From: Anaerolineales bacterium
GTDB taxonomy: Bacteria; Chloroflexota; Anaerolineae; Anaerolineales; Villigracilaceae
DNA length: 64,000 nucleotides
NCBI GenBank assembly: GCA_030583885.1
Contig: CP129480.1
Location: forward strand, 620,001 to 684,000
Direction: 5' to 3'
Part shown: one piece after another, positions 1 through 64,000 of the stretch
How positions within the stretch are numbered: the first letter of the stretch is position 1
Layout of the letters: each line of letters begins with the position of its first letter
Program-made: the position numbers and the translations under genes
The notes under the pieces: generated by a model
The model's input: the letters and a program-made list of their open reading frames with translations, nothing else
Told to the model about the DNA's origin: nothing
Database searches by the model: none

Positions 1-1
1 C

Positions 2-400
2 AGTGCCAGCCCTTCAAGCACCTCCGCTTCCCTCACCCCGACAGAGGAAACACCAAGCCCTGTGCCGTTGACGTTGGAAGTGACCCTGCCTCCCACTACA
101 ACGCCCACCGTCACGATGACCATTCCACCGACGCCGGTCTATGGAAGAATCTCCGCGAGCGAGGGCGGCGGCGCAAATTTAAGGGAAACCCCCGGTGCCG
201 GCGGGAAATATTTGATGACCCTGCTGAATGGTACGATTGTGGAGACGTATTCGGAGTTCAATGTATTGAATGGCGTGACATGGGTAAAGATCTATGCGAC
301 GGTTAATGGACAACCAATCGAGGGCTGGCTCCTGGAATCTGCCGTGGCGTATGCCACGCCCGCTCCAAACTTTGAGGCTTCGTCCACACCGGCCCCGTAA
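2..400 (+). CDS. C-terminal part of exported SH3-domain protein (5' truncated by window edge)
   Basis: The frame is open from the window edge, so the gene starts upstream. The visible part begins with a Ser/Thr/Pro-rich stretch typical of extracytoplasmic linkers, continues with a bacterial SH3-like domain (from about YGRISASEGGGANLR to GWLLESAV) and ends in a short Pro/Thr tail. SH3b domains of this kind usually bind cell-wall or surface ligands in exported proteins. The N-terminal domain architecture cannot be seen, so catalytic function is unknown. The gene ends 50 bp before the phosphohexomutase on the same strand; co-transcription is possible but not shown. Confidence 0.75.
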   Translation, partial: SASPSSTSASLTPTEETPSPVPLTLEVTLPPTTTPTVTMTIPPTPVYGRISASEGGGANLRETPGAGGKYLMTLLNGTIVETYSEFNVLNGVTWVKIYATVNGQPIEGWLLESAVAYATPAPNFEASSTPAP

Positions 401-450
401 TTTACATCATTCCGTACTATGAACCAAATTCCAATAAAAAAGGATGATCC

Positions 451-1899
451 ATGCCCATTCATTTCGGCACGGACGGCTGGCGCGCCGTCATCTCGGACAG
501 CTTTACATTCAGCAATTTACGCATGGTCTCACAAGCCATTGCGGATGCAGTCGCTTCAGACCATTGGGATAAATCCATAAATGCCGACCCTAAAAAAATA
601 GTGGTTGGGTTCGATACCCGCTTTCTCTCCGACCGTTTTGCCGGGGAGGTGGCGCGGGTGCTGGCCGCAAACGGATTTACGGTGTTACTGGCACAGTCCG
701 ATTCGCCCACGCCCGCCATCTCCTATGCCGTAAAGAACAACCATGCCATCGCGGGTGTCATGATCACCGCTTCACACAATGCGCCGCGCTATAACGGCGT
801 GAAGTTGAAGGGCGCCTTTGGCGGCTCGGCGCTCTCCGAACAATGCCGCCGCGTGGAAGTGTACATCAATGACAACGAGGAACAGGCGCGCGGTCCCAAT
901 CTGATGGATTTCAAAAAGGCGCGCGAGGCCGGGTTGATCCGGAAGTTCAACCCATTGACAGCGTATTTCGAGCATCTACGGAAGTTGATCAACACGGACA
1001 TAATCGCGGACAATCCCCAGCGTTTCGTGGTGGATGCAATGTACGGCTCCGGGCGCGGCGTGATTAAGGCCTTTTTGCAGGGGACAGGCTGTGAGATCGC
1101 GGAAATTCGCGGCGAGATGAACCCGGGTTTCGGCGGCGTGCATCCCGAACCGATTGCGAAATACCTCGGTCCGCTTTCGAGCGCGGTCAGCTCCGGGCTT
1201 GGTAACTTTGGCGTGGTGACAGACGGCGACGCAGACCGCATCGGCGCGATGGATGAACGCGGCAATTTTGTTGATCCGCACAAGATCATGGCGCTTTCGC
1301 TGAGATATCTGGTTGAAAAACGCGGCATGAGCGGCGCGGTAGTGCGGACCGTCTCCACCACGCGCATGATCGACCGCCTGGCAAAACGCTATGGGTTGAC
1401 ATTGCATGAAACGCCGGTCGGTTTTAGTCACATTGCGGATTACATGATGAAGGAGGATGTCCTGATCGGCGGCGAGGAATCAGGCGGGATTTCATTCAAG
1501 GGGCATATCCCCGAAGGTGACGGTCCCATCATGGGCTTACTGCTGGTGGAGATGCTTGCAGAGGCGAAGAAATCCCTCACGGAAATGGTGGATGACCTGC
1601 TCGCCGATGTCGGTCCTGCCATGTACGAGCGCGTGGATCTGCGCCTCAGCCGTCCCGTTGCCAAGGCTGAAATGACGGAATTTCTCACCCAGAAAGCGCC
1701 GGCCGAGATCGGCGGTCAAAAAGTGAGTGAGGTCAGCCAGCGTGACGGCGTGAAATATATTATGGCGGATGACTCGTGGCTGCTCATCCGCCCGTCTGGG
1801 ACGGAACCCGTCCTGCGTGTGTATGCCGAAGGCCGCACGAGGGATATGGTCAAATCGCTTTTGGATTATGGAAAGGTCGTGGCTGAAAGCGCGGTATAG
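451..1899 (+). CDS. Phosphoglucomutase/phosphomannomutase family protein
   Basis: This is a 482-residue alpha-D-phosphohexomutase that interconverts hexose 1- and 6-phosphates through a phosphoserine intermediate. All four signature elements are visible: the active-site loop TASHNAP with the phosphoserine at residue 108, the metal-binding loop TDGDADR, the sugar-binding loop GEESGG, and the phosphate-binding loop RPSGTEP near the C-terminus. Length fits the family. The ATG follows a weak AAGGATG ribosome site. Substrate (glucose, mannose or glucosamine phosphate) cannot be fixed from sequence alone. With glgC and glmU in the window it would feed nucleotide-sugar synthesis in the cytoplasm. 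Confidence 0.93.
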   Translation: MPIHFGTDGWRAVISDSFTFSNLRMVSQAIADAVASDHWDKSINADPKKIVVGFDTRFLSDRFAGEVARVLAANGFTVLLAQSDSPTPAISYAVKNNHAIAGVMITASHNAPRYNGVKLKGAFGGSALSEQCRRVEVYINDNEEQARGPNLMDFKKAREAGLIRKFNPLTAYFEHLRKLINTDIIADNPQRFVVDAMYGSGRGVIKAFLQGTGCEIAEIRGEMNPGFGGVHPEPIAKYLGPLSSAVSSGLGNFGVVTDGDADRIGAMDERGNFVDPHKIMALSLRYLVEKRGMSGAVVRTVSTTRMIDRLAKRYGLTLHETPVGFSHIADYMMKEDVLIGGEESGGISFKGHIPEGDGPIMGLLLVEMLAEAKKSLTEMVDDLLADVGPAMYERVDLRLSRPVAKAEMTEFLTQKAPAEIGGQKVSEVSQRDGVKYIMADDSWLLIRPSGTEPVLRVYAEGRTRDMVKSLLDYGKVVAESAV

Positions 1900-1967
1900 G
1901 ATACATTCCCTCCCCTTGAAGAAGATGAAGGTGACAACGCGGCTTTATTTCGGAACAAAACTACCTT

Positions 1968-2739
1968 AATTTATCTTGACAAATTTGCAAGGGGGGGGGT
2001 ATATTGAGATTGTCATTGCAAAATTCACAAACTGAAACGGGAAGGATATAATGGGAAATAATCCAGGATCCATCCAAAGAATCATCCGTTTTGCATGCGC
2101 CGGCCTGCTGTTGGCTGTTTTCATCAGCACTATTACTCTGCCTTCGCAGCCAGGGGAAAGTGTATCTGCGATGAAGCTGTTACAAGCAGGCGATACAGCC
2201 ACGCCCACAGCGACCCTGGAAAATACGCCCACCTCCACTGCCACTCCCACGCGCACCCCGACCCTGATCAGCGGGGTGTTGACCTGTAACACGGTTGCAA
2301 CAGGTGTAACCTGCACCAATTATGGCACCTATCTCAAGTACGACATTAATATCAATGTGACAGGCCTGCCCGGCGGCGCCACGGCTTCGAACATTTTCAT
2401 TGGCAAGTATAAGCGCAGCACCAACGGCGGCTGGATGGGCATGATGTCGAATTTTATTCATGCCGAGACCTCGATCCATCAAAGTAACAAGGTGTTTTCG
2501 ATGGTGAGGATCTCGCCGTTCGATGCGGCGGCGGTGGATTACGCCTCCTTTACGAGCGGCGCGGGCACGAATGTATATGTCATTAACAGCGTGAATCACT
2601 GGCGTTATATTGCAGGCACCGGGAATTATCCGAACACGCTTTCGGTGCGGGGTAATGCGGATTACGCCATCACGGGTTACTCGGTGGTTGGCAGCATCTA
2701 TCTGTACAGCAATCAGGCCTTTGTGACCGTGACGCCGAC
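1968..2739 (+). repeat. Conserved promoter plus N-terminal module, copy 1
   Basis: This stretch is nearly identical to those at 35694-36481, 38046-38839 and 41290-42078. It covers the promoter, a roughly 50-nt leader with a GGAAGGA ribosome site, the signal segment, the first Thr/Pro linker and the conserved exported domain. Similarity stops within the codons for T-V-T-P-T. Copy 1 lacks the glycoside-hydrolase tail fragment found upstream of the other three. Confidence 0.85.
1976..2005 (+). promoter_or_regulatory. Predicted promoter with G9 tract in the spacer (solitary cassette)
   Basis: TTGACA (1976-1981) and TATATT (2000-2005) are separated by 18 nt, of which the last nine (1991-1999) are all G. 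The same -10, downstream leader and ribosome site recur before the three tandem paralogues. A homopolymer in this position would change promoter spacing if its length changed. Promoter activity is predicted only. Confidence 0.6.
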
Positions 2740-3295
2740 TGCGACCAGAACCCCTACCCGCACGGCAACTTCAACAGCTATAACGTTTACGCCTAGGAGT
2801 AATAGTAGTGGAATTTGTTGGTCAAGCGGCCCATCTTGGCCTAGCTATAGTGTGCCATATAGAATCGACACAAGCATTCCAACATCTTGGATAAGTTCAA
2901 TAAACAATGCGGCGAATACATGGACAAATGCCACTCCAAGCCCGTTTAGCTTTGTGAATTCACCGCAAACATCATATACGATCAGTCTGGGCTATATTGA
3001 AAACTATGGTGTGCCAGCTTATACAGGGTTAGTTTACATAGGGGCGACTCTTACCGACGTCTATACTGTATTTAATGACCAGAGAACGTTTGACACTAGC
3101 AATCCACCCGCGGCTTCAACTTTCAATATTCAGAATCTAATGACACATGAGTTTGGACATTGGCTTTTGCTAAATGATATTTACGATATAAACTGTAGTC
3201 ATGTAACTATGTATGGCGGCATATCTACCGGCGAAACTAACAAAATCAGCTTGGAGACCGCGGATAAAGAAGCCATCAATTGGCAATACCCATAG
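2051..3295 (+). CDS. Modular exported protein, conserved N-module with metalloprotease-like C-terminus
   Basis: The 414-residue product has a hydrophobic signal/anchor segment (about 10-40), a Thr/Pro-rich linker, the family's conserved domain (about 75-228), a second Thr/Pro linker, and a unique C-terminal domain. The latter carries HEFGHWLLLND (366-376), a zinc-binding HExxHxxxxxD arrangement, followed by a possible Met-turn in CSHVTMYG. This resembles metzincin peptidases whose third ligand is Asp, such as the snapalysin type, but the rest is not clearly alignable. It probably acts outside the membrane. The start is fixed by GGAAGGA. A partner gene follows after 55 bp. The C-terminal part looks more AT-rich than the N-module, suggesting separate origins. 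Confidence 0.82.
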   Translation: MGNNPGSIQRIIRFACAGLLLAVFISTITLPSQPGESVSAMKLLQAGDTATPTATLENTPTSTATPTRTPTLISGVLTCNTVATGVTCTNYGTYLKYDININVTGLPGGATASNIFIGKYKRSTNGGWMGMMSNFIHAETSIHQSNKVFSMVRISPFDAAAVDYASFTSGAGTNVYVINSVNHWRYIAGTGNYPNTLSVRGNADYAITGYSVVGSIYLYSNQAFVTVTPTATRTPTRTATSTAITFTPRSNSSGICWSSGPSWPSYSVPYRIDTSIPTSWISSINNAANTWTNATPSPFSFVNSPQTSYTISLGYIENYGVPAYTGLVYIGATLTDVYTVFNDQRTFDTSNPPAASTFNIQNLMTHEFGHWLLLNDIYDINCSHVTMYGGISTGETNKISLETADKEAINWQYP

Positions 3296-3350
3296 AGCCT
3301 ATTTGCAGAAATTCGTATCGCAAAGATAGCTTACCAAGGATAAATAATAG

Positions 3351-4049
3351 ATGAACAAGAAAACTCTGTTCCTGATGGTCGCCCTCATCGTAATTCCGAT
3401 CCTCATCTACGTGATGGGACCGAAAAAGGATAAGCAAGAACCAATTACTATCATATCTCACGCCTCGTATGTTACGATGTCGATTGACGAGCTCGTAACT
3501 GAGTCTGACTTGATTGTGATTGGTTATGTGAATACTATATATGCCAGCCGCTGGAATACTCCTAATGGGAGACGGCCGGAGGGCGATCCGGCGCAGAAAA
3601 TCACGCCTGACATGACCATCTTTACAGATATGGATTTTAATATTACCCAACTCATAAAAGGTGATATCCAACAAAAAAACGCTCGCATCCGCTCTCTTGG
3701 CGGTGTAGTGGATGGAGACCGAATGATTGCGGATAAGATCATTCCCAAAATGAACAAAACCTATTTGCTTTTCCTCGATTTTGGCAGAGCGGGCTCAACA
3801 GCCAACGTTGTTACTGACCATTACTGGATAACAGGTGGTGGATTTCAGGGTCTGTATGAGATTATAGATGACAGGGCAATTTCAGTAAGTGATGAGTGGG
3901 CTCTTAAAGACCTGATAGCCTACATCCAAAAATCACTTTCCGAATCTGATTCATCCCAAATTACGCCAACTGCTGTTCCCACCATTACATTAACTGAACC
4001 ATCTCCATCTATTACAGCTTCACCAGAAACGACTACCCCCACGCCGTAG
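3351..4049 (+). CDS. Exported partner protein of the metalloprotease-tailed paralogue
   Basis: The 232-residue product has an N-terminal hydrophobic segment (about 4-22) that may be an anchor or uncleaved signal, a globular domain, and a Thr/Pro/Ser-rich C-terminal tail. It is homologous to the protein at 40429-41127, also 232 residues: both share S-[IV]-D-[EQ]-x-V-x-E-S-D-L-[IV]-V near residue 50 and a Y-[LI]-L-F-L motif near residue 140. I do not recognise an enzyme. An AAGGA site precedes the ATG, and the gene lies 55 bp behind the paralogue. Location and pairing suggest an exported inhibitor, chaperone or accessory factor; this is inference. Confidence 0.75.
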   Translation: MNKKTLFLMVALIVIPILIYVMGPKKDKQEPITIISHASYVTMSIDELVTESDLIVIGYVNTIYASRWNTPNGRRPEGDPAQKITPDMTIFTDMDFNITQLIKGDIQQKNARIRSLGGVVDGDRMIADKIIPKMNKTYLLFLDFGRAGSTANVVTDHYWITGGGFQGLYEIIDDRAISVSDEWALKDLIAYIQKSLSESDSSQITPTAVPTITLTEPSPSITASPETTTPTP

Positions 4050-4078
4050 CACAAACTTCTTGTCGCTAAAACTATGCC

Positions 4079-4122
4079 AAAACCATATGACTTGAAATAG
4101 TCGTGCGGTTTTGTTTTCCAGA
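4079..4122 (+). terminator. Probable terminator after the solitary cassette
   Basis: An imperfect stem runs AAAACC ... GGTTTT with an inner GACT/AGTC pair, ending in TTTTGTTTT. It lies 30 bp after the partner gene. Confidence 0.5.
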
Positions 4123-4187
4123 ATCTTCTCTTGACCTGTCTCAAACGGTTTAAATTCAGTGCCTGAATTTTGGATTGAATTATAACC

Positions 4188-4385
4188 ATGGAATCAACCA
4201 ATGACAAACTCCGCGAACACTCCCTGCTCAAGCAGATCGAGAGCGACCCAAATGTGAATCCTGCGCTTCACGTATCTCCGCACATATTTTTTGACCGCCT
4301 TCAAAGTTGCACTTCTGACTTGAATCCAAGAACCGATAACAAGGGAAAAAACAATAAAAGGTTTTATGTAAGACTCGATAAATAA
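4188..4385 (+). CDS. Small hypothetical ORF, possibly degenerate
   Basis: A 65-residue reading frame with no recognised domain. The first half (LLKQIESDPNVN) faintly recalls the beginning of BON domains, but the second half does not continue that fold, so it may be a remnant. No convincing ribosome site precedes the ATG. The frame ends just before the strong palindrome at 4388. Real expression is uncertain. Confidence 0.25.
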   Translation: MESTNDKLREHSLLKQIESDPNVNPALHVSPHIFFDRLQSCTSDLNPRTDNKGKNNKRFYVRLDK

Positions 4386-4387
4386 AA

Positions 4388-4413
4388 ACGGGACGGCGAA
4401 TTCGCCGTCCCGT
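4388..4413. terminator. Perfect 26-nt palindrome between convergent genes
   Basis: Two 13-nt arms (ACGGGACGGCGAA and its exact complement) meet without a gap. Lying between a plus-strand frame and the minus-strand LPXTG gene, it probably terminates in both directions. An A-run on the plus strand just before it supplies U's for the minus-strand transcript. Confidence 0.65.
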
Positions 4414-4436
4414 AACGTATGGATGGAATAATTACT

Positions 4437-5006
4437 TTATCCCGCTGCGGGATTGTTGGAGCGTAATGTGCGGGCAAGCAGGATGACGATCACAAAGGCA
4501 AGCGCCATCACAACCAGGCCGGGAACACCGTAATCATCCATAAAGCCGGTATTGGGCAATGCCGTTGTCGTGGGGATGATGGTCAGTTGCGCGGCTGCGG
4601 CTTGTGTCAATGCGGCGCCGACGGTGGCAGTTGCGGCCGCGGGGGTGCCGCCCACCGCATTGGGGTCCGGAGTCTCGGTGGCGGTGGGAACATTGACCAC
4701 GGAGGTCGTGGTCGGTTCCAGGGTGGCAGTCGGCAGAATGATGGATGCCTCGAACGTGGCGGTTAATGCCATGCTCACAAATTCATTGGCTGCCTGGGCT
4801 GTCTGGGTGGCATTGGCGATCTGGGTCTGTTGCGCGTTGGTCGAGGTTTGTGAACCGAATAAATACACTCCCACAAGGCAGGCAAGTGAGATCAGAATAA
4901 TTCCGCCCAGGATGCCAACCGCGATCAGAAAAGTGCGGTTGTTATTTGATTCCTCCGGGAGCGGGGCATCATCAAGATCGTCGAAATTGGTTTCATCGAA
5001 AGACAT
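4437..5006 (-). CDS. LPXTG-type surface protein with N-terminal membrane segment
   Basis: The 189-residue protein has an acidic cytoplasmic start, a transmembrane segment (about 25-50), a long Ala/Thr/Pro-rich low-complexity stretch, then LPNTG (about 152-156), a second hydrophobic segment and a short tail with RTLRS. The C-terminal part is the standard arrangement of a sortase sorting signal, although an N-terminal anchor instead of a cleavable signal is unusual. No sortase gene is in the window. The ATG is preceded by AGGAGAG. The role is unknown; it may be wall-linked or simply a bitopic membrane protein. Confidence 0.78.
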   Translation of the reverse strand: MSFDETNFDDLDDAPLPEESNNNRTFLIAVGILGGIILISLACLVGVYLFGSQTSTNAQQTQIANATQTAQAANEFVSMALTATFEASIILPTATLEPTTTSVVNVPTATETPDPNAVGGTPAAATATVGAALTQAAAAQLTIIPTTTALPNTGFMDDYGVPGLVVMALAFVIVILLARTLRSNNPAAG

Positions 5007-5060
5007 GGAGCACTCTCCTGATTATTTTCGTGATGACTTGCGATATTATTCCTGCGGATA

Positions 5061-6119
5061 TTATCCCACAACTTCAAGGTTTACGAGAGGTGCGACGACC
5101 GTCTCGCCGTTTTCAAGTTTCACCTCGGCTGCGAGCGCGCGTAGACCGCTTGGAAGCGTGGTCAGACCGGGTTTGACCGCGACGATGGAACCGATCATCC
5201 CCAGGGCAGGTGGACGGCGCATCCGCACCTGCAAGCCGGGCGAGAAGGTTTCCACCTGCCGCGGGGCGGGCGGGTCTGCCGCAATCGGCAGGGGAATGAT
5301 CACCTCAGGTCTTGCGCCGCTGTAGCGGTCATAGGTTTCTGCGTTCACAGTAACATCGCGTTTGGCGTTTGTGCTGAGCAGTTTATAGGCGGCGGAATTC
5401 ATCGGCAATGCACCGAACCCGTCGGTGACCATGATGGGATAGCGCATCTCCCGCGCCTTCGGGAGCAGGGTTGGATAAATGCTCGAGAGGATGAGTCCGC
5501 GCACGGGTATGTCAGACGCGGCTTGCAGGGTTTCTGCATCCTTCACCATGCCGCCCAGAATGATCGAACCACGCAGGCTCACATCCAGCCGCCCGGCGGT
5601 AAGCACGCCATCTGGTTTTTCCGCAAGGTTTACCAGCAGCCCCGAATCGATGCGGCCATTTCCCCAAACACCCTGTATCAACGCACCGGCGGTCTGTATG
5701 ACCACGCCGTGTTTGGGGATGATCTCGATCACCATGCCGGGGATGCCGGCCCGCAGTTCCATCTTCGATTCGCCCACTTCCATTAACACCTGTCCGCCGC
5801 CCACCGCAACCACGCGGCCTTCACGCGGTGCGCGCGCATGACGCGGAAAAAGTCCCCTGCCGATTGCGATTTCCGCGCCGGCTGCGAGACGCTCATCCAA
5901 TTTGCATTTGATCAGCCGCTCCGCCGCATTGGCACTCACTCCGAGGATGCGCGCCACATCCAGCAGCACATGCTCGCGCGCCCAGCGAGTCTCGGCGATC
6001 ACATCCACAGAGTTAACCTTTTGATTAAGGCGCACAAGCACCTCGCCGGAGACGGGTAAAACACGTTCACGCACAATGGAGGTAAGCCCGATAATATGGT
6101 TGACAGGCGCTTGTATCAT
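5061..6119 (-). CDS. Conserved hypothetical protein, beta-rich, downstream of MutL-like ATPase
   Basis: A 352-residue soluble protein with no signal peptide. The middle part has glycine-turn segments such as VVAVGGGQVLMEV and GMVIEII that suggest small beta-barrel (KOW or hybrid-like) folds, and a segment around residues 195-260 with an alpha/beta look (VRGLILSS, YPIMVTDGFG). I do not recognise the family. Its start codon abuts the stop of the MutL-like gene, so the two are almost certainly co-translated and may work together. Confidence 0.75.
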   Translation of the reverse strand: MIQAPVNHIIGLTSIVRERVLPVSGEVLVRLNQKVNSVDVIAETRWAREHVLLDVARILGVSANAAERLIKCKLDERLAAGAEIAIGRGLFPRHARAPREGRVVAVGGGQVLMEVGESKMELRAGIPGMVIEIIPKHGVVIQTAGALIQGVWGNGRIDSGLLVNLAEKPDGVLTAGRLDVSLRGSIILGGMVKDAETLQAASDIPVRGLILSSIYPTLLPKAREMRYPIMVTDGFGALPMNSAAYKLLSTNAKRDVTVNAETYDRYSGARPEVIIPLPIAADPPAPRQVETFSPGLQVRMRRPPALGMIGSIVAVKPGLTTLPSGLRALAAEVKLENGETVVAPLVNLEVVG

Positions 6120-7877
6120 TTACGAGCCTCCGAGGGTCCAATTCCACTTTTTGATGAGTTCACGCCGCCGCATTGGGTCGGAGGGAAGACCCAGGGGACG
6201 CCCGCGCCCATCGAACACAACGCCTAACGCCCCGCCGCTTACCGGGATCGTGCCGCCGCGACCGGGTCCAAAGCCGACGTCTGCGCCCCGCAAAACCTGG
6301 ATGGTCAATTTGCCCATCTCACCGCTGGCAAGCGGAAGGGTTTCAAGGGCTCCATACTTCAAGTCCATGCGGGCTTCCGCCCCATTCTCATACGCCAGTT
6401 TTGCGCGCAGGATGGGTGTGCCATAATTGGCAGTGACAACAGGCGAAACGATCGTCCCGACGCTGAGGAACGCACCGGACTCAAGCACCTGCACAGGCAG
6501 GATGTTGTTCTGGGATGCGGCCGCCCCCAGCATGGGAAGCAGATTGTTTTGATCGAGGATAAGTGTGGTCACACCCACAGGCTGGATGGAGTCAAGGAGC
6601 AGAAGCAGGTTTTGACCGGGTCGTGAAGCGTCGCTCAGTGCGCCGCCTCCCGCAAGGATGGGTTCGAAGAGCGGGGTGAGAGTCGGTTTGATGGCCGCAA
6701 TACTTCGTGGAAAATCACGCCGCGCAGACAGCATCGCAAGATACAACGCCTGCCGCGCAACCGCCTGCGATATGGCAAGGTCTTCCTTGGTGGCGGCAAT
6801 GGTGGATGGATGCAGTGACGTTTGATGGAGATAATCGCGCAGGATGTCCCTGGAAACATCGAACGATGACCAGCGCAAAATATCTTCAAGCGATGTGTAA
6901 TTCAAAAGGCGGGACAGGTTTTCACCCAGTCCGAATTGCGGATACACGCTCAAGGTGGATTTTCCATTGAAGCCTGCCGAAATGATCGCGGCGGATGCGC
7001 CTATATCCACGCTCAGGATGCCTTTTTTTGCGCCATAAACTTTTGCGAGGAAACGCACCATGCGTCCGGTCGCGTATGCTGTCGGCAGGATGTGCCCGCC
7101 GGACCACAGATCCAAAAGGTCCACGCCTTTGATCTGCCGTTTGCGAATATTGATGAACATGCGTGCCAGTTCGCGTTCGGCGGGGTCAATATCCTCCGTC
7201 TCAAGCGACGGGCGCACGTTTGGGCTGAAATGCAGGGAGGCGGCCAGCGAACCGACCAGGCTCTTTACCTCCTCCTCCATTTTTTCGTTGCCGGCAAACA
7301 GGACGGCAGGGCGTTTCTCTTCCGGTAGCAGGAAGCTGGCAAGACCGATCGGCTCCAGCAATTTTTGAATGGAGAGTGATGCGCCGCCATCCGTTCCACC
7401 CGCGATCACGACCAGGTCGGGACGTGCGCGCAGGATGCTGTCTATTTGCTGGGCCGGCTTGCGCAGATCGTTCAATCCGATGGTATCCACGATGCGCGTA
7501 TACGTGGTCTCGGCAAGCCGCCGCGCGCTTTCAAGCGAGACGTCCTTGAGCAGGCCGACCACGATGGTTTTCACCGCGGGACCTGCGGATAGCGTGACGG
7601 CAAGCGCATCCACACCGGACCCGTTCGGTTGACTCGGCTTAATCAGCCCGTGCGAATCGTCGAGCAGGGACTTCCCCAGCACCTTCTCCAAATTCCCAAC
7701 GGCATGGCGGACACCGATGCTCGCGTCTTTGAAGGGCGCTTCGGCAGTGGTGGGCGCGGAACTGGAAGCCACGAAGCGATATTCGCCTTCGATGACATCG
7801 AACAGCACGACACGCGTGTTCACCGAACCGACATCTATGGCGAGCAGTGAGTTACCGTCAATCAGGGAGGATGGCAT
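6120..7877 (-). CDS. Glutamate mutase L (MutL/GlmL)-like ATPase
   Basis: The 585-residue product starts with LLAIDVGSVNTRVVLFDV, the phosphate-1 loop of the actin/HSP70 ATPase fold, and has a second LSVDIGASAAII segment and a GGGALS motif near residue 415, matching the glutamate mutase L family. These proteins accompany cobalamin-dependent carbon-skeleton mutases and are thought to reactivate or assemble them. No glutamate mutase subunits are adjacent, but a B12-binding protein lies at 33742-35415. It sits at the end of a long minus-strand block, 5 bp from the preceding membrane-protein gene. Confidence 0.82.
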   Translation of the reverse strand: MPSSLIDGNSLLAIDVGSVNTRVVLFDVIEGEYRFVASSSAPTTAEAPFKDASIGVRHAVGNLEKVLGKSLLDDSHGLIKPSQPNGSGVDALAVTLSAGPAVKTIVVGLLKDVSLESARRLAETTYTRIVDTIGLNDLRKPAQQIDSILRARPDLVVIAGGTDGGASLSIQKLLEPIGLASFLLPEEKRPAVLFAGNEKMEEEVKSLVGSLAASLHFSPNVRPSLETEDIDPAERELARMFINIRKRQIKGVDLLDLWSGGHILPTAYATGRMVRFLAKVYGAKKGILSVDIGASAAIISAGFNGKSTLSVYPQFGLGENLSRLLNYTSLEDILRWSSFDVSRDILRDYLHQTSLHPSTIAATKEDLAISQAVARQALYLAMLSARRDFPRSIAAIKPTLTPLFEPILAGGGALSDASRPGQNLLLLLDSIQPVGVTTLILDQNNLLPMLGAAASQNNILPVQVLESGAFLSVGTIVSPVVTANYGTPILRAKLAYENGAEARMDLKYGALETLPLASGEMGKLTIQVLRGADVGFGPGRGGTIPVSGGALGVVFDGRGRPLGLPSDPMRRRELIKKWNWTLGGS

Positions 7878-7882
7878 GATAC

Positions 7883-8584
7883 TTAAGTATTCCCAAACAA
7901 GTTGAAGAAGTTGATGATGGATGCGAGGCGTTCGATCAATGCGGTTAATGCAGCCGCGTACACACCGGCAAAGATGACGCCCAGCGTAATGCCGATGAAG
8001 ATGCGTCCCAGCCAGGCGAACAACTCGATCAACCCATAGCGCCGCACGGAGCCGTCCGCTTTTTGACGTGCGCCGAAATGGAAATAGATAAGGGAAGTCA
8101 CCACGCCGGTCAGAATGATTGCGCCGTTGCCCGCCAGTTCGAAGACGTCAATATTGCGCGCGGCAGCAGTGTTGGGATCGAAGAAATTGATGGTCGCCTC
8201 GACCTGCGGGATAAGCGTGCCGATCACTGTGCCGGCGATGATCACGGCGCCGCCGGCGCCGACCAAAAATGCCATGGTAATCCGTGCAATCCCCGCAAGA
8301 CGCGGTGATATTTTCATCAAGATGAACACCGTGCCAAGCAGAGGCACCAGCAGGATCAACTGCTCCGCCGTGGAACCGCCCAGCAGTGTCGGCAGCAGCG
8401 GATCGAGCAGACGGGGTACGATGACTTGCCACCAGGCGATTGAGGCCACATACCCGGCGGATACTCCCACAAAGATGTACACCGCGATGCGGAAGAGCGG
8501 ATTATCCCCTATCCAATAACTAAAGATAAGGATGGTGAACAAAAAACTCAGGACAACTGTGATCAGGTCCGCGGGGAAGATCAT
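7883..8584 (-). CDS. Multi-pass membrane protein, unknown
   Basis: I place the start at the ATG encoding MIFPADLITVV, giving 233 residues; the longer upstream frame overlaps the zinc-ribbon gene and reads as an out-of-frame shadow. About five or six hydrophobic segments are visible. The stop of the preceding gene lies next to this start, indicating translational coupling. The protein recalls the 203-residue membrane protein at 11081-11692 in character. No catalytic motif was found. Confidence 0.75.
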   Translation of the reverse strand: MIFPADLITVVLSFLFTILIFSYWIGDNPLFRIAVYIFVGVSAGYVASIAWWQVIVPRLLDPLLPTLLGGSTAEQLILLVPLLGTVFILMKISPRLAGIARITMAFLVGAGGAVIIAGTVIGTLIPQVEATINFFDPNTAAARNIDVFELAGNGAIILTGVVTSLIYFHFGARQKADGSVRRYGLIELFAWLGRIFIGITLGVIFAGVYAAALTALIERLASIINFFNLFGNT

Positions 8585-8585
8585 T

Positions 8586-11081
8586 TTAATTGGTCTCCCT
8601 TGCTGAAGCGCGGTCCTGCAAACCCAGGGCGAGATTCCAAAGTCCGCCGCCCAGAACCAATGCCATGGCAAGCAACATGCCGAGGCTGTAAGCGTCCCAG
8701 TAGGCGCGCGCCGTGCCGGGACGTCCTGCGTTGTATTGTTCGAAGATTGCCCCGCCGTATAGACCCGGCACCAACCCGTTGAGCTGCCCCGATTCATAAT
8801 AGGGCTGGATCATCGGCGCGGCCTGCGCGCTGGAAATGACCACAAATGGAATATTGCCGCGTACGGACTCCGTCTGCTCAATCCAGACGCGGGCGGCATC
8901 GGCATTATCTGTGATCAGAATCAGCATGGCAAATTGCGGGAGGGATGCGACATCCGAAAGAGGAGCGGATGTCCATGCAGGGTCAAGAGACATGTCGAAT
9001 GGAGATGTGACGCGCGGGTTTTGCGCGAAAGCGCGGATGCCCAGCTGTCCGCCGGGCAGATAGCCAAGATTCAAATATTGGATCCCGCTTTGGTAGTTGT
9101 GCCCGCCCAACGGTCCGGATAGGAGGCGTTCCGCCAGAAGCGCACCTGTCTTGTTCGTGGCGATAAACGTCAAACGCGGATGGCGCAGCAGAATCATCTG
9201 GTCCAGCATGGGGGCGGCTGCGGCTTCCATTTCCCCGGCGCGGGCAGGCTCGTAATCGAAAGCCACCAGCACGGGCGCGCCCTCGGGTATGGATTGTGAT
9301 ATTTGTATGGCGCTTCCGATCTCATGCGGAACCCCCGCAGGCATGGAAAAGATCGACGTGCGGATGAAGAGAACGCCGCTCAAAACAAAAAAGAGGATAA
9401 AGGCAAGGAACCAGCGCAGACTTCGCGATGTTCTCAACGTGGAAAAGGATTCGATCGGAACGGGCGCGGTTTCCGCCGCTAGGATCTGTTCCAGTAATTC
9501 CGCATGCGCCTGTTGTTCTTCACTGGCATGCAATTTGATGGAGTAGGCTTTCGGTTTGCTGGTCGGAGTGAAGCCCGGTACCGCGGGGAGCACGCCCTGC
9601 AGGCCTGCCAGCGCGCCGCGTGATTCCAGGGTTTGATCACTGGGAGTTGAAAATGAAGCAGGCTGTGAGATCCCCGTTTCCAGCGGGCGCATCGCCTGCA
9701 CCCATGAAGGCAGGTCACCGGGTGAGATGGCATCTGTGGTCATGATTGACGCGGAAGCGGATGAAGGCGACGAGCTTTCCATGGCGCTCGAAAGCCAGTC
9801 CGGCATGTCCGTAAAGAGGTCATCCATGCTGCCGCCTGCCTGGGCATCGGCTGTAAATGCAGGCGGCATATCAGGGGACGTTCCCTGTTCAATCGCCGGC
9901 GCAGGCTCCGCCTCGGCTTCAAAGGCGACGGACCACTCAGAGGCATCCGAAGGAGATGCAGGCTCGTTAATTATCTCTTCTGGTTGTGAAGAAACGGGAG
10001 ACTGCGGCGCGGAGGTCTTCACCCAATTCGGGACATCCTCCAAGGAGGAATCATCCTGCGCGAATGGCTCCTGCTCGGGCAGGGGCCGCAGGGGGGATGT
10101 ATCCTTTGATAACCATGTCGGCAGTTCCTCCTCATCTGAAGACCTGGACGACTCCCCCCGCAACCATTTTGGGGTTGTATCCTGTTTTGGTTCCTCGGAT
10201 GCGGGCATTTCCTTCATCCAATCCGGGAGGGCTTCCTGGATTGGACTTTCAACCGCTTCAGATTCACCAATACCTGTCTCCGGAAAAAGGGCAGAGTCAG
10301 CGCTTTGGGCGTTGGCCTCCAGGCCGTGCAGCCAGTCTGGAGAATTGATGGATATTTCAGGGGCATCGCTGAACAGATCCGAGGATGCCGCAAAGGGTTT
10401 GACGTCATCCCTCGGCTCATTTTCCAGCGCCATTTGGTTCAGCCAGTCCGGTGCATCATCTGATGGAGAATTGAGGTCCGTAGAAGTAAGGGAGGATGAC
10501 TGCACGGGTTGTGACGGCTCCTGAAGATTGCTTGCTTCACGGAACCAATCGCTTAACTCGTCCTTTTCTTCCGCCTTGGGTTCGTCCGCGGCTGCGCCTT
10601 TCAACCAGGAGGGTGAGTCTGCCTCCTTTGTGGATTCGTCCTGTGCAAAATCATCCTTGTCGCCCAGTTCCACCCAGCGGACCTCGGAGGATTCGGTCCG
10701 ATTTTTTTTTGATTTTGGCGTGGCCCCTGTGATGCTGGCAAGCCAGTCCGGTGTATCGTCTTCCTCACTTTGTCCGCTTTGTGAGTGCAGACCAGCCAGC
10801 AGGTCTTCCGCGGGGGAGGCGGCTGTGTAGCCTTCAGGCGGCTGCGCAGGCAACGGCGCTCCTTTGCGGGCCGAATCACGCGCATCCCTTAACCATTGCG
10901 GCAGGATGGGCTCAAGTTCGGCTGTGTTTTTCTTGGTTGGAGCCTGTCCGGGTTTAATGGGGGTACTGGCATCTTTAAGTTCGCCTGTCAATGGCTGAAG
11001 GCGTGTCTTGCAGTATTGACAGAACTCCTGGTTTGCAAGGTTGCTTTCACCACAGGATGGACACTTGATAAGGTCTGCCAT
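8586..11081 (-). CDS. Zinc-ribbon membrane protein with a dozen [P/S]xW[LVMF] motifs
   Basis: Starting at MADLIKCPSCG, the protein has 831 residues. A four-cysteine zinc ribbon (CPSC near residue 7, CQYC near residue 21) is followed by about 500 acidic, Ser/Pro-rich residues that look disordered. These contain about twelve spaced motifs such as TPDWL, SPSWL, APDWL, LPDWM, TPKWL, VPNWV and LPSWV. A transmembrane segment follows (about 554-572), then an extracytoplasmic alpha/beta domain and a last hydrophobic segment (about 794-814). The motifs look like repeated docking sites on the cytoplasmic side. Its start overlaps the upstream stop (TGATG). Function unknown. Confidence 0.8.
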   Translation of the reverse strand: MADLIKCPSCGESNLANQEFCQYCKTRLQPLTGELKDASTPIKPGQAPTKKNTAELEPILPQWLRDARDSARKGAPLPAQPPEGYTAASPAEDLLAGLHSQSGQSEEDDTPDWLASITGATPKSKKNRTESSEVRWVELGDKDDFAQDESTKEADSPSWLKGAAADEPKAEEKDELSDWFREASNLQEPSQPVQSSSLTSTDLNSPSDDAPDWLNQMALENEPRDDVKPFAASSDLFSDAPEISINSPDWLHGLEANAQSADSALFPETGIGESEAVESPIQEALPDWMKEMPASEEPKQDTTPKWLRGESSRSSDEEELPTWLSKDTSPLRPLPEQEPFAQDDSSLEDVPNWVKTSAPQSPVSSQPEEIINEPASPSDASEWSVAFEAEAEPAPAIEQGTSPDMPPAFTADAQAGGSMDDLFTDMPDWLSSAMESSSPSSASASIMTTDAISPGDLPSWVQAMRPLETGISQPASFSTPSDQTLESRGALAGLQGVLPAVPGFTPTSKPKAYSIKLHASEEQQAHAELLEQILAAETAPVPIESFSTLRTSRSLRWFLAFILFFVLSGVLFIRTSIFSMPAGVPHEIGSAIQISQSIPEGAPVLVAFDYEPARAGEMEAAAAPMLDQMILLRHPRLTFIATNKTGALLAERLLSGPLGGHNYQSGIQYLNLGYLPGGQLGIRAFAQNPRVTSPFDMSLDPAWTSAPLSDVASLPQFAMLILITDNADAARVWIEQTESVRGNIPFVVISSAQAAPMIQPYYESGQLNGLVPGLYGGAIFEQYNAGRPGTARAYWDAYSLGMLLAMALVLGGGLWNLALGLQDRASARETN

Positions 11082-11692
11082 CAATTGCCCCCGTATGGAC
11101 GGTCTGCGCCGAACAACACGCGCAAGCCGGTGGTAAGTGTGCCAAGTGCAACGCCGATCAGGATGCCGCGCGCGCCGCCGAGCGCCAATATCTGGGTGAC
11201 CCATGGGCGGATCAAGGTGCCGATGACGGGAACGTCCCCAAAGGGCAGGGTGGCTGAGCCGATGAAGATGAGTACGGCAGTCAGCAGAAAGACGATCCCC
11301 ATCACATCAACGCGGCGGCGCAGAAGACGGATGGCCGCGTACAGCAGGGAGACGGTCAATACGCCCATCAGTGCGGCTTCGGTTGGAAGGATGATGCCAT
11401 TTAGCACGATCTGCATGGCGCTGTGCTGGGGGCGGAGGATCATGCCGAAGAGCAGTGTGGCAACCAACCCGATGACCAGAAGCGCGCTGTAGATGCCCCC
11501 CTTTTCACCGCGGCGGATCTTGTCCGTATGGACTGCGATCAAATTGAAAATTCCCACAAGCGCGGCAGCGCCTGCCAAAATGATCGCCCAATTGAGTAAA
11601 AGCGTTTGCACGTCCGCCAGCGCAGGGAAGAAATAACCGCCCAGAATTAAAACGCCTGCGGCGATGGCAATGACTGCGGTAAAGACTCGCAT
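11081..11692 (-). CDS. Multi-pass membrane protein, unknown
   Basis: This 203-residue protein contains about six hydrophobic segments, joined by short basic loops (HTDKIRRGEK, RLLRRRVD). It shows no recognised transporter or enzyme motif. It overlaps by one base both the upstream DUF6754-like gene and the downstream zinc-ribbon gene, so all three should be made as one unit. A structural role in a membrane complex is plausible but not shown. Confidence 0.75.
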   Translation of the reverse strand: MRVFTAVIAIAAGVLILGGYFFPALADVQTLLLNWAIILAGAAALVGIFNLIAVHTDKIRRGEKGGIYSALLVIGLVATLLFGMILRPQHSAMQIVLNGIILPTEAALMGVLTVSLLYAAIRLLRRRVDVMGIVFLLTAVLIFIGSATLPFGDVPVIGTLIRPWVTQILALGGARGILIGVALGTLTTGLRVLFGADRPYGGN

Positions 11693-12423
11693 TAGATGAC
11701 CCCGAAGAATTTTGAAAAAGCGCCGCCGAGCAAGGCGATGATCACCAGCCAGCGGAGGATATCCTGTACGGTCAGGCTGGCTGCATGAGAAGCACCGGCG
11801 TTTAGATATGCGCCTGCCGCAAACAGCTCCTCACCGATCAACACATCCTGTGTGTTTGCAAAGAGGACAGCCTGCCCGCTCAGGTTGTCGCTTGCACCGA
11901 TTACCGTCACGCCTTCGCGGTCTGATACATCTGCCAGCAGTGCGGCTTCGGGACCGAAATGTCCCAGCATGAGATTGGCAGAGACATTTTCATTTTGTAA
12001 AATGTTCATTGCACCGGCAGCGTAACTGAAGGGGGTTAACCCTGTAACGCGCCCCGTGGTGGGGACGTAGAGATCGTCCGCGCCTGCAGCTTGATAGCCT
12101 GCCTGCATGGTATCCTGTGTCAATAGTCCAAGCGCAGGGTCACCGGCGGATGCGACAGCGGGTTTGTCACTGACCGATGTGCGCTCTGCAATGATGCGCA
12201 ACATGGCCAACCCGGCGAGCGCGGACCCTCCGCGTGCATCGAGCAGGCTCCCATGTCCAAGCGAAATGTGCAGGCGGGTGCCGTCTTCCACGCTTAGACC
12301 CAGTTTGCGGTACAAGCCTGTAAGAGCAGGGATATCCCGCAGTCTTGCAGGAAATCTTTTTTTCCATACTGTAATGACAAGCAGAAGCAGTGCGCTTGCA
12401 ATGATGATTACCAATACCGTCAT
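11692..12423 (-). CDS. DUF6754-like membrane protein
   Basis: The 243-residue product has an N-terminal membrane segment (about 3-20), a soluble domain rich in Ala/Gly with LHISLGHGSLLDARGGSALAGL and FGPEAALLAD, and a C-terminal membrane segment (about 222-242). The pattern matches a conserved family of Chloroflexota-type membrane proteins annotated as DUF6754; I give that name from memory of the family's appearance. It overlaps the upstream 81-residue gene by an ATGA junction and heads the membrane-protein block. Confidence 0.7.
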   Translation of the reverse strand: MTVLVIIIASALLLLVITVWKKRFPARLRDIPALTGLYRKLGLSVEDGTRLHISLGHGSLLDARGGSALAGLAMLRIIAERTSVSDKPAVASAGDPALGLLTQDTMQAGYQAAGADDLYVPTTGRVTGLTPFSYAAGAMNILQNENVSANLMLGHFGPEAALLADVSDREGVTVIGASDNLSGQAVLFANTQDVLIGEELFAAGAYLNAGASHAASLTVQDILRWLVIIALLGGAFSKFFGVI

Positions 12424-12665
12424 TGGCGTGCTCCTGCCTGAATTAAAAAGGATGCAAATGCCCGCGCTTCCGCTTCCTCCTCGAGCGTCTCGGCGAGCGC
12501 GGTCAACTGGTCACTCCTTATAAAGCCCCCGCCAAAATAAATCGCCTGCGCTCCGAGCAGGGCAAGAGGACTTCCTGCTTCAAGGAACGAGGCGGTCAGT
12601 TCGTGAAGTTGATATCGGCGCAAGGCCTCAGCCCAGCGCGGCCAAAATTCGCGCGGTGACTTCAT
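12420..12665 (-). CDS. Small hypothetical protein, first gene of the membrane-protein block
   Basis: An 81-residue, mostly helical protein (RRYQLHELTASFLEAG, ALAETLEEEAEARAFASFLIQAG) with no signal or recognised domain. Its stop overlaps the next start by ATGA, which supports it as a real coupled gene. It is the first frame in the minus-strand series running down to 5061. Confidence 0.6.
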   Translation of the reverse strand: MKSPREFWPRWAEALRRYQLHELTASFLEAGSPLALLGAQAIYFGGGFIRSDQLTALAETLEEEAEARAFASFLIQAGARQ

Positions 12666-12777
12666 AATTAACGCGAGTATAGCATAATTTATTGTTGACC
12701 CCTGTGCCCGGCGCGCGGAAAGGCTACATTACCATAGAATTGACCATATGCCGGCCTCGGAGAGCGTCTGAAAAGCC

Positions 12778-12803
12778 GGTTTATTGACAAGACAGAATAA
12801 ACC
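12778..12803 (-). terminator. Weak inverted repeat downstream of glgC
   Basis: GGTTTATT and AATAAACC are separated by 10 nt just after the glgC stop. There is no clear U-run, so terminator function is uncertain. Confidence 0.3.
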
Positions 12804-12843
12804 TGGTGTCTTCGTGTGTTCCTGGCCGGGTTTCAGGCACTTT

Positions 12844-14091
12844 TCAGGGCACAATGGTTGAGCCGGATAATATCTCCGCATCCTTTGGAATGACGACAAT
12901 GCCGTCCCGTACATACCATTTCTCGTTGTCCATATCCGTGTTGCGCGGGAACGGGCGGATGGTGACGTTGGCACCAATGCGGGCGTTCTTGTCCAGGATC
13001 GCGCCCTCAATATGACAATTTGCGCCGATGCCGATGGGTAATCCCTCGCGGTCACGTTCATAATAATCCGCACCCATCACAATGCTGTCCTTGATCACAC
13101 ATCCACTCCCGATCTGGCTGCGGATGCCGATAATGGAATGGGTAATCTCGGCTTTCAGGATGCGGCATCCCTCTGCGATGAGGACATCGCGCAGGCGGCT
13201 GTCATCCACAATGGAGCCCGGCAGAAAGCGGGTATCTGTATAAATGGGAAGTTTTGTGTCGTAAAAATTGAACGGCGTCGCGGAGGTTGTGAGCGCGAGG
13301 TTGGTCTCGTAGAACGAGCGGATGGTTCCAATATCCTGCCAGTAGCCGTCAAAATCAAAACCGTATACCGAGTGTGATTTTATCGCCTGGGGAATAATAT
13401 CCCCGCCGAAATCGTCGTGGTCGGGGAAATCCATCAGCAGGTCCATCAGCACCCTGGTGTTAAACATGTAGATGCCCATCGAACCCAGAAAGGGTCTCTG
13501 CGGGTCGTCTCGGCTGATAAATTTCCTTTGTACTTCGGGATCCCTGGGTTTTTCAACAAAAGAGGAGATGCGCCCATCTGACTCGCGCTTCAATATCCCA
13601 AAGCGCGTGACCTCCTCCTTTGAAACCGGCTGGACCGCCACTGTGATATCCGCCTTGTTATCCCAGTGATATTCTGCCATGGCCTTGTAATCCATGCGGT
13701 AGAGATGATCGCCGGCCAGGATCAGGATGTACTTGGCGTTTGCCGCCTGGATCTCAAGCAGCTGCTTGCGCACCGCATCCGCCGTACCCTGATACCAGTC
13801 CGCGCTTTCGAGGGTCTGTTCTGCTGCCCAGATCTGCACCCAGCCCTGGTGAAAGGAATCGAAGTTATAAGTGCGTGTGATGTGGCGGTGCAGGGACACG
13901 GAGTTGAACTGTGTCAGGATCGCGATGCGGAAGATCTCCGAGTTGATGCAATTGCTGATGGGAATATCGATCAAGCGGTACTTGCCCGCAATCGGAACAG
14001 CCGGCTTGGAGCGCATTTGAGTCAGTGGATACAGGCGCGCCCCGCGCCCGCCACCCAAGATGACTGCCAGGACATCGTTCAATGTGGGCAT
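12844..14091 (-). CDS. glgC: Glucose-1-phosphate adenylyltransferase (ADP-glucose pyrophosphorylase)
   Basis: The 415-residue enzyme makes ADP-glucose from ATP and glucose 1-phosphate for glycogen synthesis. The N-terminus shows ILGGGRGARLYPLTQMRSKPAVPIAG, the nucleotide-binding and catalytic segment. AGDHLYRMDY, FVEKP and the later left-handed helix domain (IGIRSQIGSGCVIKDSIVMGAD) are also typical. Length fits bacterial GlgC. A GGAGG site precedes the ATG. It stands alone, with no glgA or glgB nearby. Allosteric regulation is usual for the family but cannot be read here. Confidence 0.93.
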   Translation of the reverse strand: MPTLNDVLAVILGGGRGARLYPLTQMRSKPAVPIAGKYRLIDIPISNCINSEIFRIAILTQFNSVSLHRHITRTYNFDSFHQGWVQIWAAEQTLESADWYQGTADAVRKQLLEIQAANAKYILILAGDHLYRMDYKAMAEYHWDNKADITVAVQPVSKEEVTRFGILKRESDGRISSFVEKPRDPEVQRKFISRDDPQRPFLGSMGIYMFNTRVLMDLLMDFPDHDDFGGDIIPQAIKSHSVYGFDFDGYWQDIGTIRSFYETNLALTTSATPFNFYDTKLPIYTDTRFLPGSIVDDSRLRDVLIAEGCRILKAEITHSIIGIRSQIGSGCVIKDSIVMGADYYERDREGLPIGIGANCHIEGAILDKNARIGANVTIRPFPRNTDMDNEKWYVRDGIVVIPKDAEILSGSTIVP

Positions 14092-14141
14092 CGTGAGCCT
14101 CCTGGAAATTTCTTCGCACCGTGATCAAAGCGAGATACGCC

Positions 14142-14246
14142 TTATTTTACACCCGTCAATCTGCGAAGGCCATAAATAATATATACAATCGGATACGCCA
14201 GCAGGATCAAAATATCAATTGCGGCAAAGAGTAGGTATAGTTTCAT
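14142..14246 (-). CDS. 34-residue membrane microprotein
   Basis: This short frame reads MKLYLLFAAIDILILLAYP at its start and continues as one long hydrophobic helix ending in a basic tail (GLRRLTGVK). A GGAGATG site lies 5-10 nt before the ATG. The clean hydrophobic helix followed by positive charges is what a real single-span membrane peptide looks like. It fills part of the 377-bp gap between glgC and tRNA-Leu. No homologue or function is recognised. Confidence 0.5.
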   Translation of the reverse strand: MKLYLLFAAIDILILLAYPIVYIIYGLRRLTGVK

Positions 14247-14385
14247 CTTGCATCTCCGGAAAACTGTTTGAACATCGCCTCAGGAGGATATACGCTTTTG
14301 CCACGGGATATGTCGCTTGTTGTCTGATTAATTGTACAATTCAAAAAACCCCATGTCAACGTTTTGGGCGTGGAATTTATAAAAA

Positions 14386-14416
14386 TCAAACGTCCTCGAT
14401 TTGAGAGGACGTTTGA
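14386..14416 (-). terminator. Terminator of tRNA-Leu
   Basis: Arms TCAAACGTCCTC and GAGGACGTTTGA (12 bp, loop 7) are followed on the minus strand by TTTTTATA. The element is about 50 nt past the tRNA 3' end. Confidence 0.8.
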
Positions 14417-14467
14417 CGGGAGGTGTAAAGTGCCCGTAGGGTATAATCCGCGTTGGGTATGCCTGTG

Positions 14468-14550
14468 TGCCGAAGGAGGGAATCGAACCCTCATTCCCGT
14501 AGGGAACACGATTTTGAGTCGTGCGCGTCTGCCTATTCCGCCACTTCGGC
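14468..14550 (-). tRNA. tRNA-Leu (anticodon CAA)
   Basis: The minus strand folds into a class II tRNA. The acceptor is GCCGAAG/CTTCGGC, the anticodon loop CTCAAAA gives CAA (reads UUG), the long variable arm contains TTCCCTACGGGAA, and the T arm has GTTCGATTC. The discriminator is A; CCA is not encoded. Confidence 0.95.
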
Positions 14551-14594
14551 TCAATTGCGAAGGCAAGTATACCACTCCCAACAACAAGGTCAAG

Positions 14595-15653
14595 ATGAAA
14601 CTAGGAATTATAGGACTGCCTCAATCTGGAAAGACGACAATTTTCAACGCGCTCACACGCGGCAACACCCCGACCACTGCCTCGGCGGGCCGTATCGAAG
14701 TGCATCAGGCTGTGGTGGACGTCCCAGACCCGCGCGTGGATGCGCTCTCGAAGATGTTCAACCCGAAGAAAACGGTCTATACCAAGGTGACCTACGCGGA
14801 TATTGCCGGGCTGGAAACTGGTTCCGCCAAAAGCGGCATTTCCGGACAGCTGTTGAATCAACTCAACCAGATGGACGGTCTGCTTCTGGTCGTGCGCGCC
14901 TTCGAGAATGACAGCGTGATGCATCCCAGTGGAAGCGTGAACCCGCTCCGCGATGCGGAAATGATGACGGGTGAACTGCTGTTGAACGACCTGATCGCTG
15001 TTGAACGCAAACTGGAACGCCTGACCGATGAACGTAAAAAGGGCGGCACGGACAAGACCCTGAATGCGCGCCAGACGGAACTGTTCGAGAAGCTTCAGGC
15101 CGCCCTTTCGGATAACAGGCCGCTGCGTGCGTTGGAATTTGCGCACGAAGAGGAAAGGGAACTTTCCAGCTTCGGTTTGCTGACCCGCAAACCCATTCTG
15201 ACGGTGTTCAACCTCGGCGAGGGACAGCAGGCTCCGGATGCAAAACTGGACCATCCCTCGGTGGCGTTGATGGGAAAACTCGAAATGGAGATCGCGCAGT
15301 TATCCGGGGAGGATGCGGCGGTCTTCATGGAGGAGTACGGCATCAGGGAACTCAGCCTCAACCGTATGATCAATCTATCCTATGAACTATTGAAGATTCA
15401 GACCTTCTTCACGGTGGGCGAGGACGAGGTCCGTGCATGGACAACGCGTCTCGGTGCGACGGCGCAGGAATCGGCCGGAGAGATCCACACCGATCTTTCA
15501 CGCGGATTTGTGCGGGCGGAGGTGGTCGCGTACGAAGACTTGATCAGCCTCGGGTCCATGAATGAGGCGAAGGCAAAAGGGAAGTTAAGGCTCGAAGGCA
15601 AGGAATACCCGATCAAGGACGGCGATATCATGCACGTCCGATCCAGTTTGTAA
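14595..15653 (+). CDS. ychF: Redox-regulated ATPase/GTPase YchF (OLA1 family)
   Basis: From the ATG encoding MKLGIIGLPQSGKTT the protein has 352 residues, the normal YchF length; the longer upstream frame would run through the tRNA gene. The P-loop GLPQSGKT (7-14), the DIAGL switch, a coiled-coil region (about 135-175) and the C-terminal TGS domain ending in GDIMHVR are visible. YchF proteins bind ATP/GTP and associate with ribosomes and stress responses. The start lies 45 bp from tRNA-Leu on the opposite strand. Confidence 0.9.
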   Translation: MKLGIIGLPQSGKTTIFNALTRGNTPTTASAGRIEVHQAVVDVPDPRVDALSKMFNPKKTVYTKVTYADIAGLETGSAKSGISGQLLNQLNQMDGLLLVVRAFENDSVMHPSGSVNPLRDAEMMTGELLLNDLIAVERKLERLTDERKKGGTDKTLNARQTELFEKLQAALSDNRPLRALEFAHEEERELSSFGLLTRKPILTVFNLGEGQQAPDAKLDHPSVALMGKLEMEIAQLSGEDAAVFMEEYGIRELSLNRMINLSYELLKIQTFFTVGEDEVRAWTTRLGATAQESAGEIHTDLSRGFVRAEVVAYEDLISLGSMNEAKAKGKLRLEGKEYPIKDGDIMHVRSSL

Positions 15654-15659
15654 TTTTTT

Positions 15660-15724
15660 TGCAGGGGCACAGCGGCGCTGTGCCTTTATCAAAAGTGAGG
15701 AGACAGCAACGCTGTGCCCCTGCA
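15660..15724. repeat. Palindromic intergenic repeat between ychF and the M3 peptidase
   Basis: Outer arms TGCAGGGGCACAGCG (15660-15674) and its exact complement (15710-15724) enclose a second, inner palindrome around GGCACAGCG-G-CGCTGTGCC. The element directly follows a T-run after the ychF stop. It looks like a genome-wide REP-type element that could also terminate or stabilise transcripts. Confidence 0.6.
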
Positions 15725-15739
15725 ACCATAGGAGAACAC

Positions 15740-17644
15740 ATGGCATACAAACTTTCCAAATGGGACCTTTCCCCGCTGTACCCCGGCTATGACAGCCCCG
15801 AATTGCAGAGCGCGTTCGACATGATCGAAGAGCAGGTGACCTCGTTCGAAGGCGTGCGCGACAAGCTCAAGCCTGACATGCCCGCCGAACAGTTCGTGGA
15901 TGTGGTGAAAGCCAGCGATGCGATGACGCACATCGGCAATAAGTTGTATTCGTTTGCTGGGCTGTCCTTTGCAGCAGATACCCAGGACCAGAAGGCGCAG
16001 TCATTGCAGGCGCGCGTGCTGCAATTTTTGGCGGAGATCGAGAACCGCACGCTGTTCTTCAGCCTATGGTGGAAGGAACTGGACGATGAGAACGCCAAAC
16101 GCCTGATGGAGGCTGCGGGAGATTACCGCTATTATCTCGAAGCAATGCGTTTGTATAAACCGCATACGTTAAGCGAGGCGGAAGAGAAGATCGTCAATCT
16201 CAAGAATGTGACCGGCGTGAGCGCGCTGGGCAACCTGTATGACTCGATTACGAACCGCTACGTCTTCAAGATGAAAGTCAACGGCAGGGAAAAGGAGATG
16301 ACTGCCTCGGAATTGTTCTCCTACCGCTACAGCGCCGACCCTGCCGTGCGCGCTGCGAGTTATCAATCGCAATTTAAGGTGTATGCGGAGGATGGCCCCA
16401 TCCTTGGGCAGATCTATCAAACCATTCTGCGGGACTGGCACACGGAAAATGTGATCCTGCGCAAGTTCAAGGATTCGATCGCGCCGCGCAACCTGAACAA
16501 TGACGTCCCTGAAGAAGCCGTGGAAGCGCTCTTGAGTGTGGCGCGAAAGAACACGGGCATCTTCCAGCGTTACTTCAGGATGAAAGCCAAATATATGGGC
16601 ATGAAGAAGTTGCGCCGCTACGATATTTACGCGCCGGTTGCCGCCTCCAAGAAGACTTATGGCTGGAACGAAGCCGTGACCATGGTGCTGGATGCGTTCA
16701 ATGTCTTCTCGCCGCAAGTAGCGGATTTAGCAAAGCGTGTCTTTGACGAGAACCGCATTGACAGCGAAATTCGCAAGGGCAAGCGCGGCGGCGCGTTCTG
16801 CGCGTCCATCACACCGGAGATGACTCCGTATGTGCTGGTCAACTATCAAGGCACGGGACGCGAAGTGGCGACGCTGGCGCATGAGCTTGGTCATGCCATC
16901 CACGCCATGCTGGCGTCGCATCACAGCACGTTCACCTTCCATTCGTCACTTCCGCTGGCGGAGACCGCCTCTACGTTTGCGGAAATGGTTTTAATCGACA
17001 AACTGCTTGCGGAGGAAAAAGATGAATCTGTACGCCGTGACATCCTCTTCAAACAGATGGATGATGCGTACGCGACCATTATGCGCCAGTCGTATTTCGC
17101 GCTGTTCGAGAAGACCGCGCATGAGTTGGTGCAGAAGAACGCCTCGGTGGATGACCTGAGCGCCGCGTACCTTGAAAATCTCAAGGAACAGTTCGGCGAC
17201 TCGCTCGACCTGAGCGACGAGTTCAAGTGGGAGTGGGTGGGCATCCCGCATATTTATCAGGTGCCGTTCTATGTGTATGCGTATGCCTTCGGCCAGTTGC
17301 TGGTGCTGGCTTTGTATCAGCAGTTCAAGGCGGAAGGGGAATCCTTCAAGCCGAAGTACTTGAAGATCCTTTCTGCGGGCGGATCGGAAGCGCCGGAAAA
17401 GATTTTGAGCGAAGCGGGCATCAATATCCGCGACCCGCAATTCTGGCAGGGCGGCTTCGATGTGCTGGAGAAGCTGGTCGGCGAACTGGAAACGCTGCCC
17501 GTGCCAAAGGCGAAGCCTGTGAAGCGTGCGAAATCCGTAAAGAGCAAAAAGGCGGTGAAACCTGTGAAGGGGAAGAAGGCTCCAATAAAGAAGGTTTCCA
17601 AAGGCAGGCCCGCCACGAAAGTGTCGAAGGCGAAAAAGAAATAG
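15740..17644 (+). CDS. M3 family oligoendopeptidase (PepF-like)
   Basis: Using the ATG after GGAGAACAC gives 634 residues. The zinc motif HELGH lies near residue 382 in LAHELGHAIHA, and the following SLPLAETASTFAEM supplies the third ligand Glu, both typical of M3 thimet-type oligopeptidases. These cytoplasmic enzymes cut short peptides. The last 45 or so residues form a Lys/Val/Ala-rich tail (KPVKRAKSVKSKK...) not normal for the family, which may bind nucleic acid or be a flexible extension. The neighbours do not indicate a substrate. Confidence 0.9.
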   Translation: MAYKLSKWDLSPLYPGYDSPELQSAFDMIEEQVTSFEGVRDKLKPDMPAEQFVDVVKASDAMTHIGNKLYSFAGLSFAADTQDQKAQSLQARVLQFLAEIENRTLFFSLWWKELDDENAKRLMEAAGDYRYYLEAMRLYKPHTLSEAEEKIVNLKNVTGVSALGNLYDSITNRYVFKMKVNGREKEMTASELFSYRYSADPAVRAASYQSQFKVYAEDGPILGQIYQTILRDWHTENVILRKFKDSIAPRNLNNDVPEEAVEALLSVARKNTGIFQRYFRMKAKYMGMKKLRRYDIYAPVAASKKTYGWNEAVTMVLDAFNVFSPQVADLAKRVFDENRIDSEIRKGKRGGAFCASITPEMTPYVLVNYQGTGREVATLAHELGHAIHAMLASHHSTFTFHSSLPLAETASTFAEMVLIDKLLAEEKDESVRRDILFKQMDDAYATIMRQSYFALFEKTAHELVQKNASVDDLSAAYLENLKEQFGDSLDLSDEFKWEWVGIPHIYQVPFYVYAYAFGQLLVLALYQQFKAEGESFKPKYLKILSAGGSEAPEKILSEAGINIRDPQFWQGGFDVLEKLVGELETLPVPKAKPVKRAKSVKSKKAVKPVKGKKAPIKKVSKGRPATKVSKAKKK

Positions 17645-17668
17645 TGATGAGTAACGAGTAGGAAGCGA

Positions 17669-17702
17669 GCCAGCCGACCTGATTATGGGTCGGCTGGTTG
17701 GT
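17669..17702 (+). terminator. Terminator of the M3 peptidase gene
   Basis: CAGCCGACC and GGTCGGCTG form a stem with an 8-nt loop, followed by GTTGGTTTT. Confidence 0.65.
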
Positions 17703-17758
17703 TTTAACTCACTTTTTGTGAATAAAGTGGTAATTTTCAGAAATCATGTAAATAATCA

Positions 17759-17816
17759 TTGACATTATGTAAGTCTTGAGTTACTATATGTTTATAAATT
17801 TTTACACTATGTAAGT
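17759..17816 (+). promoter_or_regulatory. Promoter and candidate operator repeats of the membrane protein/HTH pair
   Basis: TTGACA (17759-17764) and TACTAT (17782-17787) are separated by 17 nt. TATGTAAGT occurs at 17766-17774, inside the spacer, and again at 17808-17816; a weaker relative ATGTAAAT lies upstream near 17746. The two full copies are 42 bp apart, about four helical turns, in the same orientation. The position suggests autorepression by the HTH protein encoded downstream. Confidence 0.55.
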
Positions 17817-17841
17817 TAAAACAGACAGAAAAGAGGAATTT

Positions 17842-18294
17842 ATGTCATACCAGCAGAAAAACATCACTGTTTCATTGGTCAGCCACCTATTGATCGGGGT
17901 CTATTATTTGGCAAACCTATTGCCAATGATCCAATCCGGTGAATTGGTCGCCGGCAGGTTGTACGCGCTTTGGTCAATCGTCATCGCGGTCAATATCGTG
18001 GTCAATATTGTCGCCAGCATCCTGACGAATATTTTGTTGACCATCGTCGAAGCCATCCAGTCCAGAAAATACGAGGAACCGCAATTTATTGAGGATGAAC
18101 GCGACAAACTGATCGGCTTGAAGGGAATCCAAATTTCCTACATTACCTTTTCCATCGGCGTTCTGCTTTCGGTTTTTGCCTTCATTTTTGGGCAGCCGCC
18201 GCTGATGATGGTCAGCCTGATCGTTCTTTTCTCCATCCTGGCGGAGATCATTGGCGATGTTTCAAAGATCCATCTGTATCGAAAGGGAGGGTGA
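17842..18294 (+). CDS. Four-helix membrane protein paired with an HTH regulator
   Basis: The 150-residue product has about four membrane segments in two pairs, separated by a charged loop containing FIEDERDKLIGLKG. The layout resembles small DUF2178/DUF3784-like membrane proteins that are often encoded next to an Xre-type regulator. The ATG follows AAGAGGAATTT. Its stop lies one base before the regulator's start. The function of such pairs is poorly known; membrane stress sensing or resistance is a guess. Confidence 0.75.
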   Translation: MSYQQKNITVSLVSHLLIGVYYLANLLPMIQSGELVAGRLYALWSIVIAVNIVVNIVASILTNILLTIVEAIQSRKYEEPQFIEDERDKLIGLKGIQISYITFSIGVLLSVFAFIFGQPPLMMVSLIVLFSILAEIIGDVSKIHLYRKGG

Positions 18295-18295
18295 G

Positions 18296-18526
18296 ATGGG
18301 CAAGAGCCAGGTCAAAAATAATATTCGGAAACTGCGCTTCCACCACGACGAAATGACGCAGGAGCAGCTGGCGAAAAAAGTGGGCGTGACGCGGCAGACC
18401 ATCATTGCGATGGAAAGCGAAAAATATTCCCCTTCGCTGGAACTGGCGTTTCGCATCGCGCGCGTGTTTGGTGTGCCGCTGGAGGAAGTGTTTTATTACG
18501 TCCCTGAAGATGAAACAGAATCGTAG
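18296..18526 (+). CDS. Small Xre/YozG-type HTH transcriptional regulator
   Basis: From the ATG after AAGGGAGG the protein has 76 residues and consists almost entirely of one Cro/C1-type helix-turn-helix domain (MTQEQLAKKVGVTRQTI, then PSLELAFRIARVFGVPLEEVF). This is the compact type commonly found downstream of small membrane proteins. It is likely to bind the TATGTAAGT repeats upstream of the pair. Confidence 0.88.
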   Translation: MGKSQVKNNIRKLRFHHDEMTQEQLAKKVGVTRQTIIAMESEKYSPSLELAFRIARVFGVPLEEVFYYVPEDETES

Positions 18527-18545
18527 GGCGGGTTTCCAACCCGCC
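18527..18545. repeat. Short perfect hairpin after the HTH gene
   Basis: GGCGGGTT-TCC-AACCCGCC begins at the regulator's stop codon. It resembles short GC-rich palindromes scattered in such genomes and may end the transcript. Confidence 0.5.
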
Positions 18546-18617
18546 ATGCATAAAATTCTCGAGACTATCGGGCTGAAAGCCTGACCTGCAAATTGTTCAA
18601 CAGAATGGAGAAAACTC

Positions 18618-19616
18618 ATGAAAGCAATTGTATATAACGAATACGGAGCAGCGGAGGTGCTTCACCTCAAGGAAGTGGAAAAGCCCATGCCAAAGGATAA
18701 TGAAATCCAAGTGCGGGTACGCGCCACCTCTGTCACCGTCGGGGACCTGTGGGCGCGGAATTTCAAGGCGATCTCGCCGCGCGAATTCTCGATGCCCCTT
18801 CTACTTTGGATTCCTTCACGGATGTTTTTTGGTCTCACGAAGCCGCGGATTTCCATCCTTGGGAGCGAGTTTGCCGGGGATGTTGAATCTGTTGGGAAGG
18901 ATGTGAAGAGATTCAAGAAAGGGGATGCGGTGTTCGGGTATCGCGGTCAGAGCATGGGGGCGAATGCCGAGTATCTATGCCTGCCCCAAGATGGTATGGT
19001 GACGCATAAACCTGTCAACATGACCTATGAAGAGGCTGCTACAGTTCCCTACGGCGCGTTGACCGCGTTGAGCCTGCTGAGAAAGGTCAACGTGCAGGCG
19101 GGGCAAAAGGTGCTGGTCATCGGTGCCAGCGGACGGATCGGGTCGGCTGCGGTGCAACTTGCCAACTATTTCGGCGCGGAAGTAACCGGGATATGCAGCA
19201 CGCCAGGCTTGGATTTTGTGAAGTCGCTGGGCGCGGATAGGGTCATTGACTATACCAAAGAGGACTTCACCCAAAACGGCGAGACCTATGACCTGATCTT
19301 TGATGTAATGAGGAAAAGTTCGTTTTCCCAATCCAGGAATTCGTTAAGTCCGAACGGCATCTACCTGTTAGCCAGTTTCAAGATGAAGCAACTTTTCCAA
19401 ATGTTGTGGACGTCCATGCGCGGCGGCAGGAAGGTGGTATGCGCCCTGTCCAGTGAAAAGATCGAGGATTTGGATCTCATCAAGGAATTGGTCGAGGCAG
19501 GGAAGTTCAAATCTGTTATCGATAAACGCTATCCGTTGGAGCAAATGGCCGAGGCGCATCGCCATGCTGAAACGGGAGGCAGGCAGGGGAACGTGGTCAT
19601 AACAGTGGGAGCATAG
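18618..19616 (+). CDS. Zinc-independent NAD(P)-dependent alcohol dehydrogenase/quinone reductase family
   Basis: The 332-residue medium-chain dehydrogenase shows the N-terminal GroES-like fold (VRVRATSVTVGDLWARN, GSEFAGDVESVG) and the cofactor loop VIGASGRIGSAAVQLA. The structural-zinc cysteine cluster and catalytic zinc ligands are absent, placing it with quinone reductase-like members. It would reduce small carbonyls or quinones with NAD(P)H. GGAG precedes the ATG. It stands alone, followed by a strong terminator. Confidence 0.88.
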   Translation: MKAIVYNEYGAAEVLHLKEVEKPMPKDNEIQVRVRATSVTVGDLWARNFKAISPREFSMPLLLWIPSRMFFGLTKPRISILGSEFAGDVESVGKDVKRFKKGDAVFGYRGQSMGANAEYLCLPQDGMVTHKPVNMTYEEAATVPYGALTALSLLRKVNVQAGQKVLVIGASGRIGSAAVQLANYFGAEVTGICSTPGLDFVKSLGADRVIDYTKEDFTQNGETYDLIFDVMRKSSFSQSRNSLSPNGIYLLASFKMKQLFQMLWTSMRGGRKVVCALSSEKIEDLDLIKELVEAGKFKSVIDKRYPLEQMAEAHRHAETGGRQGNVVITVGA

Positions 19617-19629
19617 CCGCAAATAACCA

Positions 19630-19666
19630 AAAAGTGACAGTCACCTTGAAGATGACTGTCACTTTT
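19630..19666. terminator. Bidirectional terminator between the dehydrogenase and ssb
   Basis: Fourteen-base arms AAAAGTGACAGTCA and TGACTGTCACTTTT form a perfect stem with a 9-nt loop between convergent genes, with a T-run on the plus side and an A-run on the minus side. Confidence 0.85.
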
Positions 19667-19686
19667 ATTTCATTGTATGCTGTTCT

Positions 19687-20079
19687 TTACTCCGCGGCCA
19701 ACTCGTAATCGCCGGGATCTTCATCCACAGCCATCAGCGGCTCTTCCTTTTCCTTCTTGTCCAGGAATTGCAGGGTCTGTGCCACGATCTTTGTAAAATA
19801 CTTGGTTTCGCCCTTATCCTCGTACTTGTCGGTCTTCAAACGACCTTCCACGAAGATCAGGCTGCCTTTTTTGAGGTATTCCTGGCAGATCTCGCCAAGC
19901 CGCCCCCAGGCTTCGATGTTGACCCACTCGGTGGCTTCGCGGGTCTCGCCGCTCTTGTCCTTCCAGCGGTTGCTGACCGCCAGGCTGAAATGGCAGACCC
20001 TTTTGCCCGTGGGCGTGAACTTGCCTTCGGGGTCCTTGCCCAAACGGCCGATCAATTGAACGCGGTTTAGAGTTGGCAT
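19687..20079 (-). CDS. ssb: Single-stranded DNA-binding protein
   Basis: The 130-residue protein starts with LNRVQLIGRLGKDPEGKFTPTG and contains VSNRWKDKSGETREATEWVNIEAWGRLGEICQEYLKKG, the canonical OB fold of bacterial SSB. It binds single-stranded DNA in replication, repair and recombination. The usual acidic tail ending in DDIPF is not present; it ends DEDPGDYELAAE, so the partner-binding tip is altered or this is an accessory SSB. It lies upstream of an 81-residue gene on the same strand but with a 111-bp gap. Confidence 0.92.
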   Translation of the reverse strand: MPTLNRVQLIGRLGKDPEGKFTPTGKRVCHFSLAVSNRWKDKSGETREATEWVNIEAWGRLGEICQEYLKKGSLIFVEGRLKTDKYEDKGETKYFTKIVAQTLQFLDKKEKEEPLMAVDEDPGDYELAAE

Positions 20080-20190
20080 GGCATCCCCGCTTTCGTTTCA
20101 TAACTTTTAGATGCTTGTGTACGTGTCATTTTGGTCTCCTTTTTTATCTAAAAGAACGGTGAATTGTGTCGAACAGGGTTATACTTTTAT

Positions 20191-20436
20191 TTACCCTGCA
20201 CTTTCCTCTGTGGCGGGAGCTGCCGCCTCGGGAGCGGGGGCTGCTACCTCGGTGGCGGGGGCGTCCACAACTTTCTTCTTGAGCACGGGCAGGCCCGTCT
20301 TCATTTCAACGACGTCGTAGCCCGCTGGCACGGCATCCAGTACGCCTTCCTTGACTTCCTTCGAGAAGAAGAACATTCTGCCCTTGGAATGCAGGTAGTA
20401 GGTGTTTCCTTTTGAATTGGTGTGTGCGTAAGCCAT
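20191..20436 (-). CDS. Conserved hypothetical protein, 81 residues
   Basis: The first 55 residues form a compact domain (YAHTNSKGNTYYLHSKG, MFFFSKEV, AVPAGYDVVEMKTGLPVLKK), followed by an Ala/Pro/Glu-rich tail. No signal peptide is seen. AAGGAGAA precedes the ATG. The N-terminal part has the look of a short beta-rich conserved family; function unknown. It is transcribed in the same direction as ssb. Confidence 0.7.
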   Translation of the reverse strand: MAYAHTNSKGNTYYLHSKGRMFFFSKEVKEGVLDAVPAGYDVVEMKTGLPVLKKKVVDAPATEVAAPAPEAAAPATEESAG

Positions 20437-20540
20437 TATTTTCTCCTTGAATCTGATTGGTGGATAAAGTGTAGAACAAAATTTCTAGCTTGTCAAGCCC
20501 CTAAACGCGATTTTGTATAGACAAATCTACTCGGAGCGAT

Positions 20541-21392
20541 ATGAAAACCGTCACCACCCTCTCAGACCTACGAGCTGCGCGCCTCTCTCTCCAAGGGACA
20601 GTTGGTCTGGTTCCCACGATGGGATACCTGCACGAGGGGCATTTATCGCTCGTCCGCCAGGCAAAAGCCGGGTGCGACCACGTCATCGTCTCCATTTTTG
20701 TCAACCCAACCCAGTTCGGTCCCAAGGAAGACCTCTCCAAGTACCCGCGCGATCTCGAACGGGACCTGGAATTGCTCTCCTCGCTCCCTGCGCCGGGGAC
20801 GGCGCAGGAGATCGTGGTGTGGACTCCGTCAGCCGAGGAAATCTACCCGCCCGGCTACCAGACCTGGGTGCAGGTCGAGGCGTTGACCAGTCCGCTTGAG
20901 GGGGCAATGCGTCCCGGTCACTTCAAGGGCGTGACCACCATTGTGGCGAAGCTGTTCAACGCCACCCGGCCCGATAAAGCCTATTTCGGTCAAAAGGATG
21001 CCCAACAGGCGGCGGTCATCCGTAAAATGGTGAAGGACTTGAACTTCCCGCTCGAAGTCATCATCTGCCCGACGGTGCGCGAGGCGGACGGGCTGGCGAT
21101 GTCCAGCCGCAACAAGTACTTGAACGAAGCCGAACGGGCGGCAGCGACGGTCTTGTTCCGCGCGTTGAGCGCGGCGAAGGGGTTGTTTGAGGATGGGGAA
21201 AGGGATGCCGAGGCGCTAAGAAGTAAGATGAAAGCAGTGATCGAGGCAGAGCCGCTGGCACAGATGCAATACGTCTCCTGCGCGGATTATGATACGCTCG
21301 AAGAGTTGGATCAAATTAAAGGAAAAACACTGCTTTCAATGGCGGTCTTCGTGGGGAAAACGCGGCTGATCGACAATTTCGTGCTGGGATAG
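20541..21392 (+). CDS. panC: Pantoate--beta-alanine ligase
   Basis: The 283-residue enzyme joins pantoate and beta-alanine using ATP, the last step of pantothenate synthesis. The nucleotidyl-transferase HIGH-type motif is in MGYLHEGHLSL, substrate loops are FVNPTQFGPKEDLSKYPR and GHFKGVTTIVAKL, FGQKDAQQ is conserved, and the KMSKS equivalent is AMSSRNKYL. Length fits. No panB or panD is adjacent. Its last 82 bp overlap an opposite-strand hypothetical frame. Confidence 0.95.
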   Translation: MKTVTTLSDLRAARLSLQGTVGLVPTMGYLHEGHLSLVRQAKAGCDHVIVSIFVNPTQFGPKEDLSKYPRDLERDLELLSSLPAPGTAQEIVVWTPSAEEIYPPGYQTWVQVEALTSPLEGAMRPGHFKGVTTIVAKLFNATRPDKAYFGQKDAQQAAVIRKMVKDLNFPLEVIICPTVREADGLAMSSRNKYLNEAERAAATVLFRALSAAKGLFEDGERDAEALRSKMKAVIEAEPLAQMQYVSCADYDTLEELDQIKGKTLLSMAVFVGKTRLIDNFVLG

Positions 21393-21751
21393 GAATTTGC
21401 ACTCGCCCCTTCCGTGATCACGATATTGCTGGGAGCAGTAGCGGTGCATGGATAGGTACACTCATAGGTTGTATACCAGTTTTTGGTACACACATACCCT
21501 CCCACACAGACCCACACACGCCCTGGTACACTACCCGCCAGTATTCCCCGCTCAGCTCCTCGCGGATCAGTTCCATAAAAAGTTTCCCTCGTCTTGGACT
21601 TATCATCCTCAGAAGCTGTAGTCCAGATAGTACTTTCTGCCCGCAGATATTCCTTGAGCCCAGCATATTGATACAGATAACCAAAGACAAATAGTAAAAT
21701 CAACAACAAAACCAACAATCCCCCAACCAATCTCTTCATAACACCATTCAA
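21311..21751 (-). CDS. Hypothetical bitopic/exported protein overlapping panC
   Basis: The 146-residue frame begins with an N-terminal hydrophobic helix (VGGLLVLLLILLFVFGYLY) and a middle part with several cysteines (VCVGGYVCTKNW, CTYPC). The last 27 or so residues lie antisense to panC. An ATG giving MKRLVGG near 21739 is an alternative start. Either the gene really converges on panC with an 82-bp overlap, or the original end has been lost and the frame reads on into panC. It is followed upstream by a lipoprotein gene on the same strand. Confidence 0.5.
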   Translation of the reverse strand: MNGVMKRLVGGLLVLLLILLFVFGYLYQYAGLKEYLRAESTIWTTASEDDKSKTRETFYGTDPRGAERGILAGSVPGRVWVCVGGYVCTKNWYTTYECTYPCTATAPSNIVITEGASANSYPSTKLSISRVFPTKTAIESSVFPLI

Positions 21752-21790
21752 CCAGAAATAACAATACTCTGCAACGCCTAACCGCGACTC

Positions 21791-22672
21791 TTATTGTATG
21801 CGCACTATCACAACTTCACCAGCTTGGTTTTCATATACAAAATATTTTGGCGCTTTTGGATCTTTGTCATTTACCAACGTTATCACCCCCCATTTTTTAT
21901 CATCTTCACTCAGCATTTTTATCTGGAAACCTCCGGCTCCATCAGTTATTATGTCGTCTCCATTATAATTCGATCTATATTCCTGCCGAGCTTGTCGTAC
22001 CAATTCGACAGCATAGGCAACCACGGCACCTGTGGGTGCCCCAGGGGAAACCCTCTCGCCTTTTTTAGGGGCAAGTCCAGTATTTTTTGCGTTCTCTCTG
22101 GCAGAGTCCTCGACAAATTGTCGGTGAAATATCCCATCTCTACACACCTCTCTACCTGTCTCTACTTCAACACACACAACCGAATTACCATCCATTTTTA
22201 GCTCCACAGTGCCATCTGTTCCCACCGTTACCCCCAGTTCTTTCAAAGTAGTCATAGTCGCCTGCCCTACCTCAGTTCTTTCTGGTGTGATCGCCTCCAC
22301 CCACGCACCGTCTTCATTCAAAATGTAGCCCGGGTAGGAGAACCCTGTCTCATCATCAAACTGTGCCTGAGCGGGATCGAGCGTTACTTCCTCCCCGTCC
22401 ACTGCGAGCGTCATCCCTCCTTTTGCATCCACCTTCAGCCCCGGGATTGCCTGCCCGCCATCCTCGATCATTCCATCGGGACGGAGGGTAAAGCGCCCGC
22501 CGGAACTGGATATTAACTCCTGCAAAGCCATGAATTCGGGATGGAGGGTCGGCGTGGGAGGGATCGTCGCGGTGGGCGGCGGGGTGACGGTCGCTTCGGG
22601 AGAAGCGGTCACTTGCGGGGCGCAGGCGGCGAGACATAAAACGAGCAGGGGGATGAGAACGAAGCGTTTCAT
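21791..22672 (-). CDS. Lipoprotein of unknown function
   Basis: The 293-residue protein has a lipoprotein signal with lipobox CLAAC, so the mature protein starts at Cys16 and is membrane-anchored outside. A Thr/Pro linker (TPPPTATIPPTPT) follows, then a region of short beta-like repeats with aspartate/glycine turns (RPDGMIEDGG, VDAKGGMTLAVDGEEV). AAAGGGAG precedes the ATG. No enzyme motif was seen. It is next to another exported frame at 21311, and the two may form a pair. Confidence 0.75.
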   Translation of the reverse strand: MKRFVLIPLLVLCLAACAPQVTASPEATVTPPPTATIPPTPTLHPEFMALQELISSSGGRFTLRPDGMIEDGGQAIPGLKVDAKGGMTLAVDGEEVTLDPAQAQFDDETGFSYPGYILNEDGAWVEAITPERTEVGQATMTTLKELGVTVGTDGTVELKMDGNSVVCVEVETGREVCRDGIFHRQFVEDSARENAKNTGLAPKKGERVSPGAPTGAVVAYAVELVRQARQEYRSNYNGDDIITDGAGGFQIKMLSEDDKKWGVITLVNDKDPKAPKYFVYENQAGEVVIVRIQ

Positions 22673-22711
22673 GACATACTCCCTTTGAAGAAGAATTCAA
22701 CCCCTCGACGG

Positions 22712-23203
22712 CTATTCGCCAATTTTCGATAAGATTTCCCGCATGAGATCGCTGGCAAGATAAAACCCGGTTTCATTTTGCAACCGGGTCAGGATATCTT
22801 TAACGGAATTAAGTTCTCCGTCCTCTTTTGCGCGCATCAAAATTCCAAGAATGCCAATCGGGTTGAGTCCCATGACCTTCGCAACCGAGCGTCTCTCGCG
22901 CTCGTCCATCAGAATGGTTTGGGTTTGCAACTGAAGCGCCAGGGCAATTGCTTCTGCCTCCCCATCATCCAACTCGCGCTTTAACGCGGCGACAATCTCC
23001 TTATTCCTAACGGCTTCCAGGCGCAGCCAGCCTGCGGAGATGGCTTTCTGAATGCCATCCGTCCCCGGATAATTTGATTCGAGCCTGAGTTCATCCATCA
23101 CCGCCCGGGGAATAATCACCTCTCCAAATTGCCCCTGCGGGAGGCGTAATAAATCCACTGCCGCCAGGTTCAGGATGGGAGAGGTATTGCTAGCGACCGG
23201 CAT
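22712..23203 (-). CDS. DUF3368 PIN-like toxin
   Basis: The 163-residue protein starts VASNTSPILNLAAVDLL and contains ELDDGEAEAIALAL and TILMDERERRSVAKVMGL, the spaced acidic residues of the DUF3368 PIN-like nuclease family. It would be an RNase toxin. Its start overlaps the end of the upstream UPF0175 gene by 14 bp, the standard layout for this toxin-antitoxin pair. Toxicity is not shown. Confidence 0.85.
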   Translation of the reverse strand: MPVASNTSPILNLAAVDLLRLPQGQFGEVIIPRAVMDELRLESNYPGTDGIQKAISAGWLRLEAVRNKEIVAALKRELDDGEAEAIALALQLQTQTILMDERERRSVAKVMGLNPIGILGILMRAKEDGELNSVKDILTRLQNETGFYLASDLMREILSKIGE

Positions 23204-23441
23204 AGGTCAAATCATCCTGCAAATCTTCCCTGGAATAATGCCGCGGTACGCCGCGCTGTCCGAGTAAAAGGCCGAATTCGAATTTTGTCATTCCGCACAA
23301 CTGACGCGCCTTGCCGAAGGACAGGATCCCCTGTGTGTACAGGGAAACCGCCAGTTCAAGCAGCAATCGCTGCTGGCGCTCGCCGCCCGGCAGGCGCATG
23401 GCTTCCGCTACCGAATCGGGGATTTCAAGATGAATGGTCAT
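23190..23441 (-). CDS. UPF0175 family antitoxin
   Basis: This 83-residue protein has the family pattern: MTIHLEIPDSV, a middle ELAVSLYTQGILSFGKARQLCGMTKFEFGLLLGQRGVPRHYS helix-turn-helix-like segment, and an acidic end. UPF0175 proteins are encoded with DUF3368 toxins and are thought to bind DNA and neutralise them. AGGAGG lies before the ATG. It is the first gene of the pair. Confidence 0.85.
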   Translation of the reverse strand: MTIHLEIPDSVAEAMRLPGGERQQRLLLELAVSLYTQGILSFGKARQLCGMTKFEFGLLLGQRGVPRHYSREDLQDDLTYAGR

Positions 23442-23664
23442 ACGCTGCTCCTCCTGTTATTATAGCGCAAGTGATCGGGACTCTTCCCCTGCGCCCGGCC
23501 TTCCCCGCCTTTTATGTTTTACTCAAAGGATGAGGAAATGGATGGATTTTTTTCATGATGGACTCCCTGAACATGCCCGGGTTGTACATCAAAAAATGAC
23601 TCCGTCCTTGCAGGCGGTGTCATTTTGGTAGAACGAGTTGGGGTTGGGTCTCCCGCAAAAGGAT

Positions 23665-24873
23665 CTACGGTCCCCACTTCATGGAATATGCATACGTTAC
23701 GAGCGGGAGCATGGGACGCCCGTCGGTGTAATACAACTGTGCCGCGCCGCCCTGATGGATCTGGTCGTTCTGCGCATTGGCTACGATGACAAAACTGGCA
23801 TCCGGTGCCCAGAGCGCTTCGTTCATGCTTTCAAAGGTTTCCGGACGCAGGACCGTGCGGCTGGTCACGCCGTCCGCCGCAGAACGCACGAGCTGCAATG
23901 GCGGACGGTTGATAAAGTCGTCCGTGGTGGGTACGCTGGCATAAAAGTAATACAGCTGACCGTCGGGGGCAAGTAAGGGATTGTCAGCAAGATCGGCGGG
24001 GTTGGTATCGAAATCCCCCCGAAACAGGGTAGTGACGTTCCCTGTGCCAGTATCCACGCGCCAGAGACCGGCGCTGAACATGCCCATGAATGGACTGGCG
24101 GCGAACAGGGTGGAGGCATCCCCGCTCATTGTGTAATCGCCGCAGCAGATGATCGAACCTTCACCGCCGTTCAGGCGGACAAGCGCTCCGCCGTTAAGAT
24201 AATAAATGGCGGTGGATGCGCCTTCGTAATAACCAAGCGTGACGATGAGTTTGCCGCCATCCGCAGAGTACATCTCCGGCCAGTACAGTTCCTGCGGGAT
24301 GACCAACCCGTCGCCTATGTCGTTGGTCTGGTCCTCCAGAACGCGGTTGGATTGTCCGCTCAGGATGGAATAGAAACTCAAGCCCCGGTGGCCGAAGGCA
24401 ATGGTCTGTCCGTCCGGCGACCAGACCGGGCTGATGAGCCGCGTAAGGAAGGGATTGTTCTCGTCCACGGCCCCGCCCTCGAAGATCACGGCGCGGCTGC
24501 TGCCTTCCGCATTGACGGTGAGCAGCTGGTTGTTGGATACATATACAAGGCTGCCGTCCACAAGGGAAACATCATATTCACTTACGTTCACAGGTTCGAA
24601 TGTCAACTGTGTGACGGTGACGCCGTCCCTGTCGAGGCGGTAGACCTGCGAAAGTCCGGCGCCGTCATTGCCGAGATAATACATCGAAGCCGGGAGCAGG
24701 CCGGGAGTTGAGTCGGGAGGCGCGGATTGAGTCAGCGCCTGGAATGTGGCGGCAACTATGGTCTCCACGTTGGCGGGGCTTGCGGGCACAGGCTCGGTCA
24801 ATGGGTTGGCGCAGGCCAGGCTGATTCCGATTAAAGAAAGCAGGGCAAAAAGGATGCGGGATTTTTGTTTCAT
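23665..24873 (-). CDS. Lipoprotein with TolB/WD40-like beta-propeller
   Basis: From the ATG at MKQKSRILFALL, with AGAGGTG upstream, the protein has 402 residues. A lipobox (ISLAC) places it outside the membrane. The body holds repeats with the propeller signature SPVWSPDGQTIAF, YSADGGKLIV, LLAPDGQLYYF and LWAPDASFVIV. Such lipoproteins are surface binding or scaffold proteins; the ligand is unknown. The neighbours give no hint. Confidence 0.82.
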   Translation of the reverse strand: MKQKSRILFALLSLIGISLACANPLTEPVPASPANVETIVAATFQALTQSAPPDSTPGLLPASMYYLGNDGAGLSQVYRLDRDGVTVTQLTFEPVNVSEYDVSLVDGSLVYVSNNQLLTVNAEGSSRAVIFEGGAVDENNPFLTRLISPVWSPDGQTIAFGHRGLSFYSILSGQSNRVLEDQTNDIGDGLVIPQELYWPEMYSADGGKLIVTLGYYEGASTAIYYLNGGALVRLNGGEGSIICCGDYTMSGDASTLFAASPFMGMFSAGLWRVDTGTGNVTTLFRGDFDTNPADLADNPLLAPDGQLYYFYASVPTTDDFINRPPLQLVRSAADGVTSRTVLRPETFESMNEALWAPDASFVIVANAQNDQIHQGGAAQLYYTDGRPMLPLVTYAYSMKWGP

Positions 24874-24901
24874 AATACACCTCTTAAGTTGGTTAAATAA
24901 A

Positions 24902-24951
24902 ACAAAGACGCCAATCAAAACAGGAATGTTTCCTGATCAACGCCTTTGTGG
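24902..24951 (-). terminator. Structured terminator of the DarA-like/antiporter operon
   Basis: Read on the minus strand, ACAAAGGCG and CGTCTTTGT enclose an inner CAGGAA-ACA-TTCCTG hairpin and run into TTTTATTT. It lies directly after the last gene of the operon. Confidence 0.6.
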
Positions 24952-24963
24952 TTATCTGACAGT

Positions 24964-25224
24964 CTAGATCTGTTCGTAGTGATGCACAGGGACGACAAAC
25001 AGGGTGGCGCGTTTTTCAGCCTCCTTCGGCGGCAGTGAAGTGCGCGCTGTTGTGATGGCCGCATCCACCTGGTCGTCTTCCACGCCCAACAGCATGGTGA
25101 CAACCCCGCTGCGTAAAAAACCGCCGGTGGATGCCACGCGTGTCACGCGGAAACTCCCGGCCGTGAAGGCCTGTGTGAGCGTGTCGGCGTCGTTATCCTT
25201 TACGATGATGATGATCATTTTCAT
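24964..25224 (-). CDS. DarA/PII-like signalling protein 1
   Basis: The 86-residue protein reads KMIIIIVKDNDADTLTQAF, RVTRVASTGGFLRSG and TMLLGVEDDQVDAAI. This is the pattern of cyclic-di-AMP receptor DarA (PstA, DUF970), a PII-like fold, where TGGFL and the LLGVED segment shape the ligand site. GAGGAGAAAG precedes the ATG. It belongs to a four-gene operon with a cation/proton antiporter, and c-di-AMP is known to control potassium and sodium transport in other bacteria. Ligand identity here is inferred. Confidence 0.75.
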   Translation of the reverse strand: MKMIIIIVKDNDADTLTQAFTAGSFRVTRVASTGGFLRSGVVTMLLGVEDDQVDAAITTARTSLPPKEAEKRATLFVVPVHHYEQI

Positions 25225-25236
25225 GGCGCTTTCTCC

Positions 25237-25575
25237 TCAGAGTTGTTCAAATCTTTCCACAGGTAAAGCGAATACCTTTGCGCCGCCAACCGTCACAGGG
25301 ACGGGGGCCGGCATGGGCATCGGGGAACCTTCCAATGGGAGGGTCATATATTCAATGCGCTGACGGCAGGCTTCCTGTAGCGCAGCCAATGCCTGTGATT
25401 CCTTCTCGGCAGGCAGGCCGATCAGCAGGGTGGCGTTGCGTCTTCCCAAAAAACCGCCGGCGCTGGAAAGATACGTCAGCGATGCACCGACGTTTTTCAG
25501 GGCTTTGGTCGCAGTTTCGAGGTCCTGGTCCTGCACAACGGCTACCAACAATAAGTGGACGTGGGGATTTGTCAT
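25237..25575 (-). CDS. DarA/PII-like signalling protein 2
   Basis: The 112-residue protein has the same core as its downstream neighbour: VHLLLVAVVQDQDLETATKAL, LTYLSSAGGFLGRRNATLLIGL. AGGFL replaces TGGFL. A Pro/Met-rich loop (SPMPMPAPVPV) is inserted before the final strand, a place where DarA-like proteins carry long loops. It overlaps the previous gene by ATGA and precedes the third by 12 bp. It probably assembles as a trimer, possibly mixed with its paralogue. Confidence 0.72.
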   Translation of the reverse strand: MTNPHVHLLLVAVVQDQDLETATKALKNVGASLTYLSSAGGFLGRRNATLLIGLPAEKESQALAALQEACRQRIEYMTLPLEGSPMPMPAPVPVTVGGAKVFALPVERFEQL

Positions 25576-25943
25576 TTTGTACTCCCTGTCTTTTCAAGGC
25601 CATATACCTGCAGCAGCGGCGTCACAAAAAGAAGGCCGCTTTCCGGCAGGTTGAGATCACCGGTGATACCTTGCGTGGCATCCACGATTTTTTTGATCTT
25701 TCCTTCATCTTTTATCGCGGTAAAAATGGTGCGGCTTAATGTCTGCAGCTGGGGTCCTTCATAAAAATCGTCCAGCGAAGGGAAGAGCGGCATGTCATCG
25801 CGCAGTCCCTGTTTTTGACCAAGCCTTCCCAAACCGGTGCTGTACAGGACGGTGGCCCCCACCACGCCGATTTTGCTCCATGCCCCCAGCAGCTCTTCCA
25901 GCAGATCTGGATTGTTCAAGACGAGGGTGAGCAGGTACATCAC
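25572..25943 (-). CDS. PII-like small protein 3 of the antiporter operon
   Basis: The 123-residue protein begins MYLLTLVLNNPDLLEELLGAWSKIGVVGATVLYSTGLGR, consistent with the first strand-helix-strand of a PII-like fold, and ends LLFVTPLLQVYGL. It lacks the GGFL signature of the other two. ATGA overlaps join it to the antiporter gene upstream and to the next gene downstream. PII-like proteins beside transporters commonly bind the transporter or a nucleotide; which applies is unknown. Confidence 0.62.
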   Translation of the reverse strand: MMYLLTLVLNNPDLLEELLGAWSKIGVVGATVLYSTGLGRLGQKQGLRDDMPLFPSLDDFYEGPQLQTLSRTIFTAIKDEGKIKKIVDATQGITGDLNLPESGLLFVTPLLQVYGLEKTGSTK

Positions 25944-27199
25944 GACGCCTCCAATTCCACCGCCTCGGATGAAGCCCGACCCTGCCCGGCTTCGAGATGT
26001 ATTTCCTGGCCTTTGACATCCTTCCGCGCGAACAATGCCCGCAGGATGGGCGGTGTGATCAATGTGGTGACGAGGATCATGACAACAATTGCTGAAAATT
26101 CATTTGTGCCGACGAGTTTATTGCTTATCCCGATGCTCGCCGCGATCAAACCGACCTCGCCGCGCGAGATCATGCCTGCACCCAGCTGCACGGATTCGCG
26201 TCCTGAAAGTCCGCCCAGTTTTGCGCCCAGGCCTGCGCCCAGCCATTTTCCGATTATCGCAACCAGTACGAGAGCGCTGGTAAAAAGCAATGCCTGTGGT
26301 GGAAAGCCGCGCAGATTAATGGATAAGCCGATTTGCACAAAGAAGACCGGTACAAACAGCCCGTATGCCATTGCATGGACGCCTGTTTCGATGCGCTCTT
26401 TTTCAGGTGTGCGCGCCAGCATCAATCCTGCAATAAATGCGCCTGTAATTGCCGCCAGCCCGCCAGCATATTCGGAGGCAATGCTGTACGTGAACATGGT
26501 GACAAGCGAAACGCTGAGCAGTCCCTGGCTGATCTGCAACTTTGAGACACGGCGGATGATCCACGGCAGGATGCGCATCCCGAACATGACCGATAAAACG
26601 ATGAAACCGGCCATGCGGATGATGATCAGCAGAATATCAAGTCCACCGCCCCCGCCCCCGCCAAGAAAAGCGAGAAAAACAGAAAGTAAAAGGATGATCA
26701 GAATATCGTCAAAGATTGCCGCACCAAGCAGGCTTAATCCGACGCGCGTGCGCAGGACCTTGAGTTCCATCAGTGTCTGCGCTGAAATGCTGACACTGGT
26801 CGCGCCTAGTGTCAGACCAAGAAAGAGCGCGGCGGCGTGCGTCATGCCGAAGAGCAGCCCCGTCCCCCATCCCAGCAAGACGGGCCCCACCACGCCCATC
26901 GTCCCTGAAAAAACTGCGACACGCATATTGTCCCTCAAGTCATCAAACTGGAATTCCAGTCCGGCAAGGAACATCAGCAGTAAAACACCCATTTCACCGA
27001 ACAGGCGGATGAATTCGGAAAGTTCGTGCGCAATGAAGGAAATCCCAAACAGATTCAGGAGGGATGGACCGAGCAGAATTCCCACGATCAATTCACCCAG
27101 CACGGAGGGCTGTCCGATGCGCGTGCTTAAGTACCCCGCCGTCTTCGCGGCAAGCAGGATGATCGAAAGAAGGAAAGCCAGTTGCAGGAAAACACTCAT
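25940..27199 (-). CDS. CPA2-type cation/proton antiporter (KefB/NapA-like)
   Basis: This 419-residue protein has about twelve or thirteen membrane segments. LGELIVGILLGPSLL near the start, FLAGLEFQFDDL, the GAIFDDILIILLL segment with a paired Asp-Asp, and ITGAFIAGLMLA match Na+(K+)/H+ exchangers of the CPA2 family. There is no C-terminal TrkA-N domain, so control may be taken over by the three PII-like proteins encoded downstream in the same overlapping operon. A run of seven glycines in a loop (near residue 178) is unusual. Confidence 0.88.
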   Translation of the reverse strand: MSVFLQLAFLLSIILLAAKTAGYLSTRIGQPSVLGELIVGILLGPSLLNLFGISFIAHELSEFIRLFGEMGVLLLMFLAGLEFQFDDLRDNMRVAVFSGTMGVVGPVLLGWGTGLLFGMTHAAALFLGLTLGATSVSISAQTLMELKVLRTRVGLSLLGAAIFDDILIILLLSVFLAFLGGGGGGGLDILLIIIRMAGFIVLSVMFGMRILPWIIRRVSKLQISQGLLSVSLVTMFTYSIASEYAGGLAAITGAFIAGLMLARTPEKERIETGVHAMAYGLFVPVFFVQIGLSINLRGFPPQALLFTSALVLVAIIGKWLGAGLGAKLGGLSGRESVQLGAGMISRGEVGLIAASIGISNKLVGTNEFSAIVVMILVTTLITPPILRALFARKDVKGQEIHLEAGQGRASSEAVELEAS

Positions 27200-27230
27200 G
27201 CTGGAAGTATAACTCGAAAGTGTATGATGA

Positions 27231-29048
27231 TTAATGGCTTTTCCTGCGTGTATCGAGATACTCTTCCACTTCGATCATGGGCGGACGTTCGCCCTCGGTG
27301 ATCTCTTCCACCTCCAGGGAGAAACGCTCCCGCCCATAGCGGATGAGTTTCATGGTGGTGTTCACGTTTTCCAAAAGGCTGAGGGCATAGCGTCTTTCCA
27401 GCTTGCGGATGACAGCCTGGATGATTGCAAAGGACATTTTGCTGAGCGATTCCAACGGCTGGTTATGATGGATGCGTTCCAGCAGATCGACCTGCCCGAT
27501 GGAGTTCAACCCGAATGTGTCGAGCATGTCGATCAGCAGGCCGATCTCGACGCCGTAGCCTGAAAAGAAGGGAAGTTGTTCCAGCGCCTTGCGCCTGCCG
27601 CCGTATTCGCCGGAGAGCGGCTGGACAATGCCGGAAAGTTCGGGGTAGAAGAGGTTGATTAACGGACGCGCGGTCAATTCAGTGACGCGCCCGCCGCTGC
27701 CCGCCTGCATTTTGTTGCCCACTTTTAACGGGCGGCGGTAAAAACCCTTCACAAAATTAAGTTCCGGTTTGAGCAGAAGAGGTCCGATTAACCCGTATAC
27801 AAAGTGTGGGCTGATGTTGACAATATCCGTATCGATCCAGATGATGATGTCGCCGCGCGTGCAATACAGACTTTTCCATAAGGCTTCGCCTTTTCCAGGT
27901 CTCGCCTTATAGTTGGGTAATGTCTCCTGATGGATATGGACCGGCACCCCCAGTCCCTCGGCGATCTGACGCGTACGGTCTGTGGAATTTGAATCCATCA
28001 GGACGATTTCATCCAATAACGGCACCTCGGTCATCAACGCATTTTGAATGGTGGTGATCACCTTTCCCACTGTCTCTTCCTCGTTGAGTGCGGGCAGGGC
28101 AAGACTGATGGCGATACCCTGCTTTTCCTTCAGCGAAAGTAAATATTTCAGGTCCTTGAACTCGTCGCCGTGAAATGTGTTTTCCGCAAACCATTTATCC
28201 ACGAGCACCGAGATGGCGGATTGTCCCGCCTCTTCACTGGCAGGGTTTACTTCATATGGCAGCTTTGTCTTGACCAGCAGCACGCCATGCCGGCTTTCGT
28301 TCATCATCTTTTCAGCGGCCGTCCCGATGACCGGTGGTTCATTCGGACGCGCCGATGTGCCCATGATGATCAGGTCGTGCTCCTGCGATGATTTATAGAT
28401 CGTGTCAATGGGGTAGTCTGTAATGACTTCATTGCGCTGGATTTCGGGGAGGTTTCTCAGGACACGCTCCGCGCCCTTGAAGGCCACATCCTGTGCCGCG
28501 GTCATGTTTTGCGAGAACAGGTGCAAGGATGAAATTTTTGTATGCTGGGTCCTGTTTAAGGACAGGGCAATCCGCAAGGCCAGCCCTGTGTACGGCCCGC
28601 CGCGTATGGGGATCAATGCGCTTTTTATGTCGGCGGTGATCTTTTGATTTACGATTGCAATATTGCAGGGTGTTTGCGTGAGCACCTCGGAGACCGTAAC
28701 CTGCAAGGCCTCGAACTGATTGGGATATTCCAGAATTAATAAATCCGGCTGTTCGTCTTCGATCACCTTGACCAGATCATCCCAGGGCCTGTGCGAGACA
28801 TGCACCTGCGCCCATTTATTGTTCCGCTTTACCTTGTATAACTGCTTCAAGGTCTTTCGCAATTCCCGTGCATGCAGGGTTGCCGTACTTAATGACTGTC
28901 CCTCTGGCACGTAAATAAACCCGGCCAGCAGGATTTTTTCGCCTCCGGCGACGGCATGCCCGGCATTGACGGCTGACGTTTGATCGCATCCATGCACAAC
29001 CGCCACAAGCACCTTCGAGATCAGGTTGTTTTTTGAAACCGAATTCAT
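27231..29048 (-). CDS. Universal stress domains fused to a glucosyl-3-phosphoglycerate synthase-like GT2
   Basis: The 605-residue protein has an N-terminal part of about 250 residues with one or two universal stress protein folds (VLVAVVHGCDQTSAVNAG, then SALIPIRGGPYTGLALRIA and LIIMGTSARPNEPPVIGTAAEKMM). A GT2 glycosyltransferase domain follows: ALPALNEEETVGKV, VLMDSNSTDRT, RPGKGEALWKS, IIIWIDTDIVN. That second part matches GpgS enzymes, which make glucosyl-3-phosphoglycerate, precursor of the compatible solute glucosylglycerate. Its start overlaps the stop of the upstream GT4 gene. The USP fusion is not the usual GpgS layout. Confidence 0.85.
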   Translation of the reverse strand: MNSVSKNNLISKVLVAVVHGCDQTSAVNAGHAVAGGEKILLAGFIYVPEGQSLSTATLHARELRKTLKQLYKVKRNNKWAQVHVSHRPWDDLVKVIEDEQPDLLILEYPNQFEALQVTVSEVLTQTPCNIAIVNQKITADIKSALIPIRGGPYTGLALRIALSLNRTQHTKISSLHLFSQNMTAAQDVAFKGAERVLRNLPEIQRNEVITDYPIDTIYKSSQEHDLIIMGTSARPNEPPVIGTAAEKMMNESRHGVLLVKTKLPYEVNPASEEAGQSAISVLVDKWFAENTFHGDEFKDLKYLLSLKEKQGIAISLALPALNEEETVGKVITTIQNALMTEVPLLDEIVLMDSNSTDRTRQIAEGLGVPVHIHQETLPNYKARPGKGEALWKSLYCTRGDIIIWIDTDIVNISPHFVYGLIGPLLLKPELNFVKGFYRRPLKVGNKMQAGSGGRVTELTARPLINLFYPELSGIVQPLSGEYGGRRKALEQLPFFSGYGVEIGLLIDMLDTFGLNSIGQVDLLERIHHNQPLESLSKMSFAIIQAVIRKLERRYALSLLENVNTTMKLIRYGRERFSLEVEEITEGERPPMIEVEEYLDTRRKSH

Positions 29049-30280
29049 GACATTTCTCCTCTTACTTCATGGAGCAGGGGGTTGATCTTCATCTTGTAGA
29101 TGCGGTCCCAGATAAAATTGGAACGGACAAAAGACTTCATTCCCAGCACCATGTTCCCGTCCAGTTTTTCCACGATCATTCTGCCGACTGTTTCGGGGTC
29201 TTCCTCGGGGATGAAATAGGATGCAAACTCGCCGCCGAGCTTTCGCAGGGGCGGGATATCCGAGCAGAAGATGGGCATCGCCGCCAGTCCCGCCTCCAGA
29301 ATGGGAATGCCAAACCCTTCCTCGAAACTCGGCAGGAACAGCGCATCCGCCAGTTGATAAAAATCGGAAATGACCGCATCGGGAATGTATTCATCCGTCA
29401 ACTCGGCAAGGAAGTGCGCCGCACCGCTCAATCCAAGGTCGCGCCGCAGGGCAGCCAGTTTCTCGAAATATTTTACATTGGCGGGGTTGTGCGGACCAAG
29501 CGGTCCCGTCACCACCAATTGGGCGTCTGTGTACGCCTTTCGCACATGCACGAGTGTGTTCAGCGCCAGTTCGATGTTCTTGCGCGATGTGATCCGTACC
29601 GGCAACAGCAAAAGCGGGTTTGCATCCAGCAATCCCGTTTTGGCGATATACGTTTGCGTTTCCTCTTCGAGTTTGAAAAACCTGTTCACATCCACGCCGT
29701 TTGCGACAACGATAATGTCCGACTTTTTTAATTTCATCAGCCCGGCCAGTTCGTCCTGCCGCATGTCGGAGATGGTCACCTGCGTCACTCCCTTCCACGC
29801 GGTCTTCAGGAGATCCCACGGATATCCTTTATGCAGTTCAGGCAGATAACGCGGCGTTGTCCAGGCAAGGTCGTGATGCCACAGGATCATGTGCAGGTCC
29901 TTCTGCCTCTGGCTGATGTTGAAAAGCGCGGCGGTCAGTGCAAGATTTTTATTGAGCGAACAGACGTTATGGGCAATGAGGACTTCCGTATCCTGAAGAT
30001 GTTCGGACAGGGCCGCCTCGATCCTCCCGACGGCTGATTCGAAACTGCCGGGGACTCTCCCCCGGTCCAGTTCCTCCTTCATGGACAGGATGTCCGCGTG
30101 GCGCGAATCCACCAGCGGGATGGATGTGAAGCGGATGTGCGAATCCACCTGCCTGCCACGGGCGGCAATGACCTGCACTTGATGTCCGCCGCGAGCCATT
30201 AATCTGGCATGGTGATCCATGACGCTCTCCACGCCTCCAACCACGGGCGGCGCGGAATAATGAAGAAGGGTGATTTTCAT
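29045..30280 (-). CDS. GT4 family glycosyltransferase
   Basis: Starting at MKITLLHYSAPPVVGGVESVM the protein has 411 residues; the upstream extension lacks a ribosome site. The GT-B fold signs are GGVE in the first loop, LLLPVRITSRKNIELAL in the middle, and the nucleotide-sugar site FLPSFEEGFGIPILEAGLAAMPIFCSDIPPLRKLGG. Overlap with the USP-GpgS gene suggests that both act in one pathway, for example adding a further sugar to glucosylglycerate; this is inference. Confidence 0.85.
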   Translation of the reverse strand: MKITLLHYSAPPVVGGVESVMDHHARLMARGGHQVQVIAARGRQVDSHIRFTSIPLVDSRHADILSMKEELDRGRVPGSFESAVGRIEAALSEHLQDTEVLIAHNVCSLNKNLALTAALFNISQRQKDLHMILWHHDLAWTTPRYLPELHKGYPWDLLKTAWKGVTQVTISDMRQDELAGLMKLKKSDIIVVANGVDVNRFFKLEEETQTYIAKTGLLDANPLLLLPVRITSRKNIELALNTLVHVRKAYTDAQLVVTGPLGPHNPANVKYFEKLAALRRDLGLSGAAHFLAELTDEYIPDAVISDFYQLADALFLPSFEEGFGIPILEAGLAAMPIFCSDIPPLRKLGGEFASYFIPEEDPETVGRMIVEKLDGNMVLGMKSFVRSNFIWDRIYKMKINPLLHEVRGEMS

Positions 30281-30369
30281 TTCGGTTTTCCTTGTCCTAT
30301 TTTTTTCCCCGATGTTTGATGAAAGCGGATCGATCTGATGAACCCATCCGCTTTGAGTATACTCCAATC

Positions 30370-30951
30370 TTATTTCGATTTCCGCTTTGTAAGCATGCCG
30401 AACGGCGTGGTGGACTGCGCGGATGGGTGAAAAATCCCATGCTCGGCGGAGCGCAGTTCCTCCACGGTAAAGAAGGCATTTGGACTCACGGATTTGATCC
30501 TCTCCGCCACCATCGTCAATTCCTTGCGCATCACCACGGTATAGATCAGTTTCACGGGCCCCTGCGAACCCATGCCGCTGACAATGGTCACCCCGAAGCC
30601 ATTCTCCTTCAGGGTCTTTGCAAGGGACGTGGAAACCTCCTCCGGCACGATCGCGCGGACAACCAATGTACCGATCGCAAGTTTATCCTCGATGAACATG
30701 CCGAGATAATTCCCCGCTGCAAATCCCGCTGCATACGCGAGATAGGCAACAATATTGTTCGACCCCCTCGTGATCTGTGCGATGATGCTGACCCAGATGA
30801 AGACCTCCACGAAGCCAAGCAGGGGCGCGAGATGTTTCTTGCCGCGCGAGGTGAAGATGATGCGCACTGTGCCGAGCGCCACATCGATCAGGCGGGCGAT
30901 GAATACAAATAAGGGAAGGATGATCCAGGTCTGCCAGTCGAACGTTTCCAT
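30370..30951 (-). CDS. UPF0316/DUF5698-DUF2179 membrane protein
   Basis: From METFDWQTWI the protein has 193 residues: three membrane segments with FIARLIDVALGTVRIIFTSRG, then a cytoplasmic DUF2179 domain (EEVSTSLAKTLKENGFGVTIVSGMGSQG, IYTVVMRKEL). This matches the UPF0316 family. The role is unknown. A five-residue longer start is possible. It lies 89 bp upstream of the GT4 gene on the same strand. Confidence 0.85.
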   Translation of the reverse strand: METFDWQTWIILPLFVFIARLIDVALGTVRIIFTSRGKKHLAPLLGFVEVFIWVSIIAQITRGSNNIVAYLAYAAGFAAGNYLGMFIEDKLAIGTLVVRAIVPEEVSTSLAKTLKENGFGVTIVSGMGSQGPVKLIYTVVMRKELTMVAERIKSVSPNAFFTVEELRSAEHGIFHPSAQSTTPFGMLTKRKSK

Positions 30952-31045
30952 GTCTGCTCCGCGCACTGATTTTGGGTGCCGCCCCGCAGGTTATACAAGC
31001 TTTGATCGACCTGGCCGCACCTGCGGGATGTTTTCTTTATATCCA

Positions 31046-32539
31046 TTATAAACTCCGACTGTGGCCCATGTTCGGGAAGAGCCACTGGTCTTCGTAGTGT
31101 GCCTGCATGATCTTATAGTAATACAGGGCCTCCTTGTTTGGCAGGGTGTAATCCCACTCGCTATGCAGCCGCTGGGACTCGGACAGGAATTCGTCGTCGG
31201 AGATCGTTTCTTCGGCAAGTTGGGAAATCAGGTCGGAAGAACCTGCGCCTTTGGAGAATTTCTGCTTGGGGCGGTTGACGATCTCGTCGGGCAGGTCGTC
31301 CGCGAATGCCTGGCGCAGGATGTGCTTGGGCGCGCGTCCATTGTGTAATTTCCACTCGGCGGGAAAACCCAGGGCGGTCGAAACAGATTTCACGTCCAGA
31401 AAAGGGACGCGGGCTTCCAATCCAAATGCCATGGACATGCGGTCGGCGCGCTGCAGGTTCGTGTTGTGAAGCGCCTCGGTGATCTCGATCATTTCATCCT
31501 GCAAGGCTTCGGGGTCGTCGAAATCCGCGAGGTAATCATAGCCCGCGTAGACTTCGTCCGCGCCCTCACCCGTTAGAAACACTTTGACGTGGTCGGACGC
31601 AAGTTGCGACAAAAAGTAATTTGGGATGGCACTGCGCACCAACGCGGGGTCGAAGGTTTCAAGGTAATACAACACATCGGGGAGCACATCCAGCATGTCC
31701 TGCGCGGTGTAGACGAGTTCATGATGCCGGGTGTTGAGGTGCTCCGCCATCAGTCGCGCGGCGGGCAGGTCTTCACTGCCCTCCACGCCGACAGCAAAGG
31801 AATGCAATTGTTCCGTGCCTTCACATGCCAGCATGGAGACGATGCTGCTGTCCAGTCCGCCGCTCAGGCTGACGCCGACAGGGACATCTGCCAGCATTCG
31901 TTTGTGCACTGCATCCCGCAACGTGGACTTGATGAGCGGCAGGGCGTGAGCCTCGCTCCCATCGAACTTTTGTATCGTTTTTCCGACTTGATAAAAACGC
32001 TTCCATCCTGACCTCGAATGGAACCAGTGACCTGCGGGAAATTCCTTCACCGAATCGACCTTCCCCTCAAAAGCCTTGATCTCGGATGCGAAATACATCT
32101 GGTTTTCATTCGCGCCGAAGCCGAGATAGAGCGGTTTGATTCCCAAGGGGTCGCGCGCCAGCAGATATTCCCCGTTCTGATAAATGACGAAGGCGAACAT
32201 GCCGTCGAGCAGTTTCACGAATTCGGGGCCGAACTTTTTGTACAGATGCAATAGCACCTCGGTGTCTGAATGGGTTTCCAGCTTCGCATCTGAAAGATAT
32301 TTTCTTTGTAGTTTGCGGTAATTATAGATTTCGCCGTTAAATGCGATCCATGCATCTTCGAACTGCATGGGTTGATGTCCGCCCTCGACATCCAAAATGG
32401 CAAGCCTCGTATGCCCGATGGAAGCATGTTTTAGTTCCTCCACACCGTGTCCATCGGGTCCGCGGTGCGCCAGTTTTTCGATCATGGATTTGACGTTTCC
32501 ATTTGCTGGTTGACGTAATACGCCAGCGATTCCACACAT
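31046..32539 (-). CDS. asnB: Asparagine synthetase (glutamine-hydrolysing)
   Basis: The 497-residue enzyme makes asparagine from aspartate, ATP and glutamine. It starts MCGIAGVL, giving Cys2 as the glutaminase nucleophile. LAHRGPDG, FNGEIYNY and the ATP pyrophosphatase loop SGGLDSSIV are intact, as is GEGADEVYAGYDY. Length is on the short side for AsnB, as in archaeal-like members. AAAGGAG precedes the ATG. It is flanked by unrelated genes and is probably transcribed alone. Confidence 0.93.
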   Translation of the reverse strand: MCGIAGVLRQPANGNVKSMIEKLAHRGPDGHGVEELKHASIGHTRLAILDVEGGHQPMQFEDAWIAFNGEIYNYRKLQRKYLSDAKLETHSDTEVLLHLYKKFGPEFVKLLDGMFAFVIYQNGEYLLARDPLGIKPLYLGFGANENQMYFASEIKAFEGKVDSVKEFPAGHWFHSRSGWKRFYQVGKTIQKFDGSEAHALPLIKSTLRDAVHKRMLADVPVGVSLSGGLDSSIVSMLACEGTEQLHSFAVGVEGSEDLPAARLMAEHLNTRHHELVYTAQDMLDVLPDVLYYLETFDPALVRSAIPNYFLSQLASDHVKVFLTGEGADEVYAGYDYLADFDDPEALQDEMIEITEALHNTNLQRADRMSMAFGLEARVPFLDVKSVSTALGFPAEWKLHNGRAPKHILRQAFADDLPDEIVNRPKQKFSKGAGSSDLISQLAEETISDDEFLSESQRLHSEWDYTLPNKEALYYYKIMQAHYEDQWLFPNMGHSRSL

Positions 32540-32615
32540 AATGTATCTCCTTTTTGTTTGTGTTTTTCATGAAGACTTCGGAAGGTTTGCAAACTTCCGA
32601 AGCCTGTTTCCAACT

Positions 32616-33716
32616 TTATTCGATCACGCCCTCCCGGACGAAGCGCGTCAGTTCACTGACGCTCCAATCGGCAATGCCAAGTTTCTCCACCGTACGTCCG
32701 CGGCGCCAGTAATCGGTGCGGTGGATGATGCTGCCGATGCGGATGATGCTCTCGATGCCGCGCACGTTGACGCCGAATCGATTTGCCAAAGAGGCGATTG
32801 GCACCAAACTCATGGGGATTTCCTCGAAGATATAGCGGTGATTCAACGTGGGCGGTGCCTTGATGCCGTAATACCCGGGCTGGTTATGGATGGCTTCATG
32901 CAGGTCCGCGCCGGTCGTGTCATAGGCGAGTTTGAGCCATTCCAGAGCCGTGCGCGCGCGGATGCCCAGCGACGAAGCGACAGTCACACGCTCGCGGTCG
33001 AGTACTTCCAACATGCGCGCCACGGACGGGGTCACGCCGTCGATATAGAACTGGTAATCGCCGTGCGTGGCTTCGATCCAGCCGGCGTTGAGCAGGGTCA
33101 GCGCGGGGTGGAAGATGGCGCCCATGTTGTTCAGGCTGGTGTGCAAAACGTCCACGCCGTCGAAGAATTGCGGATATGCCTCATTGATCGCGTCCAACAC
33201 CCGTTGTGTGCGGGTGGCAGGCAGCGCTGCCAGCGGCAATGCATCCTTGACGCGGAAAATGCGCGACGCGGCAGGACCATCCGAACGGGATGCATAGATG
33301 AAGGTCTCCGCTTCGGCGATGGTGACATTCACCGTACAGCCGCTGTCGCGGATGACTTTTGAAAATTCCAGTGCGCCGCAGGTGCGACCAGGATGGAGAA
33401 TGACGATCTGTTTATCCTTGAGGTGCGGCGCCATGGTCGCAGCAACTTCCGCATGAGCGGATGACGGCAGGACGACCATGATGACTTCCGCTTTTTTGAT
33501 CGCATCCGCCATGTTCGAGGTGACCAGCGCGAGTTTGCCGAATCCATGCGGCGCGCCGTCGCCTCCGTCCAGCTCGATGCCGCCGCGCTTTTTAATGACC
33601 TCGATGTTGTCGGGCGTGCGGTTGTACAGCGAGACTTTGAACCCCATCAGCGCCAGATGCGCCGCCATTGCCTTCCCGCCGTGCCCCGCGCCGATGACCG
33701 CAAAGTATTGTGTCAT
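32616..33716 (-). CDS. NAD/NADP octopine/nopaline dehydrogenase family protein
   Basis: The 366-residue protein has an N-terminal Rossmann site FAVIGAGHGGKAMAAHLALMG, NAD-loop VSLYNRTPDN, VLPSSAHAEVA, and a C-terminal helical octopine-dehydrogenase domain with HTSLNNMGAIFHPALTLLNAG containing the conserved His. Such enzymes reduce the imine formed from an amino acid and an oxo acid. It lies 25 bp after the B12-binding protein gene and is surely co-transcribed, so the two may act on the same amino acid. AAGGAG precedes the ATG. Confidence 0.85.
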   Translation of the reverse strand: MTQYFAVIGAGHGGKAMAAHLALMGFKVSLYNRTPDNIEVIKKRGGIELDGGDGAPHGFGKLALVTSNMADAIKKAEVIMVVLPSSAHAEVAATMAPHLKDKQIVILHPGRTCGALEFSKVIRDSGCTVNVTIAEAETFIYASRSDGPAASRIFRVKDALPLAALPATRTQRVLDAINEAYPQFFDGVDVLHTSLNNMGAIFHPALTLLNAGWIEATHGDYQFYIDGVTPSVARMLEVLDRERVTVASSLGIRARTALEWLKLAYDTTGADLHEAIHNQPGYYGIKAPPTLNHRYIFEEIPMSLVPIASLANRFGVNVRGIESIIRIGSIIHRTDYWRRGRTVEKLGIADWSVSELTRFVREGVIE

Positions 33717-33741
33717 TGAATTCTCCTTGATGCTTCCATGT

Positions 33742-35415
33742 TTATACCGCTGCTGGAACGGCGCGTCTTTCCCGTATCTTCGCGATCCTTCTGCTTTCCG
33801 GGATCAGTTTTCCTTTTTTGTTCACTGCCACGCTCGCCCCATTGACGATGCGCGTCCGCACCTCGCCGCGTCCAAATTTATTATTGCGCAGTTGCGGTGC
33901 GTCCATCAAGCCCGAAGTGACGGCTACTGTCAACGTCGCGGGATCAGTGAGCGGGTCGGCAGAAGAGGCGGAGAGTCCACGAATTGCATCCAGTAACAGA
34001 TTCGCATCCTTCACCAATTCCTTCACGCGTTTTTGGATGGCGGGGTCTTTGGTCATGTCGGGCGCGCCCATCGCGTTTTGAATCGCGCGGCGCACGATCT
34101 TGCTGGCTTCGATGACATCATCGGCCATGGCGGCGTGATCGGCTTCGGTATGCCCGACGATGTGATAAATATCGGGCTTGAGCGCCATTTGCAGGTAGGT
34201 GGCGGCGGCGAGATGTCCGCGCGCGGCATCGGTATCGAGCGGATGCGAGAGCAAGCCGATGCGGGTTTGTTTCAACACTCTAAACGCGCCCCCACCCCCG
34301 TCCCCTCCCACAGAGTGGGAGAGGGGGGTAATCATCTCAATCACCGCCAGCATCTTCGCCAGGTCCATTGCATCGGACAAACCAGGCGGGCTGTTGAACA
34401 TCATCTGCGCGATGTAATCCTTCACGCCAAACGCGCGCGCATTGTATGCGGAAAGATACGCCGAAACAACAAAAACAATATCCGACGAATCGCGCATGCC
34501 CCAGTGATGCGGCTCATTTAACTCGACGGGGATGTTATTTTCGCCATACCACTGCATCACGTTTTGGTGTTCACGGATCGAACCCTCCAGATCCCACGGA
34601 CCGCGTCCATCCATTTGATTGAACCAAAACAACGGAATGGCGCACCATGCGATGTTGATCGTGCGTTTATACATTTCTGCCAGTTTTATAAAATCATCCG
34701 TCCCCGAATACGTGCGCAGGAGCGGATAATTCCCCCGTCGGCTGGCTTGATACAACGCGCGGTAATCATCTTCACTTCTCACCGGCACGCCGCCCGCGCC
34801 TTTCTGCCGCGGGTTCTGCCGCTCAGGATGATAAAAATTTTCCTGCGCATCCTGATCGATGCCCAGCGAGATGACATCCAGCGCGTGCGCATCCGCAATT
34901 TTTTCGATGCCTGCGATGGTCGCTTCCATCGTCGGCAAGCCAAAATGATGACGCAATATCGGATATGGCGATTTCCACTGGATGCGCTCCACCGCCGTCC
35001 GCGGATAATCCGCTTCGGACTTAACTGTGGCTTGGTTGCCCTTGAGATAACTTAACACCTCTTCGACCTGTTCACTGCCATCGAACGACCGCTCGAAGAA
35101 TCCAATTGCGTTGACACGTTCCACCACAGGCGGAGTCCCCCCAAACGCAAAGCGGACTCCCGCTTCATGCAGTTCCGAAGCGGCTTCGGCGAACTCACCC
35201 AATAAACGTTCACCCGTTTCAGGCGTGAGGCGATATGAGATGCCAACCATATCCGCCTTCTCGCGTTTGACGGCTTTGATCACATCATTGATTGGCACGG
35301 CTGGACCGAGGAACACGGTTTTCCATCCCGCCGACTCCGCGAGGCGCAGAAAATTCATCACGCCCGCCACATGGACGCATTCCCCCAAGGCTGCTGCAAC
35401 CACTGTTTTTGTCAT
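33742..35415 (-). CDS. Cobalamin-binding protein with mutase-type barrel domain
   Basis: I place the start at MTKTVVAAALGECVHVAG, 7 nt after AAAGGAG; 557 residues. The first 130 or so residues form a B12-binding Rossmann-like domain. The usual D-x-H-x-x-G appears as C-V-H-V-A-G, so the cobalt-ligating His and the Gly are kept but Asp is replaced by Cys. The remainder has barrel-like segments resembling glutamate-mutase/aminomutase large subunits (SLGIDQDAQENFYHPE, LRTYSGTDDF, PVELNEPHHWGMRDSSD). It is probably a cobalamin-dependent mutase; the substrate is unknown. An in-frame palindromic insertion lies at 34288-34330. Confidence 0.75.
   Translation of the reverse strand: MTKTVVAAALGECVHVAGVMNFLRLAESAGWKTVFLGPAVPINDVIKAVKREKADMVGISYRLTPETGERLLGEFAEAASELHEAGVRFAFGGTPPVVERVNAIGFFERSFDGSEQVEEVLSYLKGNQATVKSEADYPRTAVERIQWKSPYPILRHHFGLPTMEATIAGIEKIADAHALDVISLGIDQDAQENFYHPERQNPRQKGAGGVPVRSEDDYRALYQASRRGNYPLLRTYSGTDDFIKLAEMYKRTINIAWCAIPLFWFNQMDGRGPWDLEGSIREHQNVMQWYGENNIPVELNEPHHWGMRDSSDIVFVVSAYLSAYNARAFGVKDYIAQMMFNSPPGLSDAMDLAKMLAVIEMITPLSHSVGGDGGGGAFRVLKQTRIGLLSHPLDTDAARGHLAAATYLQMALKPDIYHIVGHTEADHAAMADDVIEASKIVRRAIQNAMGAPDMTKDPAIQKRVKELVKDANLLLDAIRGLSASSADPLTDPATLTVAVTSGLMDAPQLRNNKFGRGEVRTRIVNGASVAVNKKGKLIPESRRIAKIRERRAVPAAV
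34288..34330 (-). repeat. Palindromic element inside the B12-protein gene
   Basis: CCCCTCCCAC-AGA-GTGGGAGAGGGG lies in the coding frame and encodes TPLSHSVGGDGGGG. It looks like a GC-rich REP-type element of these genomes that has entered a surface loop without breaking the frame. A related kind of element occurs at 63166-63216. Confidence 0.65.
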
Positions 35416-35551
35416 AAGCATTCTCCTTTCGTTACGTATAAATGCGTTCTTACCCCCTGCAATTCCCCTGAATAATGACTTAAAGCCCGAAATTTTTATA
35501 CCATACTTTTTTACTTGTGCCAAATTTCATCAATTTATTAACAAAAATAAA

Positions 35552-35575
35552 AGCATCTTGAAAAATCAAGATGCT
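35552..35575 (-). terminator. Hairpin at the left edge of the tandem array
   Basis: AGCATCTTGA-AAAA-TCAAGATGCT forms a 10-bp stem, 28 bp beyond the first GH-tail fragment. On the minus strand it is followed by TTTTATTTTTG, as a terminator should be. Comparable AGCATC/GATGCT hairpins follow the third-copy fragment and the resident GH gene. Confidence 0.7.
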
Positions 35576-35603
35576 CTCACAATTCGTATTCTGATTCAAA
35601 ACC

Positions 35604-35690
35604 TCACATCTCCACGATGCAAGCCGCCTCGTCCTTCACGATGGCGCTTTCCCCGTTCATAAACGTAATCGTCGTCTGTGCCTTACCGCT
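35604..35690 (-). pseudogene. GH 3'-end fragment, unit 1 of the array
   Basis: Read on the minus strand it encodes QTTITFMNGESAIVKDEAAC and then IVEM plus a TGA stop, matching the last codons of the hydrolase at 43455-45833. Differences are mostly synonymous. The upstream part of the gene is missing and the homology breaks off before the family promoter. Confidence 0.8.
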
Positions 35691-35693
35691 GCA

Positions 35694-36481
35694 AATTTGG
35701 ACTATTATCACCCGTATTTGTCTTTACAAATCGTACGAGGGGGGGGGTATATTGAGATTGTCATTGCAAAATTCACAAACTGAAACGGGAAGGATATAAT
35801 GGAAAACAATCCAGGAGCCATCCAAAGAATCATCCGTTTTGCATGCGCCGGCCTGCTGCTGGCTGTTTTCATCAGCGTTATTATTTTTCCTTCACCGCCG
35901 GAACAAACCGCCTCCGCCATGAGTTCATTGGATGAAGGCGATACAGCCACGCCCACGGCAACTTTGGAAAATACGCCCACCTCAACTGCCACTCCCACGC
36001 GCACCCTGATCAGCGGGGTATTGACCTGTAACACGGTCGCAACAGGTGTGACCTGCACCAATTATGGCACCTATCTCAAGTACGACATTAATATCAATGT
36101 GACGGGCCTGACCGGCGGCGCCACGGCTTCGAACATTTTTATTGGCACGTACAAGCGCAGCACCAACGGCGGCTGGATGGGCATGATGTCGAATTTTATT
36201 CATGCTGAGACCTCGATCCATCAAAATAACAAGGTGTTTTCGATGGTGAGGATCAGTCCGTTCGATGCGGCGGCGGTGGATTACGCCTCCTTTACGAGCG
36301 GCGCGGGCACGAATGTATATGTCATTAACAGCGTGAATCACTGGCGCTATATTGCAGGCACTGGGAATTATCCGAACACGCTTTCGGTGCGGGGCAATGC
36401 GGATTACGCGATCACGGGCTATTCGGTGATTGGCAGCATCTACCTGTACAGCAACCAGGCCTTTGTGACCGTGACGCCGAC
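35694..36481 (+). repeat. Conserved promoter plus N-terminal module, copy 2
   Basis: Nearly identical over its whole length to copy 4 (41290-42078), including the gap in the first Thr/Pro linker (the PTP before LISG seen in copies 1 and 3 is missing). Similarity to all copies ends at the codons for T-V-T-P-T. Confidence 0.85.
35723..35753 (+). promoter_or_regulatory. Predicted G-tract promoter, tandem copy 2
   Basis: TTTACA (35723-35728) and TATATT (35748-35753) are separated by 19 nt ending in G9 (35739-35747). Confidence 0.6.
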
Positions 36482-37076
36482 ATTAACGCCTTCACGCACC
36501 CCGACAAGGACGCCAACCTCAACGCCTACAAATACCCCAGCGCCTAGCTGGCATCTCGGTAATTTTCGCCCAGATGCTTATGGTGTAAGGGCAAATATAT
36601 CAGCACCTGACCAAGCTCCCTCTCTCCAAGATAGCGGCGAGTCTAATTGGGTATCTTTGCCTATGTCATATTGGGTTCAATCAGGATGGCGATATTATAA
36701 GGGCTGGATATGGGCATGGAGTTATGTTGAATCTTTCAGCCCAACTACAGGCTATGAAATTATAGAGTACTCAATACATGGTTGGGGAAATATCATAGAG
36801 TATAAAGTGGATTGGGCAGGTGGCACAACCTGGTGTGGGTGGATTCATGGGGTCAACAAGGCTTGCTACTCTGCTCAACTAGCGCCAATAACCGTTTCGG
36901 CGCGTTCCGAAGTACATGTAAGTTCACAGAATGAATTAGATACTTATTTTTGGAATGTGTTTTATAAAGACGCAAATGGTATTTGGTACATGTTTGATCA
37001 GGATCTGTGGCAAGAAAACCCGCCATATGTTATAGACAAGGATCAATATTACCAGTTCCATATATATGGCCCGTAA
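35799..37076 (+). CDS. Modular exported protein with neprosin-like C-terminus (first version)
   Basis: The 425-residue product has the family signal/anchor (ending near SPPEQTASAM), the Thr/Pro linker, the conserved domain to residue 227, a second Thr/Pro linker, and a unique C-terminal domain (about 249-425). The latter contains YGVRANISAP, SGESNWVS, YWVQSGWRYY and a final ARSEVHVSSQNELDT segment; it is homologous to the C-terminus of the next copy and has a faint likeness to neprosin-type beta-sandwich domains. I see no certain catalytic residues. A partner gene starts 13 bp after the stop, indicating coupled translation. Confidence 0.82.
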   Translation: MENNPGAIQRIIRFACAGLLLAVFISVIIFPSPPEQTASAMSSLDEGDTATPTATLENTPTSTATPTRTLISGVLTCNTVATGVTCTNYGTYLKYDININVTGLTGGATASNIFIGTYKRSTNGGWMGMMSNFIHAETSIHQNNKVFSMVRISPFDAAAVDYASFTSGAGTNVYVINSVNHWRYIAGTGNYPNTLSVRGNADYAITGYSVIGSIYLYSNQAFVTVTPTLTPSRTPTRTPTSTPTNTPAPSWHLGNFRPDAYGVRANISAPDQAPSLQDSGESNWVSLPMSYWVQSGWRYYKGWIWAWSYVESFSPTTGYEIIEYSIHGWGNIIEYKVDWAGGTTWCGWIHGVNKACYSAQLAPITVSARSEVHVSSQNELDTYFWNVFYKDANGIWYMFDQDLWQENPPYVIDKDQYYQFHIYGP

Positions 37077-37089
37077 TTTTGGAGGCGCA

Positions 37090-37839
37090 ATGAAACAGAA
37101 AAAGTCGATTTCAAAAACGTTCCTGCTCTTGATTTTAATCACGATTGTCTTCTCAATATATACGCAAGTTGGAGCACAGGAAGAATTAGTGAAATATTTG
37201 GAAGAGAGGCTAGAGCTGCAAAAAGTCCCCGTTGTTGAAATAATTGCTCTTCGAAAATTCCCTGTTAGCCTTCAAGTTGTGATTCAAAGCACGAGTGATG
37301 GAGAAAGGGCTTCTCCTGAGGATCCCATAAACATTAATTTGGTCAATCATGAAGTTGCAATGGCAACCCGTCATGGTTATTTTGTTGAGCGATATATTAT
37401 TGTGCTGTTAAATAATAGAGCAGAACCTATGGCACAAGTAGAACATACGATAAATATTGATGGGCTATTTGTTGACAATAGCCCATCAAATCTCACTGAT
37501 GAAGCAACCGCGAATTTGGTGCTGGTCAGGATGAATCTCCATGGAATGTCTTTGACAGGCTTAGATGTCTTATCCTCAAATGGCATTCAAACAGCAAACA
37601 TACTCTTATCTGCTCCGTCTATTGATGCAGCCAATCAAGCTTTACCCGAATTCATGCCTGCAGTGCGTTTGTTATTGGAAGATGTGAATGCTCGGGGTGC
37701 GCAGATTACAATTTGCAGGATAGAGTTGAGAGACGCGAATGAAGATATCCTTCTTAACTACATATTGGATTTACAGTTGCGTGCTGAAAATTGGTGGATG
37801 GCAGATAATTTAACAAAAGACTGGTTTCCACATCCGTGA
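37090..37839 (+). CDS. Exported partner protein of copy 2
   Basis: The ATG after GGAGGCGCA gives 249 residues; the longer frame would start inside the previous gene without a ribosome site. A signal segment (about 8-25, ending near VGAQ) predicts export. The mature part has short strand/helix units and ends in AENWWMADNLTKDWFPHP. It is homologous along its length to the partner of copy 3 (39477-40268): compare LVKYLEERLELQKVPVVEI with LVEYLKNKLGQLGVPVNQI. No enzyme motif. The gene looks markedly AT-rich next to the upstream module. Confidence 0.75.
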   Translation: MKQKKSISKTFLLLILITIVFSIYTQVGAQEELVKYLEERLELQKVPVVEIIALRKFPVSLQVVIQSTSDGERASPEDPININLVNHEVAMATRHGYFVERYIIVLLNNRAEPMAQVEHTINIDGLFVDNSPSNLTDEATANLVLVRMNLHGMSLTGLDVLSSNGIQTANILLSAPSIDAANQALPEFMPAVRLLLEDVNARGAQITICRIELRDANEDILLNYILDLQLRAENWWMADNLTKDWFPHP

Positions 37840-37906
37840 TACAAAGACGGGTTGCCCCACCCGCCGTCTGAACCGTAGCGTTAGTGTTGTTTTGTACACA
37901 AGCAAA

Positions 37907-37933
37907 AAGCATCCTACAAAACGCGGGATGCTT
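37907..37933 (-). terminator. Hairpin after array unit 1
   Basis: AAGCATCC and GGATGCTT are separated by 11 nt. The sequence resembles the hairpin behind the resident GH gene (43404-43433) and appears to have been duplicated with its tail. Confidence 0.65.
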
Positions 37934-37955
37934 GTATAAATTAAACAATTAAACT

Positions 37956-38042
37956 TCACATCTCCACGATGCAAGCCGCCTCGTCCTTCACGATGGCGCT
38001 TTCCCCGTTCATAAACGTAATCGTCGTCTGTGCCTTACCGCT
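37956..38042 (-). pseudogene. GH 3'-end fragment, unit 2 of the array
   Basis: Sequence is essentially the same as the unit 1 fragment: a minus-strand frame ending IVEM and TGA, matching the end of the hydrolase at 43455. It lies directly upstream of the third family promoter. Confidence 0.8.
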
Positions 38043-38045
38043 GCA

Positions 38046-38839
38046 AATTTGGACTATTATCACCCGTATTTGTCTTTACAAATCGTACGAGGGGGGGGGT
38101 ATATTGAGATTGTCATTGCAAAATTCACAAACTGAAACGGGAAGGATATAATGGAAAACAATCCAGGAGCCATCCAAAGAATCATCCGTTTTGCATGCGC
38201 CGGCCTGCTGTTGGCTGTTTTCATCAGCGTTATTATTTTTCCCTCACCGCCGGAGCAAACCGCCTCTGCCATGAATTCATTGGATGAAGGCGATACAGCC
38301 ACTCCCACAGCGACCCTGGAAAATACGCCCACCTTCACTGCCACTCCCACGCGCACCCCGACCCTGATCAGCGGGGTGTTGACCTGTAACACGGTTGCAA
38401 CAGGTGTGACCTGCACAAATTATGGCACCTATCTCAAGTACGACATTAATATCAATGTGACAGGCCTGACCGGCGGCGCCACGGCTTCGAATATCTTCAT
38501 TGGCACGTACAAGCGCAGCACCAACGGCGGCTGGATGGGCATGATGTCCAATTTTATTCATGCTGAGACCTCGATCCATCAAAGTAACAAGGTGTTTTCG
38601 ATGGTGAGGATCTCGCCGTTCGACGCGGCGGCGGTGGATTACGCCTCCTTTACCAGCGGCGCGGGCACGAATGTATATGTGATTAACAGCGTGAATCACT
38701 GGCGTTATATTGCAGGCACCGGGAATTATCCGAACACGCTTTCGGTGCGGGGCAATGTGGATTATCCCATCACGGGCTATTCGGTGATTGGCAGCATCTA
38801 CCTGTACAGCAACCAGGCTTTTGTAACCGTGACGCCGAC
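38046..38839 (+). repeat. Conserved promoter plus N-terminal module, copy 3
   Basis: Differs from copies 2 and 4 at scattered positions and, like copy 1, keeps the PTP before LISG in the first linker. The promoter side is like copy 2 while parts of the coding module are like copy 1, giving a mosaic appearance that suggests recombination between copies. Confidence 0.82.
38075..38105 (+). promoter_or_regulatory. Predicted G-tract promoter, tandem copy 3
   Basis: TTTACA (38075-38080) and TATATT (38100-38105) are separated by 19 nt ending in G9 (38091-38099). Confidence 0.6.
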
Positions 38840-39464
38840 CTCTTCACCAACATTGACACCCACCAACACGGTAACTTCTACACCGTCTCCCACACCAACA
38901 CAACAAGATCGATGGTATACCGGAAATAGCCGTGGCTCTGTATATGGCGTGAAGGCAAACATATCCGCTCCGGCGACAGCGCCCATGCTCATTACAAGCG
39001 GAGAGTCCAGCTATGTAACTACCGCTACCACGCATTGGATACAAACTGGCTGGCGTCACTATAAAGATAATACGCCAAACTGGCCTTATACCTTGCCTAT
39101 GCAATATGTTGAGATTAACCCACCTGCTGGCTACATCCCTATTGTTCACTACGGTTCTCAAAACTGGGGTGAAGTTGTAGAGTATAAGATAACTTGGTCC
39201 AGTAGTCTCCAGCAATGGTGCGCCCATATTAATGGCGACTTCAAAGCCTGTGAAGACCTGGGGTTCTCACCGCCAACTTATGTTCATGCTCACTCAGAAG
39301 TTCACGTTAGCCCGCAAAATGAGTTGAGTACTACCTTTCTTGATGTTAGTTATTTGGATAGTAATAGTGTCTGGCACCTGTTTAATCTTGAGCTATGGCG
39401 CGAAGACGCGCCATACCGAGTCAATAAATTCTATAATTATGAATATTATAATTATGGACCCTAG
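38151..39464 (+). CDS. Modular exported protein with neprosin-like C-terminus (second version)
   Basis: The 437-residue product shares the conserved N-module with its paralogues, then a linker (SSPTLTPTNTVTSTPSPTPT) and a C-terminal domain (about 256-437). That domain is homologous to the one in the preceding copy but clearly diverged: YGVKANISAP, SGESSYVT, HWIQTGWRHY, WGEVVEYKITW and AHSEVHVSPQNELST line up. The N-modules of the two genes are almost identical while these domains are not, so they have different histories. The partner starts 12 bp later behind GGAGG. Confidence 0.82.
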   Translation: MENNPGAIQRIIRFACAGLLLAVFISVIIFPSPPEQTASAMNSLDEGDTATPTATLENTPTFTATPTRTPTLISGVLTCNTVATGVTCTNYGTYLKYDININVTGLTGGATASNIFIGTYKRSTNGGWMGMMSNFIHAETSIHQSNKVFSMVRISPFDAAAVDYASFTSGAGTNVYVINSVNHWRYIAGTGNYPNTLSVRGNVDYPITGYSVIGSIYLYSNQAFVTVTPTSSPTLTPTNTVTSTPSPTPTQQDRWYTGNSRGSVYGVKANISAPATAPMLITSGESSYVTTATTHWIQTGWRHYKDNTPNWPYTLPMQYVEINPPAGYIPIVHYGSQNWGEVVEYKITWSSSLQQWCAHINGDFKACEDLGFSPPTYVHAHSEVHVSPQNELSTTFLDVSYLDSNSVWHLFNLELWREDAPYRVNKFYNYEYYNYGP

Positions 39465-39476
39465 TCGGAGGTATAC

Positions 39477-40268
39477 ATGAAGCGCAAAAAACTTCTTTTT
39501 GGAGTTGCTTTGTTTTTTGTGGTGATATTAACTTTAAGCCTTTCCGCTCAGACAAAAGCAGAAAGATTGAAGGTTCCAGTTAATCAGCAAGAGAGTCTTG
39601 TAGAGTATTTGAAAAACAAACTCGGTCAACTAGGTGTCCCTGTGAATCAAATTGTTGTTCTCCAAGATAGCCCACTGGAAATTGAGGTGACTATTCAGAG
39701 TTTGAGTACAAATGAGAAGTTTGCGCCCGACGATTTTGTAAATATACATATGGTTGTTCGAGAATCTGTATTTGCCAGCGACAAAGGATATCCAATTAAT
39801 GGATTAACTAAAATTGTTGTAAATATGGAAGGAAAGCAAATTAACAAAGGTTGGATTAAGATCGAGCCAGAATCAATGTATCGCAGGCTTGCTCCATCCC
39901 AGCTTACAGAAACTTCTACTGCGAATCTATTGAACAAGAAATTAGCGGAATATGGAATGTCAAAAGTTAATGGGAAAATAATAGCATTGGATGAATCTCA
40001 GGCTCTGGATTTATATTTGCCGAACTTATCAAAGGAGGAAACGAATCTGACAATGCTATCGATAAAGGATTCCCTGGGCATTCTTAGTGAGGATATGAAT
40101 TCGCAGGGGGCTGGTATATCCTTTGTAAAATTAAGAATAACGAACGAAGGCGGTGAAACTCTCCTCAATTTTTTATCGGATTGGCAATTTTCAACAGAAG
40201 GTTGGTGGGTTGCGGATGGGATCAATATTGACTCTTGGCGACCTTCTATTCCTGCGCCTGTGCCTTAA
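39477..40268 (+). CDS. Exported partner protein of copy 3
   Basis: The 263-residue protein has a clear signal segment (KLLFGVALFFVVILTLSLSAQ) and is homologous to the partner of copy 2, ending EGWWVADGINIDSW like AENWWMADNLTKDW. The divergence between the two partners looks comparable to that between their cognate C-terminal domains, as expected if each pair evolved together. GGAGG precedes the ATG. Function unknown; extracytoplasmic inhibitor or accessory factor are the main possibilities. Confidence 0.75.
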   Translation: MKRKKLLFGVALFFVVILTLSLSAQTKAERLKVPVNQQESLVEYLKNKLGQLGVPVNQIVVLQDSPLEIEVTIQSLSTNEKFAPDDFVNIHMVVRESVFASDKGYPINGLTKIVVNMEGKQINKGWIKIEPESMYRRLAPSQLTETSTANLLNKKLAEYGMSKVNGKIIALDESQALDLYLPNLSKEETNLTMLSIKDSLGILSEDMNSQGAGISFVKLRITNEGGETLLNFLSDWQFSTEGWWVADGINIDSWRPSIPAPVP

Positions 40269-40428
40269 CAAAGAACTTTTGGACTTAACCACTACCTGCT
40301 TATCACTCCTCCAAATCTATAATCCAACAATAATTGCAGGATGACTGTGCGAGATTAGCGCAAGGCGCGCAAAGCCTTTAATTTGCGGCTGGATGTGCTA
40401 ACGATAAATAATTTTGGAGGATGTCGCA

Positions 40429-41127
40429 ATGAACAAATCAAAACTCAAAATAAGCGTGTCATTAATAGGTGCGCTTGTTATAACAGTATTTTGGCTGGGT
40501 CAAGGTAATAACGAGAAATTCAGTGCTTTACCAACAGAAACTAATCCTGCAAATCTTCCTTCAAACGATTATTCTGTAGCGACTTGGGTCTCTAACGCAA
40601 TGTCAGTGGACCAGGTTGTATTGGAATCTGATCTTGTTGTTAAGGCGCGGGTCTCTGAAGCGCCCGTTTCTCGTGTAGTGCGCGCTGAACTCCCCGTATG
40701 GGATGAGAATGGTAATATAGTAGGCTCGGCAATAGATGAGATGGTTTTCTCTGATACTGTTTTTGAAGTATTAGACACTTACATAGGCAAATCATCATTG
40801 GAAATTGTAGTTATGCAAACCGGTGGTTTTGAACCATCTATATCGACTGGTGTTATGCAAATGGCGGATGATCCTCTCTATAACCTTGGAGAGGAGTATA
40901 TCTTGTTCTTGAATGATATTTCCGGCGATCGCGTACATGCGCGAGATCGTATGCTTTATATCACGGTGAATCCATTTGGCCGTTATAGAATTGATGGCGA
41001 GAATGTCTTCTCGTATGGTCAAAACTTGATTTCGCACGGCCAATTCTCGCAATTGGTTCAACTCCCGGTAAATATTATCGAACTCGAAGCGCAAATTAAG
41101 CAGGCTGAACAAAAACTCAATAATTAA
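40429..41127 (+). CDS. Orphan exported partner-type protein
   Basis: The ATG after GGAGGATGTCGCA gives 232 residues, exactly the length of the homologous partner of the metalloprotease-tailed gene (3351-4049). Shared features are the N-terminal hydrophobic segment, S-V-D-Q-V-V-L-E-S-D-L-V-V, a central G-G motif and EEYILFLND. In this place it follows the partner of copy 3 rather than a metalloprotease gene, so it looks like what remains of a fourth tandem unit whose effector was lost, or like a captured partner. A 160-bp gap without a gene lies upstream. Confidence 0.75.
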   Translation: MNKSKLKISVSLIGALVITVFWLGQGNNEKFSALPTETNPANLPSNDYSVATWVSNAMSVDQVVLESDLVVKARVSEAPVSRVVRAELPVWDENGNIVGSAIDEMVFSDTVFEVLDTYIGKSSLEIVVMQTGGFEPSISTGVMQMADDPLYNLGEEYILFLNDISGDRVHARDRMLYITVNPFGRYRIDGENVFSYGQNLISHGQFSQLVQLPVNIIELEAQIKQAEQKLNN

Positions 41128-41199
41128 TAGCCTAACACCGTTGCCCATACCCTAGAAGAGTAATCTTCCAAGAGTATCAATTAACGGCAATTCAAAACC

Positions 41200-41285
41200 T
41201 CACATCTCCACCATACAAGCCGCCTCGTCCTTCACGATGGCGCTTTCCCCGTTCATGAAAGTAACCGTGGTCTGCTCCAGGCCGC
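41200..41285 (-). pseudogene. GH 3'-end fragment, unit 3 of the array
   Basis: Minus-strand codons read GLEQTTVTFMNGESAIVKDE, then AACMVEM and TGA. This fragment is closer to the resident hydrolase end than the other two: GLEQ and V are kept and two of the codon changes in TVT are synonymous. Homology stops at the codons before GLEQ. Confidence 0.8.
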
Positions 41286-41289
41286 ATCG

Positions 41290-42078
41290 ATTTTGGACTA
41301 TTATCACCCGAATTTGTCTTTACAAATTGTACGGGGGGGGGGGTATATTGAGATTGTCGTTGCAAAATTCACAAACTGAAACGGGAAGGATATAATGGGA
41401 AACAATCCAGGATCCATCCAAAGAATCATCCGTTTTGCATGCGCCGGCCTGCTGCTGGCTGTTTTCATCAGCGTTATTATTTTTCCTTCACCGCCGGAAC
41501 AAACCGCCTCCGCCATGAGTTCATTGGATGAAGGCGATACAGCCACGCCCACGGCAACTTTGGAAAATACGCCCACCTCAACTGCCACTCCCACGCGCAC
41601 CCTGATCAGCGGGGTATTGACCTGTAACACGGTCGCAACAGGTGTGACCTGCACCAATTATGGCACCTATCTCAAGTACGACATTAATATCAATGTGACG
41701 GGCCTGACCGGCGGCGCCACGGCTTCGAACATTTTTATTGGCACGTACAAGCGCAGCACCAACGGCGGCTGGATGGGCATGATGTCGAATTTTATTCATG
41801 CTGAGACCTCGATCCATCAAAATAACAAGGTGTTTTCGATGGTGAGGATCAGTCCGTTCGATGCGGCGGCGGTGGATTACGCCTCCTTTACGAGCGGCGC
41901 GGGCACGAATGTATATGTGATTAACAGCGTGAATCACTGGCGCTATATTGCAGGCACTGGGAATTATCCGAACACGCTTTCGGTGCGGGGCAATGCGGAT
42001 TACGCGATCACGGGCTATTCGGTGATTGGCAGCATCTACCTGTACAGCAACCAGGCTTTTGTGACCGTGACGCCGACC
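41290..42078 (+). repeat. Conserved promoter plus N-terminal module, copy 4
   Basis: Nearly identical to copy 2 in the coding module, but the first codons (MGNNPGS) are like copy 1 (MGNNPGS) rather than copy 2 (MENNPGA). Similarity ends at the same T-V-T-P-T codons. Confidence 0.85.
41319..41349 (+). promoter_or_regulatory. Predicted G-tract promoter, tandem copy 4 (G11)
   Basis: TTTACA (41319-41324) and TATATT (41344-41349) are again 19 nt apart. Here the tract is G11 (41333-41343). Alignment with copies 2 and 3 shows that an A to G change extended the tract, not an added base. Confidence 0.6.
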
Positions 42079-42678
42079 CCATCCGCCAGTGCGACGGCAA
42101 CAGCCACTTCAGTACCCACATTGACGCCACCGCCCTCAAATGGATACAACCGTCCCGCCGCTGTTGCTTACGCCGACCTTTGGGCACATGATCGAAATGA
42201 AGATTATCCAAACTATGGGATCGACTCTGATGGAGAGCAGTGTAATGATTGCACTAACTATATTTCACAGATTTTAGAGGCAGGCGGCATCCCCCAAATA
42301 CCGGGAGATAATGATGAATTTCACTGGTATACATATCAGAATATTTGGGGGACTTGGTTTGGGTCTAAGTCTTGGGCTGCTACTGACTGGTTTAATATGC
42401 ATGTTTCTCAATTTCAAACAACGCGATATGAATATTACCCAGATGGACCATCAGGTTTGAGCGCCGGGGATTTCTTTTTGATGGACTTGCCCACTAATCC
42501 TTTTCAAGGGCCGGATCACTCTCGAATAATAGTTGGGTATGGAGAAGTTCTTGAAGGGGATAATTTGGGAGAGATAATGTTGCTAGCAAGCCAGCATTGT
42601 GTAGACAGAAAAAGAGTTCGATGGGACTACAATTTACCTCAAAATGTCCTGCTATGGGCATGGCATGTCGTATATTAA
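41395..42678 (+). CDS. Modular exported protein with Amidase_6-like C-terminus
   Basis: The 427-residue product has the shared N-module, a Thr/Pro linker and a C-terminal domain (about 247-427) beginning YNRPAAVAYADLWAHDRNEDYPNYG. This start, the NDCTNYISQILEAGG segment with the putative nucleophile Cys286 and GPDHSRIIVGYG with His375 match the putative amidase domain family PF12671 (Amidase_6), a papain-like cysteine fold. Cell-wall peptide or other amide bonds outside the cell are plausible targets. The partner begins 22 bp after the stop. Expression would depend on the G11 promoter. Confidence 0.85.
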   Translation: MGNNPGSIQRIIRFACAGLLLAVFISVIIFPSPPEQTASAMSSLDEGDTATPTATLENTPTSTATPTRTLISGVLTCNTVATGVTCTNYGTYLKYDININVTGLTGGATASNIFIGTYKRSTNGGWMGMMSNFIHAETSIHQNNKVFSMVRISPFDAAAVDYASFTSGAGTNVYVINSVNHWRYIAGTGNYPNTLSVRGNADYAITGYSVIGSIYLYSNQAFVTVTPTPSASATATATSVPTLTPPPSNGYNRPAAVAYADLWAHDRNEDYPNYGIDSDGEQCNDCTNYISQILEAGGIPQIPGDNDEFHWYTYQNIWGTWFGSKSWAATDWFNMHVSQFQTTRYEYYPDGPSGLSAGDFFLMDLPTNPFQGPDHSRIIVGYGEVLEGDNLGEIMLLASQHCVDRKRVRWDYNLPQNVLLWAWHVVY

Positions 42679-42700
42679 CTGGTGTTACATAGGAGTGAAA

Positions 42701-43333
42701 ATGACAGAAAAAAACAAAACCTTCATGCTCATTATTGCGATACTGCTTGTGGGTGTTGTATTCATATTTATTCGAACAAAAAATGCACGGGCAAATTCTG
42801 GCATTCCCGATACACCTGACACACGGCAGATTGTAGCGGTAATGAACAGATCATATGAACTCATGGCGCATGCTTCCCAGACCTTTGATGTCTCTGAATT
42901 CCCCTCAGTTTTCATTGACACAAAAGACTATAAGTTAACCGATCAACAACGGGATGCAATAGTTTCTATTCTTGGCCTAGAAGCAGTAGAACCGGGCAAT
43001 ACAGGTTATTTAACTGCAATGCAAGCTCAATATATATCAATGGGACAGGGAGCAAAATTGTTAGAAAAAGCCCTTGATAGAGCAAAATTAGAAAACAGGA
43101 ATCTAACATCAGAAGAGTTTCAGGAAATATTAAAGGCCAATCATGGTCGAGCACCTGTTTTAGGCAACACAATTAATTCCAAAACTGAACTAACCTTTAT
43201 CTCAATTGATATTAATGGGGATAAGGCAATTGTCCGATATGATGATGGCGCAGCGCTTCAAGAGGCAATATTAGTTAAGGAAAAAGAACACTGGCTTATA
43301 GCATCGATAATACCAGTTTGGATACATTTTTAG
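42701..43333 (+). CDS. Exported partner protein of copy 4
   Basis: The ATG after AGGAGTG gives 210 residues. An N-terminal hydrophobic segment (about 7-23) followed by RTKNARANS suggests a signal anchor or signal peptide. The C-terminal 50 residues (TELTFISIDINGDKAIVRYDDGAALQEAILVKEKEHWLIASI) look like the beta-sheet of an NTF2-like or DUF-type exported domain. It shows no similarity to the other partners, in agreement with the unrelated C-terminal domain of its upstream gene. Confidence 0.72.
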   Translation: MTEKNKTFMLIIAILLVGVVFIFIRTKNARANSGIPDTPDTRQIVAVMNRSYELMAHASQTFDVSEFPSVFIDTKDYKLTDQQRDAIVSILGLEAVEPGNTGYLTAMQAQYISMGQGAKLLEKALDRAKLENRNLTSEEFQEILKANHGRAPVLGNTINSKTELTFISIDINGDKAIVRYDDGAALQEAILVKEKEHWLIASIIPVWIHF

Positions 43334-43403
43334 TAACAACATTCTATGCTGTAAAATTATCTCGCAAACGGAGTTTCTTCTTCTTCGATTGACATATAGC
43401 ATT

Positions 43404-43433
43404 ACAGCATCCTGTGCGTTTCGGGATGCTTGT
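43404..43433 (-). terminator. Terminator hairpin of the GH gene
   Basis: AGCATCC and GGATGCT are separated by 11 nt downstream of the minus-strand hydrolase. Copies of this arrangement sit at the same distance from the GH-tail fragments in two array units. Confidence 0.6.
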
Positions 43434-43454
43434 ACCATTTAAGCCAATTCAACT

Positions 43455-45833
43455 TTACATCTCCACAATACAAGCCGTCTCGTCCTTCACGATGGCGCTT
43501 TCCCCGTTCATGAAGGTGACCGTGGTCTGTTCCAGGCCGCGCGTGATGGTGAGTCCCTTGTACTTGATCGTCACAGGCCAGGGAAATAGATTTTTACCCT
43601 CCAGCTTCACCCGCGTGGACGAAAGGATCGTCACGCCCAGCGCCTGCATGAACAAACCGACCGGCGCAAAGCCTGTGAGCGCATTGCGCTCGCCGAGGCC
43701 GGTCCCTTTTTCAGCGTGATAACGCTGGTAGAACGCGCGGTTCTGTTTCAGGTTTTGGATGACCGCGTTCATCAAATGCGCGGTCAGGCGTGCGGCTTCG
43801 GCGCGGAATCCGTACGCGAGCAAACCCTCCGCGATCAATGTGTTCCAGGGCAGGCTTACGCTCATTGAAACGGATTCAGCCTGCGGGTCCGGCGAGAGCG
43901 GAAGCGACGGCAATCCAAAAGGCCGGTCGAAGCGTTCGGCGGTCATCAGGTTGCGTCCAACCAGCGCGTAGGCCTTTTGCTTTTCAAGCACTCCGGCCCA
44001 CAGCGGCAGGGCCAGTGTAATGTCCTCGCCCGTCGTGTCAATGATCTTCACGTTGATCCTGTCCTTTTCATCCAGCCCCGTCACCCGCACGCGCCCGACG
44101 CGTGTGAAGACCTTTTGAGTAGCCGTCACCAGCCCGCCCGTGCGCCATTGGAATTGATGGCCCAAAATCGTTTCGACCTCGCCCTTGGATTTGGTGAAGT
44201 ATTCGCTGATCTCCACTTCAGGCCGCTTCGCAGCCGGACTTTTGGTCTGGATCTCCACCAGCAGGCGGACCGGCGTCCCGGACTCGAACTTCGGACGCAT
44301 GTTCCCATCGCCTTTATGTTTGGCGATCACCCTGCCTGTCGAGACCAGCCCTGTTTCGCGGTCGCGATATGAATAAAAACTTGTGCGCGGATTCCAGCCC
44401 GCCTCGATGGAGGCTTTGACGGTTTCCGCCTGTGAGCGGATCAATGCGGTCTCTTCTTCGGGCTTGCCAAGTTCTTCAGCGATCCTGGCGAGGGTCTGCG
44501 CTTCGCGATACAGCATGGCTTCCAGCGCCGGACTGTGCATAAGTGTAATATCCAGCCCCTGCGACCAGGGATTCCAAACATCGAAGAGCGGATTATCTTC
44601 AAAGCCGCTTTGCAGGACGTGGTCCCATTCAGGTGCGCCGTCGCGGTTTCTGTCATGCGCGCCGGAGAACCACGACCAGAAGAATTTAATTAATTTTGGG
44701 AAGACCTCCGCCAAAAATTCCTCGTCCTGCGTGGTCTGGAAATATTTCCATGCGAGGCTGGCGAGCAGGGGTGCGGCGATCAACTTGCCGCGTTGACCGG
44801 CCAGCCCGGGCTGGCCGTCCACCTCGCCGTCTTCATCCTGCGTGGAAAGGAAATTGAGCAGGAGATCCTTGGTCACCTGCGGCGTACCATGCAAAATGCT
44901 GGAGAGGTAATACGTCTCCAGCGGGAATTGCCCATTCCACGAGGGATGGTAATCCGTGCCGTCGCCTTTGCGTGAGAACCCATTGTCCATGTGGCGGGCG
45001 TTGACAAAGGATGGATTGGGCAGATGGTCTCCCCCGCCGAAGAACAATCCATGCGCGGCCTTCTGGCTGAAGGCCAGCGCGGCGTCCCATTCCATGTCAC
45101 CGGTGCGGATGTCCAGCACCTGCGAGGCATCCAGCATTTCGATGCGGGCGAGTTCAGCCTGCCAGGCGCGGGCGGCGGTTTTGCGGGCAAGGTTGAACGC
45201 CTCGGGGATGGTATCGAGGGCGGCTTCGGCGAAGGACAATGTGCGTGTGGCACCGGGGCCGAGTTCGAGGTCCAGCATGAGCGAGGGATGGGCCCCGGCG
45301 CCGTGCCTGGGACCTCCCGTCATGAAGATGACGGGAGCGATCCCGCTGGTCTGGCCGGCAAGGATGTTGACAAGCTGCTGTTGGGTGGGGATGATGGACT
45401 GCCCGTCCAATGGCGCGAGCACGGCGCAGACTTCGAGTTGAATCTGGCGCACAGCGTTGCTTTTATTGGTGAGTGTTACGCGTCCGGCGATCGCATGGGA
45501 TTCGGGGACCCAAAAATCAGTGGTGACTTGTAGATTTTCGAGGGGAACAAAATCGAGGGTCAGGAAGTTTGGGTAGTACCGCCGCAGTGATGGTTTGGCG
45601 GCGAATGCCTTTGGGTCTGCAACCGTGGTGCTGCCTTCGGTGAAGCGTAAAAAAATACGCATCGAACGCGCACGCAGACCAAAGGTTGTATATAAGGATA
45701 TGGCGGCCGGCTCTGCCGCGCCCAGTTCCACTTCCCAAATATGATCGTTGACGTAGTCGGGCGTGCATAGACGGGCGTCCGCTGCCAAAGTCAGGTAGAG
45801 CGGGTCGCCGAGGGTTAATGACCAGTCGCGCAT
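43455..45833 (-). CDS. GH63/MGH-like glycoside hydrolase
   Basis: From MRDWSLTLGDPLYL the protein has 792 residues; the frame further upstream is repeat-like noncoding sequence. An N-terminal beta-sandwich is followed by an alpha/alpha-barrel with HPSWNGQFPLETYY, DEDGEVDGQPG, DRNRDGAPEWDHVLQSGFEDNPLFD and WNPRTSFYSYRD, resembling the MGH1-like/GH63 barrel. Relatives include glucosylglycerate and mannosylglycerate hydrolases, which would fit with the GpgS-like gene at 27231, but the substrate is not proven. No signal peptide, so it is cytoplasmic. No good ribosome site precedes the ATG. Its 3' end is the source type of the fragments in the array. Confidence 0.82.
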   Translation of the reverse strand: MRDWSLTLGDPLYLTLAADARLCTPDYVNDHIWEVELGAAEPAAISLYTTFGLRARSMRIFLRFTEGSTTVADPKAFAAKPSLRRYYPNFLTLDFVPLENLQVTTDFWVPESHAIAGRVTLTNKSNAVRQIQLEVCAVLAPLDGQSIIPTQQQLVNILAGQTSGIAPVIFMTGGPRHGAGAHPSLMLDLELGPGATRTLSFAEAALDTIPEAFNLARKTAARAWQAELARIEMLDASQVLDIRTGDMEWDAALAFSQKAAHGLFFGGGDHLPNPSFVNARHMDNGFSRKGDGTDYHPSWNGQFPLETYYLSSILHGTPQVTKDLLLNFLSTQDEDGEVDGQPGLAGQRGKLIAAPLLASLAWKYFQTTQDEEFLAEVFPKLIKFFWSWFSGAHDRNRDGAPEWDHVLQSGFEDNPLFDVWNPWSQGLDITLMHSPALEAMLYREAQTLARIAEELGKPEEETALIRSQAETVKASIEAGWNPRTSFYSYRDRETGLVSTGRVIAKHKGDGNMRPKFESGTPVRLLVEIQTKSPAAKRPEVEISEYFTKSKGEVETILGHQFQWRTGGLVTATQKVFTRVGRVRVTGLDEKDRINVKIIDTTGEDITLALPLWAGVLEKQKAYALVGRNLMTAERFDRPFGLPSLPLSPDPQAESVSMSVSLPWNTLIAEGLLAYGFRAEAARLTAHLMNAVIQNLKQNRAFYQRYHAEKGTGLGERNALTGFAPVGLFMQALGVTILSSTRVKLEGKNLFPWPVTIKYKGLTITRGLEQTTVTFMNGESAIVKDETACIVEM

Positions 45834-45996
45834 GGGGGGTATTGTACGGGCAGAACCTCGGAAGGTCAAACGGGTATAATCCTGAATACGTCTTATTGGC
45901 CTGACAGGTTTGAATGGTCCGACAGGTCGGGCAGTTTTGACCATTTCGACTTGTAAGACCTGCAAGACTCTTTAGACCACGAAAGAGGAGAGAGAC

Positions 45997-46446
45997 ATGC
46001 CCGGACTTTACTTTGAAGAATTCACAGCGGGACAGACCATCAAAACTGCATCGCGCACCGTGAGCGAGGATGCCATATTTTCGTTCGCAGGGCTTACGGG
46101 CGATTACAACCAGATCCATACGGATGCCGAATTTGCAAAGACGACCCCGTTCGGTCAGCGTGTTGCGCACGGGCTGTTGGGTCTATCCATTGCCACCGGC
46201 TTGATCATGCGCACAGGCCTGCTCGAAGGCACGGTGCTTGCCTTCCGCGAGATTCAGGAATGGAAATTTGTGAAGCCGATTTTTATCGGCGACACCATTC
46301 ATGCCATGTTGACCGTCACCGAGACAAAAGCCCTGCCGCGCATTGGCGGCGGCGCGCTGATCGCCAGTGTCGAAGTCCGCAACCAGAATGATGAAGTCCT
46401 CCAGAAGGGCATGTTGAATTTGCTGATGTTGAGCAAGCCGAAATAG
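45997..46446 (+). CDS. MaoC-like (hot-dog fold) dehydratase
   Basis: The 149-residue protein shows FEEFTAGQTIKTASRTVSEDAIFSFAGLTGDYNQIHTDAEFAKTTPFGQRVAHGLLGLSIATGL, the R-specific enoyl-CoA hydratase signature with D-x-x-x-x-H and a downstream GLLG. It would hydrate a CoA-linked enoyl chain, or act as a related thioesterase. GAGGAGAGAG precedes the ATG. It is followed after 14 bp by the PBP gene, so co-transcription is likely though functional linkage is not obvious. Confidence 0.88.
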   Translation: MPGLYFEEFTAGQTIKTASRTVSEDAIFSFAGLTGDYNQIHTDAEFAKTTPFGQRVAHGLLGLSIATGLIMRTGLLEGTVLAFREIQEWKFVKPIFIGDTIHAMLTVTETKALPRIGGGALIASVEVRNQNDEVLQKGMLNLLMLSKPK

Positions 46447-46460
46447 ACAGGGTATTAATA

Positions 46461-49400
46461 ATGAGTAATGAAGACAACGATAAATTGCGCCGATTACTAA
46501 AATCGGAACAGGAGACTCGCGGAGACGTAAACCCCGCGCCTCGGACTCCGCCGGCACCTGATTCGAATCAAACGGGCAATACCACGCCTCGATTCACCCG
46601 TCCCGCCATAGACAAGGACAATATGCCCCTGCCTCGCCGCGTGGAGGAAACGGACCTGGAAGGTACGCGCGTCTCAAATGCGGCCTATCGGCAGACAGCG
46701 AGTCAACAGCCGCATGCAAACCTGCAGCGCCCCGTATATCAACGCCCGCCTGCAAACCCGCAGCGCACGTTCCATCAACCGCCCGCGCATGCACAACCTG
46801 CGGATGAACAATCCTTGTGGGATAAATTCCAGGCGCTGCTGCGAGGTAATAAAAGCTGTCTGGTGCGCGGCTTTATCGCCTCCGCATTTCTTTTTGTCAT
46901 CCTGGTTTTGTGTGTGGGCTCGTATATGGTGTATCAATATTCCGTGATCGCCAGCGCACTGCCTTCAGTGGGCGACCTGCGCGACCGCGCCTCCCAATTT
47001 GAAACGACGCGCATTCTCGACCGCAATGGACAGCCGCTTTACGAGATCCTTGATCCCACCGCAGGACGCCGCACCTATATTCCACTCAGCGAGATCTCCC
47101 CCAACCTGATTGCGGCAACCATTGCCACCGAAGACAAGGAGTTTTACAGCCACCCCGGTTTCGACCCGATCGCCATCATGCGCGCCCTGTGGCAAAACTA
47201 TCGCAGCGGGGGGACAGTTTCAGGCGCGTCCACCATCACCCAGCAATTGGCGCGCGCGCTTTTCCTTTCTCCGGAGGAACGTGCCGAGCAAACGTACACG
47301 CGTAAATCACGCGAGATCATCCTTGCCGCGGAGATCACACGCCGCTATTCCAAGGATGAAATCCTCGAACTCTATTTAAATGAGATCTATTACGGCAACC
47401 TTGCCTACGGTGTGGAGGCTGCCGCTGAGACCTATTTTGGAAAATCTGCCAAGGACCTTACCCTGGGCGAGGCCTCCTTCCTTGCCGGTCTGCCGCAATC
47501 GCCGGCTGTCTATGATATCTACAGCAACCCGGACGTGACCCTGGTCCGCCAGCAGCAGGTGCTGGTGCTGATGTTCGAGTTAAGCCAGACGGATGGATGC
47601 ATCACCGTCAGCAACAGCCCGGCCCCCATCTGCGTCGACCCGGTCTCCGCCACACAGGCTGCCAATGAAATGAAGTCCTATTCCTACCGCCAGCCCTCCT
47701 TTGCGGCTAAATATCCGCACTGGGTTAATTACATCCGCGCAGAATTGGAGAAGTTGTACGACGCGCAGACCATTTATCGTTCAGGCTTCGTTGTATACAC
47801 CACGATCGATCCCGTCCTGCAGGACCGTGCCCAGGAACTGGTCACCAGTCAGGTTGCGGCCATGACAGCCAACAATACGCAAAACGGCGCGTTGATCGCG
47901 ATCCGCCCGTCGACGGGCGAGATCCTGGCAATGATCGGCTCGCCCGATTTCAATAACGTGGAAATATCCGGGCAGATCAACATGGCCATCAGCCCCACGC
48001 GCCAGCCCGGTTCATCCATCAAACCGATTACGTACGTCGCCGCCTTTCAGAAAGGCTGGACTGCCTCCACATGGATTTGGGATGTCCCCTCCCAGTTCCC
48101 GGACGGCGCCAACGCGCCGTATGAACCGAGGAACTATGACGGAAGATTCCACGGTGGCATGACCGTGCGGACCGCGCTCTCCAATTCTTTTAACATTCCC
48201 GCGGTAAAAACCCTCGAATTTGTCGGTATTTACGATGACCCGAACACACCTGAGAAAGACGGCATGATCGCCATGGCGGAAAGGCTGGGCATCACCACCT
48301 TCACCCGCAACGACTACGGCCTCTCCCTCACGCTCGGCGGCGGGGACGTCAGCCTGATCGATCTGACCTCCGCATATTCCGTCTTTGCCAACGCTGGAGC
48401 GCGCGTACCGACGGTTGCCATCCTCAAGATCACCAATTTTGCCGGCGATGTGATCTATGAGCATCAACCGCAAACCGCCGAGCAGGTCATCCGCACGGAG
48501 CATGCCTATCTCATCACATCCATCCTTTCGGATAACGAGGCGCGCTCCTGGATGTTCGGACGCAATTCTCCCCTGAACCTGTCCTTCCCGGTTGCGGCAA
48601 AGACCGGCACCACGAACGACATCCGCGATAACTGGACCATGGGCTACACGCCCGATCTCGTCACAGGCGTATGGATCGGCAACGCCGATTACACCCCCAT
48701 GACAAACACCTCGGGCTTGAGCGGAGCGGCTCCCATCTGGTCGCAGTTCATGGAATTTGCCGTGCCCTATCTCACCAACGGCACACCCACCCCGTTCGTT
48801 CGTCCGGGCGGCATCGTGGATAAAATTGTCTGTCGCCTCTCAGGCACGGAACCTTCCAATTTCTGCCGCGCGCAATACACCGAGATCTTCGCCTTCGATC
48901 AACCCCCATTCCCTCCGGGACAGGACCTCGTACGCCGCATTCCCATTGACCTTTGGACCGGGTATCAGGCCTCCGAGGCCTGCAAAGGACCCAGCGAAGA
49001 TGAACTCGTCATGAACGTGACGGATAAATGGGCGCGTGAATGGTTCACAACCCGCGAGGGACGCAACTGGCTGGAAAGCAATGACCTGCCGAATGAACCC
49101 ATCTATGCGCCCGAGCGTGAATGCCGGGCGGACGATCCACAGCCTGTTGTTGAGTTCAATTTAAATGATGGGCAGGTGGTTACCAGTGCGTCCCTGGACA
49201 TCAAAGGTACGGCCAATGCGGATGGTGGTTTCAAAAAATGGGTCCTGGAATATGGGCAGGGGGAGGACCCGGGCTCATGGACGGTATTGAGCGAAGGCAA
49301 TCATGCCGTCGAGAATGGCACATTCCATGCATGGGATCTGTCCGGCCTGCCGAACGGGATCCTCACCCTGCGGTTGACCCTGATCGGCGATAACGCACAA

Positions 49401-49550
49401 GTGGACAATCGCATCCGAATTAACCTCAACCTGCCGACCCCAACCGCGCCGCCAGCCACCGAGACGCCCACCCCGCCGCCGACGGATACTCCGACGCCGA
49501 TCATCATCCCGACGGACACACCCATCCCGACGAATACACCAACCCCATAA
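46461..49550 (+). CDS. Class A penicillin-binding protein (PBP1-type)
   Basis: The 1029-residue protein has a Pro/Gln/Asn-rich cytoplasmic head (1-125), one membrane segment (about 138-158), a GT51 transglycosylase domain with ATIATEDKEFYSHPGFDP (catalytic Glu near 223) and GASTITQQLARALF, and a transpeptidase domain with S518-x-x-K521 (GSSIKP), SNSFN and KTGT (714-717). Beyond the catalytic part lie a cysteine-containing segment, an Ig-like beta domain (VVEFNLNDGQVVTSASLDIKG) and a Thr/Pro tail. It polymerises and crosslinks peptidoglycan, supporting a peptidoglycan wall. Confidence 0.93.
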   Translation: MSNEDNDKLRRLLKSEQETRGDVNPAPRTPPAPDSNQTGNTTPRFTRPAIDKDNMPLPRRVEETDLEGTRVSNAAYRQTASQQPHANLQRPVYQRPPANPQRTFHQPPAHAQPADEQSLWDKFQALLRGNKSCLVRGFIASAFLFVILVLCVGSYMVYQYSVIASALPSVGDLRDRASQFETTRILDRNGQPLYEILDPTAGRRTYIPLSEISPNLIAATIATEDKEFYSHPGFDPIAIMRALWQNYRSGGTVSGASTITQQLARALFLSPEERAEQTYTRKSREIILAAEITRRYSKDEILELYLNEIYYGNLAYGVEAAAETYFGKSAKDLTLGEASFLAGLPQSPAVYDIYSNPDVTLVRQQQVLVLMFELSQTDGCITVSNSPAPICVDPVSATQAANEMKSYSYRQPSFAAKYPHWVNYIRAELEKLYDAQTIYRSGFVVYTTIDPVLQDRAQELVTSQVAAMTANNTQNGALIAIRPSTGEILAMIGSPDFNNVEISGQINMAISPTRQPGSSIKPITYVAAFQKGWTASTWIWDVPSQFPDGANAPYEPRNYDGRFHGGMTVRTALSNSFNIPAVKTLEFVGIYDDPNTPEKDGMIAMAERLGITTFTRNDYGLSLTLGGGDVSLIDLTSAYSVFANAGARVPTVAILKITNFAGDVIYEHQPQTAEQVIRTEHAYLITSILSDNEARSWMFGRNSPLNLSFPVAAKTGTTNDIRDNWTMGYTPDLVTGVWIGNADYTPMTNTSGLSGAAPIWSQFMEFAVPYLTNGTPTPFVRPGGIVDKIVCRLSGTEPSNFCRAQYTEIFAFDQPPFPPGQDLVRRIPIDLWTGYQASEACKGPSEDELVMNVTDKWAREWFTTREGRNWLESNDLPNEPIYAPERECRADDPQPVVEFNLNDGQVVTSASLDIKGTANADGGFKKWVLEYGQGEDPGSWTVLSEGNHAVENGTFHAWDLSGLPNGILTLRLTLIGDNAQVDNRIRINLNLPTPTAPPATETPTPPPTDTPTPIIIPTDTPIPTNTPTP

Positions 49551-50014
49551 TGTGGAATAAGGTGGCAGACGCTTTTGCAGATCATCCAAAGCGACTGCCC
49601 CTTTCTCCTTTATAAAGAACATCATAGGACGAGCAGAACAGGCTGACCAGGGCATGAAGCTGCCGGTGATAAGAATCAGGGATCGGCGCGGGACGAGGCG
49701 CGTCTTTTTTTTGTCACAAAAATCATATCCGGGTGTCATAAAATTCCCGCCAAAAAACAGTTCTCCAGAGGGGTTTTTTATGGATTTGGGCATTATTTTT
49801 GCAGATGCAGGGTGACTATACATTTTACCGGAGGGGTATCAGTGTTGACGTGCCTATGGAATTAGGTATAATCTGGTGTGCTTGATTTTGAATGGTAAGA
49901 CCCCTTTCAACTATAGAAGGAGGTGATATCAGAAGAGACAGTCAAGACAGGTACGTTTGTTGTGTTGTGTTCGAAAATCAATCCCCATATTTTCTTCTTG
50001 GAGGAGAAAAAACC
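49551..50014 (+). other. 464-bp leader region before the binding-protein gene
   Basis: No gene is seen. The first part holds a GC-rich stretch followed by TTTTTTTT (near 49706-49714), probably ending the PBP transcript. The second half contains a promoter (49845-49872) and an untranslated leader of about 135 nt with a GGAGGAG site at 49999-50005. A second AAGGAGG lies at 49918-49924 without a useful start codon. Confidence 0.6.
49845..49872 (+). promoter_or_regulatory. Predicted promoter of the ABC importer operon
   Basis: TTGACG (49845-49850) and TATAAT (49867-49872) with a 16-nt spacer, close to the housekeeping consensus. Confidence 0.65.
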
Positions 50015-51889
50015 ATGTTACGAAACCGTATGTTTTTTGTTCTAGGCTTGCTGGTCATCGCCAGCATGGTGCTTGCCGCTTGTGGCGGCACTGCCCCCGC
50101 TGAACCTGTTGTTGAAGAACCTGTTAGTGAACAGCCCGCCGGTGAACAGCCCGCGGAAGAGCCTGCTGTGCAGGCTTCCTTCACCACCCCTCATCCGATC
50201 CTGAGCGACCTGCGTGTGCGCCAGGCCATGTCCTACTGCACCAACAAAGAGGACCTGATCAAGTCAGTGTATCCTCTTCTGGATGAGGAAGAACAGGCCT
50301 CCCTGATCATGCACACCTTCATCCCGCGCGCTCACTGGGCATATGCCGGTGATGAGAACGTGACCATCTACGAATTCGATCCGGAAAAGGGCAAGGCTTT
50401 GCTCGAAGAAGCCGGCTGGACCGGTGAAGGCTTCCGCGTCAATGCCGCCGGTGACGAACTTGCCCTCAAGTTCACCACCACCGCTGCCGCCTTCCGTGTG
50501 ACCTGGGCTTCCATTTGGGAAGCTCAGATGGCTGAGTGCGGCATCCGTGTTGTCCGCCTGCATGCCCCCGCCTCCTGGTGGTTCGGTGATACCACTGGTC
50601 TCGCCCGCCGCGACTATGAATTGGGCGCGTTCGCATGGGTTGGCCAGGCTGACCCCGGCGGTCAGACCCTGTATGCCTGTGACCAGATCCCGCTGCCTGA
50701 AAACGGCTGGGAAGGTCAGAACGGCATGGGCTGGTGCAACCAGCTTGCCAGCACCAACATCAAACTGGCGAACAACACCCTCATCAAGGATGACCGCATT
50801 GCGGCCTACACCATCGTCCAGCAGGAATTTACCAAGGACGTTCCCTCCATTCCTCTCTTCAACCGCACCGAAACCTTTGCGACCTCCGCTGACCTGAGCG
50901 GCTTCGCTCCCGCCCCCGGACAGGAATACTACAACTACAACGTCCAGGAATGGGCAAAAGCCGGCTCCGACACCGTCGTTCTTGGTTTCACCCAGGAACC
51001 CGCCTCCCTGTTCACCCTGGTGGAAGATGCCTTCGTAGCCAATATTGCCTACCAGATCGCCCGCCCCGCGCAGGAAACCCACTTGAACTATGACTTCAAG
51101 GCGGAACTGGTCAAGGAACTGCCGACACTCGAAAATGGCGGCACCACCAATAACGATGTCGAGGTCTCCGCAGGCACCATGGTTGTGGACGCCAACGGCG
51201 ATGTGGTCGAACTTGCCCCCGGCGTGTCCGTGATCAACGCTGCCGGCGAGACCGTTGAATTCACTGGCGGCACCGTCACCATGAAGCAATTGGTCTCCAC
51301 GTTTGAATTGATCGACGGCCTGACCTGGGAAGACGGCACACCGGTGACCGGTGCGGACCTCGAACTGGGTTACAAGATCGACTGTGACAAGGAATCCGGC
51401 GCGACCTCCTTCATCACCTGCGACAAGACCGCGAGCGTGGATTTCACCGCCAACGGCTATGTCCAGACCTGGATCCCCGGCGTTCAGGACCCGCTATACT
51501 TCGTCCCTGTCTGGCGGATCTATCCCGCCCATCAGTTGGGCGATCTTCCCGCCAAGGATTGGGCGACCGATCCCCGCGTGGCTGAGCAGCCCCTTTCCTA
51601 TGGTCCGTACAAGCTCGTCGAATGGGTCAAGGGCGAGAGAATGGTCTTCGAAGCCAATGAATATTGGGTCGGCGGCGCGCCTGCCTCCCCGAGGTTCATC
51701 ATCGCCTTCATTACCCCTGAAAGCGCCGAAGCGCTGCTCCTCAGCGGCGAAGTTGACATCCTGGCTTCCGAGTCTTTGGCCGGCCTGAGCGAGTCTTTGG
51801 TGGCTGCCGAGGACGCTGGCAGGATCGTGACCTACACCGAAGCCGGTGGCACCTGGGAACATATCGACATCCAGTTGTTCATCCGCTAA
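50015..51889 (+). CDS. Circularly permuted peptide-type ABC substrate-binding lipoprotein
   Basis: From the ATG behind GGAGGAG the protein has 624 residues with a lipobox VLAAC and a Glu/Pro-rich linker. Next comes HPILSDLRVRQAMSYCTNKEDLI, which in family 5 binding proteins (DppA/OppA) begins the C-terminal half, running to YYNYNVQEWAKA, normally the protein's end. Only then appears TVVLGFTQEPASLF, normally the N-terminal start, continuing through DGLTWEDGTPVTGADL and YGPYKLVEWVKGERM to WEHIDIQL and stop. The halves are therefore swapped with the signal retained. It is the first gene of the importer operon and should deliver the substrate. Confidence 0.85.
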   Translation: MLRNRMFFVLGLLVIASMVLAACGGTAPAEPVVEEPVSEQPAGEQPAEEPAVQASFTTPHPILSDLRVRQAMSYCTNKEDLIKSVYPLLDEEEQASLIMHTFIPRAHWAYAGDENVTIYEFDPEKGKALLEEAGWTGEGFRVNAAGDELALKFTTTAAAFRVTWASIWEAQMAECGIRVVRLHAPASWWFGDTTGLARRDYELGAFAWVGQADPGGQTLYACDQIPLPENGWEGQNGMGWCNQLASTNIKLANNTLIKDDRIAAYTIVQQEFTKDVPSIPLFNRTETFATSADLSGFAPAPGQEYYNYNVQEWAKAGSDTVVLGFTQEPASLFTLVEDAFVANIAYQIARPAQETHLNYDFKAELVKELPTLENGGTTNNDVEVSAGTMVVDANGDVVELAPGVSVINAAGETVEFTGGTVTMKQLVSTFELIDGLTWEDGTPVTGADLELGYKIDCDKESGATSFITCDKTASVDFTANGYVQTWIPGVQDPLYFVPVWRIYPAHQLGDLPAKDWATDPRVAEQPLSYGPYKLVEWVKGERMVFEANEYWVGGAPASPRFIIAFITPESAEALLLSGEVDILASESLAGLSESLVAAEDAGRIVTYTEAGGTWEHIDIQLFIR

Positions 51890-51917
51890 TTTGTACTGGT
51901 AGCGAACCGAGTTAAAA

Positions 51918-51949
51918 TTGGGGTAGGCATGGAGACATGCCTACCCCAA
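51918..51949 (+). promoter_or_regulatory. Intercistronic stem-loop between binding protein and permease
   Basis: TTGGGGTAGGCATG-GAGA-CATGCCTACCCCAA forms a perfect 14-bp stem. No U-run follows. Such structures often stabilise the upstream mRNA so that more binding protein than permease is made. Confidence 0.7.
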
Positions 51950-51994
51950 AATGTACAATAGAAGGAAATCCCTTAGTTTTTTGCTGGAGAAGTT

Positions 51995-53194
51995 ATGACT
52001 GCGTATCTGATCCGCCGCGTTTTGCAATCCATATTGGTTGTTTTCATTTCAGCGGTTGCCACCTATACCTTGTTGAGCTTCGCGCCCGGGGGACCCATGG
52101 CGGGGCTGCGCCAGATCACACAATCTGGACGGTTTCAGATCACAGAAGAGGATATTGCCCGCATCCGCGCCTCCTTTGAGTTGGACTTGAACCTGACCGT
52201 TCGTTTCAGCCGCTGGTTTATTGGCGCACCGCGCGGACCTGTGGTGATCGGCGGGAAGGAATATTTTGGCGACATGGTGGTTGGCTGCCGCAAGCCGATC
52301 GAGGCGGAAGTTCTAAATTCACGCGGTGTATACGAGATTAGAGAAGTGGGATGCAGGGAAAACGTTTATTTGAAGGACCTCGTTGGGCGGCGTACCAGCG
52401 ACGGTATTCTGCGGGGCGATTTTGGCTTGTCCTGGCGTCTTTTGCGTGACCGCCCGGTCAGCGACCTGATCCTGAGCCGCCTGCCAAAAACCCTCCAATT
52501 GATCGGGCTTGAAGTCATCCTCTCGCTTATCATTGGAATTCCATTGGGCATTTATTCAGCCGTTCGGCAATATTCCAAGTTTGATTATATTTTCACCACG
52601 CTGGCATTTATGGGGTCAGCCATGCCCAGTTTCTTCTTTGGTTTGCTCTTGATCCTGGTCTTCTCGATCATTCCCAGGAGCGCGGGGCTGCCCTACATCC
52701 CCGCCGGTTTATCCGAATCCCTGCGTGACTATACGATTCCGATGATCGGCTACGTGGTTGCTGGTTCGGCCAAAGACCGGGTTTTGCACCTGATCCTGCC
52801 GGTCACCGTGCTGACCTTGATCAATGTGGCGGTCTGGAGCCGTTTCATCCGCGCCAGCATGCTGGATGTATTGCGTCAGGACTACGTCCGCACGGCGCGC
52901 GCCAAGGGTTTGCGTGAGGTGGTTGTCATCATGAAACATGCCCTCCGCAACGCCCTGATACCGTTCGTTACGATCGTGGTGTTTACGATACCGGCCCTTT
53001 TCAGCGGCGCGATCATCACCGAGAGCATATTCGCCTGGCCCGGCATGGGACGTTTGTACATCCTTGCCCTGGGTGATTATGATTACCCGGTGGCCATGGC
53101 GATCTTCTTCATCCTGGCGGTTCTGACCGTGATTGCAACACTGCTGCGCGATATTCTATATACGATTGTGGATCCACGCATTCGTTTAAACTAG
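51995..53194 (+). CDS. ABC transporter permease, DppB/OppB type
   Basis: The 399-residue permease begins MTAYLIRRVLQSILVVFISAVATYTLLSF, the standard first membrane segment of DppB-type proteins. The EAA loop is ARAKGLREVVVIMKHALRNALIP. A periplasmic insertion of about 100 residues (around 70-150, containing EVGCRENVYLKDLVGRRTSDGI) lengthens it compared with typical DppB of about 340. It forms the channel with the following permease. GGAGAA precedes the ATG. Confidence 0.92.
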   Translation: MTAYLIRRVLQSILVVFISAVATYTLLSFAPGGPMAGLRQITQSGRFQITEEDIARIRASFELDLNLTVRFSRWFIGAPRGPVVIGGKEYFGDMVVGCRKPIEAEVLNSRGVYEIREVGCRENVYLKDLVGRRTSDGILRGDFGLSWRLLRDRPVSDLILSRLPKTLQLIGLEVILSLIIGIPLGIYSAVRQYSKFDYIFTTLAFMGSAMPSFFFGLLLILVFSIIPRSAGLPYIPAGLSESLRDYTIPMIGYVVAGSAKDRVLHLILPVTVLTLINVAVWSRFIRASMLDVLRQDYVRTARAKGLREVVVIMKHALRNALIPFVTIVVFTIPALFSGAIITESIFAWPGMGRLYILALGDYDYPVAMAIFFILAVLTVIATLLRDILYTIVDPRIRLN

Positions 53195-53212
53195 CGTTGA
53201 GGATATTTTTCG

Positions 53213-54211
53213 ATGACTGTATCTGCCCAATTGGACAAGCTCGATTCCGAAGCCATTATCATCGAGGAGCGCACCCCGTTCCAGATCGTCTTCCGCCGTT
53301 TTGTGCGCCATCGTCTGGCAATGGCCTCGCTGGTTGTCATGATAGTTATTTTCAGCGTGACCATTCTGGCGCCCTACATCACCTCTTTTCGGGTGGATGA
53401 ACTGAACGTCAACAAATACTTTGTCCCATTTGGAACGGTGGATGAGCCGACCGGCCGCGTGCATTATCTGGGCACGGATAATATTGGCCGCGATTACTTT
53501 TCCCGCTTGATCTATGCCGGGCGCATCTCGCTGACCGTGGCGTTGTTCTCCGTATTTATCGCGGAGACCATCGGCATCTTTGTGGGGGCGATCTCCGGCT
53601 TTTACGGGAAATGGGTGGATGCCGTTCTCATGCGCTTTGTGGAATTCATGCTGACCATTCCAACATTGCCGCTGCTGCTGATCATCTCCTCCATGCTGAT
53701 AAGGAATGAAGACCTGATCCCCATCCCGGATTCGGTGCTGAGGTTTGTGGGAAATATCATGTTGCTCAGTCCCAGGGATGCGCGCAGTGCGGTGTTGATC
53801 ATCATTGTTTTGGCCGGCTTTGGCTGGCTGGCCGCCGCACAGTTGATGCGTGGTACGGTTTTGTCCCTGCGCGAGCAGACATTTGTGGAGGCGTCCCGTT
53901 CCCTGGGCGCCACGAACATCTGGATCATCTTGAAACATATGATCCCAAACGCCATGGCCCCGATCATTGTGGATGCGTCCCTGGGGCTTGCGGGTTTTGT
54001 GGTCGCGGAGGCTGCGCTTGCATTCCTTGGCTTTGGCATTCAAGACCCGATTCCCACCTGGGGAAACATGCTTTCTGCAACGCAGACCTACATGTTCGAC
54101 AGGCCCTGGCTGCCTCTGCTGCCCGGAATACCGATCTTTTTATGTTCCCTTGCCTTTAACTACATTGGCGACGGTCTGCGCGACGCGCTGGATCCCCGTT
54201 TGAAGTTATAA
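53213..54211 (+). CDS. ABC transporter permease, DppC/OppC type
   Basis: A 332-residue permease with an N-terminal cytoplasmic segment, FVRHRLAMASLVVMIVIFSVTIL, the LGTDNIGRDYFSRLIYAGR motif typical of DppC, and EAA loop EASRSLGATNIWIILKHMIPNAMAPI. The segment SGFYGKWVDAVLMRFVEFMLTIPTLPLLLIIS is also family-typical. It pairs with the upstream permease; the spacing of 18 bp shows one operon. Confidence 0.93.
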   Translation: MTVSAQLDKLDSEAIIIEERTPFQIVFRRFVRHRLAMASLVVMIVIFSVTILAPYITSFRVDELNVNKYFVPFGTVDEPTGRVHYLGTDNIGRDYFSRLIYAGRISLTVALFSVFIAETIGIFVGAISGFYGKWVDAVLMRFVEFMLTIPTLPLLLIISSMLIRNEDLIPIPDSVLRFVGNIMLLSPRDARSAVLIIIVLAGFGWLAAAQLMRGTVLSLREQTFVEASRSLGATNIWIILKHMIPNAMAPIIVDASLGLAGFVVAEAALAFLGFGIQDPIPTWGNMLSATQTYMFDRPWLPLLPGIPIFLCSLAFNYIGDGLRDALDPRLKL

Positions 54212-54244
54212 TCGGCAAGAAAAATCTCAATTGCGGAGATACCT

Positions 54245-55279
54245 GTGGCGACAAATATTCAAAAACCCTTGCTCGAAGTACGTAATCTTAAGACGTATTT
54301 TTATACCGAGGATGGCGTGGTGCGTGCCGTGGACGGCGTAAGTTTTGAAGTGAACAATGGTGAAGTGCTTGGGATTGTGGGCGAATCCGGCTGCGGAAAA
54401 AGTGTTACCTCCCTTTCCATCATGCGTTTGATCGGCCAGCCCGGCAAGATCGAAGAGGGCGAAATCATCTTTGATGGCAAGGACCTGGTTAAAGCCACGG
54501 AAGAAGAGATGATGAAGGTGCGCGGAAACCGCATCTCCATGATCTTCCAGCAGCCCCAGTCCGCGCTTAACCCCGTGTTTCGAGCCGGCGACCAGATTTC
54601 CGAGGTGCTTAATATTCACCAGGATTTTGGGAAGGAAGCGGGCAGAAACCGTGCCATTGAATTACTGAAACTGGTGGGGATTCCCGAGCCGGAAAGCCGC
54701 GCCGAATCCTTCCCGCATGAACTTTCCGGCGGCATGGCGCAGCGCATTATGATTGCCATGGCGCTGGCCTGTGTGCCGGACCTGTTGATCGCAGATGAGC
54801 CCACCACCGCTCTGGATGTGACCATCCAGGCCCAGATTTTGGACCTGATGAGGGATATGCGTAATCAATTGGGTTCCTCCATGATCCTGATCACTCATGA
54901 TCTCGGCGTGATCGCCGAGATGGCACACCGCGTGGCGGTCATGTACGCGGGTGAAATTGTGGAGCAATCCCCTGTAGCCACGCTTTTTGACCAGCCGCTT
55001 CATCCTTATACGAAGGGTCTGATCGGTTCGATCCCGGTCCTGGGCGAAGTCCGTGAACGCCTGGACGTTATTCCCGGCTCCGTGCCGAACCTGGTGAATC
55101 TGCCGGCTGGCTGCCGTTTTGCTCCTCGTTGTCTGGCACGCATTGAACATAATTTATCAGTTTGTACTGATAGACGCCCTGAATTAACGGAAGTTGCCGA
55201 GGGACACAAAGTACGCTGCTGGCTTTTCCAGGACTCCGATGAACATGTTGCCCCGCTAAAGCAGGCAAGCAAATCCTAA
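54245..55279 (+). CDS. ABC transporter ATP-binding protein, DppD/OppD type
   Basis: The 344-residue ATPase starts at a GTG behind GGAG. Walker A is GESGCGKS, the signature is LSGGMAQR, Walker B is [12 protein letters not shown], with switch His in [12 protein letters not shown]. The C-terminal oligopeptide extension ([30 protein letters not shown]) carries the spaced cysteines found in Dpp/Opp ATPases, which can hold an iron-sulphur cluster. It powers the importer together with the next gene. Confidence 0.94.
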
Positions 55280-55289
55280 TAGAGATGAT

Positions 55290-56288
55290 GTGGCGATGAA
55301 TACTAAATTGAACACTCAAGAAAAGCCAGACCTGCTGGTTGTAAAGAAGCTTACAAAATACTTCCCTGTCCGCTCCGGTGTTCTTCAGCGTGTCACAGCC
55401 TGGGTACAGGCTGTGGACAAGGTGAGCTTTGCGATAAAAAGCGGCGAGACTCTGGGCATGGTGGGTGAATCTGGTTGCGGAAAAACGACCGTCGGTCGTT
55501 CCATACTTCGCCTGATTGAACCGACTTCCGGCGAAGTTTCCTTTAATGGGGAAAATATTATCACCATGCGGCCAAAATCGCTCAAAACCCTGCGCCGCGA
55601 CATGCAGATCATCTTTCAGGATCCCTACGCTTCCCTTAACCCCCGTATGCCGATCGGCGAATCCGTCATGGAGGGATTGCAGATCCATAAGATTGGCAAC
55701 CCCAAGGAGCGCTGGGAGGTTGCCATCAACATGCTCAAGAAGGTGGGTCTGGAGGAATATCATGCCCGCCGTTACCCGCATGAGTTCTCCGGCGGACAGC
55801 GTCAGCGCATCGGGATTGCCCGTGCTTTGGCTTTACAGCCGAAATTCATCGTCTGTGATGAGCCGGTCTCGGCGCTGGATGTTTCCATCCAGTCGCAGGT
55901 TTTAAATATTCTCAGGGACCTGCAAAAGGAATTTGGCCTCACGTATCTATTCATTGCGCATAACCTGAGCGTGGTGGAGCATATCTCCGACCGCGTGTCG
56001 GTGATGTATTTGGGCAAGATGGTGGAATTGACGGATCGCGATTCGCTGTACCGCGAGCCTTTGCATCCCTATACAAAGGCTTTGCTCTCTGCCATTCCGA
56101 TTCCCCATCCCAATATTAAGCGCGAACGTACCATCCTCAAGGGTGATGTGCCAAGCCCGCTTAACCCGCCCAGCGGCTGTCGTTTCCATACCCGCTGTCC
56201 CATTGCCGTTGAACATTGTTCGCAGGAGGAGCCTGAGTTCAAGGAAGTCAGGCCCGGGCATTGGGTGGCCTGCTGGCTGGCTGAATAG
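55290..56288 (+). CDS. ABC transporter ATP-binding protein, DppF/OppF type
   Basis: The 332-residue ATPase shows Walker [22 protein letters not shown], signature [15 protein letters not shown], Walker [13 protein letters not shown] and the C-terminal [17 protein letters not shown] cysteine segment. The given start is a GTG; an in-frame ATG two codons later (55296, MNTKLNTQE) is equally possible. It is the last transport gene of the operon and is followed by a strong terminator. Confidence 0.94.
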
Positions 56289-56296
56289 GGAAGACA

Positions 56297-56325
56297 AGAG
56301 ACCGCTAAAGGCGGTCTCTTTTTAT
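56297..56325 (+). terminator. Terminator of the ABC importer operon
   Basis: AGAGACCGC and GCGGTCTCT with a 5-nt loop are followed by TTTTATTTT. Confidence 0.9.
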
Positions 56326-56367
56326 TTTGGGCAGTTCAGATTCATGTTTCAACCTTTAACATTGTTA

Positions 56368-56441
56368 TATAATGCCCACGGTCACAAATTGCGCTTTGCC
56401 CCTTCCGAAAAAGGGCAATTTGTGACCGTGCTGGGTATAAT
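56368..56441 (+). promoter_or_regulatory. Promoter -10 and long inverted repeat upstream of the second binding protein
   Basis: TATAAT at 56368-56373 is followed by CACGGTCACAAATTGC (56377-56392) and its exact complement (56415-56430), a 16-bp stem with a 22-nt loop. A second TATAAT lies at 56436-56441, immediately after the repeat. The element could be an operator dyad or an RNA hairpin at the transcript start. Confidence 0.6.
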
Positions 56442-56497
56442 TGCAGCCATTGTTATACGCTTGCATATCCTGTACTACATCAATTCGGCAGACAGTC

Positions 56498-58414
56498 TTG
56501 AAATATTTTCATCCTCCCCTTGCGCTGATTATTGTCATCCTTCTTGCCGGCTGCTCAAGATTGCAGTCACAGGTGGAAACTCCGACTGCCTTGTTCACAC
56601 CATTGCCAACCGTGACTCCGTCACTCCCGGCGCCCGCCTCCCTGACTGTCTGTCTTGGACAGGAACCCAACACCCTTTACCCTCTCGGTGGACCGAACGC
56701 CGCCGCACGCAGCGTGTTGGCCGCGGTCTATAACGGACCGATTGATACAATCAGCTACGAATATCAGCCTGTGATCCTTGCCCGTCTGCCGTCCATTGAA
56801 AACGGCGAAGCGCAAATTGTCAGAACACAGGTGCAGGCTGGAGGTCAGGTTGTGGACGCGGATGGTGATCTCGTTGCTCTGGAAGCAGGTGTGCGTGTCC
56901 GTCCTGCCGACTGCCGCGATGATGAGTGCGTCATCACCTATGACGGTGTGTCCCCGCTGGAGATGGATCAGATGGTCGTAAATTATCGTTTACGTCCGGA
57001 TCTGACCTGGGCAGACGGCACGCCTCTCACCGCCGATGATTCCGTATATGCTTTTGAACTCGAAGCGGATGCGGAAACGAATCCTTATTTGATTGGCCGC
57101 ACACAGGTGTACGAAGCCGCCGACGAGCAGACCTTGCAGTGGTGGGGCGTGCCTGGTTTTATGGACCCCGCGTATTTTACGAATTTTTGGGCGCCTGCGC
57201 CGAAGCATCTGTGGAGTCAATTTTCCGCCGACCAGTTGCCTTCCGTTGACATTGCTTCGCGCACGCCGATTGGCTGGGGACCCTACACGGTGGTGGAGTG
57301 GATTGCGGGCGACCACATCACGCTGGTGAAGAATCCGTATTACTTCCGCGCCGCAGACGGTTACCCAAAAATAGACATCCTCTCCTTTCGCTTCATCCCC
57401 GACCCGAATACGGCTCTGAGCGAACTGGTTGCAGGCCGCTGTGACATTCTCGACCCATCCATAAATTTGGATAATCAGGCGGGCTTGTTGCGGGAAATGC
57501 AGGCCGCCGAACAGGCGCAGGCATTTTTTGCAACCGGCATGTCGATTGAATGGCTTGGTTTGGGGCTTGTCCCGGCCTCTTATGATAACGGCTATGATAT
57601 TCAGCGGGACCGCCCAAATTTCTTTGCGGATGCGCACACCCGCCAGGGCATTGCCTATTGTCTTGACCGTCAATCGGTTGTGAATAACGTGCTGTTTGGA
57701 TTGACAACCGTCCCGACGACCTATGTTCCGGATGACCACCCTGTGTTTGATGCGCAGATTGCGGGGATTCCCCATGACCCTGAAGTTGGGATCTCGCTGC
57801 TCGAACTGGCAGGCTGGCAGGATACTGACGATGATCCATCCACGCCGCGCCGCGCAGTGAGCGTCTCGAATGTCGCTTTCAACACCCCTCTGCAGTTGAA
57901 TTACTACACCACATCCGCCACCCAGCGCAGACAGGTGGTGGAAATCCTTGAGCGCTCGCTTGCGGAATGCGGCATCGGACTCCGTGTGCAGTATTTTACC
58001 CAGAACGATCTCTATGCCCCCGGCCCCGCTGGGTTTCTCTTTGGGCGCAGCTTTGACCTGGCGGAATATGCACTCGGCGTTAACAGCATCGAACCTCCCT
58101 GCACCTGGTTCAGCAGTGCGGAAATTCCCTCCGCAGATAATTCGTGGATTGGCACGAACGTGCCTGGTTTCAGCAATGCCGAGTATGATGCCGCCTGCCG
58201 CGCCGCACAACAGGCACTGCCTGACGAACCGTCGTATGTTAATTCGTATCGCCAGACTCAGATCATATTTTCAAGCGAGCTTCCTGCAATTCCCCTGTAC
58301 CACCGTTTGCGGATCGCCGCCGCAGGCCCTGAAGTTTGTCATTTTGGGCTGGACCCAACCGCCACCCCGCTCTGGAATATCGAGGCGATTGACATCGGTG
58401 ATGCCTGCAGATAA
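56498..58414 (+). CDS. Peptide-type ABC substrate-binding lipoprotein, canonical order
   Basis: I prefer the TTG start that gives LKYFHPPLALIIVILLAGC, a proper lipoprotein signal with lipobox LLAGC; a frame from 56441 adds 19 unlikely residues. The 638-residue product is a family 5 binding protein in normal order: LTVCLGQEPNTLYPLGG, DLTWADGTPLTADDSVYAF, GWGPYTVVEWIAGDHITLVKNPYYF, then HTRQGIAYCLDRQSVVNNVLFG and LLELAGW. It lies beyond the importer terminator with its own promoter, so it may serve the same permease under other conditions. Confidence 0.88.
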   Translation: MKYFHPPLALIIVILLAGCSRLQSQVETPTALFTPLPTVTPSLPAPASLTVCLGQEPNTLYPLGGPNAAARSVLAAVYNGPIDTISYEYQPVILARLPSIENGEAQIVRTQVQAGGQVVDADGDLVALEAGVRVRPADCRDDECVITYDGVSPLEMDQMVVNYRLRPDLTWADGTPLTADDSVYAFELEADAETNPYLIGRTQVYEAADEQTLQWWGVPGFMDPAYFTNFWAPAPKHLWSQFSADQLPSVDIASRTPIGWGPYTVVEWIAGDHITLVKNPYYFRAADGYPKIDILSFRFIPDPNTALSELVAGRCDILDPSINLDNQAGLLREMQAAEQAQAFFATGMSIEWLGLGLVPASYDNGYDIQRDRPNFFADAHTRQGIAYCLDRQSVVNNVLFGLTTVPTTYVPDDHPVFDAQIAGIPHDPEVGISLLELAGWQDTDDDPSTPRRAVSVSNVAFNTPLQLNYYTTSATQRRQVVEILERSLAECGIGLRVQYFTQNDLYAPGPAGFLFGRSFDLAEYALGVNSIEPPCTWFSSAEIPSADNSWIGTNVPGFSNAEYDAACRAAQQALPDEPSYVNSYRQTQIIFSSELPAIPLYHRLRIAAAGPEVCHFGLDPTATPLWNIEAIDIGDACR

Positions 58415-58484
58415 TAAGATCCCCGTGTTTTTCATGGAACTTACAAGTGCGCAAGGTGCATCGGTCGCCCACCCCAATCTTTGC

Positions 58485-58490
58485 TATAAT
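58485..58490 (+). promoter_or_regulatory. Likely -10 box before the leader ORF and regulator
   Basis: TATAAT within TTTGCTATAATGCG, about 30 nt before the leader ORF. No good -35 is evident; the TGC before the hexamer is close to an extended -10. Confidence 0.5.
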
Positions 58491-58518
58491 GCGTTCATCC
58501 AGTTAGTAGGAGACGGAT

Positions 58519-58620
58519 ATGAATAAATCCGCCCGCAAACATTATTTCAATCTTGAATTATCTCTTTTCTCCAAGAATATGCAGGATAGCCTCGGGTCGC
58601 CAAACAGGCGGGCTGTATGA
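58519..58620 (+). CDS. 33-residue leader ORF coupled to the receiver-domain gene
   Basis: A short frame beginning MNKSARKHYFNLELSLF has a good TAGGAGA site upstream and ends in TGA that overlaps the ATG of the regulator gene (ATGA). The downstream gene has no ribosome site of its own that I can see, so it probably depends on translation of this peptide. The peptide shows no recognised domain. Confidence 0.6.
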   Translation: MNKSARKHYFNLELSLFSKNMQDSLGSPNRRAV

Positions 58621-59696
58621 CCCGTAATATCCTGCTCGTTGACGATCACCGCGATATTTTGAGGCTCCTGCATTCCACGCTCGATACGCTCAAGAACAAG
58701 GAGATCAGGATCTTTGAAGCCCCATCCGGGGAGGAGGCGCTTCTTGAGTCCACGCGCAATAAGATCGAACTGCTGATTACAGATTACATGCTGCCCGGCA
58801 TGAGCGGCGTGGAACTCATGCACAAGGTGCGCGCGCGTCACCCTGAAGCGAAGGTCATCTTCATCACAGGCATGACCGATAAGAAAACGCGCGATGAAAT
58901 GCTCAATGCCGGTGCCCTTGCGATCTTCGACAAACCCATCCCCATGGCGGATTTTTTGGATGTCGTCGAGCGCGGCCTGGGTCTTGTGCAAACCATCTTC
59001 CCTCCCGAACAAACAAGCGGACAAACCGAAGAACGTCACTCCAGGCTTTCCGACCTGCTCGCCAATTTCAGGCAGGATATCAAGGCTGACGCGGTTTTCC
59101 TGCTCAATGACCGCGGTCTCGTGCAGGCGCGTACCGGTAAACTGCACGACTCCAGCATGGAGGTTTCGCTGATTTCCACGCTGATGGCGATTCATCACGC
59201 CAGTTTGAAAGCTGCGCGTCACAATCATCAGGAAACGATCGACTCATACCATGTCTTCAGCGGCGGCGATCATGACCTGCTCTTCATTCCAGTGACCCCG
59301 CTTTACGCGCTGCTTGTTGCTGGAAACGGCCTGGCCTCTGAGGACCGCATCCTCGAATCGGTGGGCGGCCTGCTTGCATTGCGCACCCAGCTGGAGAAAT
59401 CCCTGAAATCGATGGGTGTCACCGGCGAACTTAAACTGGGCTCGGACGAAACAAAGCCCGCTTCGCCCGCCCCGATGCCTGCTCCTAAAAAACAGACGGA
59501 TAAACTTGCAAAGGCCATTCCCGCACCGGAAATGGAGGCCCTGCTTAAGCAGGCAGCCGCCCAAAAGAAGAAACCCAAGAATGCGGATGATTTCTGGGAT
59601 GAAGCCGCGGAAAAACACGGCAACAAACCGCTCAATTCGGATGTGATCTCGCTTGAAGAAGCGCGTAAGCTCGGCATCATTCCCGGCGGAAAGTAA
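58617..59696 (+). CDS. Receiver-domain protein with Roadblock/LC7-like C-terminal region
   Basis: The 359-residue protein starts with a response-regulator receiver domain: VDDHRD acidic pair, phosphoacceptor Asp in LLITDYMLPGMSG near residue 60, the FITGMT switch and FDKPI lysine. A middle domain (about 140-260) reads DAVFLLNDRGLVQARTG and LLFIPVTPLYALLVAGNG, resembling Roadblock/LC7 or a related small-GTPase-regulator fold. A Lys/Pro/Ala-rich linker and a short conserved end (DDFWDEAAEKHG, SLEEARKLGIIP) follow. There is no DNA-binding domain, so output is probably by protein contact. No kinase is adjacent. Confidence 0.82.
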   Translation: MTRNILLVDDHRDILRLLHSTLDTLKNKEIRIFEAPSGEEALLESTRNKIELLITDYMLPGMSGVELMHKVRARHPEAKVIFITGMTDKKTRDEMLNAGALAIFDKPIPMADFLDVVERGLGLVQTIFPPEQTSGQTEERHSRLSDLLANFRQDIKADAVFLLNDRGLVQARTGKLHDSSMEVSLISTLMAIHHASLKAARHNHQETIDSYHVFSGGDHDLLFIPVTPLYALLVAGNGLASEDRILESVGGLLALRTQLEKSLKSMGVTGELKLGSDETKPASPAPMPAPKKQTDKLAKAIPAPEMEALLKQAAAQKKKPKNADDFWDEAAEKHGNKPLNSDVISLEEARKLGIIPGGK

Positions 59697-59725
59697 AAAG
59701 AATTGTGATACAATTTTGCCCGCAC

Positions 59726-59796
59726 TGGGGCATGGTGCAATGGCAGCACACCAGCCTTTGGAGCTGTGGATCTTGGTTCGAATCCAGGTGCCCCAG
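59726..59796 (+). tRNA. tRNA-Gln (anticodon UUG)
   Basis: The acceptor arms are TGGGGCA and TGCCCCA; the anticodon loop CTTTGGA gives TTG (reads CAA). The T arm includes GGTTCGAATCC. The discriminator is G, as expected for tRNA-Gln. CCA is not encoded. Confidence 0.94.
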
Positions 59797-59808
59797 CCTG
59801 AACCATCC

Positions 59809-59831
59809 GCACTAGCGGACGTTTTTTCTCA
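59809..59831 (+). terminator. Terminator of tRNA-Gln
   Basis: TCCGC-ACTA-GCGGA is followed by CGTTTTTT, just beyond the tRNA. Confidence 0.75.
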
Positions 59832-59836
59832 AGCAG

Positions 59837-59923
59837 GATTTGTTGCGGAGCAATGCATTGCCGCACAAATCCTGTTTTGTTGCCCGTACATTTTCTTTCA
59901 CTCGTATCGAGATGTACGGGATT
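59837..59923 (+). repeat. Two successive hairpins in the glmU leader
   Basis: The first pairs CAGGATTTGT-GCGG with CCGC-ACAAATCCTG across a 12-nt loop; the second pairs CCGTACAT with ATGTACGG. Both lie between the tRNA terminator and the glmU start. A role in glmU expression is possible but not shown. Confidence 0.5.
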
Positions 59924-59933
59924 GAGGTGCCCT

Positions 59934-61298
59934 ATGAAAATAACCGCCATCCTCCTTGCCGCCGGGCAGGGGACTCGTATGAAATCATCCTTGCCCAAGG
60001 TTCTGCATCCGGTTGCGGGCAGGCCCATGATCTGGCATGTCATGCAGGCCATCCAGCAGGCCACCACGGAAAAGCCCGTTGTAGTGGTTGGGCATGGCGC
60101 CGAGGATGTGAAAAAATACCTTGGCGATTCTGCGCAGACCGTATTGCAGGAACCACAGCTGGGAACAGGCCATGCCGTAATGCAGGCCGGGTCTGTATTA
60201 CGGGGCGGGACCGATCTTGTCGTGGTCTGCTACAGCGATATGCCTTTGTTGCGCGGTGAGACCCTGCAAAAACTCGTCGAAACCCAAAGGAATAACCATG
60301 GTCCCATCTCCATGTTGACCGTAGTTGCAGACAACCCGCGCGGGTTTGGACGCGTCATCCGCAGGGCGGATGACGCGGTGAAAGCCATCGTGGAGGAATA
60401 TGTGGCCACGGCAGAGCAGTTGCAGGTCAGGGAGTTGAACGTGGGCGCTTATTGTTTCGATGCGAACTGGTTGTGGAAGGCACTCCAGAGCATCCCAAAA
60501 AATCCCAAAAAGGGCGAATACTACTTAACGGATACCGTTGAACTGGCGGCCAAGGATGGCCTGTCCGTTCAAGCCATGGTAATGGATGACCTCGAAGAGA
60601 TCATCGGCATCAACACGCGCGTGCATCTTTCGGAATGTGAAACTGCCATGCGCAGACGTATAAATCAGGCACACATGCTTAATGGTGTCACGATGGTGGA
60701 TCCCGCTTCAACCTATATTGAGGTTGGCGTGACCATCGGCAGGGATACGGTCATCATGCCGAACACCTGTTTGTATGGGAGGACCGAGATCGGCGCGGGC
60801 AATGTGCTTGGACCGAATTCCATCATCCGCGATTCTAAAATTGGAGACGGGTGCAAGGTGCTTGCTTCTGTCCTGGAGGGCGCAGTACTTGAAAATGATG
60901 TGGACATGGGTCCGTTTGCACGCCTGCGCAAAGGCGCGCATCTGGGCAATCACGTCCATATGGGGAATTTTGGCGAGGTGAAGGATTCATATCTTGCAGA
61001 TGGCGTAAAGATGGGGCATTTCTCCTATATTGGCAATGCACAGATCGGCGCCCATACCAACATCGGTGCAGGGACGATCACTTGTAATTATGACGGCGAG
61101 AAAAAACATGCCACTGATATTGGGGAGAATGTTTTCATTGGTTCGGATACCATGCTGGTGGCGCCGTTGAAAATCGGGAATGGAGCGCGTACGGGGGCGG
61201 GCGCAGTCGTGACGAAAAACGTGGCAGAGGATACACTTGTGGTGGGCATGCCCGCCCGCGCCATCAAAAAGCTTGAACGGAACGCCAAAAAGAAATAG
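59934..61298 (+). CDS. glmU: Bifunctional N-acetylglucosamine-1-phosphate uridyltransferase/glucosamine-1-phosphate acetyltransferase
   Basis: Starting at MKITAILLAAGQGTRMKSSLPKVLHPVAGRPM the protein has 454 residues, normal for GlmU. The N-terminal pyrophosphorylase shows LAAGxGTRM, the catalytic Lys in LPKVLH, and GTGHAV. The C-terminal left-handed beta-helix includes GPNSIIRDSKIGDG, FGEVKDSYLADGVKMGHFSYIGNAQIG and NIGAGTITCNYDG, the acetyl-CoA and substrate site. It makes UDP-GlcNAc for the cell wall. Confidence 0.95.
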   Translation: MKITAILLAAGQGTRMKSSLPKVLHPVAGRPMIWHVMQAIQQATTEKPVVVVGHGAEDVKKYLGDSAQTVLQEPQLGTGHAVMQAGSVLRGGTDLVVVCYSDMPLLRGETLQKLVETQRNNHGPISMLTVVADNPRGFGRVIRRADDAVKAIVEEYVATAEQLQVRELNVGAYCFDANWLWKALQSIPKNPKKGEYYLTDTVELAAKDGLSVQAMVMDDLEEIIGINTRVHLSECETAMRRRINQAHMLNGVTMVDPASTYIEVGVTIGRDTVIMPNTCLYGRTEIGAGNVLGPNSIIRDSKIGDGCKVLASVLEGAVLENDVDMGPFARLRKGAHLGNHVHMGNFGEVKDSYLADGVKMGHFSYIGNAQIGAHTNIGAGTITCNYDGEKKHATDIGENVFIGSDTMLVAPLKIGNGARTGAGAVVTKNVAEDTLVVGMPARAIKKLERNAKKK

Positions 61299-61316
61299 CA
61301 ATCGGTAGGTGCAAAG

Positions 61317-61730
61317 ATGATATTAAGAAAAGAAGAAAAACAATCCCTGATCGATCTTGCCGGCGAAGCGCGCCGCCGCGCGTACGCCCCCTATTCGAAG
61401 TATCCCGTCGGCGCTGCCCTGCGGACGAAGTCCGGGCGTTTGTACACCGGTGTAAACATAGAGAATGCCGCCTATCCACAGACCATGTGCGCCGAGCGCG
61501 TCGCCATTTTCAAGGCCGTATCTGAAGGCGAAACTGAATTCGAAGTGATTGCGGTGGTCACGAACAACGGCGGTTCCCCCTGCGGTGGATGCCGCCAGGT
61601 GATGGCTGAGTTTGGACTGGATACCATCGTCCTGTTTGCGGATGGCAGGGGAAAGTTGACGAAGCAAACCACCGTCCGTGACTTGCTCCCTGAAGCCTTT
61701 GTTCCCGAACATTTGGTAACGGATAAATAG
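61317..61730 (+). CDS. cdd: Cytidine deaminase
   Basis: The 137-residue enzyme deaminates cytidine to uridine. Zinc-site motifs are CAERVAIF (Cys and catalytic Glu) and PCGGCRQ, and the substrate loop is GVNIENAAYPQTMCAE. Length is that of the homotetrameric form. It lies 18 bp after glmU on the same strand and is probably co-transcribed. Confidence 0.94.
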   Translation: MILRKEEKQSLIDLAGEARRRAYAPYSKYPVGAALRTKSGRLYTGVNIENAAYPQTMCAERVAIFKAVSEGETEFEVIAVVTNNGGSPCGGCRQVMAEFGLDTIVLFADGRGKLTKQTTVRDLLPEAFVPEHLVTDK

Positions 61731-61737
61731 TTTTCGA

Positions 61738-61828
61738 TGGTCGAGGCTTGTGTTGAGCCTGCCGAAACAAGGCGGCGGGCCTCGATACAGACTTCGTCTT
61801 ACTCGACCAGCGCCGCCGTATCGAGACC
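61738..61828. repeat. GC-rich palindromic repeat between cdd and recO
   Basis: GGTCGAGGC ... GCCTCGATAC and TACTCGACC ... GTATCGAGACC form nested inverted pairs, a common interspersed repeat style. It reaches up to the recO start codon, leaving no room for a separate ribosome site. Confidence 0.6.
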
Positions 61829-62587
61829 ATGACCGACTTCCGCTCCTTCCGCGCTTCCGCCGTTGTGCTTCGCCATGCAAATTGGGGCGAGGCCGACCAG
61901 TTACTTACGCTGTACACGCGTGAGCAGGGCATGCTGCGCGCACTGGCGAAGGGCGCGCGAAAGATGACGTCACGTAAAGGCGGACATTTACAGCCCTTCA
62001 CTCAAATTACGGTGCAGCTTGCAAAGGGCCGTGATCTATTGATTGTCACGCAGGTTGAAACGGTCAATGCGTTTTTGCCATTGCATGACGACCTTGTAAA
62101 ATTGGGATATGCCTCGTATGCGGTTGAGTTGTTATTGCGTTTTTCCTACGAGGAGGAAGGCGGGAATCCCACGCTCTTTCGATTGCTTGTAGAGACATTG
62201 GATCGCATCGAGAAGGAATCCGAAGCCTGGCTTGCGGTTCGATATTATGAAATGCGATTACTGGATGCCGTGGGGTTTCGCCCGCAGTTATTCGAGTGCG
62301 CGAATTGCGGACGCGAGATTCTTGCCGAGGATCAGTTCTTTTCGTTCACGGCCGGCGGCGTCATCTGTCTCCGCTGCGGGCAGGGCCTGCCCAACCTTGC
62401 AAGGATCTCCGTGGAAACGCTCAAATATCTGCGCCATTTCCAGCGCTCAAGCTACCGGGATGCCTCTCGCGCACATCCCGGCCTTGGGATTAAAAAAGAA
62501 GCGGAAATCCTCATGCAGGGATATTTCACGTATCTGTTGGAGCGCGAATTGAACACGCCGGGTTTCATCAAGCACGTTAAGTCGTAA
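61829..62587 (+). CDS. recO: DNA repair protein RecO
   Basis: The 252-residue protein begins with an OB-type domain (FRASAVVLRHANWGEADQLLTLYTREQGMLRALAKGARK), followed by a helical domain and a four-cysteine zinc site: CANCG and CLRCG. This is the canonical RecO layout. It loads RecA on SSB-coated DNA in the RecFOR pathway. Its 3' end overlaps the flavoprotein gene on the opposite strand by 11 bp. Confidence 0.92.
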   Translation: MTDFRSFRASAVVLRHANWGEADQLLTLYTREQGMLRALAKGARKMTSRKGGHLQPFTQITVQLAKGRDLLIVTQVETVNAFLPLHDDLVKLGYASYAVELLLRFSYEEEGGNPTLFRLLVETLDRIEKESEAWLAVRYYEMRLLDAVGFRPQLFECANCGREILAEDQFFSFTAGGVICLRCGQGLPNLARISVETLKYLRHFQRSSYRDASRAHPGLGIKKEAEILMQGYFTYLLERELNTPGFIKHVKS

Positions 62588-63749
62588 TGGGAAAATTTCT
62601 TTTACTCCAATTCAAAACGAATATCCATGCGACCAGCAGGACGAGCGGCTTCAACATGCGCCACAGCAGGATCTGGAACCATCTCCATTTGCAGGAATAG
62701 AGGATCTGTGTGATGACCCAGCGCGCAAACAAGGTTTGACCCAGCCCGCTTCGCACCAGCCGGGGCTTGTATCCGCGGAATGAAAATTCGCCACGCTGGA
62801 ATGACTCCGCCAGCTCCTGTGCCGCGATCGCGCCATAACCCAGCGCCATGCTGATGCCTTCGCCGAAGAGCGGGTCCGCGCCGACGGCATCGCCGACCAG
62901 CAGCACCCTCGGCATGGATGCCTTGTTCAATGGGCTGTACCAGTGGATGGGGTGACCTTTGATCTCGTAGTCGTTCAGGTCAAAGCCGATGCGTTTCATC
63001 TCCTCGGCGAGCGGTGCTTTCAGCGCGGGGCGTTTTAGGTTTGAGAAAAGGTTTGTGTCGTAAACTCCCCAACAGCGCATGCGTTGACCCTTGACCTGTG
63101 TGGGGAAATCCCAGACATAGCCTGCGATATTGTCGGGGACGGGGAAGAAATCGAAGAAGGCTGTTTTCCCCCTCCCTTGCCCTCCCCCAAGATTGGGGGA
63201 GGGTTGGGTGGGAGTCAAAACCTCCAGCACCCTTGCCGTATAGACGGGATCGTTCGGGAAGATGCTGCGGCGTGTTACGCCGTTCGAGCCGTCTGCGCCC
63301 ACGACGATGGCGGCGCGGAATTCCCCCTGATCGGTTTGAACCGCCACACCGTTTTCATCGGGGATGACATGACTGATCTTGATGCCTTCCCGAATTTCGA
63401 TTCCCGCTTCGCGAGTCTTCCGTGCCAGCCAGTGATCGAACTCATCACGGCGGATGACGCGGATGGCATGACGTTTCGGCACGCGGACGGCGAGTCCCCT
63501 GCCCGCGAAATCGAAATGGACATTCGATGCATCCACATGTGGAACTTCGCGCACGTCAAGCCCGAGCCGTTCAAGAATGACTTCAGCGTCGATGACCAAT
63601 CCGCCGGCGCAAAGCTTCAGGCGCGGATACTGTTCCTTTTCCAGGATCAGGATGCGGGGGACGAGATGCGGAGCGATCTTTGCCAGATGCAATGCAGTGG
63701 AGAGTCCGCTCGGTCCGCCGCCGAGGATGAGAACATCGTGCTTTAACAT
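62577..63749 (-). CDS. Geranylgeranyl reductase family FAD-dependent oxidoreductase
   Basis: From MLKHDVLILGGGPSGLSTALHL, behind AGGGA, the protein has 390 residues; an ATG four codons earlier is possible. The FAD site GGGPSG, the middle VVGADGSNGVTRRSIF and RVLLVGDAVGADPLFGEGISMALGYG identify the geranylgeranyl reductase/UbiH-like flavoprotein family. A C-terminal hydrophobic segment suggests membrane association. It would reduce isoprenoid chains or hydroxylate a lipid. A palindromic element is inserted in frame at 63166-63216. Confidence 0.88.
   Translation of the reverse strand: MLKHDVLILGGGPSGLSTALHLAKIAPHLVPRILILEKEQYPRLKLCAGGLVIDAEVILERLGLDVREVPHVDASNVHFDFAGRGLAVRVPKRHAIRVIRRDEFDHWLARKTREAGIEIREGIKISHVIPDENGVAVQTDQGEFRAAIVVGADGSNGVTRRSIFPNDPVYTARVLEVLTPTQPSPNLGGGQGRGKTAFFDFFPVPDNIAGYVWDFPTQVKGQRMRCWGVYDTNLFSNLKRPALKAPLAEEMKRIGFDLNDYEIKGHPIHWYSPLNKASMPRVLLVGDAVGADPLFGEGISMALGYGAIAAQELAESFQRGEFSFRGYKPRLVRSGLGQTLFARWVITQILYSCKWRWFQILLWRMLKPLVLLVAWIFVLNWSKRNFPITT
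63166..63216 (-). repeat. In-frame palindromic element in the flavoprotein gene
   Basis: CCCTCCCCCAA-GA-TTGGGGGAGGG (63180-63203) has 11-bp arms and encodes part of LTPTQPSPNLGGGQGRG. That peptide is low in complexity and unlike the surrounding conserved fold. The element type is similar to the one in the B12-protein gene. Confidence 0.7.
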
Positions 63750-63775
63750 ATCCCTGTCCATTCTTATATTTTGCC

Positions 63776-63812
63776 ATAAAAAACTGCAGGCCGGAATGTC
63801 GATCCGACCTGC
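63776..63812 (-). terminator. Terminator of the truncated transporter gene
   Basis: On the minus strand GCAGGTCGGA and TCCGGCCTGC pair with one mismatch and are followed by AGTTTTTT. Confidence 0.7.
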
Positions 63813-63843
63813 TTTAAAAAAGGAGGAGAAAATTCTGTTCCGT

Positions 63844-63999
63844 TCAATCTGCCGCGGCGGTGGCTGGGACGGCGGCAATGCTCCCGCGCCAGAAGAATGC
63901 CCAGTACATGACAACCGAGATGGTGTAGAGGATGATCGTGCCGATGAAGGGCGGACCAAATCCGTATTGGACTTGCAGCCAGCCGCTGATGGTGGGGCT
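63844..63999 (-). CDS. C-terminal end of a membrane transporter, probably MFS (cut by window edge)
   Basis: The visible 51 residues read SPTISGWLQVQYGFGPPFIG, then a hydrophobic helix (IILYTISVVMYWAFFW), a charged end and an Ala-rich tail. The SPxxSG start, followed by the last transmembrane helix, is how many major facilitator proteins end. The rest of the gene lies beyond the window, so the family assignment is tentative. Confidence 0.55.
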   Translation of the reverse strand, partial: SPTISGWLQVQYGFGPPFIGTIILYTISVVMYWAFFWRGSIAAVPATAAAD

Positions 64000-64000
64000 G

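Follow-up and report, generated by a model that had tools for sequence, protein, structure and literature searches.

Why should four related genes in one bacterial genome each carry a pure run of guanines between the −35 and −10 elements of their promoters? The question is raised by a 64,000-nt stretch of contig CP129480.1 from an Anaerolineales bacterium of the phylum Chloroflexota (hereafter, the window). An earlier note on this DNA had proposed that the tracts switch the promoters on and off by slipped-strand errors, in the manner of Neisseria surface-protein genes. In Neisseria, the porA (poly-G) and fetA (poly-C) promoters have a homopolymer in the −35/−10 spacer, and the length of the tract varies between strains (PMC5320596). 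In Treponema pallidum, tp0126 has a poly-G spacer promoter, with expression optimal at a total spacing of 17 nt (PMC7864442). Here, the window promoters were compared with one another, with the rest of their genome, and with promoters of related and unrelated bacteria.

Poly-G tracts and the genes behind them

Re-reading of the window sequence bore out the tract positions, promoter elements, and spacers of 18 or 19 nt given in the earlier note. All four promoters are on the plus strand, and their runs are G9, G9, G9, and G11. In the copy 1 promoter (1976–2005), TTGACA (1976–1981) is followed by 9 nt, G9 (1991–1999), and TATATT (2000–2005), giving a spacer of 18. The promoters of copies 2 (35723–35753) and 3 (38075–38105) each consist of TTTACA, 10 nt, G9 (35739–35747 and 38091–38099, respectively), and TATATT, and that of copy 4 (41319–41349) consists of TTTACA, 8 nt, G11 (41333–41343), and TATATT; the spacer is 19 in all three. 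A pure homopolymer of at least ~7 nt between the −35 and −10 elements, the hallmark of porA/fetA/tp0126-type promoters, is therefore present at every one of them. No other promoter in the window was said to have such a tract, and the four are indeed its sole G or C runs of ≥7 nt. Matches to G9 in the window number six, compared to a mean of 0.9 in dinucleotide shuffles, none of 100 of which reached six. The complete genome (4.40 Mb, one contig) holds 11 separate G or C runs of ≥9 nt, including the four window tracts, and a genome search with an 18-base pattern (the run plus TATATTGAGA) matched these four only.

Two other runs in this genome deserve mention. A C12 run (G000:C1:1552524-1552535, L034), with TAGACA-T before it and T-TATATT after it, lies ~180 nt upstream of an exported-protein gene and is possibly a further spacer tract with C in place of G. 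The longest run of the genome, a G15 (G000:C1:2525381-2525395, L039), adjoins a terminator-like inverted repeat.

The four proteins have ~225 N-terminal residues in common, comprising a signal-peptide-like start and a conserved module (N-module), followed by a threonine-proline (TPT) linker and divergent C-termini; all genes and partners named here are on the plus strand. Copy 1 (2051–3295) ends in a matrixin-like metallopeptidase domain (HEFGHWLLLND) that matches PF00413 with E=1.6e-4, just short of the curated cut-off, and is followed by a partner gene (3351–4049) cognate to the metallopeptidase-type gene. Copy 2 (35799–37076) has a C-terminal domain of another type and a cognate partner at 37066–37839. 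Copy 3 (38151–39464), with a C-terminal domain like that of copy 2, is followed by a paralogue of the copy 2 partner (39477–40268) and by a second gene (40414–41127) distantly related to 3351–4049. Copy 4 (41395–42678) has an Amidase_6 C-terminus (PF12671, E=1.4e-20) and a partner at 42644–43333. An AlphaFold model of the copy 2 protein, built with 6 sequences, had a pLDDT of 28.6, and a search of genome_contigs for relatives of the N-module found none.

The pairing of C-terminal type with downstream gene extends beyond the window. A metallopeptidase-type gene followed by a relative of 3351–4049 was also found in three other species (G028, G010, and G261), and a gene of the copy 2/3 type followed by a relative of 37066/39477 was found in G052 and G046, so that in five other species (L367–L372), whose N-modules differ, the downstream gene can be told from the C-terminal type. 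The window genes are thus predicted to encode modular exported proteins with cognate partners, and the exported nature of the products, claimed earlier, was upheld by signal peptides seen by inspection and by the domains found. As gene groups, 2051–4049, 35799–37839, 38151–41127, and 41395–43333 resemble an effector with its cognate partner (enzyme/inhibitor or toxin/immunity-like).

Duplication history of the four copies

Copies 2, 3, and 4 have ~890 bp in common at 93–97% identity, including ~140 bp upstream, and the homology of copy 1 to the others begins at the −35 element. Being duplicates, the four promoters represent one or two events, and their use as independent evidence for the arrangement was rejected. 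The difference between G11 and G9 was likewise rejected as a trace of slippage: the G11 of copy 4 equals the GA plus G9 of copies 2 and 3 after one A-to-G substitution, and the spacer stays at 19. Relative to copy 2, the other two copies have 13 and 21 substitutions per 401 bp with unchanged spacer length. Copies 2–4 therefore show no slippage difference among themselves.

A repeat of ~112 bp (35600–35682, 37924–38034, 41174–41285, and 43422–43540), which lies upstream of copies 2–4 and matches the 3′ end of a glycosidase-like gene (43455–45965, minus strand), marks the duplicated unit. The N-module occurs a fifth time (74% identity) at G000:C1:2070991-2071473 (L005), inside a 3151-residue open frame, and no G run of ≥7 nt was found in the 3.5 kb around it.

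Recurrence in related genomes

Related genomes were searched with the pattern TTGACA-N4..12-G7-N0..4-TANNNT, with the reversed pattern as a control. In the genus, 13 of 57 genomes contained a match, at 19 places in all, compared to none for the control; ~64 places versus 8 control matches were found in 400 genomes of the order, and ~36 versus 3 in 400 genomes of the phylum. These other genomes give independent support for the poly-G spacer motif. Most sites in related genomes are located ~40–60 nt upstream of a start codon with a ribosome-binding site. A scan of viral_contigs gave 3 G matches and 0 C matches, too few for spacer statistics.

The arrangement has a pronounced strand and position bias. 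When C7 replaced G7 in the search of the same 400 order genomes, 21 places matched (18 of them exactly C7) against about a dozen control matches, and 44 genomes of the genus yielded 17 G places versus 0 C places. Among runs of ≥9 nt in the order sample, 29 are of G versus 2 of C. The G run directly abuts the −10 element in 38 of the 64 places, whereas C runs are scattered.

In the genus, the motif precedes genes for exported TPT-linker proteins and for LuxR-type regulators. The same two classes recur across the family, where the regulators include response regulators and stand-alone helix-turn-helix (HTH) proteins of 70–87 residues; GerE domains were confirmed in sampled regulator proteins. 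Of 41 family promoters, roughly 36 lie before the gene of an exported protein (~20) or a LuxR-type regulator (~16), leaving 5 others, although many of these targets are orthologous, so that the tally is not one of independent events. Signal peptides by inspection, domains, and GerE matches thus agree in placing the promoters before exported or surface products or their regulators.

Not every G run before a TAnnnT in the genus is of this kind. Treating all genus G8-TAnnnT sites as one class was rejected, because the sites include several CsoR-like operators and some matches due to chance. CsoR-like genes in the genus (L178, L181, L183, and L188) are preceded by CCCCCCTGGGGGGGG-type palindromes, which are easily confused with poly-G promoters and are probably metal-sensor operators. 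These likewise place a G run and then TAnnnT upstream of a gene; in contrast to the window tracts, they pair the G run with a matching C run and precede CsoR-like genes. No C arm, and hence no such inverted repeat, was found at the window promoters.

Variation of tract length and spacer length

Length changes were sought in assemblies from one genome per species, in which homopolymer lengths may be sequencing errors. In a 442-bp alignment of a response-regulator promoter from G011 and G053, 10 substitutions separate the near-identical alleles, and their sole indel is G8 versus G10, a difference between species and not between strains. Two paralogues within G058 have the same 6-nt lead (AATCAC) followed by G10 and G12, giving spacers of 16 and 18. 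Orthologous regulator promoters retrieved without requiring a G run had runs of 7, 8, 9, 10, and 12; in G157 the run is interrupted (GGGGGAGG), and in G329, G108:C42, and G780 an ordinary spacer separates recognisable −35 and −10 elements. The existence of orthologous promoters lacking the run means that it is optional, being gained and lost as the promoter remains. Within the family, the length of the lead shows no correlation with that of the run (Spearman −0.03); with no such compensation, the spacer is not kept at a constant length. Gain and loss of the run, together with the lack of this correlation, favour a mutable tract over a fixed operator.

A wider scan (TTGACA-N5..10-G9-TATANT, one genome per species, covering spacers of 14–19) returned at least 119 stretches, of which many belong to gut Clostridia and Bacilli; the matches listed also include Treponema, Streptobacillus, Helicobacter, and Saccharibacteria. 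For 80 loci among the matches listed, 57 of 75 downstream proteins have a signal- or TM-like start by a crude test. Loci L206–L285 place poly-G spacer promoters before exported proteins commonly in gut Clostridia and Bacilli, with spacers that avoid 17 bp among the matches listed.

A spacer of 17 bp is optimal for promoters. Among the matches listed with TTGACA, an exact TATAAT, and G≥9, spacers of 15, 16, 17, 18, and 19 occurred 9, 13, 1, 14, and 23 times, respectively, whereas promoters lacking a G run in that DNA are most often spaced at 17 (Fisher p ~5e-5, in an analysis devised after the data were seen and on a pattern-limited sample of the matches listed). The dip at 17 persists among these listed matches after grouping by protein similarity. 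One homologous pair (L210/L236) has the lead aagtgcc in common, followed by G9 in one and G11 in the other, with spacers of 16 and 18. A spacer of 17 is rare in the family of the window organism as well (1 of 34), where the choice of −10 element is ambiguous. Because 17 is the optimum, the assembled alleles lie mostly off it, as expected for switches that are usually found in a weak state.

Discussion

The poly-G arrangement is, in our judgment, a real feature that is conserved for a reason, and its promoters are probably best read as slippage-variable, that is, phase-variable. The G runs would be contingency tracts in the −35/−10 spacers of otherwise ordinary sigma-70-type promoters. Replication slippage would add or remove G's and so alter the spacer (18 or 19 in the window alleles, with the optimum at 17), and with the spacer the promoter would pass from a weak state to a strong one or back. 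The set of exported modular hydrolases made would then vary from cell to cell, as would that of LuxR-type regulators in related species. The position and purity of the tracts, their recurrence, the length change between close alleles, the class of target, and the optional presence can be read from the DNA itself; slippage within a population, transcription from these promoters, expression that depends on tract length, and adaptive value would be expected to go with them. The switching proposed in the earlier note thus gains from tract lengths that vary between alleles of related species and between paralogues of one genome, from the optional tract, from the exported and regulatory targets, and from the avoidance of 17 in the wider sample, but the window copies, which do not differ by slippage, speak against it.

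Other explanations were weighed against the same observations. The run might be an operator at which a LuxR/NarL-type regulator binds beside the −10 element, with the regulators' own genes carrying it for autoregulation. This would account for the restriction of G to the non-template strand beside the −10 element and for the abundance of LuxR-type HTH genes, from several lineages, among the family targets (~16 of 41, compared to an expected 2–3% or so, an estimate from candidate counts). However, a site of fixed length is not what orthologous promoters retain: the run ranges from 7 to 12 nt, which alters helical phase, and it is absent or interrupted in several regulator promoters. Moreover, the genome of the window and several relatives have G-run exported genes, and no G-run regulator was found in them. 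Such an operator is considered unlikely. Strand and position specificity would equally suit a fixed architectural element, in which stiff, A-like DNA makes a promoter weak or supercoiling-sensitive with no switching involved; the stable spacer among the window copies agrees with this, and off-optimum spacers could merely tune promoter strength. Yet a mutable pure homopolymer would not be needed for such a role, lengths vary between close alleles, and orthologues have ordinary spacers in its place, making this explanation quite improbable. The duplicate nature of the four window copies would suit tracts that were passively carried along by gene duplication and have no effect, but the arrangement is found again in other phyla and before genes that are not homologous, where the controls hardly ever match, and this possibility is strongly disfavoured.

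For slippage-variable promoters, comparison with known systems is instructive. The Neisseria analogy drawn earlier is apt insofar as the window tracts, like those of porA and fetA, lie in a sigma-70-type spacer before exported-protein genes, and a poly-G spacer is also found at tp0126 (and tprL) of T. pallidum. In every feature that can be checked from sequence, the window tracts appear to be of the porA/fetA/tp0126 kind. Unlike in Neisseria, where both G and C are used, the genus examined here uses G only, almost always abutting the −10 element; the lineage differs, and regulators are also among the targets. T. pallidum is a host-restricted pathogen with experimental data on tp0126, whereas the window tracts are read from sequence. 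The chief difficulty for the slippage reading is the use of G only and the anchoring beside the −10 element, since slippage by itself predicts neither: C would serve as well, and so would other positions. Either DNA properties specific to one strand also matter close to the −10 element, or the arrangement was inherited and spread.

A broader proposal is offered tentatively, as a possibility about which we are doubtful: poly-G spacers may constitute a dedicated, widespread promoter class for exported proteins and regulators, with non-template G anchored to the −10 element and a common allele kept 1–2 bases away from the 17-bp optimum, from which an occasional slip would give a very strong promoter (built-in bet hedging), including in lineages not known as pathogens. 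The scarcity of 17-bp spacers in unrelated bacteria may serve as a simple genome-wide signature for locating such switches.

Most known slippage-switched promoters are those of host-bound pathogens, and in the literature collection searched no paper was found on phase variation with Chloroflexi or Chloroflexota as its subject. The same device across a family of probably environmental lineage, preceding secreted hydrolase modules and LuxR-type regulators, would be an unexpected setting. If this reading is true, clonal cells of such bacteria would vary in their secreted products.

Follow-up and report, generated by a model that had tools for sequence, protein, structure and literature searches.

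Gene and operon organization of the locus

The 64,000-nucleotide window of the Anaerolineales genome, that is, the whole stretch of DNA that was analyzed, contains an operon on its forward strand in which a gene for a solute-binding protein (SBP) is followed by genes for two permeases, two ATPases, and a second SBP. In the first of these genes, the halves of a cluster C SBP lie in swapped order behind the lipoprotein signal. The features of the gene and its surroundings, in window coordinates, are as follows:

50015..51889 (+): permuted solute-binding lipoprotein gene, 624 aa; an open ORF whose order is common to 103 distinct homologs
50015..50083 (+): lipoprotein signal peptide with lipobox LAAC (Cys23), still at the front, from sequence
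50084..50179 (+): flexible Pro/Glu-rich linker, aa 24-55, with pLDDT < 50 in the model
50180..50845 (+): domain III (aa 56-277), first part of the old C-terminal half and now N-terminal; canonical profile 317 onward, DppA chain 268-500
50846..50887 (+): hinge strand 2 (aa 278-291), linking domain III covalently to domain I; a long strand in the model, equivalent to E575-587 of canonical L135
50888..50953 (+): old C-terminal segment (aa 292-313), ending ...YYNYNVQEW; corresponds to the chain end (...ATEYATWNIAEWEKG) that canonical L135 has naturally
50954..50971 (+): AKAGSD (aa 314-319), the new junction from old C-terminus to old N-terminus; a short linker of near-constant length in homologs
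50972..51823 (+): old N-terminal half, domains I/II (aa 320-603); canonical profile 6 onward
51824..51886 (+): hinge strand 1 plus tail (aa 604-624, ...GGTWEHIDIQLFIR), which have become the C-terminus; a 15-residue strand in the model, equivalent to E330-344 of canonical L135
51918..51949 (+): perfect 14-bp RNA hairpin in the interval between the SBP stop and dppB; MFE -31.4 kcal/mol, z -5.9
51995..53194 (+): DppB-type permease, whose clade tracks the permuted SBP
53213..54211 (+): DppC-type permease
54245..55279 (+): DppD-type ATPase
55290..56288 (+): DppF-type ATPase
56441..58414 (+): second SBP of the operon, in canonical order, used as control; ORF start at 56441, signal-peptide Met at 56498

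The lipobox Cys23 is invariant in 28 aligned permuted homologs, and the sequence that follows the signal peptide and Pro/Glu-rich linker reads ...FTTPHPILSDLRVRQAMSYC... in the window protein. The hairpin at 51918-51949 has no T-run and is perhaps a stabilizer of the SBP message or an attenuator of the permease genes.

Sequence evidence for a swapped order of the two halves

The Pfam profile PF00496 (SBP_bac_5) matched the window protein at 136.7 bits (cut-off 32.4) in two stretches, the better of which placed aa 425-591 on profile positions 16-182, whereas the protein encoded at 56441-58414 gave one collinear match. PDB chains also aligned in swapped order; with 4oet, query residues 426-583 corresponded to chain 61-215 and query residues 56-219 to chain 246-395. 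We compared both proteins with a canonical profile of 573 positions compiled from 32 canonical-order relatives. Residues 53-312 of the window protein matched positions 317-573 (230 bits), while residues 316-620 matched positions 6-311 (240 bits). The whole SBP_bac_5 domain set is thus present, with 6-311 and 317-573 of the 573 positions covered, and the usual linear order of cluster C proteins, domains I and II ahead of domain III, is reversed. Restoring the usual order in silico yielded a single match to profile positions 5-573 at 484 bits, the optimum falling at a cut in the range aa 312-320. The canonical paralog from the window was collinear with the profile when unaltered (704 bits) and fell into two separate matches when artificially permuted at the equivalent place. 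Judged at the level of sequence, the two complementary pieces, with few profile positions missing, are the signature of a clean circular permutation with essentially no loss or duplication. A preliminary description of this DNA had placed the usual C-terminal half directly behind the lipoprotein signal and the usual N-terminal half after it, with the protein at 56498-58414 as an internal control of usual order. That half order and its coordinates are borne out by Pfam, the PDB chains, and the canonical profile, the alignment check of the halves placing each on its expected part of the profile in swapped order; the control likewise behaves as proposed, with its one collinear match.

Predicted structures and the position of the cut

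The AlphaFold2 model of the permuted protein (pLDDT 82, pTM 0.76) contains long strands at 278-291 and 604-618, compared with 575-587 and 330-344 in the model of the canonical control, and its order of elements is rotated relative to the canonical model. The short linker at aa 311-320, which bears indirectly on whether the old termini lie close together in the fold, was modeled with a block pLDDT of 95. As Foldseek aligns sequentially, a full match of the permuted model cannot show, and the canonical model served as the control. About half of the permuted model aligned to OppA/DppA/NikA-type structures, over 219-335 columns in nearly all of the matches listed and with a TM score to target of at most 0.37 among them, whereas the canonical control aligned to this family over nearly its whole chain (541-600 columns, TM up to 0.84). 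We infer a fold like that of OppA/DppA, ligand closure by the same two-strand hinge, and handover to DppBCDF.

In the structure of EppA, domain III is contiguous and flanked by two antiparallel hinge strands (PMC7312458), which places the cut in the loop that directly follows hinge strand 1; neither hinge strand is therefore lost, and strand 1 is now a free C-terminal strand. The cut makes domain III N-terminal and hinge strand 1 C-terminal, and it moves the entry point of the membrane tether from domain I to domain III. A canonical relative from genome G281 (L091/L135) is uncut at the place of the new termini, which lies mid-chain (...SPTWEHMDFNTLARTNKDSKERKAPHPLLGDKTVRQA..., region WEHMDF...PHPLLGD), and its chain end reads ...YATWNIAEWEKG; in the G281 relative compared as L091/L165, the uncut loop reads ...SPTWEHMDFNTLARTNKDSKERKAPHPLLGD... 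and the C-terminal end is again ...YATWNIAEWEKG. The permuted proteins have a domain start of the form ...TTPHPILxDxxVRQA and a chain end of the form ...TWEHIDxxLxxK/R, the chain ending exactly 11 residues from the W of the latter motif in 95 of the 103 homologs, and a short linker joins their old C-terminus (...EW) to the old N-terminus (DTVVLGFTQEP). A further feature of the N-half is a Cys pair at aa 457/469, invariant in the 28 aligned permuted proteins and with no matching pair in canonical L135; it possibly forms an extra disulfide.

Phyletic distribution and integrity of the permuted gene

When the family, class, and phylum were searched along with 84,980 species genomes, 103 distinct, near-complete ORFs of the permuted type were recovered. 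They come from two class-level groups within Chloroflexota, one being the class of the window itself and the other a group with Roseiflexaceae-type genomes. In the 28-member alignment, permuted homologs share the same order over their full length, with 48-85% identity to the window protein. The preliminary description had proposed looking for the same order in relatives, and these 103 homologs answer that check. Occurrence outside Chloroflexota was covered by one pattern scan of the 84,980 species genomes, in which the permuted matches were titled Chloroflexota, bar one Singulisphaera MAG (L054). The protein from this MAG has the same length and 50% identity to the window protein as those of Roseiflexaceae L052/L053, so the MAG is probably misnamed.

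This distribution bears directly on whether the swapped order could be an assembly artifact or a chimeric contig, the true gene having the usual order. We consider that explanation extremely improbable, given that the window genome consists of one contig of 4.4 Mb, that the 103 distinct ORFs come from independent assemblies, including the single-contig G011, G180, G368, G627, G641, and G669, and that the gene is under purifying selection, with dN well below dS in both halves. The rearrangement is thus old and conserved, and neither chance nor a sequencing error accounts for it.

In two genomes, G222 (L174, G222:C70) and G732 (L175), a frameshift interrupts the permuted gene, which may reflect either error or decay. 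In G222, the gene forms two ORFs (397 + 348 aa) divided at the junction. This form was considered as a two-gene intermediate and rejected, as the ORFs lie in different frames with a 35-nt overlap and hence represent a frameshift; in G732, the frameshift lies elsewhere in the gene than the junction.

Phylogeny and origin of the permutation

All permuted sequences form one clade in trees of the C-half (support 99), the N-half (100), and the concatenated halves (100). In the C-half tree, the sister of this clade is a canonical pair from G281 and G313 (support 87); the N-half tree neither recovers nor rejects the placement of the G281 lineage as sister (AU p = 0.40), and the concatenated tree leaves it open. 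Similarity scores differ between the halves: the C-half scores 301 bits against G281, and no canonical protein outside the G281/G313/G177 group exceeds 170; for the N-half, f53 proteins are the top canonical matches at 213 bits, compared with 141 for G281. Such a pattern could be taken to mean that the protein is a chimera, with halves drawn from two different SBP genes rather than from one permuted ancestor. However, the permuted sequences form one clade in each half-tree, the sister group of the C-half tree is not rejected by the N-half tree, and the lower N-half score of G281 is at least partly due to a missing domain II insertion, which together make a chimeric origin very unlikely.

Independent support for the link to the G281 lineage is provided by the permease genes. 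The DppB proteins adjoining permuted SBPs form one clade (99), and the group uniting them with the DppB of the canonical operons of G281 and G111 has a support of 98. The canonical SBP of G281 occupies the same position in an SBP-B-C-D-F operon and has a near-sister DppB. This canonical relative approximates the unpermuted ancestor, and one permutation of a canonical gene already located ahead of dppBCDF is the simplest history. The permuted gene would have originated once, probably when a canonical gene at this place in the operon was duplicated in tandem and in frame (or rearranged to equivalent effect) and then cut back to a single copy behind the signal peptide it already had. The tandem duplication with trimming invoked in the preliminary description is plausible, but an N-C-N-C tandem intermediate was not found among the homologs recovered. 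Its central proposal, a natural circular permutation in a cluster C SBP, is supported by the sequence, the homologs, the half-trees, and the structure predictions alike.

Permease linkage and inferred function

The order SBP-dppB-dppC-dppD-dppF is kept in most of the operon loci examined, and most permuted SBPs are encoded directly upstream of dppBCDF. The presence of a lipobox together with DppB-C-D-F downstream marks the protein as lipid-anchored and linked to oligopeptide-type ABC genes. In close relatives of the window genome, a further SBP, of canonical order, closes the operon, giving two receptors for one transporter. The corresponding operon of G100, from the same genus, has a canonical SBP in its first slot. 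Identity between G100 and the window is 47% for DppB and 52% for DppC, as against 85% for DppD, 86% for DppF, and 63% for the last SBP, and permuted-linked DppB proteins of another class are closer to that of the window (53-58%) than is the same-genus DppB of G100. By these comparisons of sequence, the first SBP and the permease pair seem to have been exchanged as a unit, which would imply specific docking of the permuted SBP with its permease. In the operons at L109 and L108, compared with that of the window within one genus, the first SBP and DppB/DppC have diverged jointly (identity 45-47% for DppB and 40-52% for DppC), while DppD and DppF have kept 79-92% identity.

Taken from its N-terminus, the chain runs from the lipid anchor through the flexible linker, domain III, hinge strand 2, the old C-terminus, and the AKAGSD linker, and then through the old N-terminus, domains I and II, and hinge strand 1 to the stop. 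We regard it as very probable that this is a real, functional cluster C solute-binding lipoprotein with its chain circularly permuted at the lobe hinge, once and long ago, and inherited together with a dedicated permease. The operon and the co-phylogeny of DppB point to ligand binding and delivery to the permease as its putative role, and the near-invariant SWWFGDTTGLARRDYELGAFAWVGQADPGG stretch suggests one conserved ligand.

Alternatively, the protein may no longer be a transporter SBP, being instead a sensor or the product of a decaying gene whose place in the operon is merely kept. Permuted paralogs away from dpp permease genes (L104, L106, L107, L181, and L183) indicate that non-transport roles may exist, and the two frameshifted copies of the permuted gene would fit with decay. 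Set against this are the retention of the SBP-B-C-D-F order across two classes, a DppB phylogeny that tracks SBP type, stretches such as SWWFGDTTGLARRDYELGAFAW that are nearly invariant in the 28-member alignment, and the low dN relative to dS, and we judge a loss of the transport role to be very unlikely. Second permuted paralogs in L104, L105, L106, L107, L180, L181, and L183 have no dpp permease neighbors in the stretch read, which for L105 and L180 lies near contig ends; these proteins are possibly sensors or shared receptors.

The preliminary description had called the protein dipeptide-type, a label that holds at the level of the family but does not extend to the binding mode. In Escherichia coli DppA, Arg383 and Asp436 bind the dipeptide termini (PMC12136057). 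In a single low-identity alignment, these two charged residues (precursor numbering) align with Leu151 and Gln211 of the window protein, making a DppA-like dipeptide mode unlikely. The protein also falls below the curated NCBIfam DppA cut-off (48.7 bits versus 1005).

Comparison with known binding proteins

Few bacterial binding proteins are as common as those of the OppA/DppA type, for which a single chain order is assumed. The canonical cluster C proteins, including the Thermus thermophilus peptide-binding protein 2D5W, AppA (1XOC), NikZ (4OET), DppA (1DPP), and EppA, are homologous to the window protein over both halves. As in these proteins, the expected fold is bilobed and built of three domains, with an antiparallel hinge of two strands, and the partner genes are of DppBCDF type; unlike them, the window protein starts at domain III, ends with hinge strand 1, and carries its lipid tether on the domain III side. 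The canonical relatives from G281 (L091) and G313 (L136) score 301 and 238 bits, respectively, to the permuted profile over the C-half, but differ from the permuted proteins in having the usual order and in lacking both the domain II insertion and the Cys457/Cys469 pair.

In the open-licence papers searched, we found no report of a permuted cluster C/SBP_bac_5 protein, and TpMglB-2 (Tp0684) of Treponema was the sole precedent found there for natural permutation among binding proteins; a paper on permutation search, CIRPIN, makes no mention of solute-binding or periplasmic proteins. TpMglB-2, assigned to ‘cluster Bc’, is a naturally permuted, lipid-anchored ABC-transporter binding protein that binds ligand and changes conformation, and in which three N-lobe strands have moved to the end and a fourth hinge crossing has been added (PMC4990184). 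It has a cluster B sugar-binding fold, whereas the window protein belongs to cluster C and is cut at the hinge with no extra crossing needed; moreover, both of its halves, unlike those of TpMglB-2, are recognizable by sequence. In agreement with this assignment, the listed Foldseek and PDB sequence matches are of OppA/DppA/NikA type (cluster C) rather than cluster B. The authors of the TpMglB-2 study suggested a link between permutation and membrane tethering (PMC4990184), which by analogy would also fit the window protein.

The locus thus represents a genuine permutation, ancient and conserved, within a protein family that is very large and has been studied in depth; its structural identity is near certain, and its functional consequences are put forward here as hypotheses. 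The fixed permutation, a canonical relative in the same operon slot, and within-genus swaps between permuted and canonical operons form a natural test system, in which the effect of hinge chain connectivity and tether site on flytrap closure and permease docking is testable. Profile annotation hides the permuted members, as Pfam just gives two SBP_bac_5 stretches.

Domain-III-only proteins of apparent permuted origin

Four loci (L092, L093, L094, and L177) encode proteins in which a permuted-type domain III is followed directly by a WEHIDxNL hinge strand and then by a beta domain at the C-terminus; L092 has two tandem copies of the domain III unit. The beta domain had no significant Pfam match in the two proteins scanned (L092 and L177). 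Since this particular hinge strand lies after domain III in the permuted order only, these proteins look like permuted SBPs minus domains I and II, with the two hinge strands closed into a hairpin. A plausible intermediate towards them is encoded at L181:6035-8500 (-): this 822-aa chain holds an entire permuted SBP and, at its C-terminus, a beta domain related to theirs (28-32% identity, E down to 5e-16).

We tentatively offer a wider scenario, which we hold to be slightly less probable than its opposite: one ancient hinge permutation may have founded a subclass, ‘cluster Cc’, locked to its own DppB/DppC lineage, with the tether on domain III, a free C-terminal hinge strand, and altered opening mechanics or docking, and may have made domain III excisable, giving rise to the domain-III-only proteins with their hinge-strand hairpin. 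Separately, a domain-III-like match with 35% identity was observed at G111:C1:27209-27889, inside an open frame of 3860 codons.
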